This document shows, in pieces, positions 1 through 64,000 of a DNA stretch of 64,000 bases. The translations under genes were made by a program, and so were the position numbers. Each line of letters opens with the position of its first letter. Position 1 is the first letter of the stretch. Under the pieces are notes generated by a model. It ran no database searches and had not been told where the DNA came from. It saw nothing but the letters and a program-made list of their open reading frames with translations. Origin of the DNA: Branchipolynoe longqiensis (taxonomy: Eukaryota; Annelida; Polychaeta; Phyllodocida; Polynoidae); assembly GCA_030323885.1 (NCBI GenBank), contig CM059188.1, forward strand, positions 113,254,776-113,318,775, given 5' to 3'.

Positions 1-610
1 GCGTGAGGGTGTGGTTGTCTGATGGTGTGGTGTGGATGTGTGGTTGTGGGTGTACGGATGGGTAGCTGTGTTGTTGCGTGAGGGTCTGGTTGTCTGATGG
101 TGTGGTGTGGATGTGTGGTTGTGGGTGTACGGATGGGTAGCTGTGTTGGTGCATGAGGGTCTGGTTGTCTGATGGTGTGGTGTGGATGTGTGGTTGTGGG
201 TGTACGGTTGGGTGGCTGTGTAGTTGTGTGATGATGTTGTTGTGTCAGGCTGCAGTTCCCTGATGGTGTGGTGTGAATGTGTGGTTGTGGGTGTACGGAT
301 GGGTAGCTGTGTGGTTGTGTGAGGGTCTGGTTGTCTAATGGTGTGGTGTGGATGTGTGATTGTGAGTGTACGGTTGGGTAGCTGTGTAGTTGTGTGATGA
401 TGTTGTTGTCTCAGGCTGCAGTTCCCTGATTGTGTGGTGTGGTTGTGTGAGGGTCTGATTGTCTGATGGTGTGGTGTGGATGTGTGATTGTGGGTGTACG
501 GATGGGTAGCTGTGTAGTTGTGGATGATGATGTTGCATCAGGCTGCAGTTCCCTGATGGTATGGTGTGGTTGTGTGGTTGTGGGTGTATGGTTGTGTAGC
601 TGTGTGGTTG
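1..610. repeat. GT-rich minisatellite
   Basis: Degenerate tandem repeat with units of about 75-110 bp containing GATGGTGTGGTGTGGATGTG and GTACGGATGGGTAGCTGTG. The units differ by internal deletions. The array probably continues beyond the left edge. The open frame on the minus strand is only translated repeat. Confidence 0.9.
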
Positions 611-729
611 TGGGACACTATTAGAGGGCAGGTACTGAATGACGTGTGCTACAAATAACGGTAACCATTACTCCCCGGTGTTGCAAATCGTTATGAAGCA
701 TACTTCTTCTGATTCTTCTCTTTTTAGTT

Positions 730-1214
730 TTTCTTATAACTGGACCATGAACATGAATATCCCCTTACTAGTTCGAGTGGTTTGAGTTATTATGCGTATA
801 TATATCCTCAGAGCATAGCATTGTAGACCGGGCGCGGTGACCGGATCGGTTGAGCGCGGGCCTCGCATGCAGGAGATTGGGAGTTCGGTTCCTGGTTGAG
901 TCAAACCAATGACTTATAAAATTGATACTTGTCGCTTTCTAGCCAGGCACTCAGCATTAATAGGATAGGGCAAGGACTGGTTAGCTCAGTGTCAGGATAA
1001 TGTGACTGTAATATTGAGTCATGGTGTCGGTTGCCTGATTTCCCAGTGGGGCAGCACTATAAAGTTGCCATGAGCGTGCACTGTCACAAGTCAGTACCTG
1101 TCATGATATGACCGTAGATACTGCCAGGATGTAAAACTCTAACAACCACCCAAACCAACATTTATAATCTTTTTATAACGGGAACGTGAACATGAATATC
1201 CCCTTAGTTCGATG
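730..1214 (+). repeat. ~45-bp direct duplication flanking a SINE
   Basis: The segments at 730-775 and 1171-1214 share ATGAACATGAATATCCCCTT plus neighbouring bases, and they enclose the SINE at 826-1158. They are longer and more diverged than a normal target-site duplication, so a local tandem duplication that later received the SINE is more likely. Confidence 0.6.
826..1158 (+). mobile_element. SINE-1, A-type head, near full length
   Basis: Reference description of the family. A tRNA-like 5' head (A-box-like GGCCGAATCGGTAGAGCGC, B-box-like GAGTTCGGTTCCCGG) is followed by a conserved body (AATGACTTATAAAATTGATA ... GTCAGGATAATGTGACTGAG ... GCAGCACTATAAAGT) and a 3' end with CCTTAGATGTTGCCAGGACG and an AACAACCAACC tail. 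The full unit is ~330 bp. Some copies carry a different head (B-type: GACGGGATGGCCGAATGAGT ... GGTTCGAACCC) or an ACAACAACAAAC tail. About 40 copies or fragments lie in this window on both strands. Confidence 0.9.
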
Positions 1215-1262
1215 CCTCGGGCGGGCATAGTTTGACTTTACTTTGTTCACGATTTGAGTATA

Positions 1263-1650
1263 TACAAATACCCTATAATACTAAGACGGCTCACTCAGCC
1301 TGTATTGTGTAATCAAAATGATCAAACCCACCACTTGGTGCGCTGGCTGTTCTCTTGGTTAAACAGTTGCTATATTATATGTATAAATGTATATATGAAT
1401 GTGAAAGATGTGTGATGATGTCGATGATATTGATGATGCTGATGATGATGTATATTTGTTCATAGCAATTTCATATTGCTGTGTGTTCATACTTACCTAT
1501 CTCATGTATAATATAATTGTATGTGTTTACATGTGAAACCCCAACCAACAGCCGGCTGATCAAACCCACCACAAGGTGGCACTGCAAAATTTACATTACC
1601 ATGGGAGAGATAGGGAGTGAGCCGTCTTAGTATTATAGGGTCTTTGTTAT
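1263..1650. mobile_element. MITE H, copy 1
   Basis: About 385 bp, bounded by long terminal inverted repeats beginning ACCCTATAATACTAAGACGG (1272 on) and ending with its reverse complement. A close second copy is at 9664-10049. There is no coding capacity, so it is a non-autonomous DNA transposon. The superfamily is not identified. Confidence 0.88.
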
Positions 1651-1888
1651 ATATATTCTCACAGCAAAGGACTGGTTATATCCAGAAAACATATATTTAA
1701 AAAAAAAAGTGGAAATCTATTCGGAAATGTCGGTGTATCGGTGAATGTGTAGCAGTTGCTGTGAATTTCCTACCGGATATGCTTTACAATAATATAAGTA
1801 ATATATTGTTATGTTTAACTGGGGAAAGCGCCTGATGAGTATTATAGTTCTGTGTTCTCCTTTTTTATGTGAAACATCACCTACCCCA

Positions 1889-2290
1889 CATTATCCAGTA
1901 TAACCCCGTTAAACCAAACTTTAAGGGACCCTAGAAATTTGTTTGGATTAACCGATCATTGGTTTAACCGAGCTTTGGCTTCGACTTTGACTTGGCTTTG
2001 GCAAAAACGCGGGTGCATTATGAATGTAATATACAATGTATGTGGACACTTTGATTAATATTTGTTATGTATATAAAGTATAACCCCATTAAACCAAGCT
2101 CGGTTAAACCAAACGATCGGTGAATCCAAACTTTTTTCGTCAGCCCGGCAAAATACTATCATTTATCATATAAAAAAATCTCAGACGACCTTATAACCAT
2201 ATGAAAGTTTTGTTTAACTGTTCCAAAAGGTGCCTGGGGCCCGACAATTTTGTTTGAATTAACCGATAATTCGGATTAACCTTCCCTCGG
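1889..2290. mobile_element. pogo-like MITE remnants
   Basis: CAGTATAACCCCGTTAAACC at ~1894 and AGTATAACCCCATTAAACC at ~2076 are two terminal-type sequences. Inner stretches of the form TTTGTTTGGATTAACCGAT recur at 1937-1970 and 2250-2285. Termini of the CAGTATAACC type are usual for pogo/Tigger-related elements. At least two overlapping or nested degenerate copies are present. Confidence 0.55.
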
Positions 2291-2560
2291 CCGGCCGAAC
2301 CATCCGGCTCGCTTCCCGCCAGGTGGCGGGAGCTCCTCCCTAAGACGTCGTGCTCTCTCGACGGTTTATCTAAAAGTGACGAAAGCTCTACCGAGGCGAC
2401 ATCTAGTAGTGGCTGGCCCTCGTGGCCAATTACCACAATAATAAACCTGAGGGTGTAAGCTCTCCTTCTGTGCACTTTCTACTCTACCTTTCTCCTTGCC
2501 TGTAGTGATTTCATATTTAGCCTACCTACACAACCACAGCTGCCAGCCGTCGACTTTACA

Positions 2561-2603
2561 CTTAGATGTTGCCAGGACGTAACACGCCAACAACCATCCC
2601 AAA
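2561..2603 (+). mobile_element. SINE-1 3' tail fragment
   Basis: Only the last ~43 bp of SINE-1 (CTTAGATGTTGCCAGGACGT followed by a CAACAACC-like tail), a severely 5'-truncated copy. Confidence 0.75.
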
Positions 2604-2691
2604 TACTGCGCATACTTTAATGGTATACTAAGATTAGCCGATGTTATTCGATATGACAGGTTCATAGTTACACTGCTCCAAAGTGATTATC

Positions 2692-3029
2692 GTTTTGTTT
2701 TGTTGTTTTTTACGTCCTAGCAACATCTAAGGTCATATCAGGACGGGTACCGACTTGTGACAGTGCGCACTCATGGCGACTTTATAATGCTGTCCCACTG
2801 GGAAACCAGGCCGCCGGCACCATGACCTGGTATCCCACTCAGTCACATTATCCTGACACTGAGCACACCAGTCCTTGCCCTATCCTAATAATGCCGAGCG
2901 CCTGGCTAGGAAGCGGCAAGTATCAATTTTAAAGTCATTGGTTTGACTCGACTGGGATTCGAACCCACGACCCCACGATCTACCAGCACGGGAGACGGAC
3001 GCTCTAACTCATTCGGCCATCCCGTCTGG
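2692..3029 (-). mobile_element. SINE-1, B-type head, full length, with 15-bp TSD
   Basis: Complete minus-strand copy (tail at 2692, head at 3029). It is flanked by a perfect 15-bp target duplication TCCAAAGTGATTATC at 2677-2691 and 3030-3044, so this is a fairly recent LINE-mediated insertion and defines the exact family ends. Confidence 0.95.
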
Positions 3030-3044
3030 TCCAAAGTGATTATC

Positions 3045-3324
3045 AGTAAAGGGCCTGCAGCACTTGCCTGATACACTCGAACGGCATGAGGACTTTATCT
3101 AAGAGCCTACCAGCACTCTGCCGGATAACACTATCTAGACCACCGACAACCCTGAGTAGAATGAAATAGTTCTTTATCAGCGAACACCTTGACGATTTGA
3201 AGGGTGGGGTCTGGCATATGGCACACTCAGCCAATGGCTGCGCAGTTATTCTAGTCACGTGATCACATCTCGCTCTCAGAATAATAGGTGAATTATGTTT
3301 AGTGTTAAAATCGGATTTTATTTA
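3045..3324. other. unannotated stretch
   Basis: No recognisable gene or repeat seen. The open frame at 3043-3258 (minus) starts in the SINE target duplication and resembles nothing known to me. Confidence 0.4.
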
Positions 3325-3521
3325 ATAAATATTTCAACATATAATTTCAGCTGGGTTAAGAATATATGTATATATGTGATGTATAACGTATTATGCGAGT
3401 ATAAATATTACTTATTATTATTATTGCTATCCACGGTAAGATGCAACATTGTACTGGTGGCGCCATCTCGCCCGCCTCACCTCCCCCTGATGTTGACCAC
3501 TGTCAGTCGTTGACATGATAT
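3325..3521 (+). mobile_element. element G, partial copy
   Basis: Shares TATATGTGATGTATAACGTA, ATTATGCGAGTATAAATA and GGTGGCGCCATCT-type sequence with the inverted-repeat region at 55425-56115, where this motif forms terminal inverted repeats. Only one end is present here; the other is replaced by the SINE starting at 3522. Confidence 0.65.
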
Positions 3522-3804
3522 ACCGGACGCCGTGGCCGAGTCGGTAGAGCGCAGGCCTCCTGTGCGGAAGGTCGGGGCTTCAATTCCTGGTGGAGTCAAA
3601 CCAATGACTTACAAAAATGTATACTTGTTGTGTCCAGCCAGCCACTTGGAATTATTAGGATATGGCAAGGACTGGTTGGTTCGGTTTTAGGATAATGTGG
3701 TTGAGTTGGATGTCAGGTCATGGTGTTGGCAGCTTAGTCTCCATTGGGACAGCACTATAAAGTCACCATGAGTACACTGTAGCAAGTCTGTACCTGTCCT
3801 GATC
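3522..3804 (+). mobile_element. SINE-1, A-type head, 3' truncated
   Basis: Complete head and body. The copy stops at the CCTGTCCTGAT part of the 3' region and lacks the terminal tail. It is more diverged than most neighbours, so probably old. Confidence 0.88.
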
Positions 3805-4140
3805 CATGTTCATATTAAGGTTTGCATGTTGTAGATATCTCCGAGTTGAAAAAAAGGTATTTCTCCTTTTGATTTTGATCTTATACTAATTGAGCAATAC
3901 ATTAAAATCACTCCTGTAAGATGGAAATCAAACACATATATCCAGAAAATCATTTTAGCATACACAACAAATTCAAACAAGATTTTATTGATGACATTTA
4001 AGCAAACAAGATTATATCTTACAAGGAAAAAGTTGACAGAAAAGTTTGGTTAAATGCATGGTGTCAATGTTAACATTTTCACATTTTCACTTTAGCACAA
4101 AATAATACAAACATACTTTCAAAGTATTTTGTGGGATAGA

Positions 4141-4495
4141 TTAAAGTTGCCTAGTCCGATAGTTTTGAGTTTCTGTCATTTTCTGAGATAAATATGTTAG
4201 GTTGGTCATTATAATCTACCTTACTTTAGTTTGAAGTAACTTTTACTTTAAATGGTTAACTTTTGAGATATTTGAGGTGCAAACGTGCAAAATTAATTTG
4301 GGCAAGCTTGCCAAAACTCTAACACCATAGGCTTCTGCAGTAACAGGTTCTATTAACTTGACTCAGTATTCCCTTCTATGTGGCGACAAATGTTTAAGAA
4401 GTGCAGCAGTATCTAAGTTAGATATGTAGAATCAAATCTAGAGAATTGTTTTGGTTTTGAAAATTTGATGTTTTCATCGGACTATGCAGCTTTAA
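4141..4495 (+). mobile_element. MITE E (TTAA-flanked)
   Basis: A 355-bp element including flanking TTAA on both sides. The ends are inverted (AGTTGCCTAGTCCGATAG at left, CATCGGACTATGCAGCT at right). The interior is AT-rich and non-coding. Related copies are at 8216, 10231, 15072, 26407 and 34616. A TTAA duplication is the hallmark of piggyBac or Kolobok superfamily elements; the AG...CT termini do not settle which. Confidence 0.9.
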
Positions 4496-4647
4496 ATACA
4501 TGTAACCATTGGTAACATACTTAACCCATAGAGGCAAGACCATTATGAAGTGCTACTATAAAGAAAATATTAATTATCCCCATTGTAACATGGAAGCCAA
4601 ATCTGTGGTAGTCAGTTTCAGAGAACCACCCATATAGTAAATACAAC

Positions 4648-4698
4648 TCCTGATATGACCTTAGATATTGCCAGGACATGAAACAACCAACCAACCAC
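4648..4698 (+). mobile_element. SINE-1 3' tail fragment
   Basis: Last ~50 bp of SINE-1 (CTGATATGACCTTAGATATT, GCCAGGACATGAAAC, CAACCAACC), 5' truncated. Confidence 0.75.
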
Positions 4699-4736
4699 TA
4701 CCAGTCTATAAAGTGAGCTGCTAAGTTGATCCTAGT

Positions 4737-5793
4737 AAAGGCCCGGTCACATATACGTTAGTGGACATAGTTGAACGTAGTGGAGGCTAACATAGTTGAA
4801 CGTACTTGAACGTAGTTGAACGTAGTTGAACTTACCCACATCCATACTTCTCCATGATGCTAACTTGGTAATAACGTGGGTAGGTCGTGAGTTCCAATTT
4901 AACCTTTGAACATGTTCAAAAGAGGGCTACTTTAGAGGCTAAGGTACTGTGGCAAAGTCTTGGTACTCTTAATGTACTCTAGCATACTCTAGTGTACTCT
5001 AGCATACTCTAGAATACTCTCGAATACTCTAGCATACTTGGACATAATTGAACGTAGTTGACTGTAGTGGAGGCTAACGTACATTGAACATAGTTGGACG
5101 TAGTTGGACGTAGTTGAACATAGTTGAACGTAGTTGAACGTAGTTGAACGTAGTTGAACATAGTTGAACGTAGTTGAACGTAGTTGAACGTAGTTGAACG
5201 TAGTTGAACGTAGTTGAACGTAGTTGAACGTAGTTGAACGTAGTTGAACGTAGTTGAACATAGTTGAACATAGTTGAACATAGTTGAACATAGTTGAACA
5301 TAGTTGAACGTAGTTGAACGTAGTTGAACGTAGTTGAACGTAGTTGAACGTAGTTGAACGTAGTGAACGTAGTTGAACGTAGTTGAACGTAGTTGAACGT
5401 AGTTGAACGTAGTTGAACGTAGTTGAACGTAGTTGAACGTAGTTGAACGTAGTTGAACGTAGTTGAACGTAGTTGAACGTAGTTGAACGTAGTTGAACGT
5501 AGTTGAACGTAGTTGAACGTAGTTGAACGTAGTTGAACGTAGTTGAACGTAGTTGAACGTAGTTGAACGTAGTTGAACGTAGTTGAACGTAGTTGAACGT
5601 AGTTGAACGTAGTTGAAAGTACTGACATCCGTACAATAACCTATTTATCCGTACCAAAACCTGCCATACCATAGCGTTTTTCACCGTAGTTTAACATACT
5701 TACACCACGTTTGACCCACGTTAATCTATCCTACGTTCATCTACGTTCAACTACGTTCAACTACGTTCACTAACGTGTATGTAACCAGGGCTT
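4737..5793. mobile_element. foldback element FB1 with 10-bp satellite core
   Basis: Terminal inverted repeats: AAAGGCCCGGTCACATATAC at left; the right end read on the minus strand is AAGCCCTGGTTACATACACG. Both continue into GTTAGTG. The interior is almost entirely a 10-bp tandem repeat. FB2 (19719), FB3 (33131) and FB4 (62597) have related ends but other cores. No protein is encoded. Confidence 0.85.
4793..5620. repeat. 10-bp tandem array (GTTGAACGTA)n
   Basis: Roughly 55 near-perfect consecutive units between 5090 and 5617, with degenerate units (TAGTGTACTC, GGACATAG variants) before. A single-base slip at 5364 changes register. Translation gives artefactual FNYVQLRSTT repeats in several frames. 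Confidence 0.95.
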
Positions 5794-6248
5794 AAGAGTC
5801 TCGTAGAAAGTGACATGTTGTGGCAATTCTTGCATGAAGATTACCCGTCCTGGCAATATAAAAAAAGGCCCCATAGTTGTTATTCTGCTAGTGGGTGTAA
5901 TAGGGGCAGCCTGGTAATGGCTGCCAGAGAATGAGAACATTACCAAGAAGCGGGAGGGGGAAATATGTGTCCTCAGAATCTAATCTTCCGTGAGCTTCTA
6001 AAGTCGCTTTCAATTAGGGAGATGTAAGTTCGCGTGATGCTTTTTTACTTCCCCCCCCCCCCAATAGTCGAAGTCTACTTTTGTGCTGGGGGGTCGTTAA
6101 ACAAACAAACAAACAAACAAACACAAAAAGGAGGATTTTTACACATCCTTATTTCCCATATATATATGGTATAGAAAAATAGTTGCACAAATTAAATATA
6201 TATATATATATTTATAGTATATATATATATATAAAATATATATATATA
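5794..6248. other. spacer with poly-C, AAAC and AT microsatellites
   Basis: Contains a poly-C run at ~6051-6062, (AAAC)n at ~6100-6122 and a self-complementary AT tract at ~6195-6250. No coding signal. Confidence 0.7.
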
Positions 6249-6726
6249 TATTGAGTCAGGCTCACGAAAATAGGCCAATTGGGGAAAGTTGTCGGCGTCG
6301 CATTGGATGTCGGCGTCAAACAGCATAATTATAGTTTAGCATTGACAGAGGTGTTGGATAGTCCTTAAAGTTATCCTGAATGTAAAGGTAGAGAAAATAC
6401 AATAACCTTATTTGTTTCTAGGATAATTTAATATGAAACAAAGAAATGCACTACACTTTAAGAATTGCGACACAGACATCTGTTAAAGTTGTCGGCATCC
6501 AGCATTGGATGTCAGCGTCGAATGGCATAATGATAGTTTAGCATTGACAGAGGTGTTGGATAGTCCTTAAATTTATCCTGAATGTAAAGGTAAAGAAAAT
6601 ACAACAACCTTATTTCTTTCTAGGATAATTTAATATGAAACAAAGAAATGCACTACACTTTAAGAATTGCGATGCCGATATCTTAAATTGACCACCAATT
6701 GGCCCATTTTCGTGAGGCCGACTCAT
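6249..6726. mobile_element. element J: inverted ends and two internal direct repeats
   Basis: Ends are inverted: TGAGTCAGGCTCACGAAAAT at left against ATGAGTCGGCCTCACGAAAA read on the minus strand at right, each followed by GGCCAATTGG. Inside are two ~200-bp direct repeats (about 6282-6475 and 6485-6675), both with AAAGTTGTCGGC and TTAGCATTGACAGAGGTGTT. It lies in an AT microsatellite. Non-coding MITE-like element. Confidence 0.82.
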
Positions 6727-6831
6727 GATATATATGTATTTTTTGCAACTATTTTTCTATGTCAATGATGATTCACACTAAATGCTGATTTTCAGACTTC
6801 CCACATATTTGCGTTTGTGCTTTAGGATATT

Positions 6832-7139
6832 TGGACGGTGGCCGAATCGGTAGAGCGCGAGCCTCCTGTGTGGGAGATCGGGAGTTCGGTTCCCAGTCGA
6901 GTCAAACTGATGACTTATAAAAATTGATATTTGTCACTTCCTAGCCTGGTGCTTGGCATTAATAGGATAGGGCAAGGACTCAGTGTCAGGATAATGTGAC
7001 TGAGTGGGATATTGGGTCATGGTGCTGGCAGCCTGATTTCCCAGTGGGGCAGCACTGTAAAGTTGCTATGAATGCACACTGTCACAAGTCGGGACCCGTC
7101 CTGATATGTCCTTAGATGTGTCCAGGATATAAAACTCCA
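6832..7139 (+). mobile_element. SINE-1, A-type head
   Basis: Nearly complete copy with a ~13-bp deletion (GGTTAGCT missing after CAAGGACT). It ends in AAAACTCC without the AACC tail repeats. Confidence 0.9.
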
Positions 7140-7154
7140 CCGTTTGGTGGGTTC

Positions 7155-7380
7155 CATTGGTGACTGCTGCATCTGGACTTGCCTTAGGATGTTGTGTAGG
7201 CCTTCTCGTGGGTACAGGGCATTGCACACATACTATAAATATTCACCGATGTCAAGCACCCTCACCCACTGCATCTATACTTGCCCCATGGTATGGTGTA
7301 ATTTCTTATTGTGGGTACACAACATTGTACACATAATAATCACCAATGTCAAACATCCTGACTGTATTTACCCATGTACC
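7155..7380 (+). repeat. diverged ~107-bp direct duplication
   Basis: The two segments share TGCATCT.GACTTGCC, GTGGGTACA, CATTG.ACACATA and TCACC.ATGTCAA at a spacing of ~107 bp. They lie just upstream of the recursive-splice-like motif. Confidence 0.6.
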
Positions 7381-7400
7381 GCTATAGTATAATGTACATT

Positions 7401-7467
7401 TCTTTCTCTTTTTTTCCCCGCAGGTAAGTACTGCGCTCTGTTTCTACGCTGCTTCGGCTGGTAAGTT
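7401..7467 (+). promoter_or_regulatory. recursive-splice-like site with candidate 37-nt micro-exon
   Basis: A strong pyrimidine tract (7401-7419) leads into GCAG at 7420-7423, immediately followed by a consensus 5' splice site GTAAGTA at 7424-7430. This juxtaposition (Yn-N-CAG|GTAAGT) is the signature of intronic ratchet points. A second donor, GTAAGTT, begins at 7461 and leaves a 37-nt segment (7424-7460), the arrangement called an RS-exon in vertebrates. If real, it places this part of the window in a long plus-strand intron. No flanking exon is visible. Confidence 0.35.
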
Positions 7468-7605
7468 GTTACAGCATGCTGCCCAGCACCAGAGCCGTCA
7501 TGTAATATTGGCTCTGGGTAATTGCTTGTAAACGAGCCGGCTCTGCGCTATGTGGTCACGAACACAACCTCTAATGAAGCTGGTAGGGGGGGGGTGTATC
7601 GAATA

Positions 7606-7915
7606 GAACCAGGCACCTTATGCTTGGCTTTAACCGGCTTGACATCCCGATGAAAGCGTCAGCTGACAACAGTCTGTTTCGCCCATGCCATCACCTCTGC
7701 GAATTTGGATTTCCACCGCTGTGTATAATTTACAGCGTCAACAAAGGCCAGTTGCTCGCATGCCATGTCTATACGTGGTGTGGGAGGTTAAAAATCCCGC
7801 GAGTCGGTTAAAGTGTAGGTTTGGGGTTTCTATCAACCAACTGTCTGATTGTGAAAACAGGTCTATTCAGACTTATCCATGATAGGCGGTATATAAATCT
7901 TCAATAGAAAAAAGA
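7606..7915 (+). mobile_element. SINE-2 copy with degenerate head
   Basis: The body from ~7683 (ATCACCTCTGCGAATTTGGA) to the conserved 3' end (CAGACTTATCCATGATAGGC, then GTATATAAATCTTCAATAG) matches the copies at 16412, 46091 and 49696. The tRNA-like head is absent or replaced. Confidence 0.8.
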
Positions 7916-7968
7916 AGACATAACTGCTCAAGTCTGGCTTGTGTGATCGGAAGTGGGTGGGGTGGAGG

Positions 7969-7995
7969 TGTGTGTGTGTGTGTGTGTGTGTGTGG
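7969..7995. repeat. (TG)n microsatellite
   Basis: About 13 uninterrupted TG units. Confidence 0.95.
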
Positions 7996-8215
7996 TTTGC
8001 CTTATGCAAGATCAAGATGTACTGGAAGTTTAGCAAGAAAAGTGAATCGGGTGCAAACAATTTGCCCAGGTAATACAGGGCAGTACAACAATTATTAGAA
8101 CGGTGGAGTAATATATAATATTTTTTATAATAATATGTGTGACACCTTTTACCGTTATTATCTAGAACATAATCATGGAATATTGTCACGGTGACTGTAT
8201 TTCCAGATTTCTGCC

Positions 8216-8895
8216 TTCATTCAAGCTGCATAGTCCGATAAAAGTATAAAACTTTCGAAAGCAAGCACCAATCTTGATTATTTTGAACCTACATATCCAA
8301 TTTAGAGTGCTCCCGTGTTGGTAGATCGTGGGGTCGTGGGTTCGAACCCTGCTCGAGTCAAAAGAATGACTTAACAATTTATACTTGTCGCTTCCTAGCC
8401 TGACGCTAGGCATTATTAGGATAGGGCAAGGACTGGTTGGCTCAGTGGCAGGATAATGTGACTGAGTGGGATATCAGGTCATGGTGCTGGTGGCCTGGTC
8501 TTCCAGTGGGGAAGCAAGATAAAGTCGCCATGAGTGCGCGCTGTCACAAGTCGGTACCCGTCCTGATATGACCTTAGATGTTGCTAGGACGTAAAACAAC
8601 AACAAACAACAACAAGTTAGATACTGGTGTACTTAAGTATTTGTTGCTGCATAGGGAATACATACTAATAAATAATTGAACCTGTTACTGCTGAAGCCTA
8701 TGGGATTAGAGCTTTGGGATTAGAGCTTTGGCAAACACACCAACATTAATTCGGCATGTTTACACTTCAAATATCTCCAAAGTTAGCCATTTTAAAACAG
8801 TTACTTTAAGTTTATCTAGGTCAATTATAATGATCAACCTAATATATTTAGAATGATAGAAACGCAAAATCACCGGACTATGTAACAACATTAAA
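8216..8895 (-). mobile_element. MITE E interrupted by a SINE
   Basis: Left part 8216-8300 starts with GCTGCATAGTCCGATAAAA; right part 8615-8895 ends CACCGGACTATGTAACA. The two halves join into one E-family element once the SINE at 8301-8614 is removed. The flanking TTAA motifs have decayed. Confidence 0.82.
8301..8614 (+). mobile_element. SINE-1, B-type head, lacking ~20 bp of 5' end
   Basis: Begins inside the head (TTAGAG...CCCGTGTTGG) and keeps the full body and an ACAACAACAAAC tail. Inserted in MITE E. Contains a perfect B-box GGTTCGAACCC. Confidence 0.9.
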
Positions 8896-8989
8896 CTAAG
8901 TTACATTGCACATAATTAAATTCCTAATTGATACAGTATTCAAATTAATTTAATTACTGCAGTAATACTTATATGAATAAATAAGAATT

Positions 8990-9650
8990 AGTTAACTATT
9001 GAATAAAACAGCGTTGTTATTGATGCGCGAAAGGAAGAAGAGAAGGCGGGGGTGGGAAAAAGGCGTTTATTAACGCCTCAACAGAGCATACAGAGGAACA
9101 GGTAACAGGTTGAGGAGGTAGAAATAAGAGGAAGGGGCTCATGAGGAGCAATCAACAGGCTCGTGAGGAGCAATACAGTGAGCAATACAGTGAGGGGCTC
9201 ATGAGGAGCAGAAGAGATCAATAGGAGGGGCTCATAAGGAGCAATGTCAGAGTTCTGGTAGAGGGGGGGCCGAGGAGCCCTCCGCCGCAGAGGGAGGAGG
9301 GGTAGTTGGGTGGGTGGGTGGAGGAAAAGGAGGGCAGAGAGCTGGAAGGCGGCTGGAGGGCGAGTGCAGAGGGAGGCCGACGGGCGGCCTTATAAGGGAA
9401 AGGAGGGGGGCGGCGACAGCAGGTGAGTGTGAAAGCTGGCGGCCCGGGGGAGGGTGAGCAGCGGGCGTCTCGTGAGGCGCGAATGCTGCGCGACAGGGGG
9501 GCGGGGGAGGAAGCGGCGAGCAGCGGGGTCTGGTGAGATGTGAGCGCTGCGCGACAGCGCGGGGCGGGGGAGGGTCTCTTCCTCTCCTCGCATCAAGCGT
9601 AATGCTTCGCATTACGACCAAAGTTGCATGTAAAGAATTATCATAAAGTT
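8990..9650. other. G- and CpG-rich block with short repeats
   Basis: GAGGGGCTCATGAGGAGCA-type repeats occupy 9130-9245. From 9247 to 9600 the plus strand is G-rich and CpG-rich with repeated GCTGCGCGACAG. A TATAAGG occurs at ~9391. A perfect 8-bp hairpin CGTAATGC/GCATTACG (9598-9616, loop TTC) closes the block. It could be a CpG-island-like region, but no transcript is identified. Confidence 0.5.
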
Positions 9651-9663
9651 ACCAGGAAATGCA

Positions 9664-10049
9664 TGGGTTTCATCAAAGACCCTATAATACTAAGACGGCT
9701 CACTCAGCCTGTACTGTGTAATCAAAATGATCAAACCCACCACTTGGTGCGCTGGCTGTTCTCTTGGTTAAACAGTTGCTATATTATATGTATAAATGTA
9801 TATTTGAATGTGAAAGATGTGTGATGATGGCGATGCTGATGATGATGGGTATTTGTTCATAGCAATTTCATATTGATGTGTATTCATACTTACCTATCTC
9901 ATGTATAATATAATTGTATGTGTTTGCATGTGAAACACCAACCAGCAGCCAGGCTGATCAACCCCACACAAGGTGGAACTGCAAAATTTACATTACCATT
10001 GGAGAGATACGGAGTGAGCCGTGTTAGTATTATAGGGTCTTTGGTTTCA
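9664..10049. mobile_element. MITE H, copy 2
   Basis: Same ends and interior as the copy at 1263-1650. The inverted repeats extend outward to CAAAGACCC/GGGTCTTTG here, so the true termini are probably a few bases beyond ACCC. Confidence 0.9.
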
Positions 10050-10230
10050 TGTAGGAATTATGCTCTACTATATAACAGAGACTTTTTATGTGGAACTCAT
10101 GCATTTCATCTTATTTTAACAGCAGTCGAATCTCTTAAACTGAATCATCTCCTCATAACCACCTCATGCAATACAGACTGGATAGTAAACCAGATACAGA
10201 ATGAGCTCACGTCCTACATAATCGGCCTAT

Positions 10231-10582
10231 TTAAAGTTGCATAGTCCGATGGTTTTGAGTTTCTCTCATTTTCTGAGATAAAAATATTAGGTTGTTCATT
10301 ATAATGTACCTTACTTTAGTTTGAAGTAACTTTTATTTTAAATCGCTAACTTTTGAGATATTTGAAATGGAAACATGCTAAATTAATGTTGGCAAGCTTG
10401 CCAAAACTCTAACACCATAGGCTTCTGCAGTAACAGGTTCTATTAATTGACTCAGTAGTCCCTCCCATGTGCCGGTAAATGCTTAATAAGTGCATCAGTA
10501 TCTAAGGTAGATATGTAGAATCAAATCTAGATAATTGTTTTGGTTTTGAAAATGTTGTTTTCATCGGACTGTGCAGCTTTAA
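10231..10582 (+). mobile_element. MITE E (TTAA-flanked)
   Basis: Complete copy. TTAA at 10231-10234 and 10579-10582 flanks AGTTGCATAGTCCGATGG ... CATCGGACTGTGCAGCT. Confidence 0.92.
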
Positions 10583-10985
10583 GCAAAGCATTATAAACGT
10601 GGAGCAGAGGAAGTAACCTAGTAACCAAACAGCTATTTGCTGGCATTATTTTGCTTGATTTATCTGGCTTATAATTAATTAACTTTCATTTGGACTGCTT
10701 TATCATTTGACAATAAGCGATGGAGCATCCGCTTTGTCCTGTGAAACTTCCTCCTGAATCTGAGTCCACGTGACCGAGCTCCATCAGTGACGTCATAGTG
10801 TGTTCCATGGTCATGTTGAGAATGTGTCCAACAGGGACACAAGTTTATTCTATTCCAGGACACCAAAGGCAGATAGTTATGTGAAGTGTAGTATTGGAAT
10901 TGGAACACATCTGTCTAAGTTTATTATTTACATTTCTTTTCAATCAATATTTATTTCATGACATGCATAAATTGTTTTATTAACA
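10583..10985. other. single-copy-like sequence with CRE and E-box
   Basis: No repeat recognised. A palindromic E-box CACGTG (10767-10772) and a full CRE TGACGTCA (10788-10795) lie 15 bp apart in a short GC-richer patch. This is promoter-like but unsupported by any nearby gene. Confidence 0.35.
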
Positions 10986-11792
10986 CATTCGCTATGATGA
11001 TTGATGCATGGAGTGGAGTGTGAGTTAGTACCTACTGTAATTGTATTAGTTTCCATAGTGAGGTTATTTAGTAACTAAAGTAACACTAATAGTATTAGTA
11101 CATAGAGTGGAGGGTGATTTAGTAACTACTGTAATTGTATTGGTTTACATAGTGAGGTTATTTAGTAATTACAGTAATACTAATAGTACTAGTACATAGA
11201 GCGGAGGGTGATTTAGTAACTACTCTAATTGTATTAGTTTAAATAGTGAGGTTATTTAGTAATTACAGTAATACTAATAGTATTAGTACATAGAGTGAAG
11301 AGTGATTTAGTAACTACTGTAATTGTATTAGTTTACATAGTGAGGTTATTTAGTAATTACAGTAATACTAATAGTACTAGTACATAGAGTGGAGGGTGAT
11401 TTAGTAACTACTGTAATTGTATTAGTTTAAATAGTGAGGTTATTTAGTAAGTACAGTACTACTAATAGTATTAGTACATAGAGTGAAGGGTGATTTAGTA
11501 ACTACTGTAATTTTATTAGTTTAAATAGTGAGGCTATTTAGTAAGTACAGTAATACTATTAGTAAATAATAGTATTAGTACATAGAGTGGAGGGTGATTT
11601 AGTAACTACTGTAATTTTATTAGTTTAAATAGTGAGGTTATTTAGTAAGTACAGTAATACTAATAGTAAATAATAGTATTACTACATAGAGTGAAGGGTG
11701 ATTTGGTAACTACTGTATTAGTGTTTGTGCATAGAGCGGCTGATGATGTACTAACTACAACAATTGTATATGTAATTAAAATAGAGGGTAAA
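10985..11792. repeat. ~95-bp minisatellite, left part
   Basis: Units contain CATAGAGTGGAGGGTGATTT, AGTAACTACTGTAATTGTAT and TAGTGAGGTTATTTAGTAA at a spacing of ~92-105 bp (starts near 11101, 11197, 11288, 11384, 11476, 11581, 11684). The array continues after the LTR element at 11797-12300. Confidence 0.92.
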
Positions 11793-11796
11793 TTAG

Positions 11797-12300
11797 TGTA
11801 GTGGTCTGCACTGACCTCTCAGGCCAGTAACCACATAGACAGGTAGGCGTGGGGAGTGTTTAGATATCAGGGAGCCTAGGTGGTGTAATGGTTAGCACAC
11901 TGGCCCGGAATGCAGAGAGATGTGGGTTCGAGTCCCGCTCTAGGCGCAGTATTTCCCATTTTCATCACCCCCACGACACTGGTTGCCGTGATCAGGATCC
12001 TGTACAAGCTACACGCTGTATGGTTGTTGAACCTACCCTGTGTATGTATGTGTTAGTGCATTGCCTGTATGTATGTAATTGTAAGCATTACAAGACTTAC
12101 AATTCCAGGGGGGACGAGTGTAGTGGTCTGCACTGACCTCTCAGGCCAGTAACCACATAGACAGGTAGGCGTGGGGAGTGTTTAGATATCAGGGAGCCTA
12201 GGTGGTGTAATGGTTAGCACACTGGCCCGGAATGCAGAGAGATGTGGGTTCGAGTCCCGCTCTAGGCGCAATAATTCCCATTTTCATCACCCCCATGACA
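11797..12300 (+). mobile_element. tRNA-LTR TRIM element, copy 1 (complete, 504 bp)
   Basis: Two direct repeats of 182 bp (11797-11978, 12119-12300), nearly identical, each starting TGTAGTGG and ending GACA, surround a 140-bp internal region. The internal region begins, 1 nt after the 5' repeat, with TGGTTGCCGTGATCAGGAT, a one-to-two-mismatch version of the tRNA-His-complementary primer site seen in copy 2. It ends with the purine tract AGGGGGGACGAG directly before the 3' repeat. The 4-bp target duplication TTAG is at 11793-11796 and 12301-12304. No protein is encoded. Structure is that of a terminal-repeat retrotransposon in miniature; it needs proteins in trans. Confidence 0.88.
11874..11945 (+). 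other. tRNA-like sequence inside the 5' LTR
   Basis: 72 nt with acceptor arms GCCTAGG/TCTAGGC (7 pairs, one wobble), a D-arm region GTGTAATGGTTAGCAC and a T arm GTGGG-TTCGAGT-CCCGC containing the B box GGTTCGAGTCC. The anticodon stem does not pair well. TTTT ~13 nt downstream could stop Pol III. It looks like a tRNA-derived Pol III promoter captured by the LTR, not a functional tRNA gene. The 3' LTR carries the same sequence. Confidence 0.75.
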
Positions 12301-13965
12301 TTAGTAACTACTGTAATAGTGTTTGTGCATAGAGCGGCTGATGATGTACTAACTACAACAATTGTATATGTCATTAGAATAGAGGGTAAATTAGTAACTA
12401 CTGTAATAGTCTTTGTGCATAGAGTGGAGGGTGATTTAGTAACTACTGTAATTTTATTACTATTAGTCCTTAGAATAGAGGGTAATTTTGTAACTACTGT
12501 AATAGTGTGTTTGTGCATAGAGTGGAGGGTGATTTCGTAACTACTGTAATTGTTTTACTATTAGTCCTTAGAATAGAATAGAGGGTAAATTAGTAACTAC
12601 TGTAATAGTGTGTGTGCATAGAGTGGAGGATGAGTTGGTAACTACTGTAATTGTCTTACTATTAGTCCTTAGAATAGAGGGTAATTTAGTAACTACTGTA
12701 ATAGTGTGTGCAGAGAGTGGAGGGTGATTGACTAACTACTGTAATTGTATTACTATTGGTCCTTAGAATAGAGGTTAAATTAGTACCTACTGTAATAGTG
12801 TTTGTGCATAGAGTGGAGGGTGATTTAGTAACTACTGTAATTGTATTACTATTAGTCCTTAGAATAGAGGATAAATTAGAACCTACTGTAATAGTGTTTG
12901 TGCTTAGAGTGGAGGGTGATTTAGTAACTACTGTAATTGTATTACTATTAATCTTTAGAATAGAGGATAAATTAGAAACTACTGTAATAGTGTGTGCATA
13001 GAGTGGAGGGTGATTTAGTAACTACTGTAATTGTATTACTATTAGTCCTTAGAATAGATGGTAATTTAGTAACTACTGTAATAGTGTGTGCATAGAGTGG
13101 AGGGTGATTTAGTAACTACTGTAATTGTATTACTATTAATCCTTAGAATAGAGGATACATTAGAAACTACTGTAATAGTGTGTGCATAGAGTGGAGGGTG
13201 ATTTAGTAACTACTGTAATTGTATTACTATTAGTCATTAGAATAGAGGGTAATTTAGTAACTACTGTAATAGTGTGTGCATAGAGTGGAGGGTGATTTAC
13301 TAACTACTGTAATTGTATTACTATTAGTCCTTAGAATAGAGGGTAAATTAGTACCTACTGTAATAGTGTTTGTGCATAGAATGGAGGATGATTAAGTAAC
13401 TACTGTAATTGTATTACTATTAGTCCTTAGAATAGAGGGTAAATTAGTAACTACTGTAATAGTGTTTGTGCACAGAGTGGAGGGTGATTTAGTAACTACT
13501 GTAATTTTATTACTATTAGTCCTTAGAATAGAGGCTAAATTAGTAAATACTGTAATAGTGTGTGTGCATAGAGTGGAGGATGGTTTAGTAACTACTGTAA
13601 TTGTATTACTATTAGTCCTTAGAATAGAGGGTAAATTAGTAACTACTGTAATAGTGTTTGTGCATAGAGTGGAGGGTGATTTAGTAACTACTGTATTTGT
13701 ATTACTATTAGTCCTTAGAATAGAGGCTAAATTAGTAACTACTGTAATAGTGTGTGTGCATAGAGTGGAGGATGGTTTAGTAACTACTCTAATTGTATTA
13801 CTATTAGTCCTTAGAATAGAGGGTAAATTAGAAACTACTGTAATAGTGTTTGTGCATAGAGTGGAGGGTGATTTGGTAACTACTGTAATTGAATTAGTCC
13901 TTAGAATAGAGTGTAGATTAGTAACTACTGTAATTCTATTAGTACACAGGTCGGAGGGTAGTTTA
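12301..13965. repeat. ~95-bp minisatellite, right part
   Basis: Continuation of the array before the LTR element. Here the units alternate GTGCATAGAGTGGAGGGTGA with ATTACTATTAGTCCTTAGAA and TAGAGGGTAAATTAGTAACT. Open frames of LVTTVIVxVHRVEG type on the plus strand are translated repeats. Confidence 0.93.
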
Positions 13966-14034
13966 ATAACTCCTATAACAGTACTGTCAAACCTGGATGG
14001 CCTTAGCTTGGAAATGCCAGGTATACTGACACAA

Positions 14035-14304
14035 CTGTAATCCTATTTATGCATGGCGGCAGTGGAGATTACTGTAGACAGTGTGTGTGAGCTTAGTGTG
14101 GAGATAGGCAGACCCCCCCCCCTCCACCCCCCACCCCCACCCCCACCATCAGCTTTTCCTGGTAGCTATTCGGCCTACACAGTAAATTACTACTTCATTT
14201 ACAAGCACACAAAGCTAATGTGTTAATGCCAATGAGATAAGTCCTGTATCAGTTGGCTGTTGCTTATCCGCTGGGACCAGAGGGAAGTGGTAGTAATATA
14301 GTAA
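14035..14304. other. spacer with C-rich tract
   Basis: Poly-C/CCACC tract at ~14115-14150; otherwise no feature seen. The stretch GAGGGAAGTGGTAGTAAT at ~14280 is the first half of a module whose uninterrupted form is at ~16155-16190. Confidence 0.5.
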
Positions 14305-14308
14305 GTAA

Positions 14309-14421
14309 TGTTGTGGGGGGGTGATGACAATGGGAAATATTGCACCTAGAGCGGGACTTGAACCCACATCTCTTTGGATTCCGGGCCAGTGTGCTAAATA
14401 TTACACCACTTAGGCTTCCAA

Positions 14422-14452
<31 letters not shown>

Positions 14453-15057
14453 GATACAGGCAATGCACTTACATATACATTAACAGGGTAGGTACAACAA
14501 GTATACAGTGCATAGCTTGTACAGGATCCTGGTCACGGCACCAGTCTCATGGGGGTGATGCAAATGGGAAATATTGCACCTAGAGCGGGACTTGAACCCA
14601 CATCTCTTTGCATTCCGGGCCAGTGTGCTAAACATTACACCACCCAGGCTCCCTGATATCGCCATACTACCTATGCCGTCTTTCTATGCGGGTCCTTGCC
14701 TGAGAGATCAGTGCGGACCACTACACTCGTTCCTCTGGAATTGTAAGTCTTTTAATGCTTACAATTACATACATACATACATAGATACAGGCAATGCACT
14801 TACATATACATAAACAGGGTAGGTACAACAAGTATACAGTGCATAGCTTGTACAGGATCCTGGTCACGGAACCAGTCTCATGGGGGTGATGCAAATGGGA
14901 AATATTGCACCTAGAGCGGGACTCAAACCCACATCTCCTTTAATTCCGGGCCAGTGTGCAAACCATTACACCACCTAGGCTCCCTGATATCAGCACACTA
15001 CCCACGCCTACCTGTCTATGCGGCTCCTTGCCTGAGAGGTCAGTGCAGACCACTACA
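14309..15057 (-). mobile_element. tRNA-LTR TRIM element, copy 2 (three LTRs)
   Basis: Minus-strand element. The 5' LTR is 14876-15057, internal 14726-14875, middle LTR 14545-14725, second internal 14420-14544, and a truncated 3' LTR 14309-14419 that has lost its U3-like part and the purine tract. The primer-binding site read on the minus strand is TGGTGCCGTGACCAGGATC (14526-14543), whose first 12 nt match the complement of the animal tRNA-His 3' end as I recall it. The target duplication GTAA is at 14305-14308 and 15058-15061. A tandem LTR-internal-LTR-internal-LTR form can arise by recombination between copies. Confidence 0.85.
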
Positions 15058-15152
15058 GTAATAACCAGTCCTTAAAGCTGCATAGTCCGATGAAAATATA
15101 GAATTTTCAAAACCAGAATAATTGTCTAGATTTGATTCTACATATTTAACAC

Positions 15153-15439
15153 TCGAAGAGTTCAGGCGCAAATACCTCCTGTAAACGCCAATCCACAAAT
15201 GTAGTTTAAATAAGAGATTTTTACCTGAAAATAATTGTAATTCTCACTAATTCCACTTTTCTTATGATCACATGATTATGGAGCAATGCACAAAGTTGCT
15301 AGGACGTAAAACAACAACAAACAAACAAATTGCACAAAAAAGTAGGAATTACAAACAAAAATTGTGAAAGTTTTCATTGCAATGTTTAGCTAAATTTTTG
15401 GTTTGGTGTTCATGGGGCTTTTGCACCTGACCTCTTCAT
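15153..15439. mobile_element. MITE F, copy 1, nested
   Basis: Inverted ends GAAGAGTTCAGGCGCAAA and TTTGCACCTGACCTCTTC, with inner TGTAAACGCCAATC against GGTTTGGTGTTCATG. Sits inside MITE E. A second copy is at 56130-56366. Carries a 36-bp SINE tail insertion. Confidence 0.88.
15295..15330 (+). mobile_element. 36-bp SINE-1 tail insertion with TSD
   Basis: Only GTTGCTAGGACGTAAAACAA plus the ACAACAAAC tail is inserted, flanked by the 8-bp duplication TGCACAAA (15287-15294, 15331-15338). The other MITE F copy reads GCAATGAACAAAAGAGTAGG at this place, with no insertion. An extreme 5'-truncated retrotransposition. Confidence 0.9.
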
Positions 15440-15805
15440 TTGTCACCACACAGAAGGGAATACTGAGGCAATTGAATAGAACCTGTTACTGCAGAAGCTT
15501 TATAGGGGTTAGAGTTTTGGCATGCATGCCAAAATTAATTTTTTCATGTTTGCACTTCAAATATCTCAAAAGTTAGCCACTTAAAATGAAAGTTACTTCA
15601 AGCTTAAGTAAGGTACATTATAACGATCAACATAATGTATTTATCTCAGAAAATGTCAGAAAGTCAAAACCATCGGACTATGCAACTTTAACCACGCATT
15701 GCGCATGTCATCTGAGGGAGGGTGGGGGAGGTCTGCTTGCAGGGCTGTACAGATGTGTGGTTTGCTGCGTGAACTGCTCTATGGATTGTATAAGCAGGTA
15801 TATCT

Positions 15806-16153
15806 GGTTGGTTGTTGGAGTTTTACGCCATGGCAACATCTAAGGTCATATCAGGGCGGATACTGATTTGTGACAGTGCACACTGATGGCGACTTTTATG
15901 TAGTGCTGTCCCACTTGGACATCAGGACCTGATATCCCACTCAGACACATTATCCTGACACTGCACCAACCAGTCCTTGCCTTTTCCTAATAATGCCGAG
16001 CGCCTGCCTAGAAAAATTAGTAGAAAGCAACAAGTATACATTTTTAAAAGTCATTGCTTTGCCTCGACCAGAGTTCAAATCTGTGGATTCGAATCCCACG
16101 ATCTACCAAAATGGAAGATGAACGCTCAACTCATTCGGCCATCCCATCTGGTA
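15806..16153 (-). mobile_element. SINE-1, B-type head
   Basis: Full-length minus copy with an AACC-type tail and a ~10-bp internal insertion (AAATTAGTAG) near 16010. Head at the right end (CGGCCATCCCATCTGG). Confidence 0.9.
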
Positions 16154-16221
16154 CGAGGGAAGTGGTAGTAATAACCAGTTCTTAACCACGGATCACTGGT
16201 TCTATCCCACGCCTCCCTTGT

Positions 16222-16260
16222 CTCCCAGGGGGTGGGGAGGGGGGGGGGGGGGGGGGGGGT
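16222..16260. repeat. poly-G tract
   Basis: Interrupted then uninterrupted G run of over 20 bases inside the ~170-bp module; likely to vary in length. Confidence 0.9.
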
Positions 16261-16328
16261 CGGCTTGCAGGGCTGCACAGGAGTTTGCTTTGCTGCACAA
16301 GCTGCTCTATGGGTTGTATAATTAGGGA

Positions 16329-16389
16329 TGGTTGGTTAGTTGTTGGAGTTTTACATCCTGGCAACATCTAAGGTCATATCAGGACGGGA
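16329..16389 (-). mobile_element. SINE-1 3' fragment
   Basis: Tail and the last ~60 bp of SINE-1 (CCTGGCAACATCTAAGGTCA), followed by an ATT microsatellite and then SINE-2. Confidence 0.85.
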
Positions 16390-16411
16390 AATTATTATTA
16401 TTATTATTATT

Positions 16412-16709
16412 TTGTTTCTCTTGAAGATTTATACTGCCTAACATGGATAAGTCTGAATAGACTTGTTTTCACCATTAAGCTATAGAAAGCCCAAGCCTAC
16501 ACTTTTACTAACCCAAGGGGTTTTTAACCTCCAACACCACATAGACATGGTATGAGAGTAACTGGCCTTTGATGATGCTGTAAGTTATACACAGCAGTGG
16601 AAATCCAAATTGGCAGAGGTGGGGGGCACAGGGAATCGAACCACCGACCTTCAGATTAGGAGTCTGACCTAGAAAAAAGTCAGACACTCTAATCACTCCG
16701 CCAGAGAGA
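16412..16709 (-). mobile_element. SINE-2, full length (tRNA-Arg-like head)
   Basis: Reference copy. On the minus strand the head reads TCAGA-CTCCTAA-TCTGA, a 5-bp stem with a 7-nt loop whose central triplet is CCT, then GGTCGGTGGTTCGATTCCC with the B box. The body contains CACCTCTGCCAATTTGGATT and ends CAGACTTATCCATGTTAGGC, AGTATAAATCTTCAAGAGAA. The head therefore looks derived from tRNA-Arg(CCT). Confidence 0.88.
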
Positions 16710-17044
16710 ACACAAATGTAATAACCAGTTCTTAACCATGTGTCACAGGTTTTACCCTACACCCACCTTGTCTCAGGGAGTGTGTGTGTGTGTGTGCTTG
16801 CTTGCAGGGCTGCACAGGAGTTAGCTTTGCGGCATGAGCTACTCTATGAGCTACTCTATGGGTTGTATAAGCAGGGACTCTGAAAGCTTCCCAGGTGGCT
16901 GGATGGCTGTGTGTAGGAAGTAACTGCTACTGGGTGTCCTTGGATGCTGGCTAGATTAATGGAGTGTGTGTGGAGGGGTGGGAGGGGCGGGGTAGAGGGG
17001 GCCAGGTTGGAGAACTGTACAGGATGATGGGTTGTTTTAGCGGC

Positions 17045-18145
17045 TAATTAGAAAGATGTATGGAGCGGCACGCTCTCCTAGGGGCTGAGTAGAGGGTTGT
17101 ATAGGACTGAGGGCTCTCGTAGGGGCTGAGTAGAGGGTTGTATAGGACTGAGGGCTCTATTGGGGGCTGAGTACAGGGTTGTATAGGACTGACAGCTCTC
17201 CTAATATAGGAGGATATAGAGGGTTGTATAATCCTGAGGGTTATCCTAGGGTCTGCATAGAGGGGCTGAGAATAGGGTTGTATAGGACTGAGTGCTCTAT
17301 TGGGGCTGAGTATAGGTTGTATAGGACTGAGTGCTCTGTTGGGGCTGAGTGGACTGAGGGCTCTATTGGGGGCTAAATAGAGGGTTGTATAGGACTGAGG
17401 GCTCTGTTGGGGCTGCGTATAGGGTTGTATATGACTGAGGGCTCTATTGGGGGCTGAGTAGAGGGTTGTATATGACTGAGGGTTTTGTTGGGGGCTGAAT
17501 AGAGGGTTGTATAGGACTGAGGGCTCTGTTTGGGACTGAGGAGAGGGTTGTATAGGACTGAGGGCTCTGTTTGGGGCTGAGTAGAGGGTTGTATAGGACT
17601 GATGGCTCTGTTGGGGCTGCATATAGGGTTGTATATGACTGAGGGCTCTATTGGTGGATGAGGCTCGGGCTGAGGAGAGGGTTGTATAGGACTGAGGGCT
17701 CTGTTTGGGACTGAGGAGAGGGTTGTATAGGACTGATGGCTCTGTTGGGGCTGCGTATAGGGTTGTATATGACTGAGGGCTCTATTGGTGGCTGAGGAGA
17801 GGGTTGTATAGGACTGAGGGCTCTGTTTGGGACTGAGTAGAGGGTTGTGTAGGACTGATGGCTCTGTTGCGGACTAAGTGGAGGGTTGGATAGGATGAGG
17901 GCTCTATTAGGGGCTGAGTAGAGGGTTGTATAGGACAGAGGGCTCTGTTGGGGCTGAGTAGAGGGTTGTATATGACTCAGGGTTCTGTCGGGGGCTGAGT
18001 AGGGGTTTGTGTTGGACTGAGGGCTCCGTTGGGTCTGAGTAGAGGGGAGCCGAGTGCTCTATTGGGGGGGGGGGGTGTACTGGGTGAGTTGATGGCTGTA
18101 CGGTACTGATGACTCTATTGGGTCTGAATGGAGGGTTTTATAGGT
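17045..18145. repeat. ~40-bp minisatellite
   Basis: Units of GGGGCTGAGTAGAGGGTTGT and ATAGGACTGAGGGCTCTGTT, with many single-base and small length variants; about 25 units. Proline/serine-rich frames on the minus strand are translated repeats. Confidence 0.93.
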
Positions 18146-18343
18146 CAGCGCGTTCTTCTAACAGATTGGCTCTGCCCGCAACTGTGCGCACTATGCTTGA
18201 GATCTGCGTTGAGAACTGCGTAGGAGTGAAGCCGGAAGGTGCTCTGATTGGACTGAGCTCTCGTGTGTGGCGGGTCTAGCTGGTGGGGAGGGTGTGTGTG
18301 TGTGTGGGGGGGGGGGGTGAGATGAGTAAAAGGTAATAAATAC

Positions 18344-18688
18344 TAGGTTGGTTGGTTGTTGGAGTTTTACATCCTGGCAACATCTAAGGTCATATCATGA
18401 CGGGTATCGACTTGTGACAGTGCGCACTTATGGTGACTTTATAGTGCTGCCCCATTGGGAAATAAGGCCACCCGCACCATGACCAAATATCCCACTCAGT
18501 CACATTATCCTGACACTGAGCGAACCAGTCCTTGTGCTATCCTAGTAATGCCGTGCGCCAGGCTTGGAAGCGACAAGTATACATTTTTAAGTCATTGGTT
18601 TGACTCGACCAGGGTTCAAACCCACAAACTCATGGGTTCAGATCCCCCAATCTCCCAAAACAGGGGAGGGACGCTCAACGACGCTTAA
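18344..18688 (-). mobile_element. SINE-1, B-type head with duplicated loop
   Basis: Complete minus copy. The head contains an extra segment (AAACCCACAAACTCATGGGTTCAGA region) found also in copies at 38093, 47021, 53037 and 63750, so it defines a subtype. Confidence 0.9.
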
Positions 18689-18689
18689 C

Positions 18690-19718
18690 TAAGCCCAAAA
18701 TACCACACAATGGGCATTTTTTTAACACACTGTAATAAAAATTGAAAAATTATTACTGGGTGTTGGCTTTTCTTAGGAAACTCCCTACTTTTGTATAGTG
18801 TAGATTTTAAGATGGAGGTAAATTTCAACTTCCAACTTAGAATGCGGATATTACCCGACCGGTATCTGTTGGATGAGCAGATTTAACTGCAGTGCATATA
18901 GGTAATAGTCAGTGATTATGATGCCTCACCATCTAAGAGACAAAGTGATTTGTAAAATCCACTTTTAAAATGATTTCACTGATTAAATAGGACAAGGAGT
19001 TACTTTTTACAGATTACTCAATAAATCCATACAATATAACATTGCTATGACCAGTATGGTTCAGTTACCGCTTCACACATACATTTACATCAATAGCTAA
19101 TAATTAAGTCATAGGTTACACAGTGCCCTATAATGTAATAGGAAGTGGTCACAGCTCAATCAATGTTGCAGGCATTTATAATGGCTTCAGTTGTTGCTTA
19201 ATATAACCTAAGCTTGACCCAGATGAGAACTTGTCATAACCATTCTTTAAATAGTTTGAGTACAGGATAAATTTGCTGTCACTCATGTGAAGCAAAAATG
19301 GGAATTAGAACGATTACCTTCAATTCATTTAGAAACGTTAGACAAGGCCATAAATGGACGAAAGCATAGACTATGGGTGCCGATAAGCATATACCATGGG
19401 TGACATGAGGTGCCACAATAGGTAAGGGCAAGTGTTTCTAATAACCATAGGTATGCATCGTTCTGGTAATATACCTGGTTCCAGTATTTGTTAACGTGAT
19501 ACAGATACCACTGGCCAATGCACATGAAATACAAAGATGCTTTATCTATATTGGGGCACAAATATGATAGTTTGGTGCAAAGGGGCACAGACATCACATG
19601 TGTACATAAGAACAGATGTCCTGTGCAGAAACAGGGACTCTGACCTGGTAGTAAAACATACCAAGAGCAGATTGAGGTATGACTACACATTCTGTGCTGA
19701 CACACACAAAATCAGGAT
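18690..19718. other. unannotated AT-rich stretch
   Basis: About 1 kb with no repeat or coding signal that I recognise. The open frame at 19325-19705 (minus) lacks domain-like composition. Confidence 0.4.
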
Positions 19719-20216
19719 AAAGCGCCTGTCACACCTTACTGATTGAGCAATGGACATGAACAGGACAAAGAATTGCCTAGTCGGGTGGTGTCCGTTGATA
19801 AAAAATATATCGAAATGTACCGAAATGGAGCATAATTGGGTTAATTGCCGCTGGGCGACCGGACAAGTACCGTACATGTACCGTACATGTACCGGACGAG
19901 AACCGGACGAGTACCGGACACGTAATGGATGGGTACCGGACATGTACCAGACAAAACGGACAAACCGGTCACCAACCGGACACCAACGGATGGGTACCGG
20001 ACACGTACGGATTGGTACCGGACATGTACCGGACAAACCGGACACCGACCGGACACGTCAGTCCGGCGGTGTCCAGTAGAAGTTTTGTGCATGTTCAAAC
20101 CTTGTACCGGACACCGCCGGACACCGCCAGATGGGTACCGGACATGTACCGGACATTGCCGTATTTCACCGGACAGTGTCCGGTTCCCCAGTCTGGTAAG
20201 GTGTGTCTGGGCCTTT
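19719..20216. mobile_element. foldback element FB2 with ACCGGACATGT satellite core
   Basis: Left end AAAGCGCCTGTCACACCTTA; right end on the minus strand GAAAGGCCCAGACACACCTT. The core (19855-20170) is a short satellite of ACCGGACATGT/ACGGATGGGT units. An inner block GGACAAAGAATTGCCTAGTC, GGGTGGTGTCCG (19757-19795) is also in FB3, linking the two elements. Confidence 0.85.
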
Positions 20217-21111
20217 CGAAACTGACCTGGATGGTATACGGTTTGGGATGAAATCAATAGTGCTCAGCCCTTTTGTGTGTTTTGGGCATACATTATCAGG
20301 TATGCTATTGCGCATAGTAGAAGGATATGTGTTGGTTTGGTTTGAACCCAGGCATACATTATGAAAGCATTACTCTGCATAGCTACTTTAAGTAACTTGA
20401 AGAGCAAAGGAAGGTACAGAAAGCCATCTATGGTGGTGCCAGATTTTCAATTTGCACATCAGGAACCTTTTAGTGCTAGTCCATTATAATACCCTAGTGT
20501 TTATATGATGACTGTTGCCAGGACACAGAAAACAGTTTTAGATGACGGATAAAATAGGACATCATGGTAGAGTGTAACCTACCTGTGGGGAGGTCGTTAA
20601 ATTGACCCCATATCAGTGTATCCTAAAAGCTTGACAACTTGGTAGCTATTAACCGAACTAGAGGCACGGCCAGATGACATAGAATAGGATTTACCTCCAG
20701 ATGGGGTGAGTCAGCAAGGCAAAGCCTTGAGGCTTTTGAGGAAAATACCCTTTCCCAATATGGTTTTATAAATTCATAGGAAATACGAAAACAGTATATT
20801 AAAATATACCTGGGTTTTTAAATGCTACATATCTACCTAGCTCTATTCCAGGGTATTGAGGTCTAAATAAAAACAATTCTACTCAGTACAAGTAGAGACC
20901 TTAGCATTCAAAAAGACATCACTATGAAGGGTTCAGGAAAGATAACTTGGCTGTGAGCCCATTAGAGAACAACTATGTTCAAAGGAAGTAATTTAACTCA
21001 GATTTCAATCATATTAAGAAATCAAACAATACTAAGATCAAACCGAAATTATGATTACGTAAACATCTCCCTGTGCTATAATTAGCCCGGAGGCTAGAGG
21101 ATGAGGTGAAA
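20217..21111. other. unannotated stretch next to DIRS end
   Basis: No clear repeat or gene. It may include decayed DIRS 3' sequence near 20650-21100, but I see no match to the terminal motifs. Confidence 0.4.
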
Positions 21112-21451
21112 TAGAATAATTATGTGAGACTTACCTGGGTATAGTTGACACATAATTGCTGTTTTACCGAGTCCTATAGCCTTGGCTTGTTGAAGTACAG
21201 TTCCTGCCCACCCTAACCCGTGGTGAATGTAAGGAACTTTTGGTCTGCCGAAGGGAGGAAAACAAGAAAACAGATGGCAAAAAAGGGAATAATAATAATT
21301 TAGAACATAATTTTGCTAATTAGTATGTAAAAGATTGAATCAAGTGAAAGTGCTACCTCTCACTGTACTACAACAAGCCTAGACTATAGGACTCGGTAAA
21401 ACAGCAATTATGTGTCAACTATGCCCAGGTAAGTCTCACATAATTATTCGA
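21112..21451. repeat. inverted repeat a (~90-bp arms)
   Basis: Arms 21112-21201 and 21361-21451 are near-perfect reverse complements, separated by ~160 bp. Each arm carries CTTACCTGGG and GCTGTTTTACCGAGTCC. They are homologous to the arms of inverted repeat b at 21495-21809. Confidence 0.92.
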
Positions 21452-21454
21452 TAT

Positions 21455-21494
<40 letters not shown>
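21452..21494. repeat. (AT)n microsatellite
   Basis: TA/AT dinucleotide tract exactly between the two large inverted repeats. Confidence 0.95.
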
Positions 21495-21495
<1 letters not shown>

Positions 21496-21809
21496 GATTA
21501 GTTAGACGAATCTTACCTGGGTATAGATGATGGATAACTATTGTTTTACCGAGGTAGAAGCCTCGGTTAGACGTGGGCGAGGGAGAAGGAAGCACATCCG
21601 GGTCCAGCAATCTTTACCTACTAATTCAGGATAAAAATGATTCTAAAAAACAACCTAAGGTCAAGTGACCTCATGCTAAATTGAGTGATTGACTAGACGT
21701 GGCAGGGCGTGGTGGGTGGGCCCTCGCCCACGTCTAACCGAGGCTTCTACCTCGGTAAAACAATAGTTATCCATCATCTATACCCAGGTAAGATTCGTCT
21801 AACTAATCT
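21495..21809. repeat. inverted repeat b (~90-bp perfect arms)
   Basis: Arms 21495-21583 and 21720-21809 are perfect reverse complements by eye, with a ~136-bp loop. The loop starts GGAAGCACATCCGGGTCCAG, a sequence that recurs beside the DIRS left end at 56417-56447, tying this structure to the DIRS family. Confidence 0.92.
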
Positions 21810-21810
21810 A

Positions 21811-21855
21811 TTTTACCTCGGTATGCCGCCTCTGGCTAGCCGTAGGCTAGGGAGA
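21811..21855 (-). repeat. DIRS right terminal repeat
   Basis: Identical over ~45 bp to 56378-56422 (both start TTTTACCTCGGTATGCCGCC). Relative to the minus-strand coding sequence here it is inverted at the 3' end, while beside the gag frame at 56 kb it is direct at the 5' end. This is expected of DIRS inverted terminal repeats and not of Ngaro split direct repeats. Confidence 0.82.
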
Positions 21856-21996
21856 CCTTTACGTAAAATAATTTTTATCCTGATATTCTTGTTTTGTTAT
21901 TATTCTTTAGTGATTATGTCTTATGTATGCAACAATGGAAAAGCGATTTGTATGGCAAAAAAGAGGAAAAACCAATGTTTTTCTTACCTCTCTCTT

Positions 21997-23163
21997 TCAG
22001 TTGGTGAGTAGCCTGTGCGCTATCGGCTGAGGCTTCTCTAGTCGTTTGTGGTAATGTCTAGCAAACGAAGTAGCGGTTTTCCATCCCGCGTGAGCTAGGA
22101 TCCGTTTAACGGAGATGCCTAGCAATCTTGCCTTGGACACCATTGCACCACGTGTAGAGTGCGATGAGTACCTGTCTGTATTTACTCCCGCCAGTTTTAA
22201 CACATTCATTGTCCATCGGGCGAGGGTATCCCTGGAAATGGCCTTGTGTGGCTTAATAAAGCTGACCAATAGCTGTCTTGAGTTTCTTATTAATCTTGTC
22301 TTGGATATATAATTTCGTATCGCAGATACGACACATAACTTGCGATCCTGAGTGAAACTGGACACCCCTATCGTAGAAAGGGGGTCACCTAATCGGTTTG
22401 ATTTTAATAAAGTTGATAAATCAAACGTGGCCTCTTTACTGTCAATTTCTAGACCATTCAGCGACAGGGCAACTATAGTTTGGCCTCTGTGTCCAGTGAC
22501 CAGGAGAAGCAAAACTGCGACTTTGAAACCTAAAAGTTTAACGTCCAGAAACTTATTTTCTGGCCATTTCTTGAAGAGGTTGAACACTAGAGAAACATCC
22601 CAAAACCTATTATATTTGGGTTTAGGCGGATTCCTCTGATAAATTGATCGTATGATCCAACAAATAACATGGTGTTTACCCATTGTTTGTCCATTAACCC
22701 GCGGTAGGATTATCGACAGAGCACATCTGGCAGCGTTAATAGCGCCATATCCTAGGCCTTCGTCCTCTAGGTAACGTAGGAAGAGTCCTACCTGGGATAC
22801 TGTGGGAGTCATTGGCTTGACTTTCTTAAGCAGGCAATAAATACCCCATTTCTTTAAATACGTAGTATACATTTTCACCGTTCCTTTTCTCCACGCATCA
22901 TCAACCAAACGCTGTTGTGTAATTTTGTCTAAGCCAAACTGTTCTAAATATTTATTTAAAAAAGGAATGCCACCAACGGAGTTGTCGACACGTTTCCGTG
23001 GCGTTCTAGTGGTCCCTGATGTTTGAGGTTTCCTCGGAATCTTGGGAAGCGAAGGCTGCTTTTGGCTGTGGCTAGTAACGTCGGTAGCCACGGTTGCGTG
23101 TGCCACTCGGGGACGATGAGTATGGCGTGTGTCCCCTCCATTTGAATCTTTCTGGCGACTTTG
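21997..23163 (-). CDS. DIRS tyrosine recombinase
   Basis: Tyrosine recombinase that in DIRS elements inserts the circular double-stranded DNA intermediate, replacing the DDE integrase of LTR elements. Counting residues from 23106, the catalytic set is complete: R207 in TGHRGQT, H316 and R319 in HSTRG, H339 in LAHAGW and Y352 in RHYHKR. An N-terminal SAM-like core-binding region spans roughly residues 45-155. The frame opens after a stop at 23164-23166 and has no ATG before residue 79. It overlaps the RT frame by ~200 nt in the -1 frame. Expression is therefore more likely by frameshift or reinitiation than from its own start. The 3' end at 21997 is followed by ~140 bp to the terminal repeat. 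Family assignment is confident; activity is inferred. Confidence 0.93.
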   Translation of the reverse strand, partial: QSRQKDSNGGDTRHTHRPRVAHATVATDVTSHSQKQPSLPKIPRKPQTSGTTRTPRKRVDNSVGGIPFLNKYLEQFGLDKITQQRLVDDAWRKGTVKMYTTYLKKWGIYCLLKKVKPMTPTVSQVGLFLRYLEDEGLGYGAINAARCALSIILPRVNGQTMGKHHVICWIIRSIYQRNPPKPKYNRFWDVSLVFNLFKKWPENKFLDVKLLGFKVAVLLLLVTGHRGQTIVALSLNGLEIDSKEATFDLSTLLKSNRLGDPLSTIGVSSFTQDRKLCVVSAIRNYISKTRLIRNSRQLLVSFIKPHKAISRDTLARWTMNVLKLAGVNTDRYSSHSTRGAMVSKARLLGISVKRILAHAGWKTATSFARHYHKRLEKPQPIAHRLLTN

Positions 23164-24399
23164 CTAATGATAGTAAAGGGGGGGAAAATGTAAAAGAAAT
23201 GATGTCGCCACTTTAGGGAGAAGGCATCAATGTGCCAAGCATTGGGTTCCGGGTGCCACGAAACATATTTTGGAATTTTAAAGTTATTACGCGAAGCGAA
23301 CAAATCGATCTGAGGTGAACCCCATGTGTGACAAATGTGTTTGAAAATGGATGGATTAAGTGACCACTCTAAGTGATCATGGAACTGGCGACTCATCTTG
23401 TCAGCTAGACAATTTTGTGTGCCTGGAATGTGATTAACAGTTAACCAGACATCAAAGGTTTGAGCCCAGTTCCAAATGAGAAGTGCCATTGCATTACATT
23501 TAATCGATTTTGTACCTCCCATATTTCTGACATAAGCCATAGCTGTGGTGTTATCCGTGAGGATACGTACATTATTTTTGGGTATTTTTACTAGACTGGT
23601 TAATCCCAAGTAAATGGCCCTTAGTTCTAGAACGTTAATATGATCGGGGAGTTCCGATTCTAGCCATCTTCCTCCCGTTGCTACATCATTTTGATGTGCT
23701 CCCCACCCTTGGAGAGACGCGTCAGTGGTAACGGTAGTGTCAGGCTCTCCCATTCTAATGGGATTGGGGGAATGGTCAAAGTGGTTTAGCCACCAATCAA
23801 TGTCGGCTAGGCCGTTCTCCGAAATAAACATGGTCTTTTCAAAGTTTCCCTTTGCGCGGGCCAGCGCCAAATTTTTATCAATTTCGAGGGATTTTATGTG
23901 TGCCGCTCCGTATAGAATAGCTGGACTATACGAAACCATGACCCCGATAAGGACCGCGACCTGTCTAATCTTTGGCCTAGAAGTGTCTAACAGCTGTATC
24001 GCTGTGCGGTAAAGCTTATCTTTCTTTTGGCGTGTAAGCGAAACGGTCATAGCCGTGGTGTTCAGAATGAACCCGAGACACTTAAGCTCCTGAGTAGGAG
24101 AAAAAACTGATTTCTTGTTATGTATGAAGAAACCCAATTTGGTGAAAATTTTGCATAAATCTTTAACAGCGAGTTCACATTGCGTGAAAGATTGGCCCAT
24201 AATAAAAGAATCATCTATGTATGGAAACATACAATGCCCCAATTTTGCCATGTGTGCAAAAATTGGTTTCAACAACTTAGTAAACAGACGCGGTGCGCAG
24301 GCCAAACCATTAGGTAAACATGTAAATTCAAAAAGTTGGCCATTCCAGAGAAAACGTAGGTATTTCCGATCTGTCTGGTGAATAGGAACGGTGTAGTAC
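22956..24399 (-). CDS. DIRS reverse transcriptase / RNase H (5' partial)
   Basis: Polyprotein part that copies element RNA into DNA. The visible sequence begins inside the RT fingers/palm, just after the first catalytic aspartate motif, with YYTVPIHQTDRKYLRF. The second catalytic motif is YIDD (24210-24221), preceded by LPNGLACAPRLF. RNase H follows with its four acidic positions: TDAS (23715-23726), E in LELRA (~23620), TDNT (~23555) and D in LADKMSR (~23400). The C-terminal region QIDLFASRNN...YVSWHPEPNA is characteristic of DIRS RT/RH proteins. The frame stops at 22956-22958, directly after a run of six T on the coding strand. The open frame continues through the N gap to 25148, but 24922-25148 is unrelated sequence including an antisense SINE head and must not be joined. 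Confidence 0.93.
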
Positions 24400-24898
24400 N
24401 NNNNNNNNNNNNNNNNNNNNNNNNNNNNNNNNNNNNNNNNNNNNNNNNNNNNNNNNNNNNNNNNNNNNNNNNNNNNNNNNNNNNNNNNNNNNNNNNNNNN
24501 NNNNNNNNNNNNNNNNNNNNNNNNNNNNNNNNNNNNNNNNNNNNNNNNNNNNNNNNNNNNNNNNNNNNNNNNNNNNNNNNNNNNNNNNNNNNNNNNNNNN
24601 NNNNNNNNNNNNNNNNNNNNNNNNNNNNNNNNNNNNNNNNNNNNNNNNNNNNNNNNNNNNNNNNNNNNNNNNNNNNNNNNNNNNNNNNNNNNNNNNNNNN
24701 NNNNNNNNNNNNNNNNNNNNNNNNNNNNNNNNNNNNNNNNNNNNNNNNNNNNNNNNNNNNNNNNNNNNNNNNNNNNNNNNNNNNNNNNNNNNNNNNNNNN
24801 NNNNNNNNNNNNNNNNNNNNNNNNNNNNNNNNNNNNNNNNNNNNNNNNNNNNNNNNNNNNNNNNNNNNNNNNNNNNNNNNNNNNNNNNNNNNNNNNNN
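24400..24898. other. assembly gap (N)
   Basis: 499 unknown bases. It interrupts the DIRS element; the real missing length is unknown. Confidence 1.
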
Positions 24899-24989
24899 TA
24901 TATATCCGTATATATAACCACACTTGAATGCTATACGGGGAAATTGTATATTTCACCCTGTAGCTGAACCTGAAATTACAGATATACGT

Positions 24990-25044
24990 GACCAGACGAG
25001 ATGGCCGAATGAGTTCAGCGTCCGTCTCCCGTTTTGGTAGATTG
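24990..25044 (+). mobile_element. SINE-1 B-type head fragment
   Basis: Only the first ~55 bp of the head (ACGAGATGGCCGAATGAGTT). The body is absent; unrelated CpG-rich sequence follows. Confidence 0.8.
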
Positions 25045-25088
25045 CATCTCCCAGAAACTAGCCGCAATTCGCCCCGGATGAGGATGCT

Positions 25089-25220
25089 AGCGCCCCCTGG
25101 ATGCAAACTCGGCACATTTGACCTCCCTCGTGCAGCGGAAGTTGACATAAGGCGCCCCCTGGTGAGAGGCGCACCAACCGTCTATCAGCCCCGAACGCCC
25201 GTCGCAGCGCCCCCCAGCGG
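25089..25220 (+). promoter_or_regulatory. cluster of three CTCF-like motifs
   Basis: GCGCCCCCTGGATG (25090), GCGCCCCCTGGTGA (25152) and GCGCCCCCCAGCGG (25207) each match 12-13 of 14 positions of the metazoan CTCF core as I recall it, all in the same orientation within 130 bp of CpG-rich DNA. Prediction only. Confidence 0.35.
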
Positions 25221-25331
25221 GAAGCGTTATCACCATCTTATCAGTCGTCTCCAGCCGTAATGCTTAGTTTCTTTGCTATTCTTTCTAGACTTGTTGGGGC
25301 CTCGTAGCTCATGCTACAGGACTCCTCGCTG

Positions 25332-25935
25332 TCTATTCTGCATGGCCACGGTCAGCGAATGCAAATAGAGGGAGCGCGGAAGAAGGGCATTGAATCGGTC
25401 ACATCCACCTCCTTTCCCCTTATAGCGGGAATTGCATTATCGACCAGCAGCTGATGGCGACCTTTGAACTCCAGTTCATGGTGGCCAGCATGAACCCGTG
25501 GCTCACTGAGTCACCGCCTATAGTTTAATCACTATGTGTAAGCCTGTTTGTGTATATGTCGACTTTCACATATATATGTGTGATACTGTCTATTCTGCAT
25601 GGTCACGGTCAGCGAATGCAAATAGAGGGGGCGTGGAAGAAGGGCGTTGAACCGGTCACATCCGCCTCCTATGTCCTTATACTGGCGGGAATTGCGTTAT
25701 CGACCAGCAGCTCATGGCGACCTTTGAACTCCAGTTCATGGTGGCCAACATGAACCCTTGACTAACTGAGGCACAGCCTATAGTTTAATCACTATGTGTA
25801 AGCCGGTGTATATGTCGACTCTCACATATATGTGTGATACTGTCTATTCTGCATGGTCATGGTCAGCGAATGCAAATAGAGGGGGCGCGGAAGAAGGGCG
25901 TTGAATCGGTTACATCCGCCTCCTATGTCCTTATA
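25332..25935 (+). repeat. ~255-bp tandem repeat, 2.4 units
   Basis: Units starting TGTCTATTCTGCATGG at 25332, 25587 and 25844 share CAGCGAATGCAAATAGAGGG, GACCTTTGAACTCCAGTTCA and CCTATAGTTTAATCACTATG. The third unit is cut by the SINE at 25936. Confidence 0.9.
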
Positions 25936-26324
25936 GTGGTAGATCGCGGGATTCGAACCCACAGGTTCGAATCCGGGTCGAGTCAAACCAATGACTTAAC
26001 AATTTATACTCGTCACTTCCTAGCCAGGTGCTCGACATTATTAGGATAACACAAGGACTGGTTGGCTCACTGTCAGGATAATGGGACTGAGTGGGATACT
26101 AGGCCATGGTGCTAGTGGCCATGGTGTTAGTGGGGCAACACTATAAAGTCGCCATGAATTCACACTGTCACAAGTCAGTATCCTGATTTGTTTCTCTTTT
26201 TTCTCTCGAAGAGTTATACTGTCTATTATGGATAAGTCTGAACAGACTTGTTTTCATCATTACGCATATGACCTTAGCTGCTTAGATGTTTCCAGGATGC
26301 TAAACTCCAACAACCAACCAACAA
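25936..26324 (+). mobile_element. SINE-1, B-type, split by SINE-2 fragment
   Basis: Head (5' truncated) and body at 25936-26185, then a 76-bp SINE-2 piece, then the SINE-1 3' end 26262-26324 (TATGACCTTAGCTGCTTAGA ... CCAACAACCAACC). Confidence 0.87.
26186..26261 (-). mobile_element. SINE-2 3' fragment nested in SINE-1
   Basis: Matches only the conserved 3' end of SINE-2 (GAACAGACTTGTTTTCATCA, antisense), a 5'-truncated insertion. Confidence 0.82.
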
Positions 26325-26406
26325 TCAACCTTACTGGTAAAGTCGGAAAGACTGCTGGCTACATTGGTCGAACTGTACTTGTGGAAATAAATTGTGATGA
26401 ATCCGT

Positions 26407-27093
26407 TTAATGCTGCACAGTCCGATGATTTTGAGTTTCTATCATTTTCTGAGATAAATAAATATATTAGATTGATCGCTCTAAATCTTTCTGTTAGTTT
26501 GAAGTAAATTTGATTTAAAATGACTAACTTAGCAGATATTTGAAGTGCAGTCGTACCAAATTAATTGTGTAATGCTTGTCAAAACCCAATAGGATTCAGC
26601 ATTAATAGGTCCTGTTAAATTGGCTTACTATAAATAGTTTGTTTGTTGTTGTTTTACGTCCTAGCAACATCTAAGGCCATATCAGCACGGGTACCTTTAT
26701 AGTGGCGCCCCACTGGAAGACCACGCCACCAGCACCATGACCTGATATCCCACTCAGTCACATTATCCCGACACTGAGCCAACCAGTCCTTGCCCTATCC
26801 TAATAATGCCGAGCGCCAGGCTAGGAAGCAACAAGTATACATTTTTAAGTCATTGGTTTGACTCACCAGGGTTCGAACCCACGACCATACGATCTACCAA
26901 CACAGGAGACGGACGCTCTAACTCATTCAGCCATCCCGTCTGGTTAATACTATAAATGTAATGCCCTTCTATGTAAAAACACATGCCTAATGCCTTATAC
27001 GTGCGACAGTACCTAACTTGGATATGTCGGTTCAAATCTAAATAAGTGTCTTGATTTGGACAATTTGTTGCTTTTATCAGGCTGTGCACTAAG
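26407..27093 (+). mobile_element. MITE E with nested SINE-1
   Basis: Starts TTAATGCTGCACAGTCCGAT; the right end is AGGCTGTGCACTAA (decayed TTAA). Interrupted by the SINE at 26636-26947. More diverged than the 4141 and 10231 copies. Confidence 0.82.
26636..26947 (-). mobile_element. SINE-1, B-type head, with TSD
   Basis: Minus copy flanked by the 10-bp duplication TACTATAAAT (26626-26635, 26948-26957). A ~30-bp body deletion removes the GACTTGTGACAGTGCGCACT region. Confidence 0.93.
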
Positions 27094-27158
27094 CACCAAC
27101 ACCAGGTCTGTTAGGTTAACTACATCAGGGCAAAACACACACTCTCATAGTTAGAGTT

Positions 27159-27733
27159 ACCGGGCGCAGTCACCAACCAGTGGTCCACAACTAGTTCATC
27201 AAAGGCTGTGTTATGTTCTGTGCTGTGTGTGGGAAAGTGCATATAAAAGACCCCTTGCTGCTTATCGGAAAGAGAAGCCTGTATGCTGACAGCTGGTTTC
27301 CTCCGAAGAAATACATCAGAATGACCATATGTTTGATGTCCAATAGTCGATGATAAAAATCAATGCGATCTAGAGGCACCGTTAAATAACACAAACTCTT
27401 TTTTCAGGCATAGTGACCAAATCGGTAGAGTGCGGGCCTCTCGTGCGGGAGAACCGGACTTTGGTTCCTGGTTGAGTCAAACCAACGATTTATCAAATCG
27501 ATACTTGTCGCTTCCTAGCCTGGTCCTTGGCTTTAAGAGGATAAGGCATGGACTGGTTAGCTCAGTGTCAGGATAATGTGAATGAGTGGGATATCAAGTC
27601 ATGGTGCGGGCAATCTGATTTCCCAGTGGGGCAGCACTATAAATTTGCCATGAGGGTGCACTGTCACAATTCAGTACCCATCCTGATATGACTTTCGATA
27701 TTGCCAGGACGTAAAACTCCAACAACCAACCAT
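27159..27733 (+). mobile_element. SINE-1, A-type, split in its head by SINE-3
   Basis: The first 12 bp (ACCGGGCGCAGT) are at 27159-27170 and the copy resumes at 27409 with CATAGTGACCAAATCGGTAG. Body and AACC tail are complete to 27733. Confidence 0.85.
27171..27405 (+). mobile_element. SINE-3, 5' truncated, nested
   Basis: Lacks the tRNA-like head. It contains CCAGTGGTCCACAACTAGTT, ATATAAAAGACCCCTTGCTG and the 3' end GTTAAATAACACAAAC. CGCAGTCACC and CATAGTGACC on its two sides may be the target duplication. Confidence 0.88.
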
Positions 27734-27834
27734 AGTTAACCAACCATACTTAGAGTGGGACAAACAATCACGAATCGTGGAGCTGAGAAACTACGCCTGT
27801 AGAAAAGTCAGAACAGAGATAGGCAGGCCAGAGA

Positions 27835-28150
27835 TGGACAGTTTACGCGTCTGCGCGTGCGCGGCGCCGTGCGTATAGGGCATGCCCTTGTGTAGGGCCC
27901 TCCTCTATTATAACATCCCCGAGGTTTCCCCTTGTATACAAAGGGAAACCCCGTGCTGTCTCCCGCAAGCCGCGCCTTAATTAGGGCCGCCATGATGCTG
28001 ATTGTGCGCAGGCGCAGGGGTCTCCTCACACGTGAGATGAAGACAGGTGAAGATGGAGCTGACACCAGCGTCTGTAATTACCTCAATAACGGCCAGTCGC
28101 GTGGTGTGGTGCATCCCCCCTAGTGCTGTTGGTGTTTTTTGGAGAGTGTT
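27835..28150. other. CpG-rich block with 28-bp near-palindrome
   Basis: High CpG and GC (GCGCGTGCGCGGCGCCG). A near-perfect palindrome at 27923-27950 (GGTTTCCCCTTGTA / TACAAAGGGAAACC, one mismatch) contains a GGGAAACCCC kappaB-like site. Possibly a promoter or CpG island; no gene found. Confidence 0.4.
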
Positions 28151-28377
28151 CAGTCGCGTTGGCCGGCACACACTGAACGCTGCAAATCTGCAGCACTGTA
28201 TGGGCACTGTGGAAGGTGGTCCCATGCGGGCGGGAGTTGGGTTCTGGTGGGTGGTGGGAGAAATCAGAGGTGGAGCAAGAGGGTCAGCAGGTGGGTAGCA
28301 GGCGGGGCAGCATGAGGGGGTGGAGAGAAAAAAGTTTTCCAGGAGCACAACCTCGGTCCTCCACGAGGGCCGGGATA

Positions 28378-28556
28378 GGTTGGTTCATTGCTGTAGCTTT
28401 ACGCCCTGGTATGACCTTAGATGTTGCTAGGACGTAAAACAACAACAAACAAACAACAAACTTTACGCCCCAGCAAGACCCTAGGCCATACCAGGAGGGG
28501 TACTGACTTGTGACAGTGCGCACTCGTGGTGACTTTATAGTGCTGCCTGACTGGGA
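28378..28556 (-). mobile_element. SINE-1 3' part, split by a SINE tail
   Basis: Minus-strand tail 28378-28406 and body 28461-28556. Ends at CTGACTGGGAG, with the 5' part missing. Confidence 0.82.
28407..28460 (+). mobile_element. 54-bp SINE-1 tail insertion with 10-bp TSD
   Basis: Only TATGACCTTAGATGTTGCTA, GGACGTAAAAC and the ACAACAAAC tail are inserted. The duplication CTTTACGCCC lies at 28397-28406 and 28461-28470, inside another SINE-1. Confidence 0.92.
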
Positions 28557-28677
28557 GTAAGTAGTAGGGACCAAGGACTTATAAGCAGGCGACAGTCTCT
28601 TCTACGCTCTTACAGCCTGGGATTGTCAGGTGGTGATTTGAGGGTGATGGTTGCCGGGTGGTAGTTGTACGGGGGTG

Positions 28678-29029
28678 GTTTGGTTGGTTGTTGGAGTGTT
28701 AAGTCCTAGCAACATCTAAGGTCATATCAGGATGGGTAGCAACTTGTGATAGTGCACACTCATGGTGACTTATTAATGCTTCCCAACTGGGAGACCAGGC
28801 CACCAGCACCATTCCCTGATATCCCACTCAGTCACATTATCCTTACACAGAGCCAACCAGTCCTTGACCTATCCTAATACTGCTGAACGCCAGGCTAGGA
28901 AGTGACACGTACCAATTTTTTAAAGACATTGGCTTAACTCGACCAGGGTTCGAACCGATGGGTTCGAATTCCACGATCTACCAAGCCGGGAGACGGACAC
29001 TCTAGTCATTCGGCCATCCCGTCTGGTCA
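28678..29029 (-). mobile_element. SINE-1, B-type head
   Basis: Full-length minus copy with an AACC-type tail; the head at the right end is CATTCGGCCATCCCGTCTGG. Confidence 0.92.
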
Positions 29030-29298
29030 CGCTGAAAGGAATCCACAACATAACAATTCTTCCCCAGTAGGTCGGACGCAAAGGTGTAAGCGGAAGTGAT
29101 GGCGAGGGGGTGTTGGGTTCAACTTCAGCGCGTGTATATAAAAAGGCAGGGGGCGGGCGGGGTGGGGGTGGGGGTGGGGGGTGTCGCTACGTAGCATAAC
29201 AGATGGCGGGCCGACCATTTGTTACAGCATAAGGTGACTTGTTTCACTAAACCTGCCATCTGTTGGCAGCATATGTTGCACAACTTACGCACACTGCA
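29030..29298. other. G-rich spacer
   Basis: GGGGGTGGGGGT run near 29160-29180 with G-quadruplex potential; no gene recognised. Confidence 0.5.
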
Positions 29299-29299
29299 T

Positions 29300-29945
29300 G
29301 TAAGTTTCGACCAGGTCTACCAATTGCTGCCACCAATTCAGGCCACTGCTTTCCTACCAGCTAGCAGCTCTACCAATTCCCACCACAGCTTTCCTACCAG
29401 CTGACAGGTCTACCAATTCCTGCCACCGCTTTCTTACCAGGTAACAGCTCTACCAATTCCCGCCACTGCTTTCCTACCAGCTAACAGCTCTACCAATTCC
29501 TGCCACAGCTTTACTACCAGCTAGCAGCTCTACCAATTCCCGTCAGCGCTTTCCTACCAGCTAATAGCTCTACCAATTCCTGCCACTGCTTCTTCTACCA
29601 GCTAGCAACTCTACCAATTCCCACAACAGCCTTCCTACCAGCTGACAGGTCTACAATTCCCGCCAGCGCTTTCCTACCAGCTAACAGCTCTTACAATTCC
29701 CGCCAGAGCTATATAACCAGCTAACAGCTCTACCAATTCCCACCACAGCTTTACTACCAGCAAACAGCTCTACCAATTCCTGCCACCGCTTTGCTACCAG
29801 CTACCAGCTCTACCAATTCCTGCCACCGCTTCCCTACCAGCTGACAGGTCTAGCAATGCCCGCCACCGCTTTCCTACCAGCTAACAGCTCTACCAATTCA
29901 CACACCATATTCCTACCAGCTAACAGCTCTACCAATTCCTGCTGC
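29300..29945. repeat. 40-bp minisatellite
   Basis: About 16 units of CTACCAATTCCTGCCACCGC and TTTCCTACCAGCTAACAGCT. Confidence 0.95.
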
Positions 29946-30779
29946 CATCCCTTTCCTGAATACTGGGGAGACCACTCAGAGGTATAGGTTCAACCTCCCC
30001 CCCCCCCCCCACAGCCCATGAGATTCCACCTACATTCATTTGTTTTTTATATAGAATACGGAAATTACTGTATTCCAGCCTGGTTGAAAGAGGTGGGAAC
30101 ACAATCATTAATGCTTACACTGGTCCTGCAATTTCCATTGTTAACAGAATAGTATAAAACTGGCTATGGTGGATGAGAGAAAGAGAGAGAGTCGAAGCGA
30201 GGAGTTGGTGGGAACCTTCTAATTTTATTTTTGCAACGAAGGCCCATGGCCGGGCAAAAGAAATAGCCCTACCTATATAAAAGTTAAAATTGTGTAGTAG
30301 CAGCAAGCAGCCAATGAATGAAAAGCGGCGGCAGCGCCGTAGCAGCAGAGCAAAATGCAAGGCCCGCAGAATATATAGAATAATCGAGAATAAATAATAA
30401 ATAATTAAATAGGGTAGGAGAAACCTCACCTATTTATATAGATATAATAAATTATATTTTACATATATTTGCGGAATCATCTATGGAAATTGTGAATAGA
30501 AAATGTCTAAAAATGTCCAGTGCTGAAAGAAATTCAATTGTTCGAGGAATAAAATATTATTTACTAAATTTAAAAAAAAGAGTCGTATAGATGGATACAC
30601 GTGCGGACGTTTATGGGTGGGTTTGCTGGGTGACTGGGATGGCATGTCGCCAGTTTAATCAACTTGAATTCCTACTTATCGGGTAATGCATAATAGATCA
30701 GTGTGCCTATATTCACATACAGCTAGCTGCAATTGCAACACAGTGTCCACCTTACTTTACATAGCCACGAGGGAAATGT
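29946..30779. other. unannotated stretch with poly-C
   Basis: Poly-C at ~29997-30010; an AT-rich tract 30400-30590. The minus open frame 30115-30429 has no recognised domain. Confidence 0.45.
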
Positions 30780-32830
30780 GATGGAAAACTGCTCATTCAC
30801 TGTAAAGTGCTTCAGTTTTATAATTATTATAAAGGTGGCCGCAAATTGCTCAAGTACTGTAAACTACTTCGAGTTTTACACCAACAATAAAGTAATCATA
30901 AACTGCTCAGAGGCGGTATTGTATAGGAATTTTACACCTAAATTAAAAGTGGTGGTAAACTGCTCAGATACTGTAAACTCCTTGAGTTTTACACCTAAAT
31001 TAAAAGTGACGGTAAACTGCTCAGATACTGTAAACTACTTGAGATTTACACTAAAAATAAAAGTAACAGTGAACTACTGGGCATTTACACCTAAAATAAA
31101 AGCCATGGTAAACTGCTTGGACACCGTAAACTACTGGAGTTTTAGACCTAAAATAAAAAATGATGGCAAACTACTTAGAGACTAAACTACTGGACATTTA
31201 CACCTAAAATAAAGGCCATGGTAAACTGCTTGGACACCGTAAACTACAGCAGTTTTACACCTAAAATAAAAAATGATGGCAAACTACTTAGAGACTAAAC
31301 TACCAGGCATTTACACCTAAAATGAAGGCCATGGTAAACTGTTTGGATACCGTAAACTACTTGAGCTTAACATCTCAAATATAAGTAACAGTAAACTGCT
31401 TGGATTCACTAAACTACTGGAGTTTTACACCTAAAATAAAAGTGATGGTAAACTGCTCAGATACTTAAACTACTTGAGTTTTACACCTAAATTAAAAGTG
31501 ATGGCAAACTGCACAGATATTTTAACTACTTGAGGTTTACACCTAAAATGAAAGTGATGGTGAACTGATCAGATATTGTAAACTACTTGAGTTTTACACT
31601 TAAAATAAAAGTGATGGTAAACTCCTCGAACACCACTACTTGAGTTATACACCTAAATTAAAAGCGACAGAAAACTGTTCGGATACTGTAAACTACTTGA
31701 GATTTACACTAAAAATAAAAGTGATGGTAAACTCCTCAGATACTTAAACTACTGGAGTTTTACACCTAAATTAAAACTGATGGTAAACTGCTCAGATACT
31801 TAAACTACTTGAGGTTTACACCTAAAATAAAGGTGATGGTAAACTGCTCCGATATTTAAACTACTTGAGGTTTACACCTAAAATATAAGTGATGGTAAAC
31901 TGCTCATATACTTAAACTACTAGAGTGTTACACCTAAATTAAAAGTAAGTGTAAACTGCTCAGGTACGTAAACTATTTGCCTTTTACACCTAAATTAAAA
32001 GTGATGGTAAACTGCTCAGATATGGCAAACTACTGGAGTTTTACACATAAATTAAAAGTGATGCTAAACCGCTTAGATATTGTAAACTACTTGAGTTTTA
32101 CACTTAAAATAAAAGGGACGGTAAACTGCTCAAACACCACAAACTACTGGAGTTGTACACCTAAAGTAAAAGCGACGGTACACTGTTCAGATACTGCAAA
32201 CTACTTGAGATTTACACTAAAAATAAAAGTGATGGCAAACTCCTCAGATATTGTAAGTTATAAAATAAAAGTGATGGTAAACTGCTCAGATACTTAAACG
32301 ATTGGAGGTTTACACCTAAAATAAAAGTGATGGTAAACTGCTCAGATACTTAAACTACTTGACGTTTACACCTAAAATAAAAGTGATGGTAAACTGCTCA
32401 GATACTTAAACTACTTGACGTTTACACCTAAAATAAAAGTGATGGTAAACTGCTCAGATACTTAAACTACTTGACGTTTACACCTAAAATAAAAGTGATG
32501 GTAAACTGCTCAGATACTTAAACTACTTGACGTTTACACCTAAAATAAAAGTGATGGTAAACTGCTCAGATACTTAAACTACTTGACGTTTACACCTAAA
32601 ATAAAAGTGATGGTAAACTGCTCAGATACTTAAACTACTTGACGTTTACACCTAAAATAAAAGTGATGGTAAACTGCTCAGATACTTAAACTACTTGAGG
32701 TTTACACCTAAAATAAAAGTGATGGTAAACGGCCCAGATATTTAAACTACTTGAGATTTACACGTAAAATAAAAGTGATGGAAAACTGCTCAGATACTGT
32801 AAACTATTTTACTTTTACGCCTAAAATAAA
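30780..32830. repeat. 56-bp minisatellite, homogenised toward the right
   Basis: Units TAAACTACTTGACGTTTACA, CCTAAAATAAAAGTGATGGT, AAACTGCTCAGATACT. Units at ~32290-32700 are almost identical with an exact 56-bp period, whereas 30800-31900 units are diverged with small deletions, so expansion is recent on the right side. Confidence 0.95.
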
Positions 32831-33130
32831 AGTAGTAACAGTAAGGTGCTTGCACACTGCAAACTGCGGCTCTCATCCCAGCATCCTTCCCTAATGCCGG
32901 ACCTGAGTAGCTGCTTGTTGACTGTACTGCACACCTGTGTTAAGAACGGTTCGGGACATGTCGGGCACTCATCAGGGTCAGGAGTGACCCTCCACAAGGT
33001 CAACTCGTGTATATACATACATATGCCCTCAGTACTCTCGCGGGTCAATCAGGGTCAGGTGAGCGCAGCAGGCACAGCGGGGTCATTCGGTGCATGTGGT
33101 TGTGTTTGGACACGGCCGGGCCGGTTACCG

Positions 33131-33559
33131 ACCCTTAAGGCCCAGTCAGAGCTTACCGTACTGAGTACCGGACACCACCGGACAAAGAATTGTCTAGTCC
33201 GGTGGTGTCCGGTGTCGAACTGTTGGAACGGCCGCAGGAGGAAACGGATGCTAAACAGACATTAACGAATAGTTAAACGGATGTCAAACGGATGTCAAAC
33301 GGACGTCAATCGGACGTCAATCGGACGTCAAACGGACGTCAAACTGACGGACCGGACACCAAACGGACACCAAACGGACACCAAACGGACACCTACCGGA
33401 TTGTTCACGGACGCGCCAAAAACTGACGGACCGAATTCCCGCTGCACCCTCAACGGACTCTTCAGGATACAAAACGGACACCTAACGGATGAGTAACGGA
33501 CATGAAACGTTTTCTATCCGGTTCCTCAATGCGGTGAGGTCTGATTGGGGCTTTAGGGT
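33131..33559. mobile_element. foldback element FB3 with ACGGACNTCAA satellite core
   Basis: Ends: ACCCTTAAGGCCCAGTCAGA at left; ACCCTAAAGCCCCAATCAGA read on the minus strand at right. Inversion continues inward to ACCGGA. The core (33245-33500) is ~10-12-bp units of the AACGGACGTCAA type. Shares the inner GGACAAAGAATTGTCTAGTC block with FB2. Confidence 0.87.
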
Positions 33560-33872
33560 TTGTCGCCATAAGGTGTACAATATTTTATTTCCCCCATCAT
33601 CACCTAACGCCAATCTTCCGGTTTTTCATTTTCAAATGTTGGCAACCATGCAATACCATTAATATAGTAATATAACATCAATCTTACGGATTATTTGAGA
33701 AAGAAACTTCTGGGGGAGTAACCACAGATCTCTCCCAATATAACAGACCTGCAAGTGAATGAGTCAGCAAAAAGCATTATCGTTTTATAACTTGTCCTTA
33801 TCTTCAATAACGGAAAGTTAAAAATGGACACTGCTCTCTCAGTCGCTGCAAACATTACCCCTGGGACATGGG
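33560..33872. other. unannotated stretch
   Basis: No feature seen. Confidence 0.4.
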
Positions 33873-34018
33873 GACCGGACGCAGTGGCCGGATCGGTAAA
33901 GCGCAGGCTTCCCGTGTGGAAGGTCGGGAGTTCGAATCCCAGCTGAGTCAGACCAATGACTTTCGAAATTGAGACTTGTCACTGCCTAGCCTGGTACTCT
34001 GCATTAATTGGTTAGCAC
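33873..34018 (+). mobile_element. SINE-1 A-type head and half body
   Basis: Begins GACCGGACGCAGTGGCC with B box GAGTTCGAATCCCAG; stops after GCATTAATTGG, the 3' half being lost. Confidence 0.87.
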
Positions 34019-34465
34019 ATAATTACTAACAGAATTATTAACAGCTAAGAAAGGTAAGATGACAAGGCAACTACCAAATTGAGACTATTGCTGTTCAGCG
34101 ATGAAAACAAGCTGTGATGCGACTTACTCGTAATGGACAGGGTAAATAAACCATCACACACAAAAAAAGACCCCCAAAAAAGAGTTAACTGCCCGAACCT
34201 GCACGTCGCATTTACTAACAAAACACTGCATGTGCTGCTCCAGGCATGACTTGTTAGTGAAGTGTACCCTCTCTCGTCAGGAGGGAGACTTCATTATACA
34301 GAGTAGGGGCCCGGATACTCGTGAATATGCATGCCGAGTGGTGGCAAGTGGACGGGCCCGGGAACGCCGACCAGAATGCTAATAAGAGGAGCAGATTTGT
34401 TAGTAAACCGAGTGCGACGATGGGTTAGCTGCGCAAGGCGGGCGGATAAGGCCCCACTATCCGTC
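34019..34465. other. unannotated stretch
   Basis: No repeat or gene recognised; short A-rich run near 34162. Confidence 0.4.
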
Positions 34466-35134
34466 TTTGTTGGTGTTTTACGTCCTAGCAACATCTAAGG
34501 TCATATCAGGACGGGTACCGACTTGTGACAGTGCGCACTCATGACGACTTTATAGGGCTGCTCCACTGGGAAATTAGGCCACCATCACCATGACCCGATA
34601 TTGCACTCAGTCACATTAAAGTTGCATAGTCCGATGGTTTTGAATTTCTGTATTTTTTTCTGAGATAAATAGATCACTAGTATCTACTTTACATTAGTTC
34701 AAAGTTACTTTTATTTTATATGGTAAACTTTTGAGATATTTTGAGTGCAAACATGGAAAATTAGTTTTGGCAAGCTTGCCAAAACTCTGACACAATAGAC
34801 TTCTGCAGTAACAGGTTCTGTTAAATTGAGTCAGTATTGCCTTCTATGCAGAAACAAATGCTTAATAAGCATATCAGTATCTCAGTTAGATATGTAAAAT
34901 CCAATCTAGATCATTAGCTTGGTTTTGAAAATTTGATATTTCATTGGACTATGCAGCTTTTTCCTGACACTGAGCTAACCAGTACTTGCGCTATTCTATT
35001 AATGCCGAGCGCCAGGCTAGTAAGCGACACGTTATCAATTTTATAAGTCATTGGTTTGACTCGACCGGGAAACAAATTCCCGAGCTTCTGCACGCGAGGC
35101 CCGCATTCAACCGATTAGGCCACCGCGCCCGGTA
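34466..35134 (-). mobile_element. SINE-1, A-type head, interrupted by MITE E
   Basis: Tail half 34466-34615 and head half 34963-35134 (ends CCACCGCGCCCGGT). The intact SINE sequence at the joint is CACATTATCCTGAC, so the MITE target was TTAT. Confidence 0.93.
34616..34962 (+). mobile_element. MITE E nested in SINE-1
   Basis: Left TTAA then AGTTGCATAGTCCGATGG; right CATTGGACTATGCAGCT then TTTT. Shows that MITE E was mobile after SINE-1 had spread. Confidence 0.92.
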
Positions 35135-35215
35135 CATATCCGTGAGTGAGTGAGTGAGTGAATGTGAGTGAGTGAATGTGTGTGTGTGAGAATGTGTGTG
35201 TGCGAGTATGTGTGT
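35135..35215. repeat. GTGA/TGTG microsatellite
   Basis: (GTGA)n followed by TGTG-rich units. Confidence 0.9.
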
Positions 35216-35489
35216 GTGTAGCTGTGTCGCCAGTGTTTGCAGTGTTACAGCTACACTGCTCTGTCCTAATGTCGCATTCATTATTGAGCATTGTAAAACT
35301 GGTGTCCACAAACTCGCTGACTGATCCACACACAAAGCAGTTGTCGTGCAGAGGAAGGCCATTCTCTCCCCGGAGACATGGTGGTAATAGATGGCTAGCC
35401 GATTGATCAAGCCGAGTGGACAGATCTCGGACGGCTGTCTCTGCATTGTCAACTGAACCCTGCCCACCTGACGCCAGTCAGTCAGGCCG

Positions 35490-35785
35490 CATCGTGGCCG
35501 CCACCTCCCGGCACCACCTCACACCGCCAACCCCTGCCCCACCATCGCCGCTACCCCCTGACCCAACCGGCACTACCCCCCCCCCCCCCCGACCCAACCT
35601 GCCCCACTCCCGGACCCAACCGGCACCACCCCCGGACCCAACCAGCGCTACCACCTGACCCAACCGGCGCTACCCGATACCTTCGCGCCGCCTCCACGGC
35701 CCCACCGCCGCCACCACCCCCGGCCTCATCGCCGCCACACCCAGCCCCCACCGCCGCCACCCCGGAGGCCCCGCCGCCGCCACCC
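35490..35785. repeat. CCACC-rich low-complexity tract
   Basis: C-rich GCCGCCACC and CCCGACCCAACC repeats with a poly-C run at ~35577-35590. Proline-rich and glycine-rich frames are artefacts. Confidence 0.85.
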
Positions 35786-36240
35786 CCAGCTCTCCTATTG
35801 TCACAACCCCAGCCCCATTCATATATCCTACTGTCACAACCCTAGCCCCATCTCAACCATCTTACTGTCACAACCGCAGCCCCATCCCAACTTTCCTACT
35901 GTCACAACCCAAGTCCTATTCACATATCCTACTGTCACAACCCAAGTCCCATTAATTCCTACTGTCACAACCCTGGCCCCATGCCTATCTCCTAGTGTCA
36001 CAATCCCAGCCCCATTCAAATGTCCTACTGTCACAACCCTAGCCCAATTCATAAATCCTACTGTCACAACCCCAGCCCCATTCATAAATCCTACTGTCAC
36101 AACCCCAGCCCCATTCATAAATCCTACTGTCACAACCCCATCTCCTTTCACCTCACCTACTGTCACAACCCCAACCCCATCCCAACTCTCCTACTGTCAC
36201 AACCCAAGCCCCATCCCAACCATCCTACTGTCACCATTAG
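35786..36240. repeat. ~33-bp minisatellite
   Basis: Units of CCTACTGTCACAACCCCAGC and CCCATTCATAAAT, about 13 copies. Confidence 0.93.
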
Positions 36241-36485
36241 CGTTCCCCGTCACACATCTCTTAGTCTTACTTTCACCACAGACAGCCCCACTCATTTTCA
36301 CCACTGTCACCACCACCACACCCATCTACCCCCACCTACCCCCACCTACCACTGGCGCCCGGTGGCGTCAATGTGAAACCTGATTGAGACGTCAATTGCC
36401 TAATGTCCCGTGTCAGTGGCCGCTGGGTGGCGCTTGTTGATGGATGACCCCGGCGTCAATAGACAATAAGTCACCCGTCGTCACT

Positions 36486-36805
36486 ACCGGGCGCGATGGC
36501 CGAATCGGTAGAGCGCGGGCCTCACATACGGAAGGTAAGGAGTTCGGTTCCCGGACGCATCAAAGCAATGACTTATATAATTTATACTTGTTGCCTCCTA
36601 GCCATAGAATAGGTCATGGACTGGTTAGCTCAGTGTCAGGATAATGCAACTGAGTGGGATATCGGGTCATAGTGCCAGTGGCCTGATTTCCCAGTGCGGC
36701 AGCACTGTAAAGTCACCATGAGCATGCACTGTCACAAGGTAGTAGTACCCGTCCTGATATGACCTTAAATGTTACCAGTACGTAAAACTTCCACAACCAA
36801 CCAAC
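36486..36805 (+). mobile_element. SINE-1, A-type head
   Basis: Nearly complete, with a ~20-bp deletion around GCCATAGAATAGGTCATGG; AACC-type tail. Confidence 0.9.
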
Positions 36806-37037
36806 ATGTTATCACAGTCCTGAGAGGGTGTGTTGGTCACAAAGCGGATATGAAGCAATTTCATACACAAGGGCAATTAACAAAGCATTTTAACGCCACT
36901 CCAGTTTTGGGAAGATAGTTGAACGCCTGCGTTGGAGAGCTGATGTCATGTCCACCTCCCGCTAACCACACAGCCAGGACACTTTACCTGACAACGTTCC
37001 GTTCCCGAAACCTGCCGGTCAGCATAGACAGCAACCG
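36806..37037. other. unannotated stretch
   Basis: No feature seen. Confidence 0.4.
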
Positions 37038-37048
37038 ATATGGAAAGG

Positions 37049-38332
37049 TTTGTTTGTTGTTGTTTTACATCCTAGCAACATCTAAGGTCAAATCAGGATG
37101 GGTACCAACTTGTGACAGTGCACAGTCATTGCGACTTTATAGTGCTGCCCCATTGGGAGACCAGGGCCCGTATGCAGGAGTCAGTGTTAGCGGCGTTTCG
37201 TGTTACAGCCTGTTACCGGTTAGCTATCACCGACGTCAGGAACTGTGTCAAGTGGTATGCAGGAGCACGTAACACTTACATTATAGCTAAACGTGAAGTT
37301 ATTTATAGATTTGGGAAATCCCTCCATTCGACAATATGAATAACACCGCCAATGCGGCGGCGTAGTTAATATTGGTTCGAATTTAGGGTTAATTTGATTA
37401 AATTTCACTTATGGCGTATGTAATTCTGTTAAATATGACAGCATTTAATAGATTTGAGCCTCATATATTGATACCGATGCGGCGGCGGCGGCGATGGACA
37501 GTATGGATATCGACGTCCATCCGGCGGCGGCGATTTGTTTACTTTACATGTGTCGATTCGAAAATATTAATATCGCCGCCGTTGCGGCGGCAGCATTAAT
37601 CTCGTTCGATTTTAGGGTTAATTTAATCAAATTTCACTATTTGACTATGTAACTTTGTTAAATATGACACCATTGAATAGATTTGGGGCTAATATATTGC
37701 CGCCGATGCGGCGGCGGCGGCATCAACAGTATGGATATTGATGTCCATGCTGCGGCGGCGGCGATTTGTTTACTTTACATTCGTCGATTCGAAAATATAA
37801 ATATAAATATCGCTGCCGTTGCGGCGGCAGCATTAATCTCGCTTCGATTTTAGGGTTAATTTAATAAAATTTCACTATTTGACTATGTAACTTTGTTAAA
37901 TATGACACCATTGAATAGATTTGATACCTTACACCGCTGTAAACTAGCTAAATTTCTGGTTTACCTTAACCTAGTTTAAGTTTCTGGTGTTAGGCCTATC
38001 ACTGACTCATGCATACCATTGTTTCCCGCTAAATGGGAATTCCGGCCAAACACCATTTTGCCTCGCTATCACCGACTCCTGCATACGGCCCCTGGGCGCC
38101 AGCACCATGACCTGATTCTCCACTCAGTCACATAAACCTGATACTGAGCCAACCAGTCCTTGTCCTATCATAATAATGCCGAGTGCCTGGCTAGGGAGTG
38201 ACAAGTATCAAATTTTAAGCCATTGGTTTGACTCGACCAGAGTTTGAACACACAAACCCATGTGTTCAGATCCCCAGATCTCCCAAAACAGGAGACGGGC
38301 GCTCAACTCATTCGGACATCCCGTCTGGTCTT
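37049..38332 (-). mobile_element. SINE-1, B-type, with TSD, interrupted by element R
   Basis: Tail half 37049-37163 and head half 38097-38332. The 11-bp target duplication ATATGGAAAGG is at 37038-37048 and 38333-38343. Removing element R restores a normal SINE. Confidence 0.93.
37164..38096. mobile_element. element R: inverted ends, CGG-rich repeated core
   Basis: About 930 bp nested in SINE-1. Left end GGGCCCGTATGCAGGAGTCA; right end on the minus strand GGGGCCGTATGCAGGAGTCG. The core has diverged direct repeats containing GGCGGCGGCG, TTTGTTTACTTTACAT and TTTAGGGTTAATTTAAT at about 37370-37620 and 37620-37880. Non-coding. Confidence 0.85.
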
Positions 38333-38371
38333 ATATGGAAAGGCTGCCAAGACTATAATAATATATCCCTT

Positions 38372-38556
38372 CACCGAATGCCATGGCTGAATTGGCAGTA
38401 GAGTGCAGGTTTCCCCTGCGGAAGATCAGGAGTTTGAAACACAGCCGAGTCAAACCAAGGACTTACAAAATTGATATTGTTGCTACCTAGCCTGGTGCTC
38501 GGTATTAATAGGGTAGAGCAAGGACTGGTTAGCTCAGTATCAGGAGAATGCGACAG
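38372..38556 (+). mobile_element. SINE-1 A-type, 3' truncated
   Basis: Degenerate head (GAATGCCATGGCTGAATTGG) and half of the body to GTATCAGGAGAATGCGAC. Confidence 0.85.
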
Positions 38557-38559
38557 TGG

Positions 38560-40320
38560 TTAAAGTATCTCACAGAAAACCGCCATTGTCCTGAACTATA
38601 TGATGTACCATTCAGTGTAATACCTGCATTGGGATCAAAACTGTTCCTTGTTTACGAAATTAGCCAGGGTATCTTAAGTATAAACCCTATATAAACCAAG
38701 TGGCGTAATACCTGCATTGATATCAAACAGTTCCACGTTTACCAAAATGGCTAGAGTATCTAGTGCATAACCCACCAATACCGTGAACTATATAATAAAC
38801 CACACAGCATAATTCCTGCATTTACATCAAACCATTCCATGTTTACTCAAATGGTTGGAGTATCTAGTGTATAACCCACCACTACCGTGAACTATATAAT
38901 AAACCACGTAGTGTAATTCCTGCATTTGCATCAAACCATTCCATGTTTACTCAAATGATTGCAGTATCTCGAATATAAACCACCACTACCATGAACTATA
39001 TAATAAACCATGCGGCGTAATTCCTGCATTTGCATCAAACCATTCCATGTTTACTCAAATGGTTGGAGTATCTAGTGTATAAACCACCACTACCCTGAAC
39101 TATATAATAAACCATGCGGCGTAATTCCTGCATTTGCATCAAACCATTCCATGTTTACTCAAATGATTGAAGTATCTTGTGTATAACCCACCACTACCAT
39201 GAACTATATAATAAACTATGCGGCGTAATTCCTGAATTTGCATCAAACCATTCCATGTTTACTCAAATGATTGGAGTATCTTGAGTATAACCCACCAGTA
39301 CCATGAACTATATAATAAACCATGCGGCGTAATTCCTGCATTTGCATCAAACCATTCCATGTTTACTCAAATGCTTGAAGTATCTTGTGTATAACCCACC
39401 ACTACCATGAACTATATAATAAACTATGCGGCGTAATTCCTGAATTTGCATCAAACCATTCCATGTTTACTCAAATGATTGGAGTATCTTGTGTATAAAC
39501 CACCACTACCGTGAACTATATAATAAACCATGCATCATAATTCCTGCATTTGCATCAAACCATTCCATGTTTACTCAAATGGTTGGAGTATCTTGAGTAT
39601 AAACCACCAATACCGTGAACTATATAATAAACAGCATGGTGTAATTCCTGCATTTGCATCAAACCATTCCATGTTTACTCAAATGATTGAAGTATCTCGA
39701 GTATAAACCACCACTACCATGAACTATATAATAAACCATGCATCGTAATTCCTGCATTTGCATCAAACCATTCCATGTTTACTCAAATGGTTGGAGTATC
39801 TAGTGTATAAACCACCACTACCCTGAACTATATAATAAACCATGTGGTGTAATTCCTGCATTTGCATCAAACCATTCCATGTTTACTCAAATGGTTGCAG
39901 TATCTCGAGTATAAAGCACCACTACCGTGAACTATATAATAAACCACACAGCGTAATTCCTGCATTTCCATCAAACCATTCCATGTTTACTCAAATGGTT
40001 GGAGTATCTCGAGTATAAACCACCACTATCGTGAACTATATAATAAACCACGCGTCGTAATTCCTGCATTTGCATCAAACCATTCCATGTTTACTCAAAT
40101 GGTTGGAGTATCTTGAGTATAAACCACCACTACCATGAACTATATAATAAACCATGTGGCATAATTACTGCATTTGCATCAAACTACCCCATGTTTAGTA
40201 AAATGGCTGGAGTACCTCAAGTATAAGCCCCCACTACCCTGAACTATATAATATTAATAAAGCACATGACATGATACTAATTCATGTTTACCAACATGAC
40301 CAGAGTATCTTGAATTTACA
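38560..40320. repeat. 103-bp satellite with octamer motif
   Basis: About 16 units with CATTCCATGTTTACTCAAAT, GGTTGGAGTATCT, CACCACTACCGTGAACTATA, TAATAAACCATGCGGCGTAA. Most units contain ATTTGCAT, the POU octamer in reverse. The period is ~103 bp; the edges are more diverged than the centre. Confidence 0.95.
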
Positions 40321-40435
40321 CGAACACTGCCTTGAACTATTACACCAATCAGATTGTCATATATAGATATCGATTGTTATATTATATTAGATTAGATTAT
40401 GGCATCACTTATGTTATGACTTGTCATACATAATA

Positions 40436-41118
40436 CAGTAAAACCTCTCTAAATCGACGGACCATGGGACCGACTTTAAGTGGTCCAGTTAGGGAGGAGG
40501 TCGGCGTAGGGAATTAGAATATGGTTACAATGGTATTGTGGTAGTTTACAATGACCTCTCAGGCAAGGAGCCACATAGACAGGTCGGTGTGGGTAGTGTG
40601 ATATCAGGGAGCCTAGCTGGTGTAATGGTTAGCACACTGGCACAGAATGCAAAGAGATGTGGGTTCGAGTCTCACTCTAGCCGAAATATTTCCCATTTTC
40701 ATCACCCCCCCCCATGACACTGGTTGCCGTGACCATGATCTTGTACAAGCTATGCACTGTATAGTTGTTGAACCTACCCTATGTATGTGTAAGTGCACTG
40801 CCTGTATGTGTGTAATTGTATGCATGAACAGACTTACAATTGCAGGGGGACAAGTGTAGTCATCTGCACTGACCTCTCAGGCAAGGAGCCGCTTGGACAG
40901 GTAGGTGTGGGTAGTGCAGTGACATCATGGAGCCTAGGTGGTGTAATGGTTAGCAGACTGGCCCAGAATGCAAAGAGATGTGGGTTCGAGTCCCGCTCTA
41001 GGCACGATATTTCCCATTTTCATCACTCCCCATGACAGTGTTGTTAGGATGCAAATAAAGTGATCGATATAGGAGAGTGGTCGAACTGTGGAGGTGGTCG
41101 GGTCGAGAGGTTTTACTG
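40436..41118. mobile_element. pogo-like MITE with TA duplication
   Basis: Ends CAGTAAAACCTCTCTAAATC (40436) and, on the minus strand, CAGTAAAACCTCTCGACCCG. TA at 40434-40435 and 41119-41120. Terminal CAGT..AACCTCTC and a TA target are typical of pogo/Tigger-related Tc1-mariner elements. It carries the LTR element at 40537-41037. Confidence 0.88.
40537..41037 (+). mobile_element. tRNA-LTR TRIM element, copy 3 (501 bp)
   Basis: LTRs 40537-40719 and 40855-41037; internal 135 bp starting with primer site TGGTTGCCGTGACCATGAT at 40721 and ending with purine tract GGGGGACAAG. Target duplication GTAT (40533-40536) against GTGT (41038-41041), one mismatch. The LTRs differ at over ten positions, so this insertion is older than copy 1. 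Confidence 0.87.
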
Positions 41119-41120
41119 TA

Positions 41121-41284
41121 CGTCAGTACCAAGCACCAATAATTACTATGTGTGAAACACTTCAAAGTGTAAACACTTCCAGTTATAGCTATGCAGGGAT
41201 CAGCGGAAAGATATTTCTCCTGTCTCATCCACTTTTACAGTTGGGTTTCTTTAACCAAGTGTCGTCAATAAAACTAGACAGAAG
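41121..41284. other. short unannotated stretch
   Basis: No feature seen between the MITE and SINE-3. Confidence 0.4.
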
Positions 41285-41570
41285 AAGTTTGTTTTGTTTA
41301 ATGACGCCTCTAGAGCGCATTGATTTTTATCCTTGACTATTGAACGTCAAACATAGTCATTCTGACACATTTCTTTAGAGGAAACCTGCTGCCGCCATAT
41401 AGCCTACTGTTTCCGATAAGCAGCAAGGGGTCTTGTATATGCACTTCCCCACAGACAGGACAGCACATACCACAGCCTTTGATGAACCAGTTGTGGACCA
41501 CTGATTCGAATGGAAAATAACCCAAACTGCAAATGGGTCCACTGATGACCCACACCTTCACAGGTGGACC
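41285..41570 (-). mobile_element. SINE-3
   Basis: Reference for the family. Minus copy with 3' end GTTTGTTTTGTTTAATGACG at left. The body holds TTCCGATAAGCAGCAAGGGG, TGATGAACCAGTTGTGGACC and GGGTCCACTGA, followed by part of the tRNA-like head (GACCCACACCTTCACAGGTG). From memory, SINEs of this design with a TTTAACGACGCCTCTAGAGC end are widespread in molluscs. Confidence 0.9.
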
Positions 41571-41639
41571 AGAGTGGCGGAGTGGCCAAATGAACGAGTG
41601 GTTGAGTGGCTGAATAGCTGAGTAGCCGAGTGTCCACCT

Positions 41640-42227
41640 CCTGTATTGGTCATACTGAAGGATCCAGCAAAGAAAAATCTAAGAATTCAACAAGTGTACC
41701 TTGTCTGAGGAGGTTATTGATTGGTTAGGTTCTGACTGTGATATCGCATAAAAAGTATTAACCGCAGGATGTCAGTGAGGCAGCACTATAAAGCTGCCAT
41801 TTGGTCGTTCTGTCACAAGCTAGGACTCAACCTGCAAAAAGAAGGTGTTAGAAAAGACAGCTGAGACTAGCTACAAAGAAAATGCAATAAGTGCTTTTTA
41901 GAACAACAAAGCAAAGTAACAAATAAAATAAATGTATCAGCATTAAGATTGGAAAGACTAATTACAAGAAGCAGATAAATATATATTAAGGATAAGAAAC
42001 TAACGGGCCAACAGCAGCTAGATAAAATCGCAAACACCAAAAGCTGTAAATTTAAACACATTCAGGAAGAGTCCATGATTCCTAAACACAGTCATATGGA
42101 TATATAAAACAAGGTTATTGCCTATCTTCTAAAAGAAGTCTGTAATTCGATGATAAAACAGAAATTGCAGACATTGCAGAATAAAGAACATAAAATGGCA
42201 CACAATGCAAAATGTCCAACTAAGAAA
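41640..42227. other. unannotated AT-rich stretch
   Basis: No repeat or gene recognised. Confidence 0.4.
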
Positions 42228-42560
42228 AGAAAGATTTTTTGTTTAACGATGCCTCTAGAGCACATGAATTTTTATCATTGGCCATTGGACTTCAAACATC
42301 TGGTCATTCTGACATATTTCTTTGGAGGAAGCCTGCTGCCACCACATATGGTACTCTTTTCGATAAGCAGCAATGGGTCTTTTATAAGCACTTTCCCATG
42401 GATAGGACAGCACATACTACAGACTTTGATGAACCAGTTGTGGACTACTGATTGGAACAGAAAATAGGCCAAACTGCAAAAGGGTCCACTGAGCAGGATC
42501 GATCAAATGACCCACACCTTCACAGGTGGACACTCTACTGCCTGAGCTACGTCCCGCTCT
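42228..42560 (-). mobile_element. SINE-3, full length
   Basis: Complete minus copy including the head, which ends CTACTGCCTGAGCTACGTCC (a GGACGTAGCTCAGGCAGTAG-type A box on the minus strand). Open frames across it on both strands are artefacts. Confidence 0.93.
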
Positions 42561-42770
42561 ACAACTAAGAGATGCACGGTGTAACAACTGTAAATATGCT
42601 AGCCAAACAAAACGAAAACACTCATGCAAGCAATAATGTATAACCGAAAAGGTACTGCAAAGAACATAAATGAATACATTATTTTAAAATTCCTAATACT
42701 CCTGTTGTTGCTAGGTCACAAATCCCTAATCAATCATTCATTCGCTGTAGTCTACCTTCCTATCGTCAGA

Positions 42771-43082
42771 CCGAGTGTGGCCCACACGTGCGGAAGGTTG
42801 TGAGTTTGGTTCCCGGTCGAGTCAAACTAATGACTTTAAAATTGATACTTGTCACTTCCTAGCCTGGTGCTCAAGCATTAATAGGATTGGGCAAGGACTG
42901 GTTACGTCAGTGTCAGGATAATGTGACTGAATGGGATATTGGGTCATGGTGCTGACGGCCTGATTTCCCAGTGAGGCAGCACTATAAAATCACCATGAGT
43001 GCACATTGCTACAAGTCGGTACCATCCTGATATGTCCTGAGATGTTTCTAGGACGTAAAACTCCAAGAACCAACCAATCAAT
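42771..43082 (+). mobile_element. SINE-1, A-type, with TSD
   Basis: Flanked by CCTATCGTCAGA (42759-42770) and CCTATTGTCAGA (43083-43094). Head lacks ~15 bp in the A-box region. Confidence 0.92.
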
Positions 43083-43094
43083 CCTATTGTCAGA

Positions 43095-43297
43095 AGACAA
43101 CTTGGTTAAACGGAATAGCCATTAGTTTAGCGTCGTGGAACGCTGTGATAGATACCTTGCTGACGTAGTGTCTCCTAGCAACCACAGGACCGGAAGTGCT
43201 GACAAAGCAACCCACGCGCAGTCGGCAGGCGCTCTGCGTATTTCCGGGGTAGCTAATGTTACAGTCAGGTGTATTGCAATGTCCAAGTCTCACCATC
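43095..43297 (-). promoter_or_regulatory. promoter-like cluster: CRE-like, X-box, ETS
   Basis: Unique CpG-containing DNA with TGACGTA (43161-43167), GTCTCCTAGCAAC (43170-43182; fits the RFX X-box consensus RYYNYY-N-RRNRAC) and ACCGGAAGTG (43189-43198; ETS). The orientation is uncertain and no start site or exon is identified. Confidence 0.3.
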
Positions 43298-43311
43298 CAT
43301 GCTAAGACCCG

Positions 43312-43611
43312 ACGCAGGCTTTTCATCCCGGGAGATCGGGAGTTTGATTCCCGGTCGAGTCAAATCATTGACTTAGAAATTGATACTTGTCATTTCCTAG
43401 CTCGGTGCTTAGCATTAATTGGATAGGGCAGGGACTGGTTAGCTTAGTGTCAGGATAATGCGACTGAGTGGGATATCAGGTCATGGTGACGATGGCTTGA
43501 TTTCCCAGTGGGACAGCACTATTAAGTCGCCATGAGTGTGCACTGTCACAAGTCTGGTCCCGTACTGATATGACCATAGATGTTGCCTGGACATAATATT
43601 CCGACAACCCA
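43312..43611 (+). mobile_element. SINE-1, A-type, head deleted, with TSD
   Basis: Starts inside the head (CGGGAGATCGGGAG clear from 43329). Flanked by ACCATCCATGCTAAG (43297-43311) and ACCATCCATGCTGAG (~43612-43626). Confidence 0.88.
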
Positions 43612-43757
43612 ACCATCCATGCTGAGTCCCGGTTTCTGGCAGATACTTCCTTTTATAATTTGCATATATTTGTATACGAGCTGTGTCAGAGAGTGAAGCA
43701 GTGAGATTAACTTAGGCTGTGTGGTTGTGCCTTGGCTTACATCGTGAGAAAGAGGGC

Positions 43758-44260
43758 GCTTGTTGGTGTGTCCTAGCAAGGTCATAATAGGCCATATCAA
43801 CGTCATAACGGGAGAGAAACCAACGTGTGACAGCGAGCAGTGATGGCGACTTGATAGTGCTGCTGACCGGACGCAGTGGCCAAATCGGTGGAACGTAGGC
43901 TTCGCATGCGGAAGATCAGGAGTTTGAAACTTGGTCGAGTCAAACAAATGACTTACACAATTTATAGTTGTGGCTACCTAGCCTTGTGTTCAGCATTACT
44001 AGGATGGGGCGAGGACTGGTTAGCTCAGTGTCAGGATAATGTGACTGTGTGGGATATTGGGTCATGGCAACGACAGCTTTTTCTCCCAGTGGGATAGCAC
44101 TATAACGTCACCATAAGTGCACACTGTTACAAGTTGGTACCCATTATGATATGCCCTTAGATGTTGTCAGGATGTAAAACCCCAACAAACAAACAATGAT
44201 AGTGCTGTCCCACTGGGAGACAGTGTTACCCACCCCATGACGTCATTTCACATATAGGTA
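43758..44260 (-). mobile_element. SINE-1 fragment split by another SINE-1
   Basis: Left part 43758-43862 and right part 44197-44260 join at TGATAGTGCTG. Old, diverged host copy. Confidence 0.82.
43863..44196 (+). mobile_element. SINE-1, A-type, nested, with 11-bp TSD
   Basis: Complete copy flanked by TGATAGTGCTG (43852-43862, 44197-44207), inserted in an antisense SINE-1. Confidence 0.93.
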
Positions 44261-44279
44261 CCCATGTCCATATAGGTAT

Positions 44280-44564
44280 GCAGTTGGGTGGTTGTTGGAC
44301 TTCACGTCCTGGCAACATGTAAGGTCACATCAGGATGGGTGCTGACTTGTGACAGTGCACATTCATGATCTTATAGTGTTTCCCCACTGGCAGACGAGTC
44401 TGCCAGCACAAATGACCTGATATCCCACTCAGTCACATTATCCTGACACTGAGCCAACCAGTTCTTTCCTTATCCTAATAATCCCAATCGCCTGCCTAGG
44501 AAGGGACAAGTATCAATTTTTAAGTTATTGGTTTGACTCGACCAGCATTCGAACCTGTGGGTTA
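44280..44564 (-). mobile_element. SINE-1, head-truncated, with 10-bp TSD
   Basis: Flanked by ATATAGGTAT (44270-44279, 44565-44574). The right end stops inside the head after CATTCGAACCTGTGGGTT, so the 5' truncation occurred at insertion. Confidence 0.92.
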
Positions 44565-44635
44565 ATATAGGTATACAATCAAATTTCTCAATTGGCAAAA
44601 CTACTTGCCCAAACCCAACAATTTTTGTAAAAGAA

Positions 44636-44715
44636 ACAACAAAAAAGAACAAAAACAACAAAAACAACAACAAAAACAACAACAACGCCAACAGCAACAA
44701 ACAACAAAAACATAA
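44636..44715. repeat. (AAC)n-rich tract
   Basis: AACAAC/AAAACAAC repeats; hydrophobic frames on the minus strand are artefacts. A similar tract lies at 45000-45085. Confidence 0.9.
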
Positions 44716-44804
44716 ACAAAACCAACAATAAGAGTAGAACTAAATAACATAATACATATATACCAAGAAAATCCAAAAACACTAACATAGGCTACTAACC
44801 ATAC

Positions 44805-44960
44805 CGACCAATTGTCTATCTGCTACTGAAATGCAGGCAATCAAATAACTTATCAGCAGTTACTGTGTGGTAAGATAATGCCAACATGACATCTGGTCAG
44901 CATTGAAAACAAGCCTGGTTACCCAGGCTTATATGATATGGACAGTATAAATACAGCCTC
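44805..44960 (+). repeat. repeat T, copy 1
   Basis: Shares TCTATCTGCTACTGAAATGC, TCAGCAGTTACTGTGTGGTA, ACAAGCCTGG and GGACAGTATAA.TACAGCC with 61136-61300; both end CCTCAATAAAAAA, so it looks like the 3' end of a polyadenylated retroelement or an old retrocopy. Family unknown. Confidence 0.7.
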
Positions 44961-45410
44961 AATAAAAAAATTAATAAAAGATTATTTAAAAAAAGAAAAA
45001 TCAACAACAAAATCAACAACAAAATCAACACAAAATCAACAGCAAAACCAAAAACAACAACAAAACCAACATCAAAACCAACAGTCGCCAGGCAATTGGC
45101 CACTGGATGTCCCATCCAACAGGCGCACAGACATGGACACATGAGCCATCGAGAGCAGACGTTTTGTCAATAGCGGCTGCATCAGCAAATTGCTGCCCCG
45201 CGGGCAAAATGAGAACCACGCACATTGTGTCTGTTTGGCATGCGCAGTTATGCAGTTATTCTGCATGGCTGTTTACTACTAGTAACTGTGAGAACAGTGG
45301 TGCATTTGTTCATTAAACCACTGTGCTTGATTGAGATAAGGAATCCCCCTTTTCATACTTAACAGATTAAATGTCCGCACACATAACATAACAACTGCAT
45401 CTGTTCAAAA

Positions 45411-45717
45411 ACGCAGCTCAGCCGGTAGAGTGTCCGCCTTTGAAGGTGTGGGTCATCCCATCGATCCTGCTCAGTGGACACATTTGCAGTTTGGGCTGTT
45501 TTCCGTTCCAACCAGTGGTACACAACTCGCCAAAGGCTGTGGTACACATGTGCTGTCCTGCATGTAGGAAAGTGCTTATCGGAAAGAGTAGCCTATGTGG
45601 GGTGGCAGCGGGTTTCCTCCAAAGTAATATATCAGAATGACCATATGTTTGACGTCCAATAGCCGATGATTAAATTTGATGTGCTCTAGAGGCGTCGTTA
45701 AATAAAACAAACTTTTT
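45411..45717 (+). mobile_element. SINE-3
   Basis: Plus copy with head (CGCAGCTCAGCCGGTAGAGT) and 3' end GTTAAATAAAACAAAC; a ~15-bp deletion removes the ATATAAAAGACCCC segment. Confidence 0.9.
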
Positions 45718-45993
45718 GTCTTATCACTTTCAGTTGTTGTGTCGCTATCTACTGCATGCATTCTTTCTCTGTTTGTAAGCATTCTCCCACATCTCCAAAC
45801 TCATGACTCAGTAGTTATGATGAATGCTTACAAACAAATACTCCACCATCAGTAGAAAAGGCAAGCAACGCCAGTTAAAATCACGTGACTCGATCAGTAG
45901 CCAACCTATCCAGGTCCCTGACCTCGGTGTCAATTACTAACTCACATCCTACCTCCCTGACGACCTTCCCACTCATTTAACTACGGAACCATA
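45718..45993. other. unannotated stretch
   Basis: No feature seen. Confidence 0.4.
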
Positions 45994-46053
45994 AGGTTTG
46001 TTGGTTGGTTGTTGTTTTACGTCCTAGCAACATCTAAGGTCATATCAGGACGG
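45994..46053 (-). mobile_element. SINE-1 3' fragment
   Basis: Tail and ~45 bp of the 3' end, directly abutting a plus-strand SINE-1 head. Confidence 0.85.
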
Positions 46054-46055
46054 AG

Positions 46056-46637
46056 GACCAGATGGCCGAATGAATTGACCCTCTGTCTCCTTTTTTCTTG
46101 AAGATTTATACTGCCTATCATGGATAAGTCTGAATAGAATTGTTTTCACCATGAGACCGTTTGTTGATAGAAGGCCCGAGCGTACAGTTTTACCAACCCA
46201 AGGGATTGTTAACCTCCCACACCACATAGACATGGTACAAGAGCAACTGGCCTCCGATGACACTAAGGAAATCCAAATTTGCAGAGGTGGGGGCATGGGG
46301 AATCGAACCACTGACCTTCAGATTAGGAGTCTGACCTCGGAAAAGGTGAGACACTTTAAACACTCTGCCACAGGGATCTCCTGTTTTGGTAGATTGTGGG
46401 ATTCGAAGCCATGGAAGTTTGAACCCCGGTCGAGTCAAACCAATGCCTTAAAAATGTATACTTGTTGCTTCCTAGCCTGGAGCTCAGCTTTATTAGGATA
46501 GGGCAAGGACTGGTGGGCTCAATGTCAGGAAAATGTGACTGAGTGGGATATCGGGTAGTTGGTGCCAGTAGCCGAATTTCCAAGCGGGGCAACACTATAA
46601 AGCTACCATGAGTGTGCACTGTACCAAGTCGGTACGT
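46056..46637 (+). mobile_element. SINE-1, B-type, split by SINE-2
   Basis: Head 46056-46090 (CCAGATGGCCGAATGAATTG) and remainder 46382-46637; ends CAAGTCGGTACGTG, 3' truncated. Confidence 0.9.
46091..46376 (-). mobile_element. SINE-2, nested
   Basis: Full-length minus copy inserted in a SINE-1 head; TCTCC at 46086-46090 and 46377-46381 is the apparent target duplication. Head keeps the AGATTAGGAGTCTGA anticodon arm (CCT triplet on the minus strand). Confidence 0.9.
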
Positions 46638-46935
46638 GTGAGTAAATGTCGATACTGAGCTAACTAGTCAGGGTAGGACAATAAGGTATACCTGGTTGCA
46701 CGGGGCACCTAGTTTACTGGGTCGGGTAGGTGAAGTTCTCGGTGACCTGCCCGTACGGCCAAGTCGTTATTTTTCTCGTCTGCAATAGCATATTTCTGTT
46801 TCAATTGGCTGACTTGGGTTTGGGCAAATTGTTTTGCCAGTCGGAAAAATAGAAAATTCAGTCACTTTCCCGATTGGGCAAGTGGGCAACAAAAAGTGGC
46901 TGTCCAACCCTGGTAGTTTTGCCCTATCCCTAGTA
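46638..46935. other. unannotated stretch
   Basis: No feature seen. Confidence 0.4.
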
Positions 46936-47010
46936 GTGACTCAGACGAGGATTTCAAACTCCTGACCTGCCGCATGCAAATCCTGCGCTTTTACCAATTC
47001 AGCCACCACT
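46936..47010 (-). mobile_element. SINE-1 A-type head fragment
   Basis: Antisense head only (AACTCCTGACCTGCCGCATG ... AATTCAGCCACC). Confidence 0.8.
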
Positions 47011-47020
47011 TCCTGTCCCC

Positions 47021-47376
47021 TATGACCGGACAGGGTGGCCGAATGAGTAGAGCGTCCGTCTCATGTTTTGGGAGATCGGGAGATCCGAACCCATGAGTTT
47101 GTGGGTTCGAATGCTTGTCGAGTCAAACCAATGACTTAACAATTTATACTTGTTGCTTCCTAGCCTGGCACTAGGCATTATTAGGATAGGGAAAGGACTG
47201 GTTGGCTCAGTGTCAGGATAATGTGACTGAGTGGGATATCAGGTCATGGTGCTGGTGCCTTGGTTTCGCAGCAGGGCAGCACTATAAAGTTGCCATGAGC
47301 GCGCACAGTCACAATTCTGTACCCGTCGTGATATGACCTCAGATGTTGCTAGGACATAAAACAACAACAAATAAAA
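47021..47376 (+). mobile_element. SINE-1, B-type subtype with longer head, 10-bp TSD
   Basis: Flanked by TCCTGTCCCC (47011-47020, 47377-47386). The head has the extra CCGAACCCATGAGTTTGTGG segment before the B box. Confidence 0.94.
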
Positions 47377-47464
47377 TCCTGTCCCCCGACTCACATGTCC
47401 TCCCACTGAAGCTGCTACTTCCAGCAGTGCACTCTTCCCGGGATTAAATACATACATTATTCAC

Positions 47465-47830
47465 GCTCCTCCCCCCCCCCCCCCCTTCCCCTCCCCAAAT
47501 TCCCGTCACTCCCTCAATCCCGCCACTGTCGGCCACCGCCCTGCTCCAACTGGCCATGTAATGGAGGCCAGATTCAGTTTTACAGACCGGGTTCCCCGGG
47601 GGGACGGAAGGCCTTGGGGTAGGGATGGGGGTGCGGAAAGTCTGGACGGTAGCCGGCGCCCAGGGATGCCGCCCCCCCCCCCCCCCCCCCCCCCCCACCC
47701 TCACTCCCGGCCCAGGGGCGACGTCCAGCCGGGCAAAGAGGGGAATTTCCATAAGTGGAGGTTGACCCCTGCTGGCCGAGTCACACCTCATCAATATGCA
47801 GACGGGACCACTGGCTGAAGCTGCAAACTC
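47465..47830. other. GC-rich stretch with poly-C tracts
   Basis: C runs at ~47469-47485 and ~47672-47695; no gene recognised. Confidence 0.55.
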
Positions 47831-48250
47831 TCCACAGTCCCTTTCTGCAGCTCTCCACACCTCTCTGCAGCTCTCCACACCTATCTGCAGCTCTCCACAC
47901 CTCTCTGCAGCTCTCCACACCTCTCTGCAGCTCTCAACACATCTCTGCAGCTCTCCACACGTCTCTGCAGCTCCCCACAGCTCTCCACACCTTTCTGCAG
48001 CTATCCACACCTTTCTGCAGCTCTCCACACCTTTCTGCAGCTCTCCACACCTCTATACAGCTCTCCACACCTCTCTGCAGCTCTCCACACCTCTCTGCAG
48101 CTCTCCACACATCTCTCCAGCTCTCCGCAGCCCCTTTCTGCAGCTCTCCACAGCCCCTTTCTGTAGCTATCCACACCTCTCTGCAGCTCTCCACACCTCT
48201 CTGCAGCTCTCCAAAGCCCCTTTCTGCAGCTCTCCACACGTCTCTGCAGC
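47831..48250. repeat. 20-bp minisatellite (CTCTCCACACCTCTCTGCAG)
   Basis: About 20 units, many containing a CTGCAG site. Ser/His/Leu-rich frames on both strands are artefacts. Confidence 0.96.
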
Positions 48251-48255
48251 TCTCT

Positions 48256-48588
48256 CGGGGAGCATGACGTAGCTCAGGCAGTAGAGTGTCCACCTGTGAA
48301 GATGTCAGTCATCCTATCGATCCTGCTCGGTGGACCCTTTTGCAGTTCGGGCTATTTTCCGTTCCATCCAGTGGTCCACAACTGGTTCATCAAAGGCTGT
48401 GGTGTACATGTTCGGTCCTGTCTGTGGCAAAGTGCATATAAAAGACCCCTTGCTGCTTATCGGAAAAAGTAGCCTATGTGGCGGCAGCAGGTTTCCTCCA
48501 AAGAAATATGTCAGAATGACCATATGTTTGACATATAGCCAAAGATAAAATCTCTAGAGGCGTCTTTAAATAAAACAAACTTTTTCTG
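48256..48588 (+). mobile_element. SINE-3, full length
   Basis: Head GACGTAGCTCAGGCAGTAGA, body and 3' end (CTAGAGGCGTCTTTAAATAA) all present. Confidence 0.93.
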
Positions 48589-48645
48589 TCTGAACCTCCC
48601 TGCGCCTCCCATCATCCACCGCTTTCTTCCTCTCTGCCTCCTCAC

Positions 48646-48962
48646 ATCGGGCGTGATAGCCTAACCGGTAGAGCTCAGGCCTCCCATGCAGGAAATTGGG
48701 AGTTCGATTCCCGGTCCAGTAAAACCAATGACTTATAAAATTGATACTTGTTACTTCCTAGTCTGGTGCTCAGTGATTAATAGGATAGGGCAAGGACTGG
48801 TTCGCTCAGTGTCAGGATAATGTGACTCAGTGGGATATCAGGTCATGGTGCCAGTGGCCTCATCTCCTAGTGTGGCAGCACTATGACGTCCCCATGAGTG
48901 CACACTGTCACAAGTCGGTACCCGTCCTGGTATGACCTTAGATGTGGCCAGGACGTAAAATT
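48646..48962 (+). mobile_element. SINE-1, A-type head
   Basis: Complete to CCAGGACGTAAAATTG; followed at 48963-49070 by a degenerate antisense SINE-1 piece (CACTCAGTCATATTATCAAG ... CAAGTCATTGGTTTGAT). Confidence 0.88.
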
Positions 48963-49081
48963 GATATACCACTCAGTCATATTATCAAGCCACTGTCCTC
49001 GTAATGGCGAGCAGCATCTTGAGTAACGACAAGCATCAATTGTGCAAGTCATTGGTTTGATTTGGCCTGGGTACTTGCTTG

Positions 49082-49425
49082 TGTGTTGATGTTTTACGTC
49101 CTAGCAACATCTAAGGTCATATCAGGATGGGGACTGACTCTTGACAGTGCACACTCATGGTGACTTTATAGTGAGGCCCCAATGGGGAAACCAGCTCACC
49201 AGAACCATGACCCAATTTACCGCTCAGTCACATTATCCGGACACTGACCTTGTCCTATCCTATTAATGCCAAGGACCAGACTCAGAAGTGACAAGAATCA
49301 ATTATATAAGTCATTGGTTTGACATGACCAGGCTAGGTAGTGGCAGGTATCAAGTTTATAGATCATTGATTTGACTCGACCGGGATTCGAACTCCCGACC
49401 TTCGGCACGGGAAGGCGGCGGGTGC
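49082..49425 (-). mobile_element. SINE-1, A-type head with internal duplication
   Basis: Minus copy; the AAGTCATTGGTTTGAC / GCTAGGTAGTGGCAGGTATC part is present twice (49300-49380). Confidence 0.87.
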
Positions 49426-49429
49426 TGAT

Positions 49430-49695
49430 ACAGATAGGAGTGTGCTGTTTGACGGGAAATAGCCAAGTAGCGGAGGCACTGCGTCTTTAATGACATCCCG
49501 GACATACCGTCGTGTCAGTCATTCCATTGATAAATTAACCTCATTAAAATACTAACAATGCACACCATAATCAAGATACTATTTCAGGAGAGAAACAAAT
49601 CGACCGCAATATGGCACGACCAAACTCTGTTATATTAGATTTAATATGATAATTTATAATTATAATCTACAATAATAATTATTATTATTCTACTG
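49430..49695. other. unannotated stretch
   Basis: AT-rich from 49625; no feature seen. Confidence 0.4.
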
Positions 49696-50010
49696 TTCTC
49701 TTTTGTGGAGTGGTTAGGGTGTCTGATTTTTTTTTCTAGGTCAGACTCCTAATCTGAAGGTTGGTGGTTCGATTCCCAATACCATCACCTCTGACAATTT
49801 GGATTTCCACCACTGTGTAGAACTTACAGCATCATCAAAGGCCAGTTGCTCTCATACCATGTCTGTGTGGTGTGGGAGGATAAAAGTGCCTTCGGTCGGT
49901 AAAAATGTAGGCTCTGGCTTTCTATCGACCAACTATCTACTGGTGAAAACAAGACTATTCAGACTTATCCATGATAGGCAGTATAAATCTTCAAGATAAA
50001 AACAAAAAGA
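49696..50010 (+). mobile_element. SINE-2, full length
   Basis: Head TGGAGTGGTTAGGGTGTCTG, poly-T, then TCAGACTCCTAATCTGAAGG with the CCT loop triplet and B box GGTTCGATTCC; complete 3' end. Confidence 0.92.
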
Positions 50011-50147
50011 GATGAAATGGGTTCATAAGATCAATGATTACATTAAAAATGTCTTTTAAATTCCATAATTGGTATCCTTTACTCTATTCAATGAAGACCT
50101 GCACAAGAAGTAGTATATTTCGGGTCAGTGCGCTTATCAGTGCACAA

Positions 50148-50395
50148 ACCGGACGCAGTGGCCGAATCGGCACCATGACCTGATATCCCACTCAGGCATA
50201 TCATCCTGACACTGAGCTAACCAGTCCTTGCCCTATCCTAATAATGCGAAGCGCCCAGCTAGGAACCGACAAATATCAATTCATGTCATTGGTTTGACTC
50301 GACCGGGAACTGAACTTCCCGATCTTCCGCATGCGAGGTCCACGCTCACCGGATTCGGCCACAGCGCCCAGTACTAGGACGTAAAACAACAAACT
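50148..50395 (-). mobile_element. SINE-1 inverted composite
   Basis: A 23-bp plus-strand A head (50148-50170) is followed by a minus-strand SINE-1 lacking its tail half (50171-50375) and then a plus-strand tail (CTAGGACGTAAAACAACAAA). Looks like an insertion or twin-priming rearrangement. Confidence 0.8.
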
Positions 50396-50760
50396 GAAAA
50401 AGTAAAGCCTCTAGAGCGCATTCATTTTTATTCTCGGCTATTGGACGTCAAACATATGAGACTGTCTCAAAAAGTGCTAAGCAATAAGGGACAAAACTTT
50501 GTCCATTGTAATGATCAACATATTATCTGCTTATGCATTTGCTCAGGATAAACTGATTTGTTTTTTCACATGATGTTTCATAATCCCAGTAGAATACATA
50601 TTGATTTGAAGCAAATGTCCTTGTGTTTTCAGTGTATCAATTTCTGTGCCGTTTTGTGTCAATCGTTACAATGGACAAAAAAAAAAGAGTTATCACCTTT
50701 TGAGACAGCGTCATGTGATCATTCTGACATATTTATTTGGAGGAAACCCGCTGACAATAA
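50396..50760 (-). mobile_element. SINE-3 fragment split by element V
   Basis: Left 50400-50459 (CTCTAGAGCGCATTCATTTT, GGACGTCAAACATATGA), right 50712-50760 (ATCATTCTGACATATTTATT, TGGAGGAAACCCGCTG). Confidence 0.87.
50460..50711. mobile_element. element V: ~250-bp MITE nested in SINE-3
   Basis: Ends GACTGTCTCAAAAAGTG and, on the minus strand, GACGCTGTCTCAAAAGGTG. CATATGA / CATGTGA on either side look like the target duplication. The interior has CAATGGACAAA-type inverted segments too. Confidence 0.85.
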
Positions 50761-50903
50761 ACCGAACAAACAAATATAAGTGCACAACTGCACTAAGAGA
50801 TCTGGCACTGGGATGGGTGTGTGATTAACGACGCTGTGCTCGTCTATTGAACTTGGTAGGTGAACTGTGTCGAGGTCCCGACATCGAATCAACTTCCACC
50901 GGG

Positions 50904-51237
50904 GACCAGACGGGATGGCCGAATGAGTTAGAGCGTCCGTCTGCCATGTTGGTAGATCGTGGGGTCGTGGGGTCGAACCCTGGTCGAGTCAAACTAATGA
51001 CTTTAAAATTGATACTTGTTGCTTCCTATCCAGGCGCTCGGCATTATTAGGACAGGGCAAGGACTGGTGTGCTCAGTGTCAGGATAATGTGACTGAGTGG
51101 GGTGCCGGTGGCCTGGTTTCCTAGTGGGACAGCACTATAAAGTCACCATGAGTGCGCACTGCCACAAGTCGGTACCCGTCCTGATATGACCTTAGATGTT
51201 GCTAGGATGTAAAACAACAACAAACAAACAAACAAAC
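50904..51237 (+). mobile_element. SINE-1, B-type head
   Basis: Complete copy with ACAACAACAAAC tail; a ~15-bp deletion removes ATATCAGGTCATGGT. Confidence 0.92.
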
Positions 51238-51448
51238 TTTCACCCGGTAACCACATCAGCAGCGTGCCCGGCCTCTCACCAGTCGGACCTGTGAGCGCGC
51301 CAGAAATATTCACCCCGTAACAGTGGCGCCTACGGGTGCTGCCACCTGGTGTTAACGGAGTAAGTAGAATTAGGACGGTGTAAGGAGCTGTGTCACTATG
51401 TAGCAGAACTGTGAGATTGGTTGAATGTCGTTATCCCTCATAGATAAC
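51238..51448. other. unannotated stretch with one CTCF-like motif
   Basis: CTGCCACCTGGTGT at 51339-51352 fits 13 of 14 CTCF core positions; otherwise no feature. Confidence 0.35.
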
Positions 51449-51679
51449 TGTTGGAGCTTTACGTCTTGGCAACTTCTAAGGTCATATCAGGATGGGAACC
51501 GACTTGTGTTAGTGCGCACTCATGCCGACTTTATAGTGCTGCTCACTGGGAGACCAGGCTGCCAGCACCATGACCTGATATCCCACTCGGTTGCCATGAG
51601 TGGACACTGTAACAATTTGGTACCCATCCTGATATAACCTCAGATGTTGCCAGGATGTAAAACTGGAACAACCAACCAC
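51449..51679. mobile_element. SINE-1 head-to-head inverted halves
   Basis: Minus-strand 3' half (51449-51590) directly joined to a plus-strand 3' end (51591-51679), giving a large hairpin. Confidence 0.82.
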
Positions 51680-52760
51680 TCTTCTCACACCCCCACTCTA
51701 CACCAACCCACCACTCTACACCAACCCACCACTCCACATTCACCACTCTACACTCACCACGCACCACTCTACACATCCCCCACCCTACACGAACCCACCA
51801 CTCTGCACCCACCCACCACTCCACTCTATACTATACTCACCACTCACCACTCTACACGCCCACCATTCTACACTCACCACTCTACACTCACCACTCTACA
51901 CTCACCACTCTACACTCACCACTCTACACACCCACCACTCTAATAACACCTGTCACTGGACACCCACCGCCCACTCTACACCAACCCACCACTCTCCACT
52001 CACCACTCTACACACCCACCACTCTACACACCCACCACTCTACACACCCACCACTCTACACACCCACCACTCTACACACCCACCACTCTACACACCCACC
52101 CACCACTCTACACACACCAGTCTACACTCACCACTCTACACTCACCACTCTACAGACCCACAACTCTACACTCACCACTCTACATTCACCACTATACACC
52201 CACTACTCTGCACTCACCCACCACTCTACGCCCACCACTCTACACACCGACCACTCTACACTCACCACTCTACGCTCACCACTCTACACTCTCACCACTC
52301 TACACACCCACCAATCTACACACTCACCACTCTACACTCACCACTCTACACTCACCACTCTGCACTCTACAGACCCACCACTCTACACTCACCACTCTAC
52401 ATTCACCACTCTACATTCACAACTCTACACACACTACTCTACATTCACCCACTACTCTACGCTCACAATTCTACACCCACCCACCCACCACTCTACACTC
52501 ACCACTCTACACTCACCACTATACCCCCAGCACTCTACACCAACCAAACACTCTACACCCACCACTCTACACCCACCATTCTACACTCACATCACTCTAC
52601 TCACACCACTCTACACACACCACTCTACACCCCCTACCACTCTAGAAACCCACCACTCTACACCAACCCACCACTCTACACCAACCCACCACTCTACACC
52701 CCCTCATCACTCTACACCCACTCACCACTCTACAACCCCCCCCCCCACTACTCTATTCCG
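51680..52760. repeat. CCACTCTACAC minisatellite
   Basis: Units CACCACTCTACACTCAC / CCCACCACTCTACACAC of about 15-18 bp across ~1.08 kb. Confidence 0.96.
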
Positions 52761-52789
52761 TTCAAATAAACATCTACTCACACCCACCA

Positions 52790-52820
52790 CTCCTCCCCCC
52801 CCCCCCCCCCCCCCCCCCTT
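52790..52820. repeat. poly-C tract
   Basis: Uninterrupted C run of over 20 bases; a second C-rich run is at ~52970-52987. Confidence 0.95.
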
Positions 52821-53036
52821 CGTGCTACCAGTCATACAAGTCTGCGTGCCATTTGATGTAATCCGAATATCTCTCATGTCTACTGCGTGTTAGCTTCCAT
52901 CAATCTCTTCCATAAAATCTTCTAATATAGACTCGAGGCAGGTGGAGCTGTCGTTTTTTTTATTACTTCCCCCCGCCCCCCCCCCCCACACACACATATA
53001 CGAGGTATACTACTTGACTATCAATACCATTAACCT

Positions 53037-53354
53037 GACCAGACGGGATGGCCGAATGTGTTGAGCATTTGTCTCCTGTTTTGGGAGATCGGGGGATCCG
53101 AACCGATGGGTTTGTGGTTTCTAACCCTGGTCGAGTCAAACTGATGACTTAAAAATTGATAGTTGGGGCTTCCTAGCCAGGCGCTCAGTAGAATTAGGAT
53201 AGGGCAAGGACTGGTTGGCTCAGTGTCGGGATAACGTGACTGAGTGGGGTATGAGACCATGGTGCTGGTAGCCTGGTCTCCCAGTGGGGCAGAAGTATAA
53301 AGTCGCAATGAGTGCACAATGTTACAGGTCAGTATCCAGCCTGATATGACCTGC
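53037..53354 (+). mobile_element. SINE-1, B-type longer-head subtype
   Basis: Complete to CTGATATGACCTGCG; tail missing where an antisense SINE-1 begins. Confidence 0.9.
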
Positions 53355-53667
53355 GATTGGTTGATTATTGGAGTTTTAAGTCTTGGCAACATTTCAGGTC
53401 ATATCAGGATGGGTCCCGACTTGTGACAGTGCGCACTATGACCCAGTTATCCAACTCAGTCACATTATCCTGACACTGAGCTAACCAGCCATTGCCCTGT
53501 CCTAATAATGCCGAGCACCAGGCTAGGAAGTGATAGGAATCAATTTTATAAGTAATTGGTTTTACTCGACCGGGAACCGAACTCCCGACTTCCCGCACGC
53601 GAGTCCTGCGCTCTACCGATTCGGCCACCGTGCCCGGTTACACGACCTTAGATGTTGTTAGGACACT
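53355..53667 (-). mobile_element. SINE-1, A-type head
   Basis: Minus copy 53355-53639 with a ~40-bp body deletion; the following 53642-53667 (GACCTTAGATGTTGTTAGGA) is a plus-strand tail piece. Confidence 0.88.
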
Positions 53668-53815
53668 TTGCCCTGAAGTGCTCTTTACCTAGGGTCAGGT
53701 GACGAGCAGTCTGGGGCTGCGCCTGCTTTTGGCTCTGTGTCGCTGACACTGTTCCGGACCCGTGAGTCACCAAACGGCTGTTGTTGACAGGTTCGTGAGC
53801 TGCCACCTGACATCC
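53668..53815. other. unique short stretch
   Basis: No feature seen. Confidence 0.4.
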
Positions 53816-53827
53816 GGCCAGTCGTGG

Positions 53828-54181
53828 TTGGTTGGTTGGTTGTTGAGGTCATATCATGTTTGTTTGTTTGGTTGTTGTTTTACATCCTAGCAACATATAA
53901 GGTCATATCAGTACAGGTACCGACTTGTGACAGTGCACATTTATAGTGCTGCCTCACTGGGAAATCAGGCCGATGGTACCATGACCAAATATCCCACTCA
54001 GTCACATTATCCTGACTCTGAAGCAAGCCAGTCCTTTGCCCTATCCTAATAATGCCAAGTGCCTGGCTAGCAAGCGACAAGTATCAATTTTTAAGACATC
54101 AGTTTGATTCGACCAGGGTTAGAATACCACGATCTACCAAAGCGGGAGACGGACGCTTAACTCATTCGGCCATCCCGTCTA
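53828..54181 (-). mobile_element. SINE-1, B-type, composite tail, 12-bp TSD
   Basis: Flanked by GCCAGTCGTGGT (53816-53827) and GCCAGCCGTGGT (54182-54193). The 3' end has two successive tails, an AACC type with a deleted copy of the 3' end followed by an ACAA type. Confidence 0.9.
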
Positions 54182-54193
54182 GCCAGCCGTGGT

Positions 54194-54430
54194 GACATCA
54201 ATTGTCGCAGTGCGGAGCCGCGGGTTGATTGCACGCAGCAAGACGCCCCCCCACCTCCCGCCGCCGCCCACCGCCGCAGCCCACCGCCGCCCCCACCCTC
54301 CACCCACCCCCGTCGTGGCGCACCTGAGACGAGATGATGGCATGCTGCATCACCAACATGCCATCATCCCGCCGCCCACGCACCGAGCTGCCCTGCCATG
54401 CTCGGAGCTGCTCGCGACTGATTGCAGCTG
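54194..54430. other. GC-rich unique stretch with 12-bp hairpin
   Basis: CCGCCGCCC repeats, then GATGATGGCATG (54333-54344) and its perfect complement CATGCCATCATC (54357-54368). Confidence 0.55.
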
Positions 54431-54559
54431 CTCGGGGGAGGCAAGAGGGAGGAGGGGAGGAGGGGGAGGAGGGGGAGGAGGGGAGGAGGGGGGAGGGGGG
54501 GGTGGGAGGGGGGGGGGAGGGAGGGGGAGGAGGGAAGGGGGGAGGGGAGGAGGGGGGGG

Positions 54560-54593
<34 letters not shown>

Positions 54594-55285
54594 GGGGGGG
54601 GGGGGGGGGAGGGGTGGAGGAGGGGGGGAGGGGGGGAGGGGGGAGGGAGAGAGGGGGGAGGGGAGATGGGAGGGGGTGGAAGAGGGGGATGAGGGGAAGG
54701 AGGGGAGGACGGTAGGAGGGGAGGAGGGTAGAGAGGGGGAGGTAGGGGGAGGAGGGGGACGAGGGGGAGGAGGGTGGACGTGGGGGAGGAGGGGGTGGAG
54801 GGTGTTAGGGGGACGAGGGGGTGGGGGGGAAGGGGGGCGATGCGGACGGGGGGGGAGGGGGTGGTGGGCGAGGGGGGGGGGGGCGAGGGGGAGGAGGGGG
54901 AGGAGGTGGGAGGAGATTGGGAGGGAGGTGGGGGGGGAGGTGGAGGTGGTGGATGCGTGGGGATGAGGGGGAGGAGGGGAGGAGGGCGGGGGGGGGAGGA
55001 CGGTAGTGGGGGGAAGACTGGAAGGAGGGGACGAGGGGGACGAGTGGGGTAGGGGAAGGATTGGAAGGACGGGTAGGACGGGGAGGAGGGGGAGGAGGGG
55101 AAGGATGGGGAGGAGGGGAGTAGGGGGAGGAGGGGGAGGAGGGGAAGGAGGGGAAGGATGGGAAGGATGGGGAGGAGGGGGAGGGGGAGGAGGGGGAGGA
55201 TGGGGAGATGGGGAGGAGGGGAAGGATGGGGAGGAGGGGTGGATGGGGGATGGGGAGGAGGGGAGGAGGGGGAGGAGGGGAGGCC
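54431..55285. repeat. 850-bp purine-rich (GGGGAGGA) tract
   Basis: Plus strand almost purely G and A (a few GATGG, CGG units), with G runs over 15 bases near 54560-54610. Long proline-rich and glycine-rich open frames here on both strands are translated repeat. Confidence 0.95.
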
Positions 55286-55424
55286 TGCCAGGTACACACA
55301 CGTGTGCGGCATGGAGTGGTAGGCTCGGTAATGCTCCTCTGGGCTGTGAGAGCCCTGTGATCGGACTCACAGCGCCATGACCTCATCTCACCGCCACTCA
55401 AACCATAGCACACAGCTTTATTTA

Positions 55425-55855
55425 TATATATATATACATATGTGATGTATAAACACATTATGCGAGTATAAAAATGCGGAATGAAATCGTTTCTAATTAT
55501 TGATTTTAATTGATATTACTGATAATATTGATATTACCGATTGCTATTCTACGTAAGACTCCACACTTGACAGGTGGCGCCACCTGCAGCCCACCTGGCC
55601 TCCAACGAGTATCGACAAGTATCAGTCGCACTGGAGGATTTTTTCTTATATATAAGATGTCCTCGGGGCGAATGACAGTGTTGAGCGTCCGTGGTTAGGA
55701 AAGATGGCGGTGGTGGCGCCAGTGGTCACGTTGGAGGGGGGTACTCCGCACCAAATGATACAATGAATAGTGGTAAATAGAATAGTAATAATAATACCTC
55801 CCTTCCGCACCTTTATACTCGCATAATGCTTATAGATCACATATATACACTGGCT
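55425..55855. mobile_element. element G with inverted ends
   Basis: Left TATGTGATGTATAAACACAT, TATGCGAGTATAAA and right (minus strand) TATGTGATCTATAAGCATTA, TGCGAGTATAAAGG are inverted repeats. Inside is the 16-bp perfect palindrome CAGGTGGCGCCACCTG (55571-55586). A further partial copy in inverse orientation follows to 56115. Confidence 0.8.
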
Positions 55856-56115
55856 GACCGGCGCATCTGTGGTGCTCAGACAAACCGTATCAAGTATCGT
55901 CTGAGTGGTCACACCACGGCAGACTTGTTGTGGGTTGACTGCACATTGGAACATATGCATGTAAATCCTCCGGTGTGACTGACACTGGTCAACATCCGGT
56001 TGAGGAGAGGTGGGCCGAGATGGCGCCACCGGCACAATGTTGCATCTTATGGAGTATAATAATAATCATAAGAAATTTTCCCTTCTGTATATTTATACTC
56101 GCATAACATGTGATA
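55856..56115 (-). mobile_element. element G, second partial copy
   Basis: Reverse complement of the 3361-3510 copy (GAGATGGCGCCACCGG..., GTATATTTATACTCGCATAA, GTGATACATCACATATATG). Confidence 0.72.
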
Positions 56116-56129
56116 CATCACATATATGA

Positions 56130-56366
56130 AGAGTTCAGGCGCAAAACCATGTAAACGCCAATAAAAAAATGTAGTTTAAATAAAAGATTTTTACCTGAAA
56201 ATAATTAAAATTTCCCCCAATTCCACTTTTCATATGATCACATGGTTATGGAGCAATGAACAAAAGAGTAGGAATATAACAAAATTAACATTTTGAAGGT
56301 TTGATTCGGATGTTTATCTTCATTTATGGATTGGTGTTTACATGGGTTTGCACCTGAACTCTTCAT
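56130..56366. mobile_element. MITE F, copy 2
   Basis: Ends TGAAGAGTTCAGGCGCAAAA and, on the minus strand, TGAAGAGTTCAGGTGCAAAC. Flanked by ATATA on both sides. Lacks the SINE tail present in the 15 kb copy. Confidence 0.9.
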
Positions 56367-56377
56367 ATATATATATA

Positions 56378-58378
56378 TTTTACCTCGGTATGCCGCCTCT
56401 GGCTAGCCGTAGGCTAGGGAGAAGGAAGCACATCCGGGTCCAGCAATTAGCATAAGTAACTCACAACGGGAGGACGTTTGTGAGTTGCTCCACAGGATTT
56501 ATCTACTACTACTGCTTTTATCCAAAAGTAAGTACTGTTTTCTTCGATAACTTTGTTTATCATGCTCTATAGCATCTTTTTATGAAAGTTCAGAACTTTC
56601 TTCAGTCCTGTTTGGACTTTGTACGTTTTTTAACTTACGGATAGAACATTGCGTGCCGCTGGCACAAACGAAACCGATACTGAGTTCTATCGACACCTGT
56701 TTTTCAGACAGGGAGAAATGGCAACCCGAGTTGCTCATTTCCTAAGAAAAGTCTCCCGGATCCTAATAGAGGATGATGTTGGGGATGCTTCTGGGTGTTT
56801 TTTATAAACACCCCTGACCGGTTTAAGGCGAACCTCCGAGTTTCGTAATATTTTCTCCAACTTGTTGGCGCTGTAGCCACAGGTGGGAGAAGTGTACGGA
56901 ACAGAGAGAGGGGCCGATCTCACGATCGATGCCCTCCGTTTGGTTGGTTTCGTTACCACACACCTACGGCAAATTTAGCTTCACGCCTGTACTGACACGT
57001 TGCAAAACACGTTCTCTGTACCATGTTCCTCAACCCAGTTTACTGGCTTACACTTGTGTAGTTGAGATGATTCCGGGTTAGTAACGCTTTGGTTTCGTTA
57101 CAGTTCCCGATGGCCACTCGCCGGAATAAGCCGCCCGCTGCAGCGGTGGGTGTCCCCCCTACGGATTACGATTCGTCTCCACCGGCTACGGCTCCGCCGT
57201 CCCCACATCCTGGGGCTCATGCCTCGGATCAAGACAGTGATCACGCCCCTCAACCAGTGGGGTGGGAGGCGAAAATGGCGGAGATGATGGAGGAGAAGAT
57301 GCGCCTTTTCCAGGCGCAGACCTTTCCAGATCCTTCCCAAATCCCTGATGAGGATTGGGAAGACTTTTCTGAGGACGAAGAGGACACGCTTTCGGCACCT
57401 GAGGTTCCGAAACCGAAAGCGCGGGGCAAGAAACGCCGCCCAGTGAGCAGTTCTGGTGACGAGTTCACAAAGAAAGCGAACTCTAAGCGCTCCAAAAAGT
57501 CCAAAAAGAAGAAGAAGAAGAAGAAGACGGACTCTTCTTCAGACTCGTCGTCCGACTCTTCTTCCACCGAGTCGGATTCCGACACGGAACGAGCGGGTGT
57601 CTACGCCAAAATAGGCGTTAAAGCTGGCAAGAAAATTGTCAAAAAGAAAGCTCAGAAAGTGCGCACCACTACCATGATGCGCAAAACGGTGAATAGCCAT
57701 TTCACTACGTTTAAACCGATCGAAGTCATCAACAAGTTGACTGAGCAGATTTCAGGAGTTAAGGGCATTCCTGCTTCGGTTTTCAAAGAGATGGATTCCG
57801 GCATTCATCTTTCCGACGAACGCCGTCGTTATGAAACTTCCCTCTGCCTGATCCATAAGGCAGTTTTGGGTGCCTTGACGTCTGTTATCCCTGTGGCTAA
57901 CAGGATGCAGACAGAGAACAAGTTCTCGTCTTTGGCGCGGGTTATGGACCGGGGCATAGCTTTGTTAGCAGCCGCTAGTAACTACATGACCCATCGGAGA
58001 TTTGAAAACGTTTTCAAATCGGTCACCACAGATGCCGGAAAAGAGGTTGCCCGCTCGAACAAGGTAACGGACCATGATGGTAAGGAATACACCGTGTATT
58101 CCGGACCTACCCCTATCAAGAGCAAACCGCTAGATAAATCCAAGATGTTTGGGGGTCAGCTAGCTTACCTGTACAAACAGGTAGAGGTCGACTACAAGAG
58201 TGCTAAAAACACTGAAGCAAAGAGTCGTCGCTTCCAAAACCCAGCAGGGTTCAGAAAGTCTAGGACGGATTTTCGATTCCGCAGAGGAGGAAGGCCGTTC
58301 AGGGGCGGACCGTCCTTCCAGTTCAACCAGCGAGGAAGGGGCCGAGGCGACAGGCCGGCCTCAAACTGGAACGACACC
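56378..58378 (+). mobile_element. DIRS-type retrotransposon, 5' part
   Basis: Starts with the ~45-bp terminal repeat identical to 21811-21855 (56378-56422), continues GGAAGCACATCCGGGTCCAG, then a ~660-bp leader and the gag-like frame. It is lost in the gap at 58379. It carries the part missing from the 21.8-24.4 kb copy. Confidence 0.88.
57110..58378 (+). CDS. DIRS gag-like protein (3' partial)
   Basis: Putative nucleic-acid-binding structural protein of the retrotransposon. The ATG at 57110 (CCGATGG context) is the better start; the frame upstream to 57089 begins at TTG. Counted from this ATG: a proline-rich start (1-50), an acidic segment (residues 80-93, EDWEDFSEDEED), a lysine run at about 126-140, a serine/aspartate repeat (141-158), a globular region (~165-370) with RRYETSLCLIHKAVLGALTS, and an arginine/glycine-rich C-terminus (RGGRPFRGG, RGRGRGDRP) suited to RNA binding. 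MFGGQLAYLYKQVEVDYK before the RG region resembles the conserved FGG motif of DIRS gag proteins as I recall them. No zinc knuckle is seen. The frame runs into the N gap; residues after the gap are unrelated. Confidence 0.8.
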
Positions 58379-58876
58379 NNNNNNNNNNNNNNNNNNNNNN
58401 NNNNNNNNNNNNNNNNNNNNNNNNNNNNNNNNNNNNNNNNNNNNNNNNNNNNNNNNNNNNNNNNNNNNNNNNNNNNNNNNNNNNNNNNNNNNNNNNNNNN
58501 NNNNNNNNNNNNNNNNNNNNNNNNNNNNNNNNNNNNNNNNNNNNNNNNNNNNNNNNNNNNNNNNNNNNNNNNNNNNNNNNNNNNNNNNNNNNNNNNNNNN
58601 NNNNNNNNNNNNNNNNNNNNNNNNNNNNNNNNNNNNNNNNNNNNNNNNNNNNNNNNNNNNNNNNNNNNNNNNNNNNNNNNNNNNNNNNNNNNNNNNNNNN
58701 NNNNNNNNNNNNNNNNNNNNNNNNNNNNNNNNNNNNNNNNNNNNNNNNNNNNNNNNNNNNNNNNNNNNNNNNNNNNNNNNNNNNNNNNNNNNNNNNNNNN
58801 NNNNNNNNNNNNNNNNNNNNNNNNNNNNNNNNNNNNNNNNNNNNNNNNNNNNNNNNNNNNNNNNNNNNNNNNNNNN
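58379..58876. other. assembly gap (N)
   Basis: 498 unknown bases, interrupting the second DIRS copy. Confidence 1.
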
Positions 58877-59093
58877 TATGTAGATATAAATAATGGCAAC
58901 CCCTTAATGTTTCTCTCTAACCACCGTAACTTCCATGTTATTCACTGCGGAGCGGGCATTCTCTCCTCCCCGCCTCCTCTACACCGTGTGCCAACTCACT
59001 TTGCTCTACTTTCACACACAATTCACTGACAAATGCTTACATAAAACCTCCATCTGCTAATACCCAGGAGCCTAGAAGCTGTGACTGTACAGC

Positions 59094-60240
59094 TAGCGCC
59101 ACCTATGTATCCCAATATGCGCTCGCTGCTTAGGTTGTCTCAGTCAGTTCTTACAATGTACGGAGTAGTTGATATGCATGCATGTTTCGCTGTGAGGACT
59201 ATGGTGAGGGCTATGTGAGGTGTTAGAGTTTTGATCCATGCCTGATGTATCTCCAATAGACACACAAATTGTATCAATGCAGCGAGCGAGCCTAGCGGTA
59301 AATATCAAAACTGTCCCTCGGGGCCGGGAAGGGGGGGGGGGGGCAGTTGGGGGCGGGGGGGGGGGGGGGAAGGAAGGAACACCTAGTAGTATCAAGCGAG
59401 GGCAGTGAAGATGTTCTCCTATTGGTATTTGACCTGTGCGTGTTAATGCCAAGATAATTCATTAACGATAGCTGGCAAAACCCATAGTTCAATTAGTATC
59501 CCATGTATCCCAATATGCGATTGCTGTTTAGGCAGTCTCAGTCAGTTTTTACAATGTACAAAGGAGTTAAGGTACATGCATGTCTCACTGTGATGACTAT
59601 GATAGTGGCAATGTGTGGCGTTATAGTTGTGATCTATGCCTGATGTATCTATTAGGCACACTAATTGTGGCAATACAGCGACCCTAGCGGTAAATATCAA
59701 AACTGTCGCTCTGGGTGGGGGGGGTGCAGGCGGGGGGGAGGGGGCACCTAGCAGTATTGAGCGAGGGCAGTGAAGATATTCTCCTATTGGTATTTGACCT
59801 GTGCGTGTTAAATTCAAGATAATTCATTAATGATAGCTGGTCAAATCCATAGTTCAATTACTATCCAGTGTATCCCAATATGCGCTTGCCTTTTAGGCAG
59901 TCTCAGTCAGTTCTTACAATGTACAAAGGAGTTAATGTACATACATGTCTCACTGTGAGGAGTATCCTGATGGTTACTTGTCGCGTTACAGCTTCGATTC
60001 ATCGCTGATGTATCTATTACTATTAGGCACACTAATTGAAGAATGCGCTTTGCCAGTTGCCACTGATGAATTATCTAGGCATCAACACGCACAGGTCCAA
60101 TACCAATAGGAGAACATCTTCAATGCCCTCACTCGATGCTGCTAGGCCTTCCTCCTCCTGGCCGCCCACCCCCATCCCAACCCCGACCGCACGCCTCCAG
60201 GGATAGTTTTGATATTTACCGCTAGGATCGCTGTATTGCC
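59094..60240. repeat. ~380-bp repeat: three direct units plus one inverted
   Basis: Units at 59108-59508, 59509-59871 and 59872-~60040 share ATGTATCCCAATATGCG, TCTCAGTCAGTTCTTACAAT, CTAGCGGTAAATATCAAAAC and TCCTATTGGTATTTGACCTG. The third unit is joined to an inverted partial unit (60040-60240). Poly-G runs lie in the middle of units 1 and 2. Confidence 0.88.
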
Positions 60241-60421
60241 ATCGATGCATACTGGGATGAGTGGCTCGACCCTCGGCTCGTTAATGCATCTGTCTGTGCG
60301 CTGCTTTTCTGGCACAGTTGTGGCTTTCAATATAAGTGTGCCACATGTGGATCAGTAGGGATTGGACAATGTTGTGTGCCATGCCTGGCAACATGTGCCT
60401 ATAGCTTGTGTCTAGATTGTG

Positions 60422-60732
60422 TTCCCGGGTGCAGTGGCAGAATCGCTAGAGCATGGGCTTCGCGTGCGGGAGATCGGGAGTTCGGTTCCTGGTCGAGTCA
60501 AACCAATGACTTATAAAATTGATTATTGTCGCTTCCTAGCCTGTCGCTCGGCATTATTAGGATAGGCACAGATAATATGACGGAGTGGGATATCGGACGA
60601 TGGTGCCAGTGGCCTGATTTCCCAGTGGGACAGCACTATAAAGTCACCATGAGTGTGTACTGTCAAAAGTGGCTACCCGTCCTGATATGACCTTAGATGT
60701 TACCAGGATGTAAAACTCCAACAACCAACCAA
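60422..60732 (+). mobile_element. SINE-1, A-type head
   Basis: Near-complete copy with ~15-bp deletion (GGGCAAGGACTGGTT); AACC tail. Confidence 0.9.
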
Positions 60733-60748
60733 TCTCTGGCCTGGTTCA

Positions 60749-60822
60749 AGCTGCACAGTCTGATAAAAGCATCACTTTTGTAAACCCAAAAGAATTATCT
60801 AGATTTGATCCTACATATCTAA
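60749..60822 (-). mobile_element. MITE E end fragment
   Basis: GCTGCACAGTCTGATAAAAG ... CCTACATATCTAATGTAG; only one end, then a SINE-1 tail at 60825-60866. Confidence 0.75.
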
Positions 60823-60824
60823 TG

Positions 60825-60866
60825 TAGATGTTGCCAGGACGTAAAACTCCAACAACCAACCAACCA
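60825..60866 (+). mobile_element. SINE-1 3' tail fragment
   Basis: ATGTTGCCAGGACGTAAAAC followed by repeated CAACCAACC; ~42-bp 5'-truncated copy within the MITE E remnant. Confidence 0.85.
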
Positions 60867-61135
60867 ACCATGTGTCTGTAAGCCTTAATGGAGTATTGGA
60901 GAAATTGTGAACATGGATAGTTCACACAATAATTACGATTGGTGGGGAGGGGGGGGGGAGCGGGGATAAAAGAAAACCCACAAAATGAACAGTCGACTAC
61001 AATAGGCCAAGAAACAATTTACCTTTCGAATAATAATAAAATGCAATTTCCATTATCCGCCCATTTATGGATGGATACAATGAATTATGCTGTATATAAT
61101 TATATATCTATTATTTTGCATGTCTGCGAACCTTA

Positions 61136-61305
61136 CAACCAATTATCTATCTGCTACTGAAATGCAGGTAATCAAATAGCTTATCAGCAGCTACTGTGTG
61201 GTAAGATAACACCAACACTACAACTGGCCAGCATTAAAAACAAGCCTGGGTACCCGGGCTTATATGCTATGGACAGTATAATTACAGCCTCAATAAAAAA
61301 GAAAT
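61136..61305 (+). repeat. repeat T, copy 2
   Basis: ~80% like 44805-44960 and ending at the same CCTCAATAAAAAA. Contains a near-palindrome GCCTGGGTACCCGGGC. Confidence 0.72.
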
Positions 61306-62060
61306 TTAATTTTTTTAAACAATCAAGGCACAGACAAGCATTATAGTAATGACTTTGGGTGTAGCTTCTTAGAAATTCCTATCTCACCACTAACATATCA
61401 ACTCCTACTACTGGCCTGTCAACTTCTACCACTAGATCTTCATTTAGCGAGCGACCACTCTAACCGGAAGTGACCCAACCCTAGGCAGTGCCATGTTCAT
61501 TTCTATAGCCTTTATGCCTGGTAGTCATCTCTGCAGATCCCACCTTTCCCCCTCCCTTCCTCCTAACCCATCGGCTACTCGACACGGCTGGACTGCTGCA
61601 ATTGGACCGGAATGAACCGGTGCCGTTACAATGACTTGTCGTTAATGTTGTAAAGAACCCCCCCCCCCTGCTTCGACAACCGCCTCAGCCGAAGTTTACT
61701 CTTCATCCAAAAAATGGACCGATTTATCAGGGCCATTTTCTACTCCTGCAGTCCTGCAGCCTGTAACTGTCAAGGTTACGAACCACCCCAAAGTAAGCAA
61801 GCAGTCATCTCTGCTGACTTTGTCAAAAATGATGACTCAATTTCTGCCAGAAGGGGGCAGTGAGGTGTGTGGGAGGGTGTAGGGAAGGACTGCTCACTCA
61901 GGAATTGCTCCTGATTAACCACAATGTAGCCCTTTGATTCAGCTTACACATCAGTTAGGAAGCAAAGCTGCCCCAATGACATTAAAGACAACTTAATTTG
62001 GTATTTATGGAATCGAGGTCAGGCGGACTGTTGACTAAGACGCAGGAAGCCGGGCCTAGT
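61306..62060. other. unannotated stretch
   Basis: Poly-C at ~61661-61670; no gene recognised. The end may already belong to the LINE fragment. Confidence 0.4.
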
Positions 62061-62073
62061 TGTTTACGTTCAA

Positions 62074-62370
62074 ATGGTTTTGACACCGCACTCATCACGG
62101 CTGCGCGCTGACCTCCATCTGACCCCCAGGTTGACTCATCACTTTGCGGAGAAATGTAATCTCAACACTGAATCATGGGAAATGGTGGCTAAGGACAGGA
62201 GTTCATGGCGTGCTTCTATTCATAAAGGCACAACACAGTTTGAAACTGATCGTATATCTCAAGCTAAACAGAAGTGTCAGCAGAGGAAAGATCGTCTCCT
62301 TCCTCTACCAGACTCGCTGATAGCAGATACATACACTTACGTCCAATGTGCCACTGCACATTCTGAGCAC
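62074..62370 (+). pseudogene. LINE (non-LTR retrotransposon) ORF2 C-terminal fragment
   Basis: The open frame at 62074-62559 contains, at about residues 31-70, WEMVAKDRSSWRASIHKGTT followed by FETDRISQAKQKCQQRKDR. The W..(V/L)A.DR..WR pattern followed by a basic R/K-rich segment is typical of the region after the reverse transcriptase in several metazoan LINE clades. No RT or endonuclease domain is present, the next expected Cys/His motif is not convincing, and no LINE 3' end is seen. It is a broken, 5'-truncated copy. Beyond about residue 100 the frame may be chance. The clade cannot be assigned. Confidence 0.6.
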
Positions 62371-62596
62371 AAATTGGGCTCATCGGTCATCGATGAGTTC
62401 ACAACAAATGATGAGTTGCTGTTATTGTCGCTACCGATGGACAAACAAGAGAGAGACCCATATTCTTTGAGTAGATTGTTAGCTTACTGCAAAAATCCAA
62501 GTTTCCGTTTATATTCTGATGCTTTATTAATTTACATTAAAACTACAGAAACAAATTAGGATATGAGTCTCACTCCATCACTGGATAGGAATTGCT

Positions 62597-62938
62597 AAAG
62601 GGCCTGTCACACTATGCCGTATTGCGTCAACGTATGCCAACGTATGTGATTTTGCGCCAACACGTTGGTGTATGCTGGTGTATGCTGGTGTATGCTGGTG
62701 TATGCTGGTGTATGTTGGTGTATGCTGGTGTATGCTGGTGTATGCTGATACAAGTTATGGGTACGTTATGGGTATGTTTGGCATAAGTAGTATTCGTTAA
62801 AGCCCACTGGCGTACACTGAGATAAGGTATGGGTAAGTTTGTATTAAGTCGTATTTTTGAGCACGTTCAAAATTCTGCAATATGACAGTGTATGTCGGCA
62901 TACTCTAATGCAATACAGCATTGTGTGACAGGGCCTTA
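62597..62938. mobile_element. foldback element FB4 with GTATGCTGGT satellite core
   Basis: Left AAAGGGCCTGTCACACTATG, right on the minus strand ATAAGGCCCTGTCACACAAT, both followed by CNGTATTGC. The core 62663-62755 is a 10-bp tandem repeat GTATGCTGGT. Smallest of the four foldback elements. Confidence 0.88.
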
Positions 62939-62992
62939 TCTTAGTGGAAGAATACGGCCCCCATGTGTGCACTGCTGAATCTGGCCAGTAAC

Positions 62993-63299
62993 TGTTGTTT
63001 GTTGTTTTATGTCCTAGCAGCATCAAAGGGCATATCAGGATGGGTACCAACTTGTGACAGTGTGCACTCATGGCAACTTTATCATGCAGCCCCACTGGAA
63101 ACGAGGCTGCCGTTTCCTTGACCCAATATCCCACACAGTCACAGTATGCCGACACTGAGCTAACCAGTCCTTGCCCTATCCTATTAATGCCAAGTGCCAG
63201 GCTAGGGAGTGACAAGTATCAATTTTATAAGTCATTGGTTTGACTGGGCTGGGATTCGAACTCCCAACTTTCCACACGGGAAGCCTGCGCTCTGCCAGG
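62993..63299 (-). mobile_element. SINE-1, A-type head
   Basis: Minus copy, head ending GAAGCCTGCGCTCTGCC; a few bp of the 5' end missing. Confidence 0.9.
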
Positions 63300-63340
63300 C
63301 GGTATCCCCCCACCACCCCCCATACCCCCTCCCCACTTAC

Positions 63341-63747
63341 ATAACAGATTCACGGGCAGTAGGGGTGAATAACAACATAGTCTAAATACAGGCGAAAATT
63401 GCTTTAGTATGGAATGGGAACTGGAATTCCTGGTTCCAGGATCAAATGGCTACTTTTATCGGCACAGAATTGACAAAATGAGAGAGAATGCAAAAAGGCA
63501 AGATGGCGACTATAGAATGCTGTCGATTTCACTTTGAAAGTCCATTAAACTATGTTTTATTATATTTGTCAACTCAAAAGGAGCGGGTCAATAATTCTGA
63601 AGATGTATATAAAATAAAGGATATATTTTGCTTCTTAAATTAAGAATGTATCTGCTCATTTCATTTACCCAGCCATCGGAAATTTTCGCCAGTTTTTCTA
63701 ATGGGTTGATTTTCACCCCTACTCCAAGTACGGGGTGAATCTGTTAC
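63341..63747. mobile_element. element X: MITE with TAACAGATTCAC ends
   Basis: Left ATAACAGATTCACGGGCAGT, AGGGGTGAA; right on the minus strand GTAACAGATTCACCCCGTAC, then AGTAGGGGTGAA. Non-coding ~400-bp interior. Confidence 0.85.
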
Positions 63748-63749
63748 CT

Positions 63750-64000
63750 ACGACCAGACGGGGTGGCTGAATGAGTTGAGCGTCCATCCCCTGTTTTGGG
63801 AGATCAGGCGATCCGAACCCATGAGTTTGTGGGTTCGAACCATGGTCGAGTCAAACCAATGACTTAAAAATTGATACTTCTCACTTCCTAGCCTGGCGCT
63901 CGGCATTATTAGGATAGAGCAAGGACTGGTTCGCTCAGTGTCAGGATAATGTGACTGAGTGGGATATCAGGTCATGGTGCTGATGGCCTGTTTTCCCAGC
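63750..64000 (+). mobile_element. SINE-1, B-type longer-head subtype, runs off window
   Basis: Head and most of the body; cut by the window end at TTTTCCCAGC. Confidence 0.92.

Follow-up and report, generated by a model that had tools for sequence, protein, structure and literature searches.

A Likely Helenus-Type TRIM with a tRNA-Like Unit in Each LTR in the Genome of Branchipolynoe longqiensis

Introduction

What kind of element carries a tRNA-like sequence inside each of two direct repeats, encodes no convincing gene and lies within a tandem satellite? The question is raised by a 504-bp locus in Branchipolynoe longqiensis, found in a stretch of 64,000 nucleotides that is called the window here. 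An earlier note, made from the letters alone, had taken the locus for a TRIM with a tRNA promoter in its LTR and for an animal counterpart of Cassandra, which Kalendar reportedly described in 2008 as a plant TRIM carrying 5S. The first of these claims stands as far as TRIM structure is concerned, by virtue of ends, duplications and solo LTRs; the promoter function is what the conserved boxes and a run of four Ts (T4) suggest. The likeliest reading, held here with high confidence, is that of a Helenus-type TRIM, a non-autonomous LTR retrotransposon with a tRNA-derived Pol III promoter in each LTR and the replication cycle proposed below. The Pol III step of that cycle, taken alone and judged from sequence, is likely, at a somewhat lower confidence.

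Boundaries of the Element

Two direct repeats of 182 bp, differing at 3 of 182 positions, each begin with TG, end with CA and together enclose a 140-bp interior. The same tetranucleotide flanks the whole. The element and its older relatives in the window are laid out as follows.

11793..11796, no strand: left target site duplication TTAG, from the sequence and the empty site in the satellite
11797..11978, + strand: 5' LTR, 182 bp, TG...CA; genome copies stop at the same bases
11797..11873, + strand: U3-like part, lying before the tRNA-like unit in the 5' LTR; putative boundary
11979..12118, + strand: interior, 140 bp, without a convincing gene, from the sequence and the ORF list
11980..11998, + strand: primer binding site of tRNA-His type, TGGTTGCCGTGATCAGGAT; the minority variant TGGTGCCGTGACCAGGAT is the exact complement of the tRNA-His 3' end
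12107..12118, + strand: polypurine tract AGGGGGGACGAG; variants with 4-6 G in sampled copies
12119..12300, + strand: 3' LTR, 182 bp, from the sequence
12301..12304, no strand: right target site duplication TTAG, from the sequence and the empty site in the satellite
14309..15057, − strand: older array of this family with two complete LTRs and one missing its first part, TTAC at the outer ends
40537..41037, + strand: older, diverged two-LTR copy; LTRs 87% identical to the query, flanks GTAT/GTGT with one difference

Seven mechanically derived ORFs of 36-106 aa overlap the element. The longest across the interior has 82 aa, and those of 102 and 106 aa run from the 3' LTR out into the satellite that hosts the insertion (repeat-finder rows within 11007-11717 and 12300-13978). 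This satellite preserves the empty site: the two flanks joined by a single TTAG form a 28-mer that occurs exactly four times in uninterrupted monomers (at 12381, 12580, 13434 and 13626). Because the empty site recurs in this way, the duplication of TTAG is real and the element's boundaries are exact. The structural claims of the earlier note were confirmed, namely the 182-bp TG...CA repeats, the 140-bp interior, free of a convincing gene, the primer-site-like sequence one nucleotide past the 5' repeat, the purine tract before the 3' repeat and the TTAG on both sides.

The window contains other sequences of note. Tandem repeats are dense (101 repeat-finder rows) and include a 10-bp array at 5084-5621 and units of 96 and 104 bp at 12300-13934 and 38691-40253. 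The minus-strand stretch 21997-25181, which resembles a DIRS-type element, has a weak match to Phage_integrase (tyrosine recombinase; E 1.9e-4, below the curated cut-off), and a long ORF on the plus strand at 57071-59029 has TFIIF_alpha, below the cut-off, as its sole Pfam match; both contain a masked stretch.

Copies across the Genome

The genome searched comprises 1.85 Gb in 1914 contigs. The first 20 bases of the LTR have 23,107 exact matches in it, against 0 for the reversed control, and 7100 places match a primer-site pattern with strictly defined flanks, against 0 for its control; the ratio of these two counts is not a rate of solo LTRs, because the patterns differ in strictness. Copies were read from two best-match searches (loci L001-L060), which lean to young copies, and from a pattern-based sample of 30 loci, all within the first 3 Mb of contig C1.

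Most copies in the 60 best-match loci start at LTR base 1 and stop at base 182 exactly, a few being truncated, and TG...CA ends and the order LTR-interior-LTR recur in most sampled copies. The search with the LTR that the earlier note had called for found copies that stop at the predicted ends, and complete copies were also checked for 4-bp duplications, as it had proposed. An exact 4-bp duplication flanks 42 of 54 full-ended distinct elements, compared with 144 of 2862 in a mispaired-flank control; seven of the 12 elements without one differ at a single base. Among the full-ended elements none matches at five bases and three match at six, all in TA repeats. These 54 were drawn from 62 distinct elements, the other eight having a truncated or unextended end. 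A second two-LTR unit at L069, with identical flanks, was merged with the first, and the first unit of L054, which is preceded by an interior end so that its left flank is not genomic, was scored as a miss. The insertion sites also share a sequence preference: 29 of the 42 exact duplications read NTAN, and a weak palindrome shows in the flanks, which tend towards TATA on the left side and TATW on the right; flank composition further out (A 0.34, T 0.31) is the sole control. The pattern-based sample, counted with L079-L082 left out, yielded 18 distinct elements (14 two-LTR copies and four solo LTRs), and the duplication is present in 12 of them, including three of the four solo LTRs.

This footprint bears directly on a second explanation, in which the locus is a tRNA-derived SINE, or a composite of SINEs, mobilised by a LINE. 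The element does share the tRNA-like Pol III head of such SINEs (SINE2), with both A and B boxes, and ARAGORN calls a tRNA in 84 of 88 sampled LTRs. LINE-type insertion of a tRNA-derived SINE leaves duplications of variable length and an A-rich or simple-repeat 3' tail. The sampled copies instead have duplications of constant length, 4 bp, and no A-rich tail, and their TG...CA ends, paired terminal repeats, primer site and purine tract are those of an LTR element, which makes a SINE origin highly improbable.

A third explanation, that the locus is a piece of a tandem satellite whose unit measures about 321 bp, draws on the longer forms of the family. These are (LTR-interior)n-LTR arrays of up to six LTRs, with a spacing of mostly 319-322 bp. 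Such arrays are a minority, however: the 100 LTR-start matches listed fall into 60 clusters (33 singles, 18 pairs, seven triplets and two larger ones, of six and four), so that nine of the 60 have at least three matches, and the cluster of four is a private 60-bp expansion at L079. The arrays are also bounded as insertions are. All eight full-ended arrays have an LTR at both ends, four with an exact 4-bp duplication and four with one difference, and single copies have duplications and an empty site. A longer satellite from which the copies would be cut, named in the earlier note as evidence against its own reading, was looked for, and in the copies sampled the longer forms proved to be these LTR-bounded arrays; a satellite origin is extremely improbable. 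Ends, duplications and the empty site thus led to the rejection of both the satellite and the SINE readings, and the TRIM reading is followed below.

Solo LTRs, which the earlier note had proposed to seek, are present with 4-bp duplications at L075, L077 and L089 and, in one case, within L004. The two LTRs are identical in seven of 43 usable two-LTR copies, two of 45 pairs having been set aside with fewer than 150 aligned bases (L033 and L090), and for the pattern-based sample, with 13 such copies usable, the median LTR-LTR difference is 2.2%. Because of the identical pairs and the low median difference, some copies look recent on what is an uncalibrated clock.

Two further arrangements were noticed. 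Six-LTR arrays at L004/L011 and at L039 (contigs C1476 and C17) are each accompanied, about 170 bp from one end, by an inverted solo LTR, 90% identical; the flanks of the two loci are similar, and they are perhaps a duplicated or allelic stretch. At L079:1443-1911 (G000:C1:2080285) 60-bp copies of the first LTR part are repeated in tandem beside one tRNA-like unit, without LTR ends. The idea that L079 represents a donor SINE that gave rise to the LTR was rejected on account of its rarity, the junction pattern having 12 exact matches at nine places genome-wide.

A tRNA-Like Unit within the LTR

Each LTR contains a tRNA-like unit with recognizable promoter boxes and a run of Ts downstream.

11874..11947, + strand: tRNA-like unit in the 5' LTR, called tRNA-Ser(GGA) by ARAGORN; Rfam RF00005, 45.8 bits
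11881..11891, + strand: A-box-like TGGTGTAATGG, from the sequence compared with the A-box consensus
11925..11935, + strand: B box GGTTCGAGTCC, from the sequence
11959..11962, + strand: TTTT, candidate Pol III terminator; TTTT is found near here in 86 of 88 LTRs
12196..12269, + strand: tRNA-like unit in the 3' LTR, from ARAGORN and the Rfam tRNA model
12281..12284, + strand: TTTT in the 3' LTR, from the sequence; proposed 3' end of the template RNA

The Rfam tRNA model matches both window units at 45.8 bits (E 1.2e-8), above its gathering score of 29, and T4 starts eleven bases past the unit. Folding the window sequence by hand, with G-U counted, forms all 16 of 16 pairs in the acceptor, D and T stems. 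In the anticodon stem three of five pairs form and two of five are broken, and the variable loop has 5 nt. A tRNA-Ser has a long variable arm, so the serine label fits poorly with so short a loop. The parts that would serve as a promoter are intact and the decoding part is impaired, and the unit therefore matches what is expected of a promoter. The earlier note had described a 72-nt unit with pairing acceptor and T arms and a perfect B box; the unit, its pairing arms and the B box hold good, and its length, as delimited by the two programs, is corrected to 73-74 nt. The older copy at 40537 retains a recognizable 3' unit, called tRNA-Ser(AGA) by ARAGORN at 40932-41005.

The same parts are kept across copies. 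In a set of 88 LTRs from 44 two-LTR copies, the B box GGTTCGANNCC is found in 84 and TTTT in 86, and ARAGORN assigns Ser(GGA) in 82. Mean column conservation is 0.98 in the tRNA-like part and 0.97 in the U3 part, in an alignment that includes two misaligned rows (one from L054, and L086). Since the tRNA-like part is hardly above U3, conservation alone is no proof that the unit is used. The conserved boxes together with T4 suggest that the tRNA-like unit is probably a working Pol III promoter.

The main alternative accepts the TRIM and assigns its template RNA to Pol II, starting from U3, with the tRNA-like unit a captured passenger or a sequence with another role such as tRNA mimicry, insulator or decoy. 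The T4 of the 5' LTR, which should block Pol III from making a full template, speaks for it, as does a U3 nearly as conserved as the unit. Against it, no AATAAA was found in the window element's LTRs, whereas three other loci with the same type of primer site (L096, L098 and L099) have AATAAA no more than 100 bp before that site, and the B box and T4 are retained in nearly all of the 88 LTRs. Transcription by Pol II is accordingly regarded as unlikely, and Pol III transcription as the preferred account.

Primer Site and Candidate Helper Elements

The primer site begins one base past the 5' LTR. It was compared with a complete tRNA copy at L091 that ends in CCA, served as the source of this genome's tRNA-His 3' end and was named tRNA-His by eye, an identity we assume throughout. 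The 18-nt complement of its 3' end, TGGTGCCGTGACCAGGAT, is exact in 12 of the 100 primer-site matches listed. By eye, the remaining forms among these 100 are TG with T (three), TTG with C (nine) and TTG with T (76), and in this last, majority form two differences separate the site from tRNA-His. A bulge may be tolerated when the primer pairs, or a different tRNA species may serve.

When helpers were sought by a tRNA-His site of vertebrate type, there were 0 matches; the tRNA-His of this genome, read at L091, has a different T stem, which is presumably more protostome-like than vertebrate-like, a weak indication. The exact 18-nt site, with the element's usual next base excluded, occurs at 701 places, and forms of it that have CA one base ahead and are followed by A or T account for 124. 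Of the 701 places, nine were read (L091, L092 and seven stretches of 190-191 bp), with varied results. L095 belongs to the same family as the window element. L097 (G000:C13:53513324-53513514) has a B box in its LTR, the exact tRNA-His site and a similar interior, with similarity scores of 49 and 38 against maxima of 24 and 28 in 300 shuffles; we count it as a diverged second family of this kind.

Seven of the loci read are without a B box. Three of these have AATAAA within 100 bp before the site: L096 and L098, which form one LTR family, and L099, which is another. Both families combine AATAAA, no B box, a 1-nt spacer and the exact 18-nt tRNA-His site, and outside the primer site they have no similarity to the window element. 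They are candidate helpers, as a lead only. At L098 (G000:C14:40941190-40941380) agreement with the complement of the tRNA-His at L091 continues by eye beyond 18 nt, up to 33, as though copying had gone further into the tRNA than it usually does. With the interior as query no helper emerged among the 40 of 1704 candidates scored, all of which match the whole interior or nearly so (one covers 1-135) at 97% identity or more. As to the autonomous element that the earlier note had suggested looking for, LTR families with the same tRNA-His site exist, and they are candidates by primer site. It is conceivable, though doubtful as a complete account, that a TRIM transcribed by Pol III, with the tRNA-like unit as its R region, coexists in one genome with the Pol II LTR family or families that help it, sharing the exact 18-nt site and the 1-nt spacer. 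If so, the helper of an animal TRIM of this kind would be identified in the same genome.

The remaining four loci, L091-L094, have about 100 bases in common before the tRNA-His site, without AATAAA or a B box there; in L092 (1395-3019), L093 and L094 these bases end in TTAAAC directly before the exact 18-nt site. L091:748-2335 (G000:C1 near 5350885) is a near-perfect 1.6-kb palindrome (96% identity) centred on the tRNA-His-like sequence with CCA, and looks like an aberrant product of tRNA-primed reverse transcription with inverted LTR-like arms. Downstream of the site in L092, an ORF matches the NADAR domain (Pfam PF08719, E 4.7e-17), and about 1.1 kb upstream of the site (L092:1-366) there is an ORF piece with a weak Phage_integrase match (tyrosine recombinase; E 2.9e-4, below the curated cut-off). 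On C1 the tRNA-His-site pattern twice occurs in same-strand pairs, with spacings of 9.5 and 9.0 kb, which are perhaps tandem elements.

A Model for Replication

The proposed cycle is the Cassandra model with a tRNA in place of 5S. Pol III would start at the tRNA-like unit in the 5' LTR or slightly upstream of it, read through the T4 of that LTR and stop at the T4 of the 3' LTR, leaving the tRNA-like unit as the R region. Read-through is required because the first T4 should also stop Pol III. Minus-strand synthesis would be primed by tRNA-His at the site one base past the 5' LTR, and plus-strand synthesis by the G-rich tract. Integrase would be supplied in trans by an autonomous LTR element; the footprint seen is the 4-bp duplication with a preference for NTAN in A/T-rich sites. 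Recombination between LTRs would then generate the solo LTRs and (LTR-interior)n-LTR arrays seen among the copies.

Implications

The copy counts indicate that a genome can hold tens of thousands of LTRs from TRIMs of this tRNA-like type, young copies still included. Since 84 of the 88 sampled LTRs are called tRNA, tRNA gene counts in this genome could be inflated by thousands, a warning to annotators against false tRNA gene calls from such LTRs. Copy number, identical LTR pairs and candidate helpers together make testable the question of how Pol III templates are moved by Pol II LTR elements.

Comparison with Known Systems

The element is closest to Helenus, the name given by Kojima (2024; PMC10886601) to TRIMs whose LTRs contain a tRNA-derived sequence, described there from six animal phyla, fungi and a plant. 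The available parts of that paper give a size of 311-1263 bp, conserved boxes A and B, PBS and PPT, solo LTRs, several families per genome and false tRNA gene calls; for animals they add 4-bp duplications, tRNA-His among the primers, and tandem arrays, mentioned for LTR-11_DR. Helenus units are further marked by isotype disagreement as unlikely to be working tRNAs; the window unit combines a Ser(GGA) call with a 5-nt variable loop and two broken anticodon-stem pairs. The window element has the same two LTRs, a size within that range (504 bp, or 182 + 140 + 182), the tRNA-like unit with boxes A and B, the PBS, the PPT and the 4-bp duplication, and against those parts of the source no difference in kind was found. 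All structural features of Helenus that were compared are present, which supports a Helenus-type assignment, made by description and not by sequence match to a named family. The earlier note's animal counterpart of Cassandra with a tRNA in the LTR is therefore right as to kind and not new, having been published in 2024 under this name. Transcription by Pol III, the mark of TRIMp3, is for the window element what the kept B box and T4 suggest.

Cassandra itself, as portrayed in the portions available of Kalendar (2020; PMC7215508), is likewise a TRIM that carries a Pol III unit within its LTR and forms tandem LTR-interior arrays, and its RNA, as cited in the available parts of PMC10886601, starts in the 5' LTR, within its 5S unit, and ends within that of the 3' LTR. 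It differs in carrying 5S rRNA and in being found in plants; the window element carries a tRNA-like unit and has no Rfam 5S match up to E 1. The biv-TRIM elements (Satovic 2019; PMC6934838) resemble it as animal TRIMs with TDRx_I(x-1) tandem arrays and solo repeats. According to the sections of that paper at hand, they have a TDR of 202-218 bp and an interior of 77-80 bp, compared with 182 and 140 bp here, a PPT that is mostly GGGGAGA and no clear PBS, and those sections mention no tRNA in the TDR.

Helpers offer a further comparison. The accessible parts of PMC10886601 match animal Helenus families to Gypsy elements by primer site only and propose a Gypsy-type helper. The largest LTR count given in them is 5575, for LTR-11_DR, and is exceeded by the 23,107 exact 20-mer matches here, counted by a different criterion. 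To the known kind the present element thus adds a very high copy number, young copies, a target-site preference, a second, diverged family and, as candidate helpers, two AATAAA-bearing LTR families with the exact tRNA-His site.
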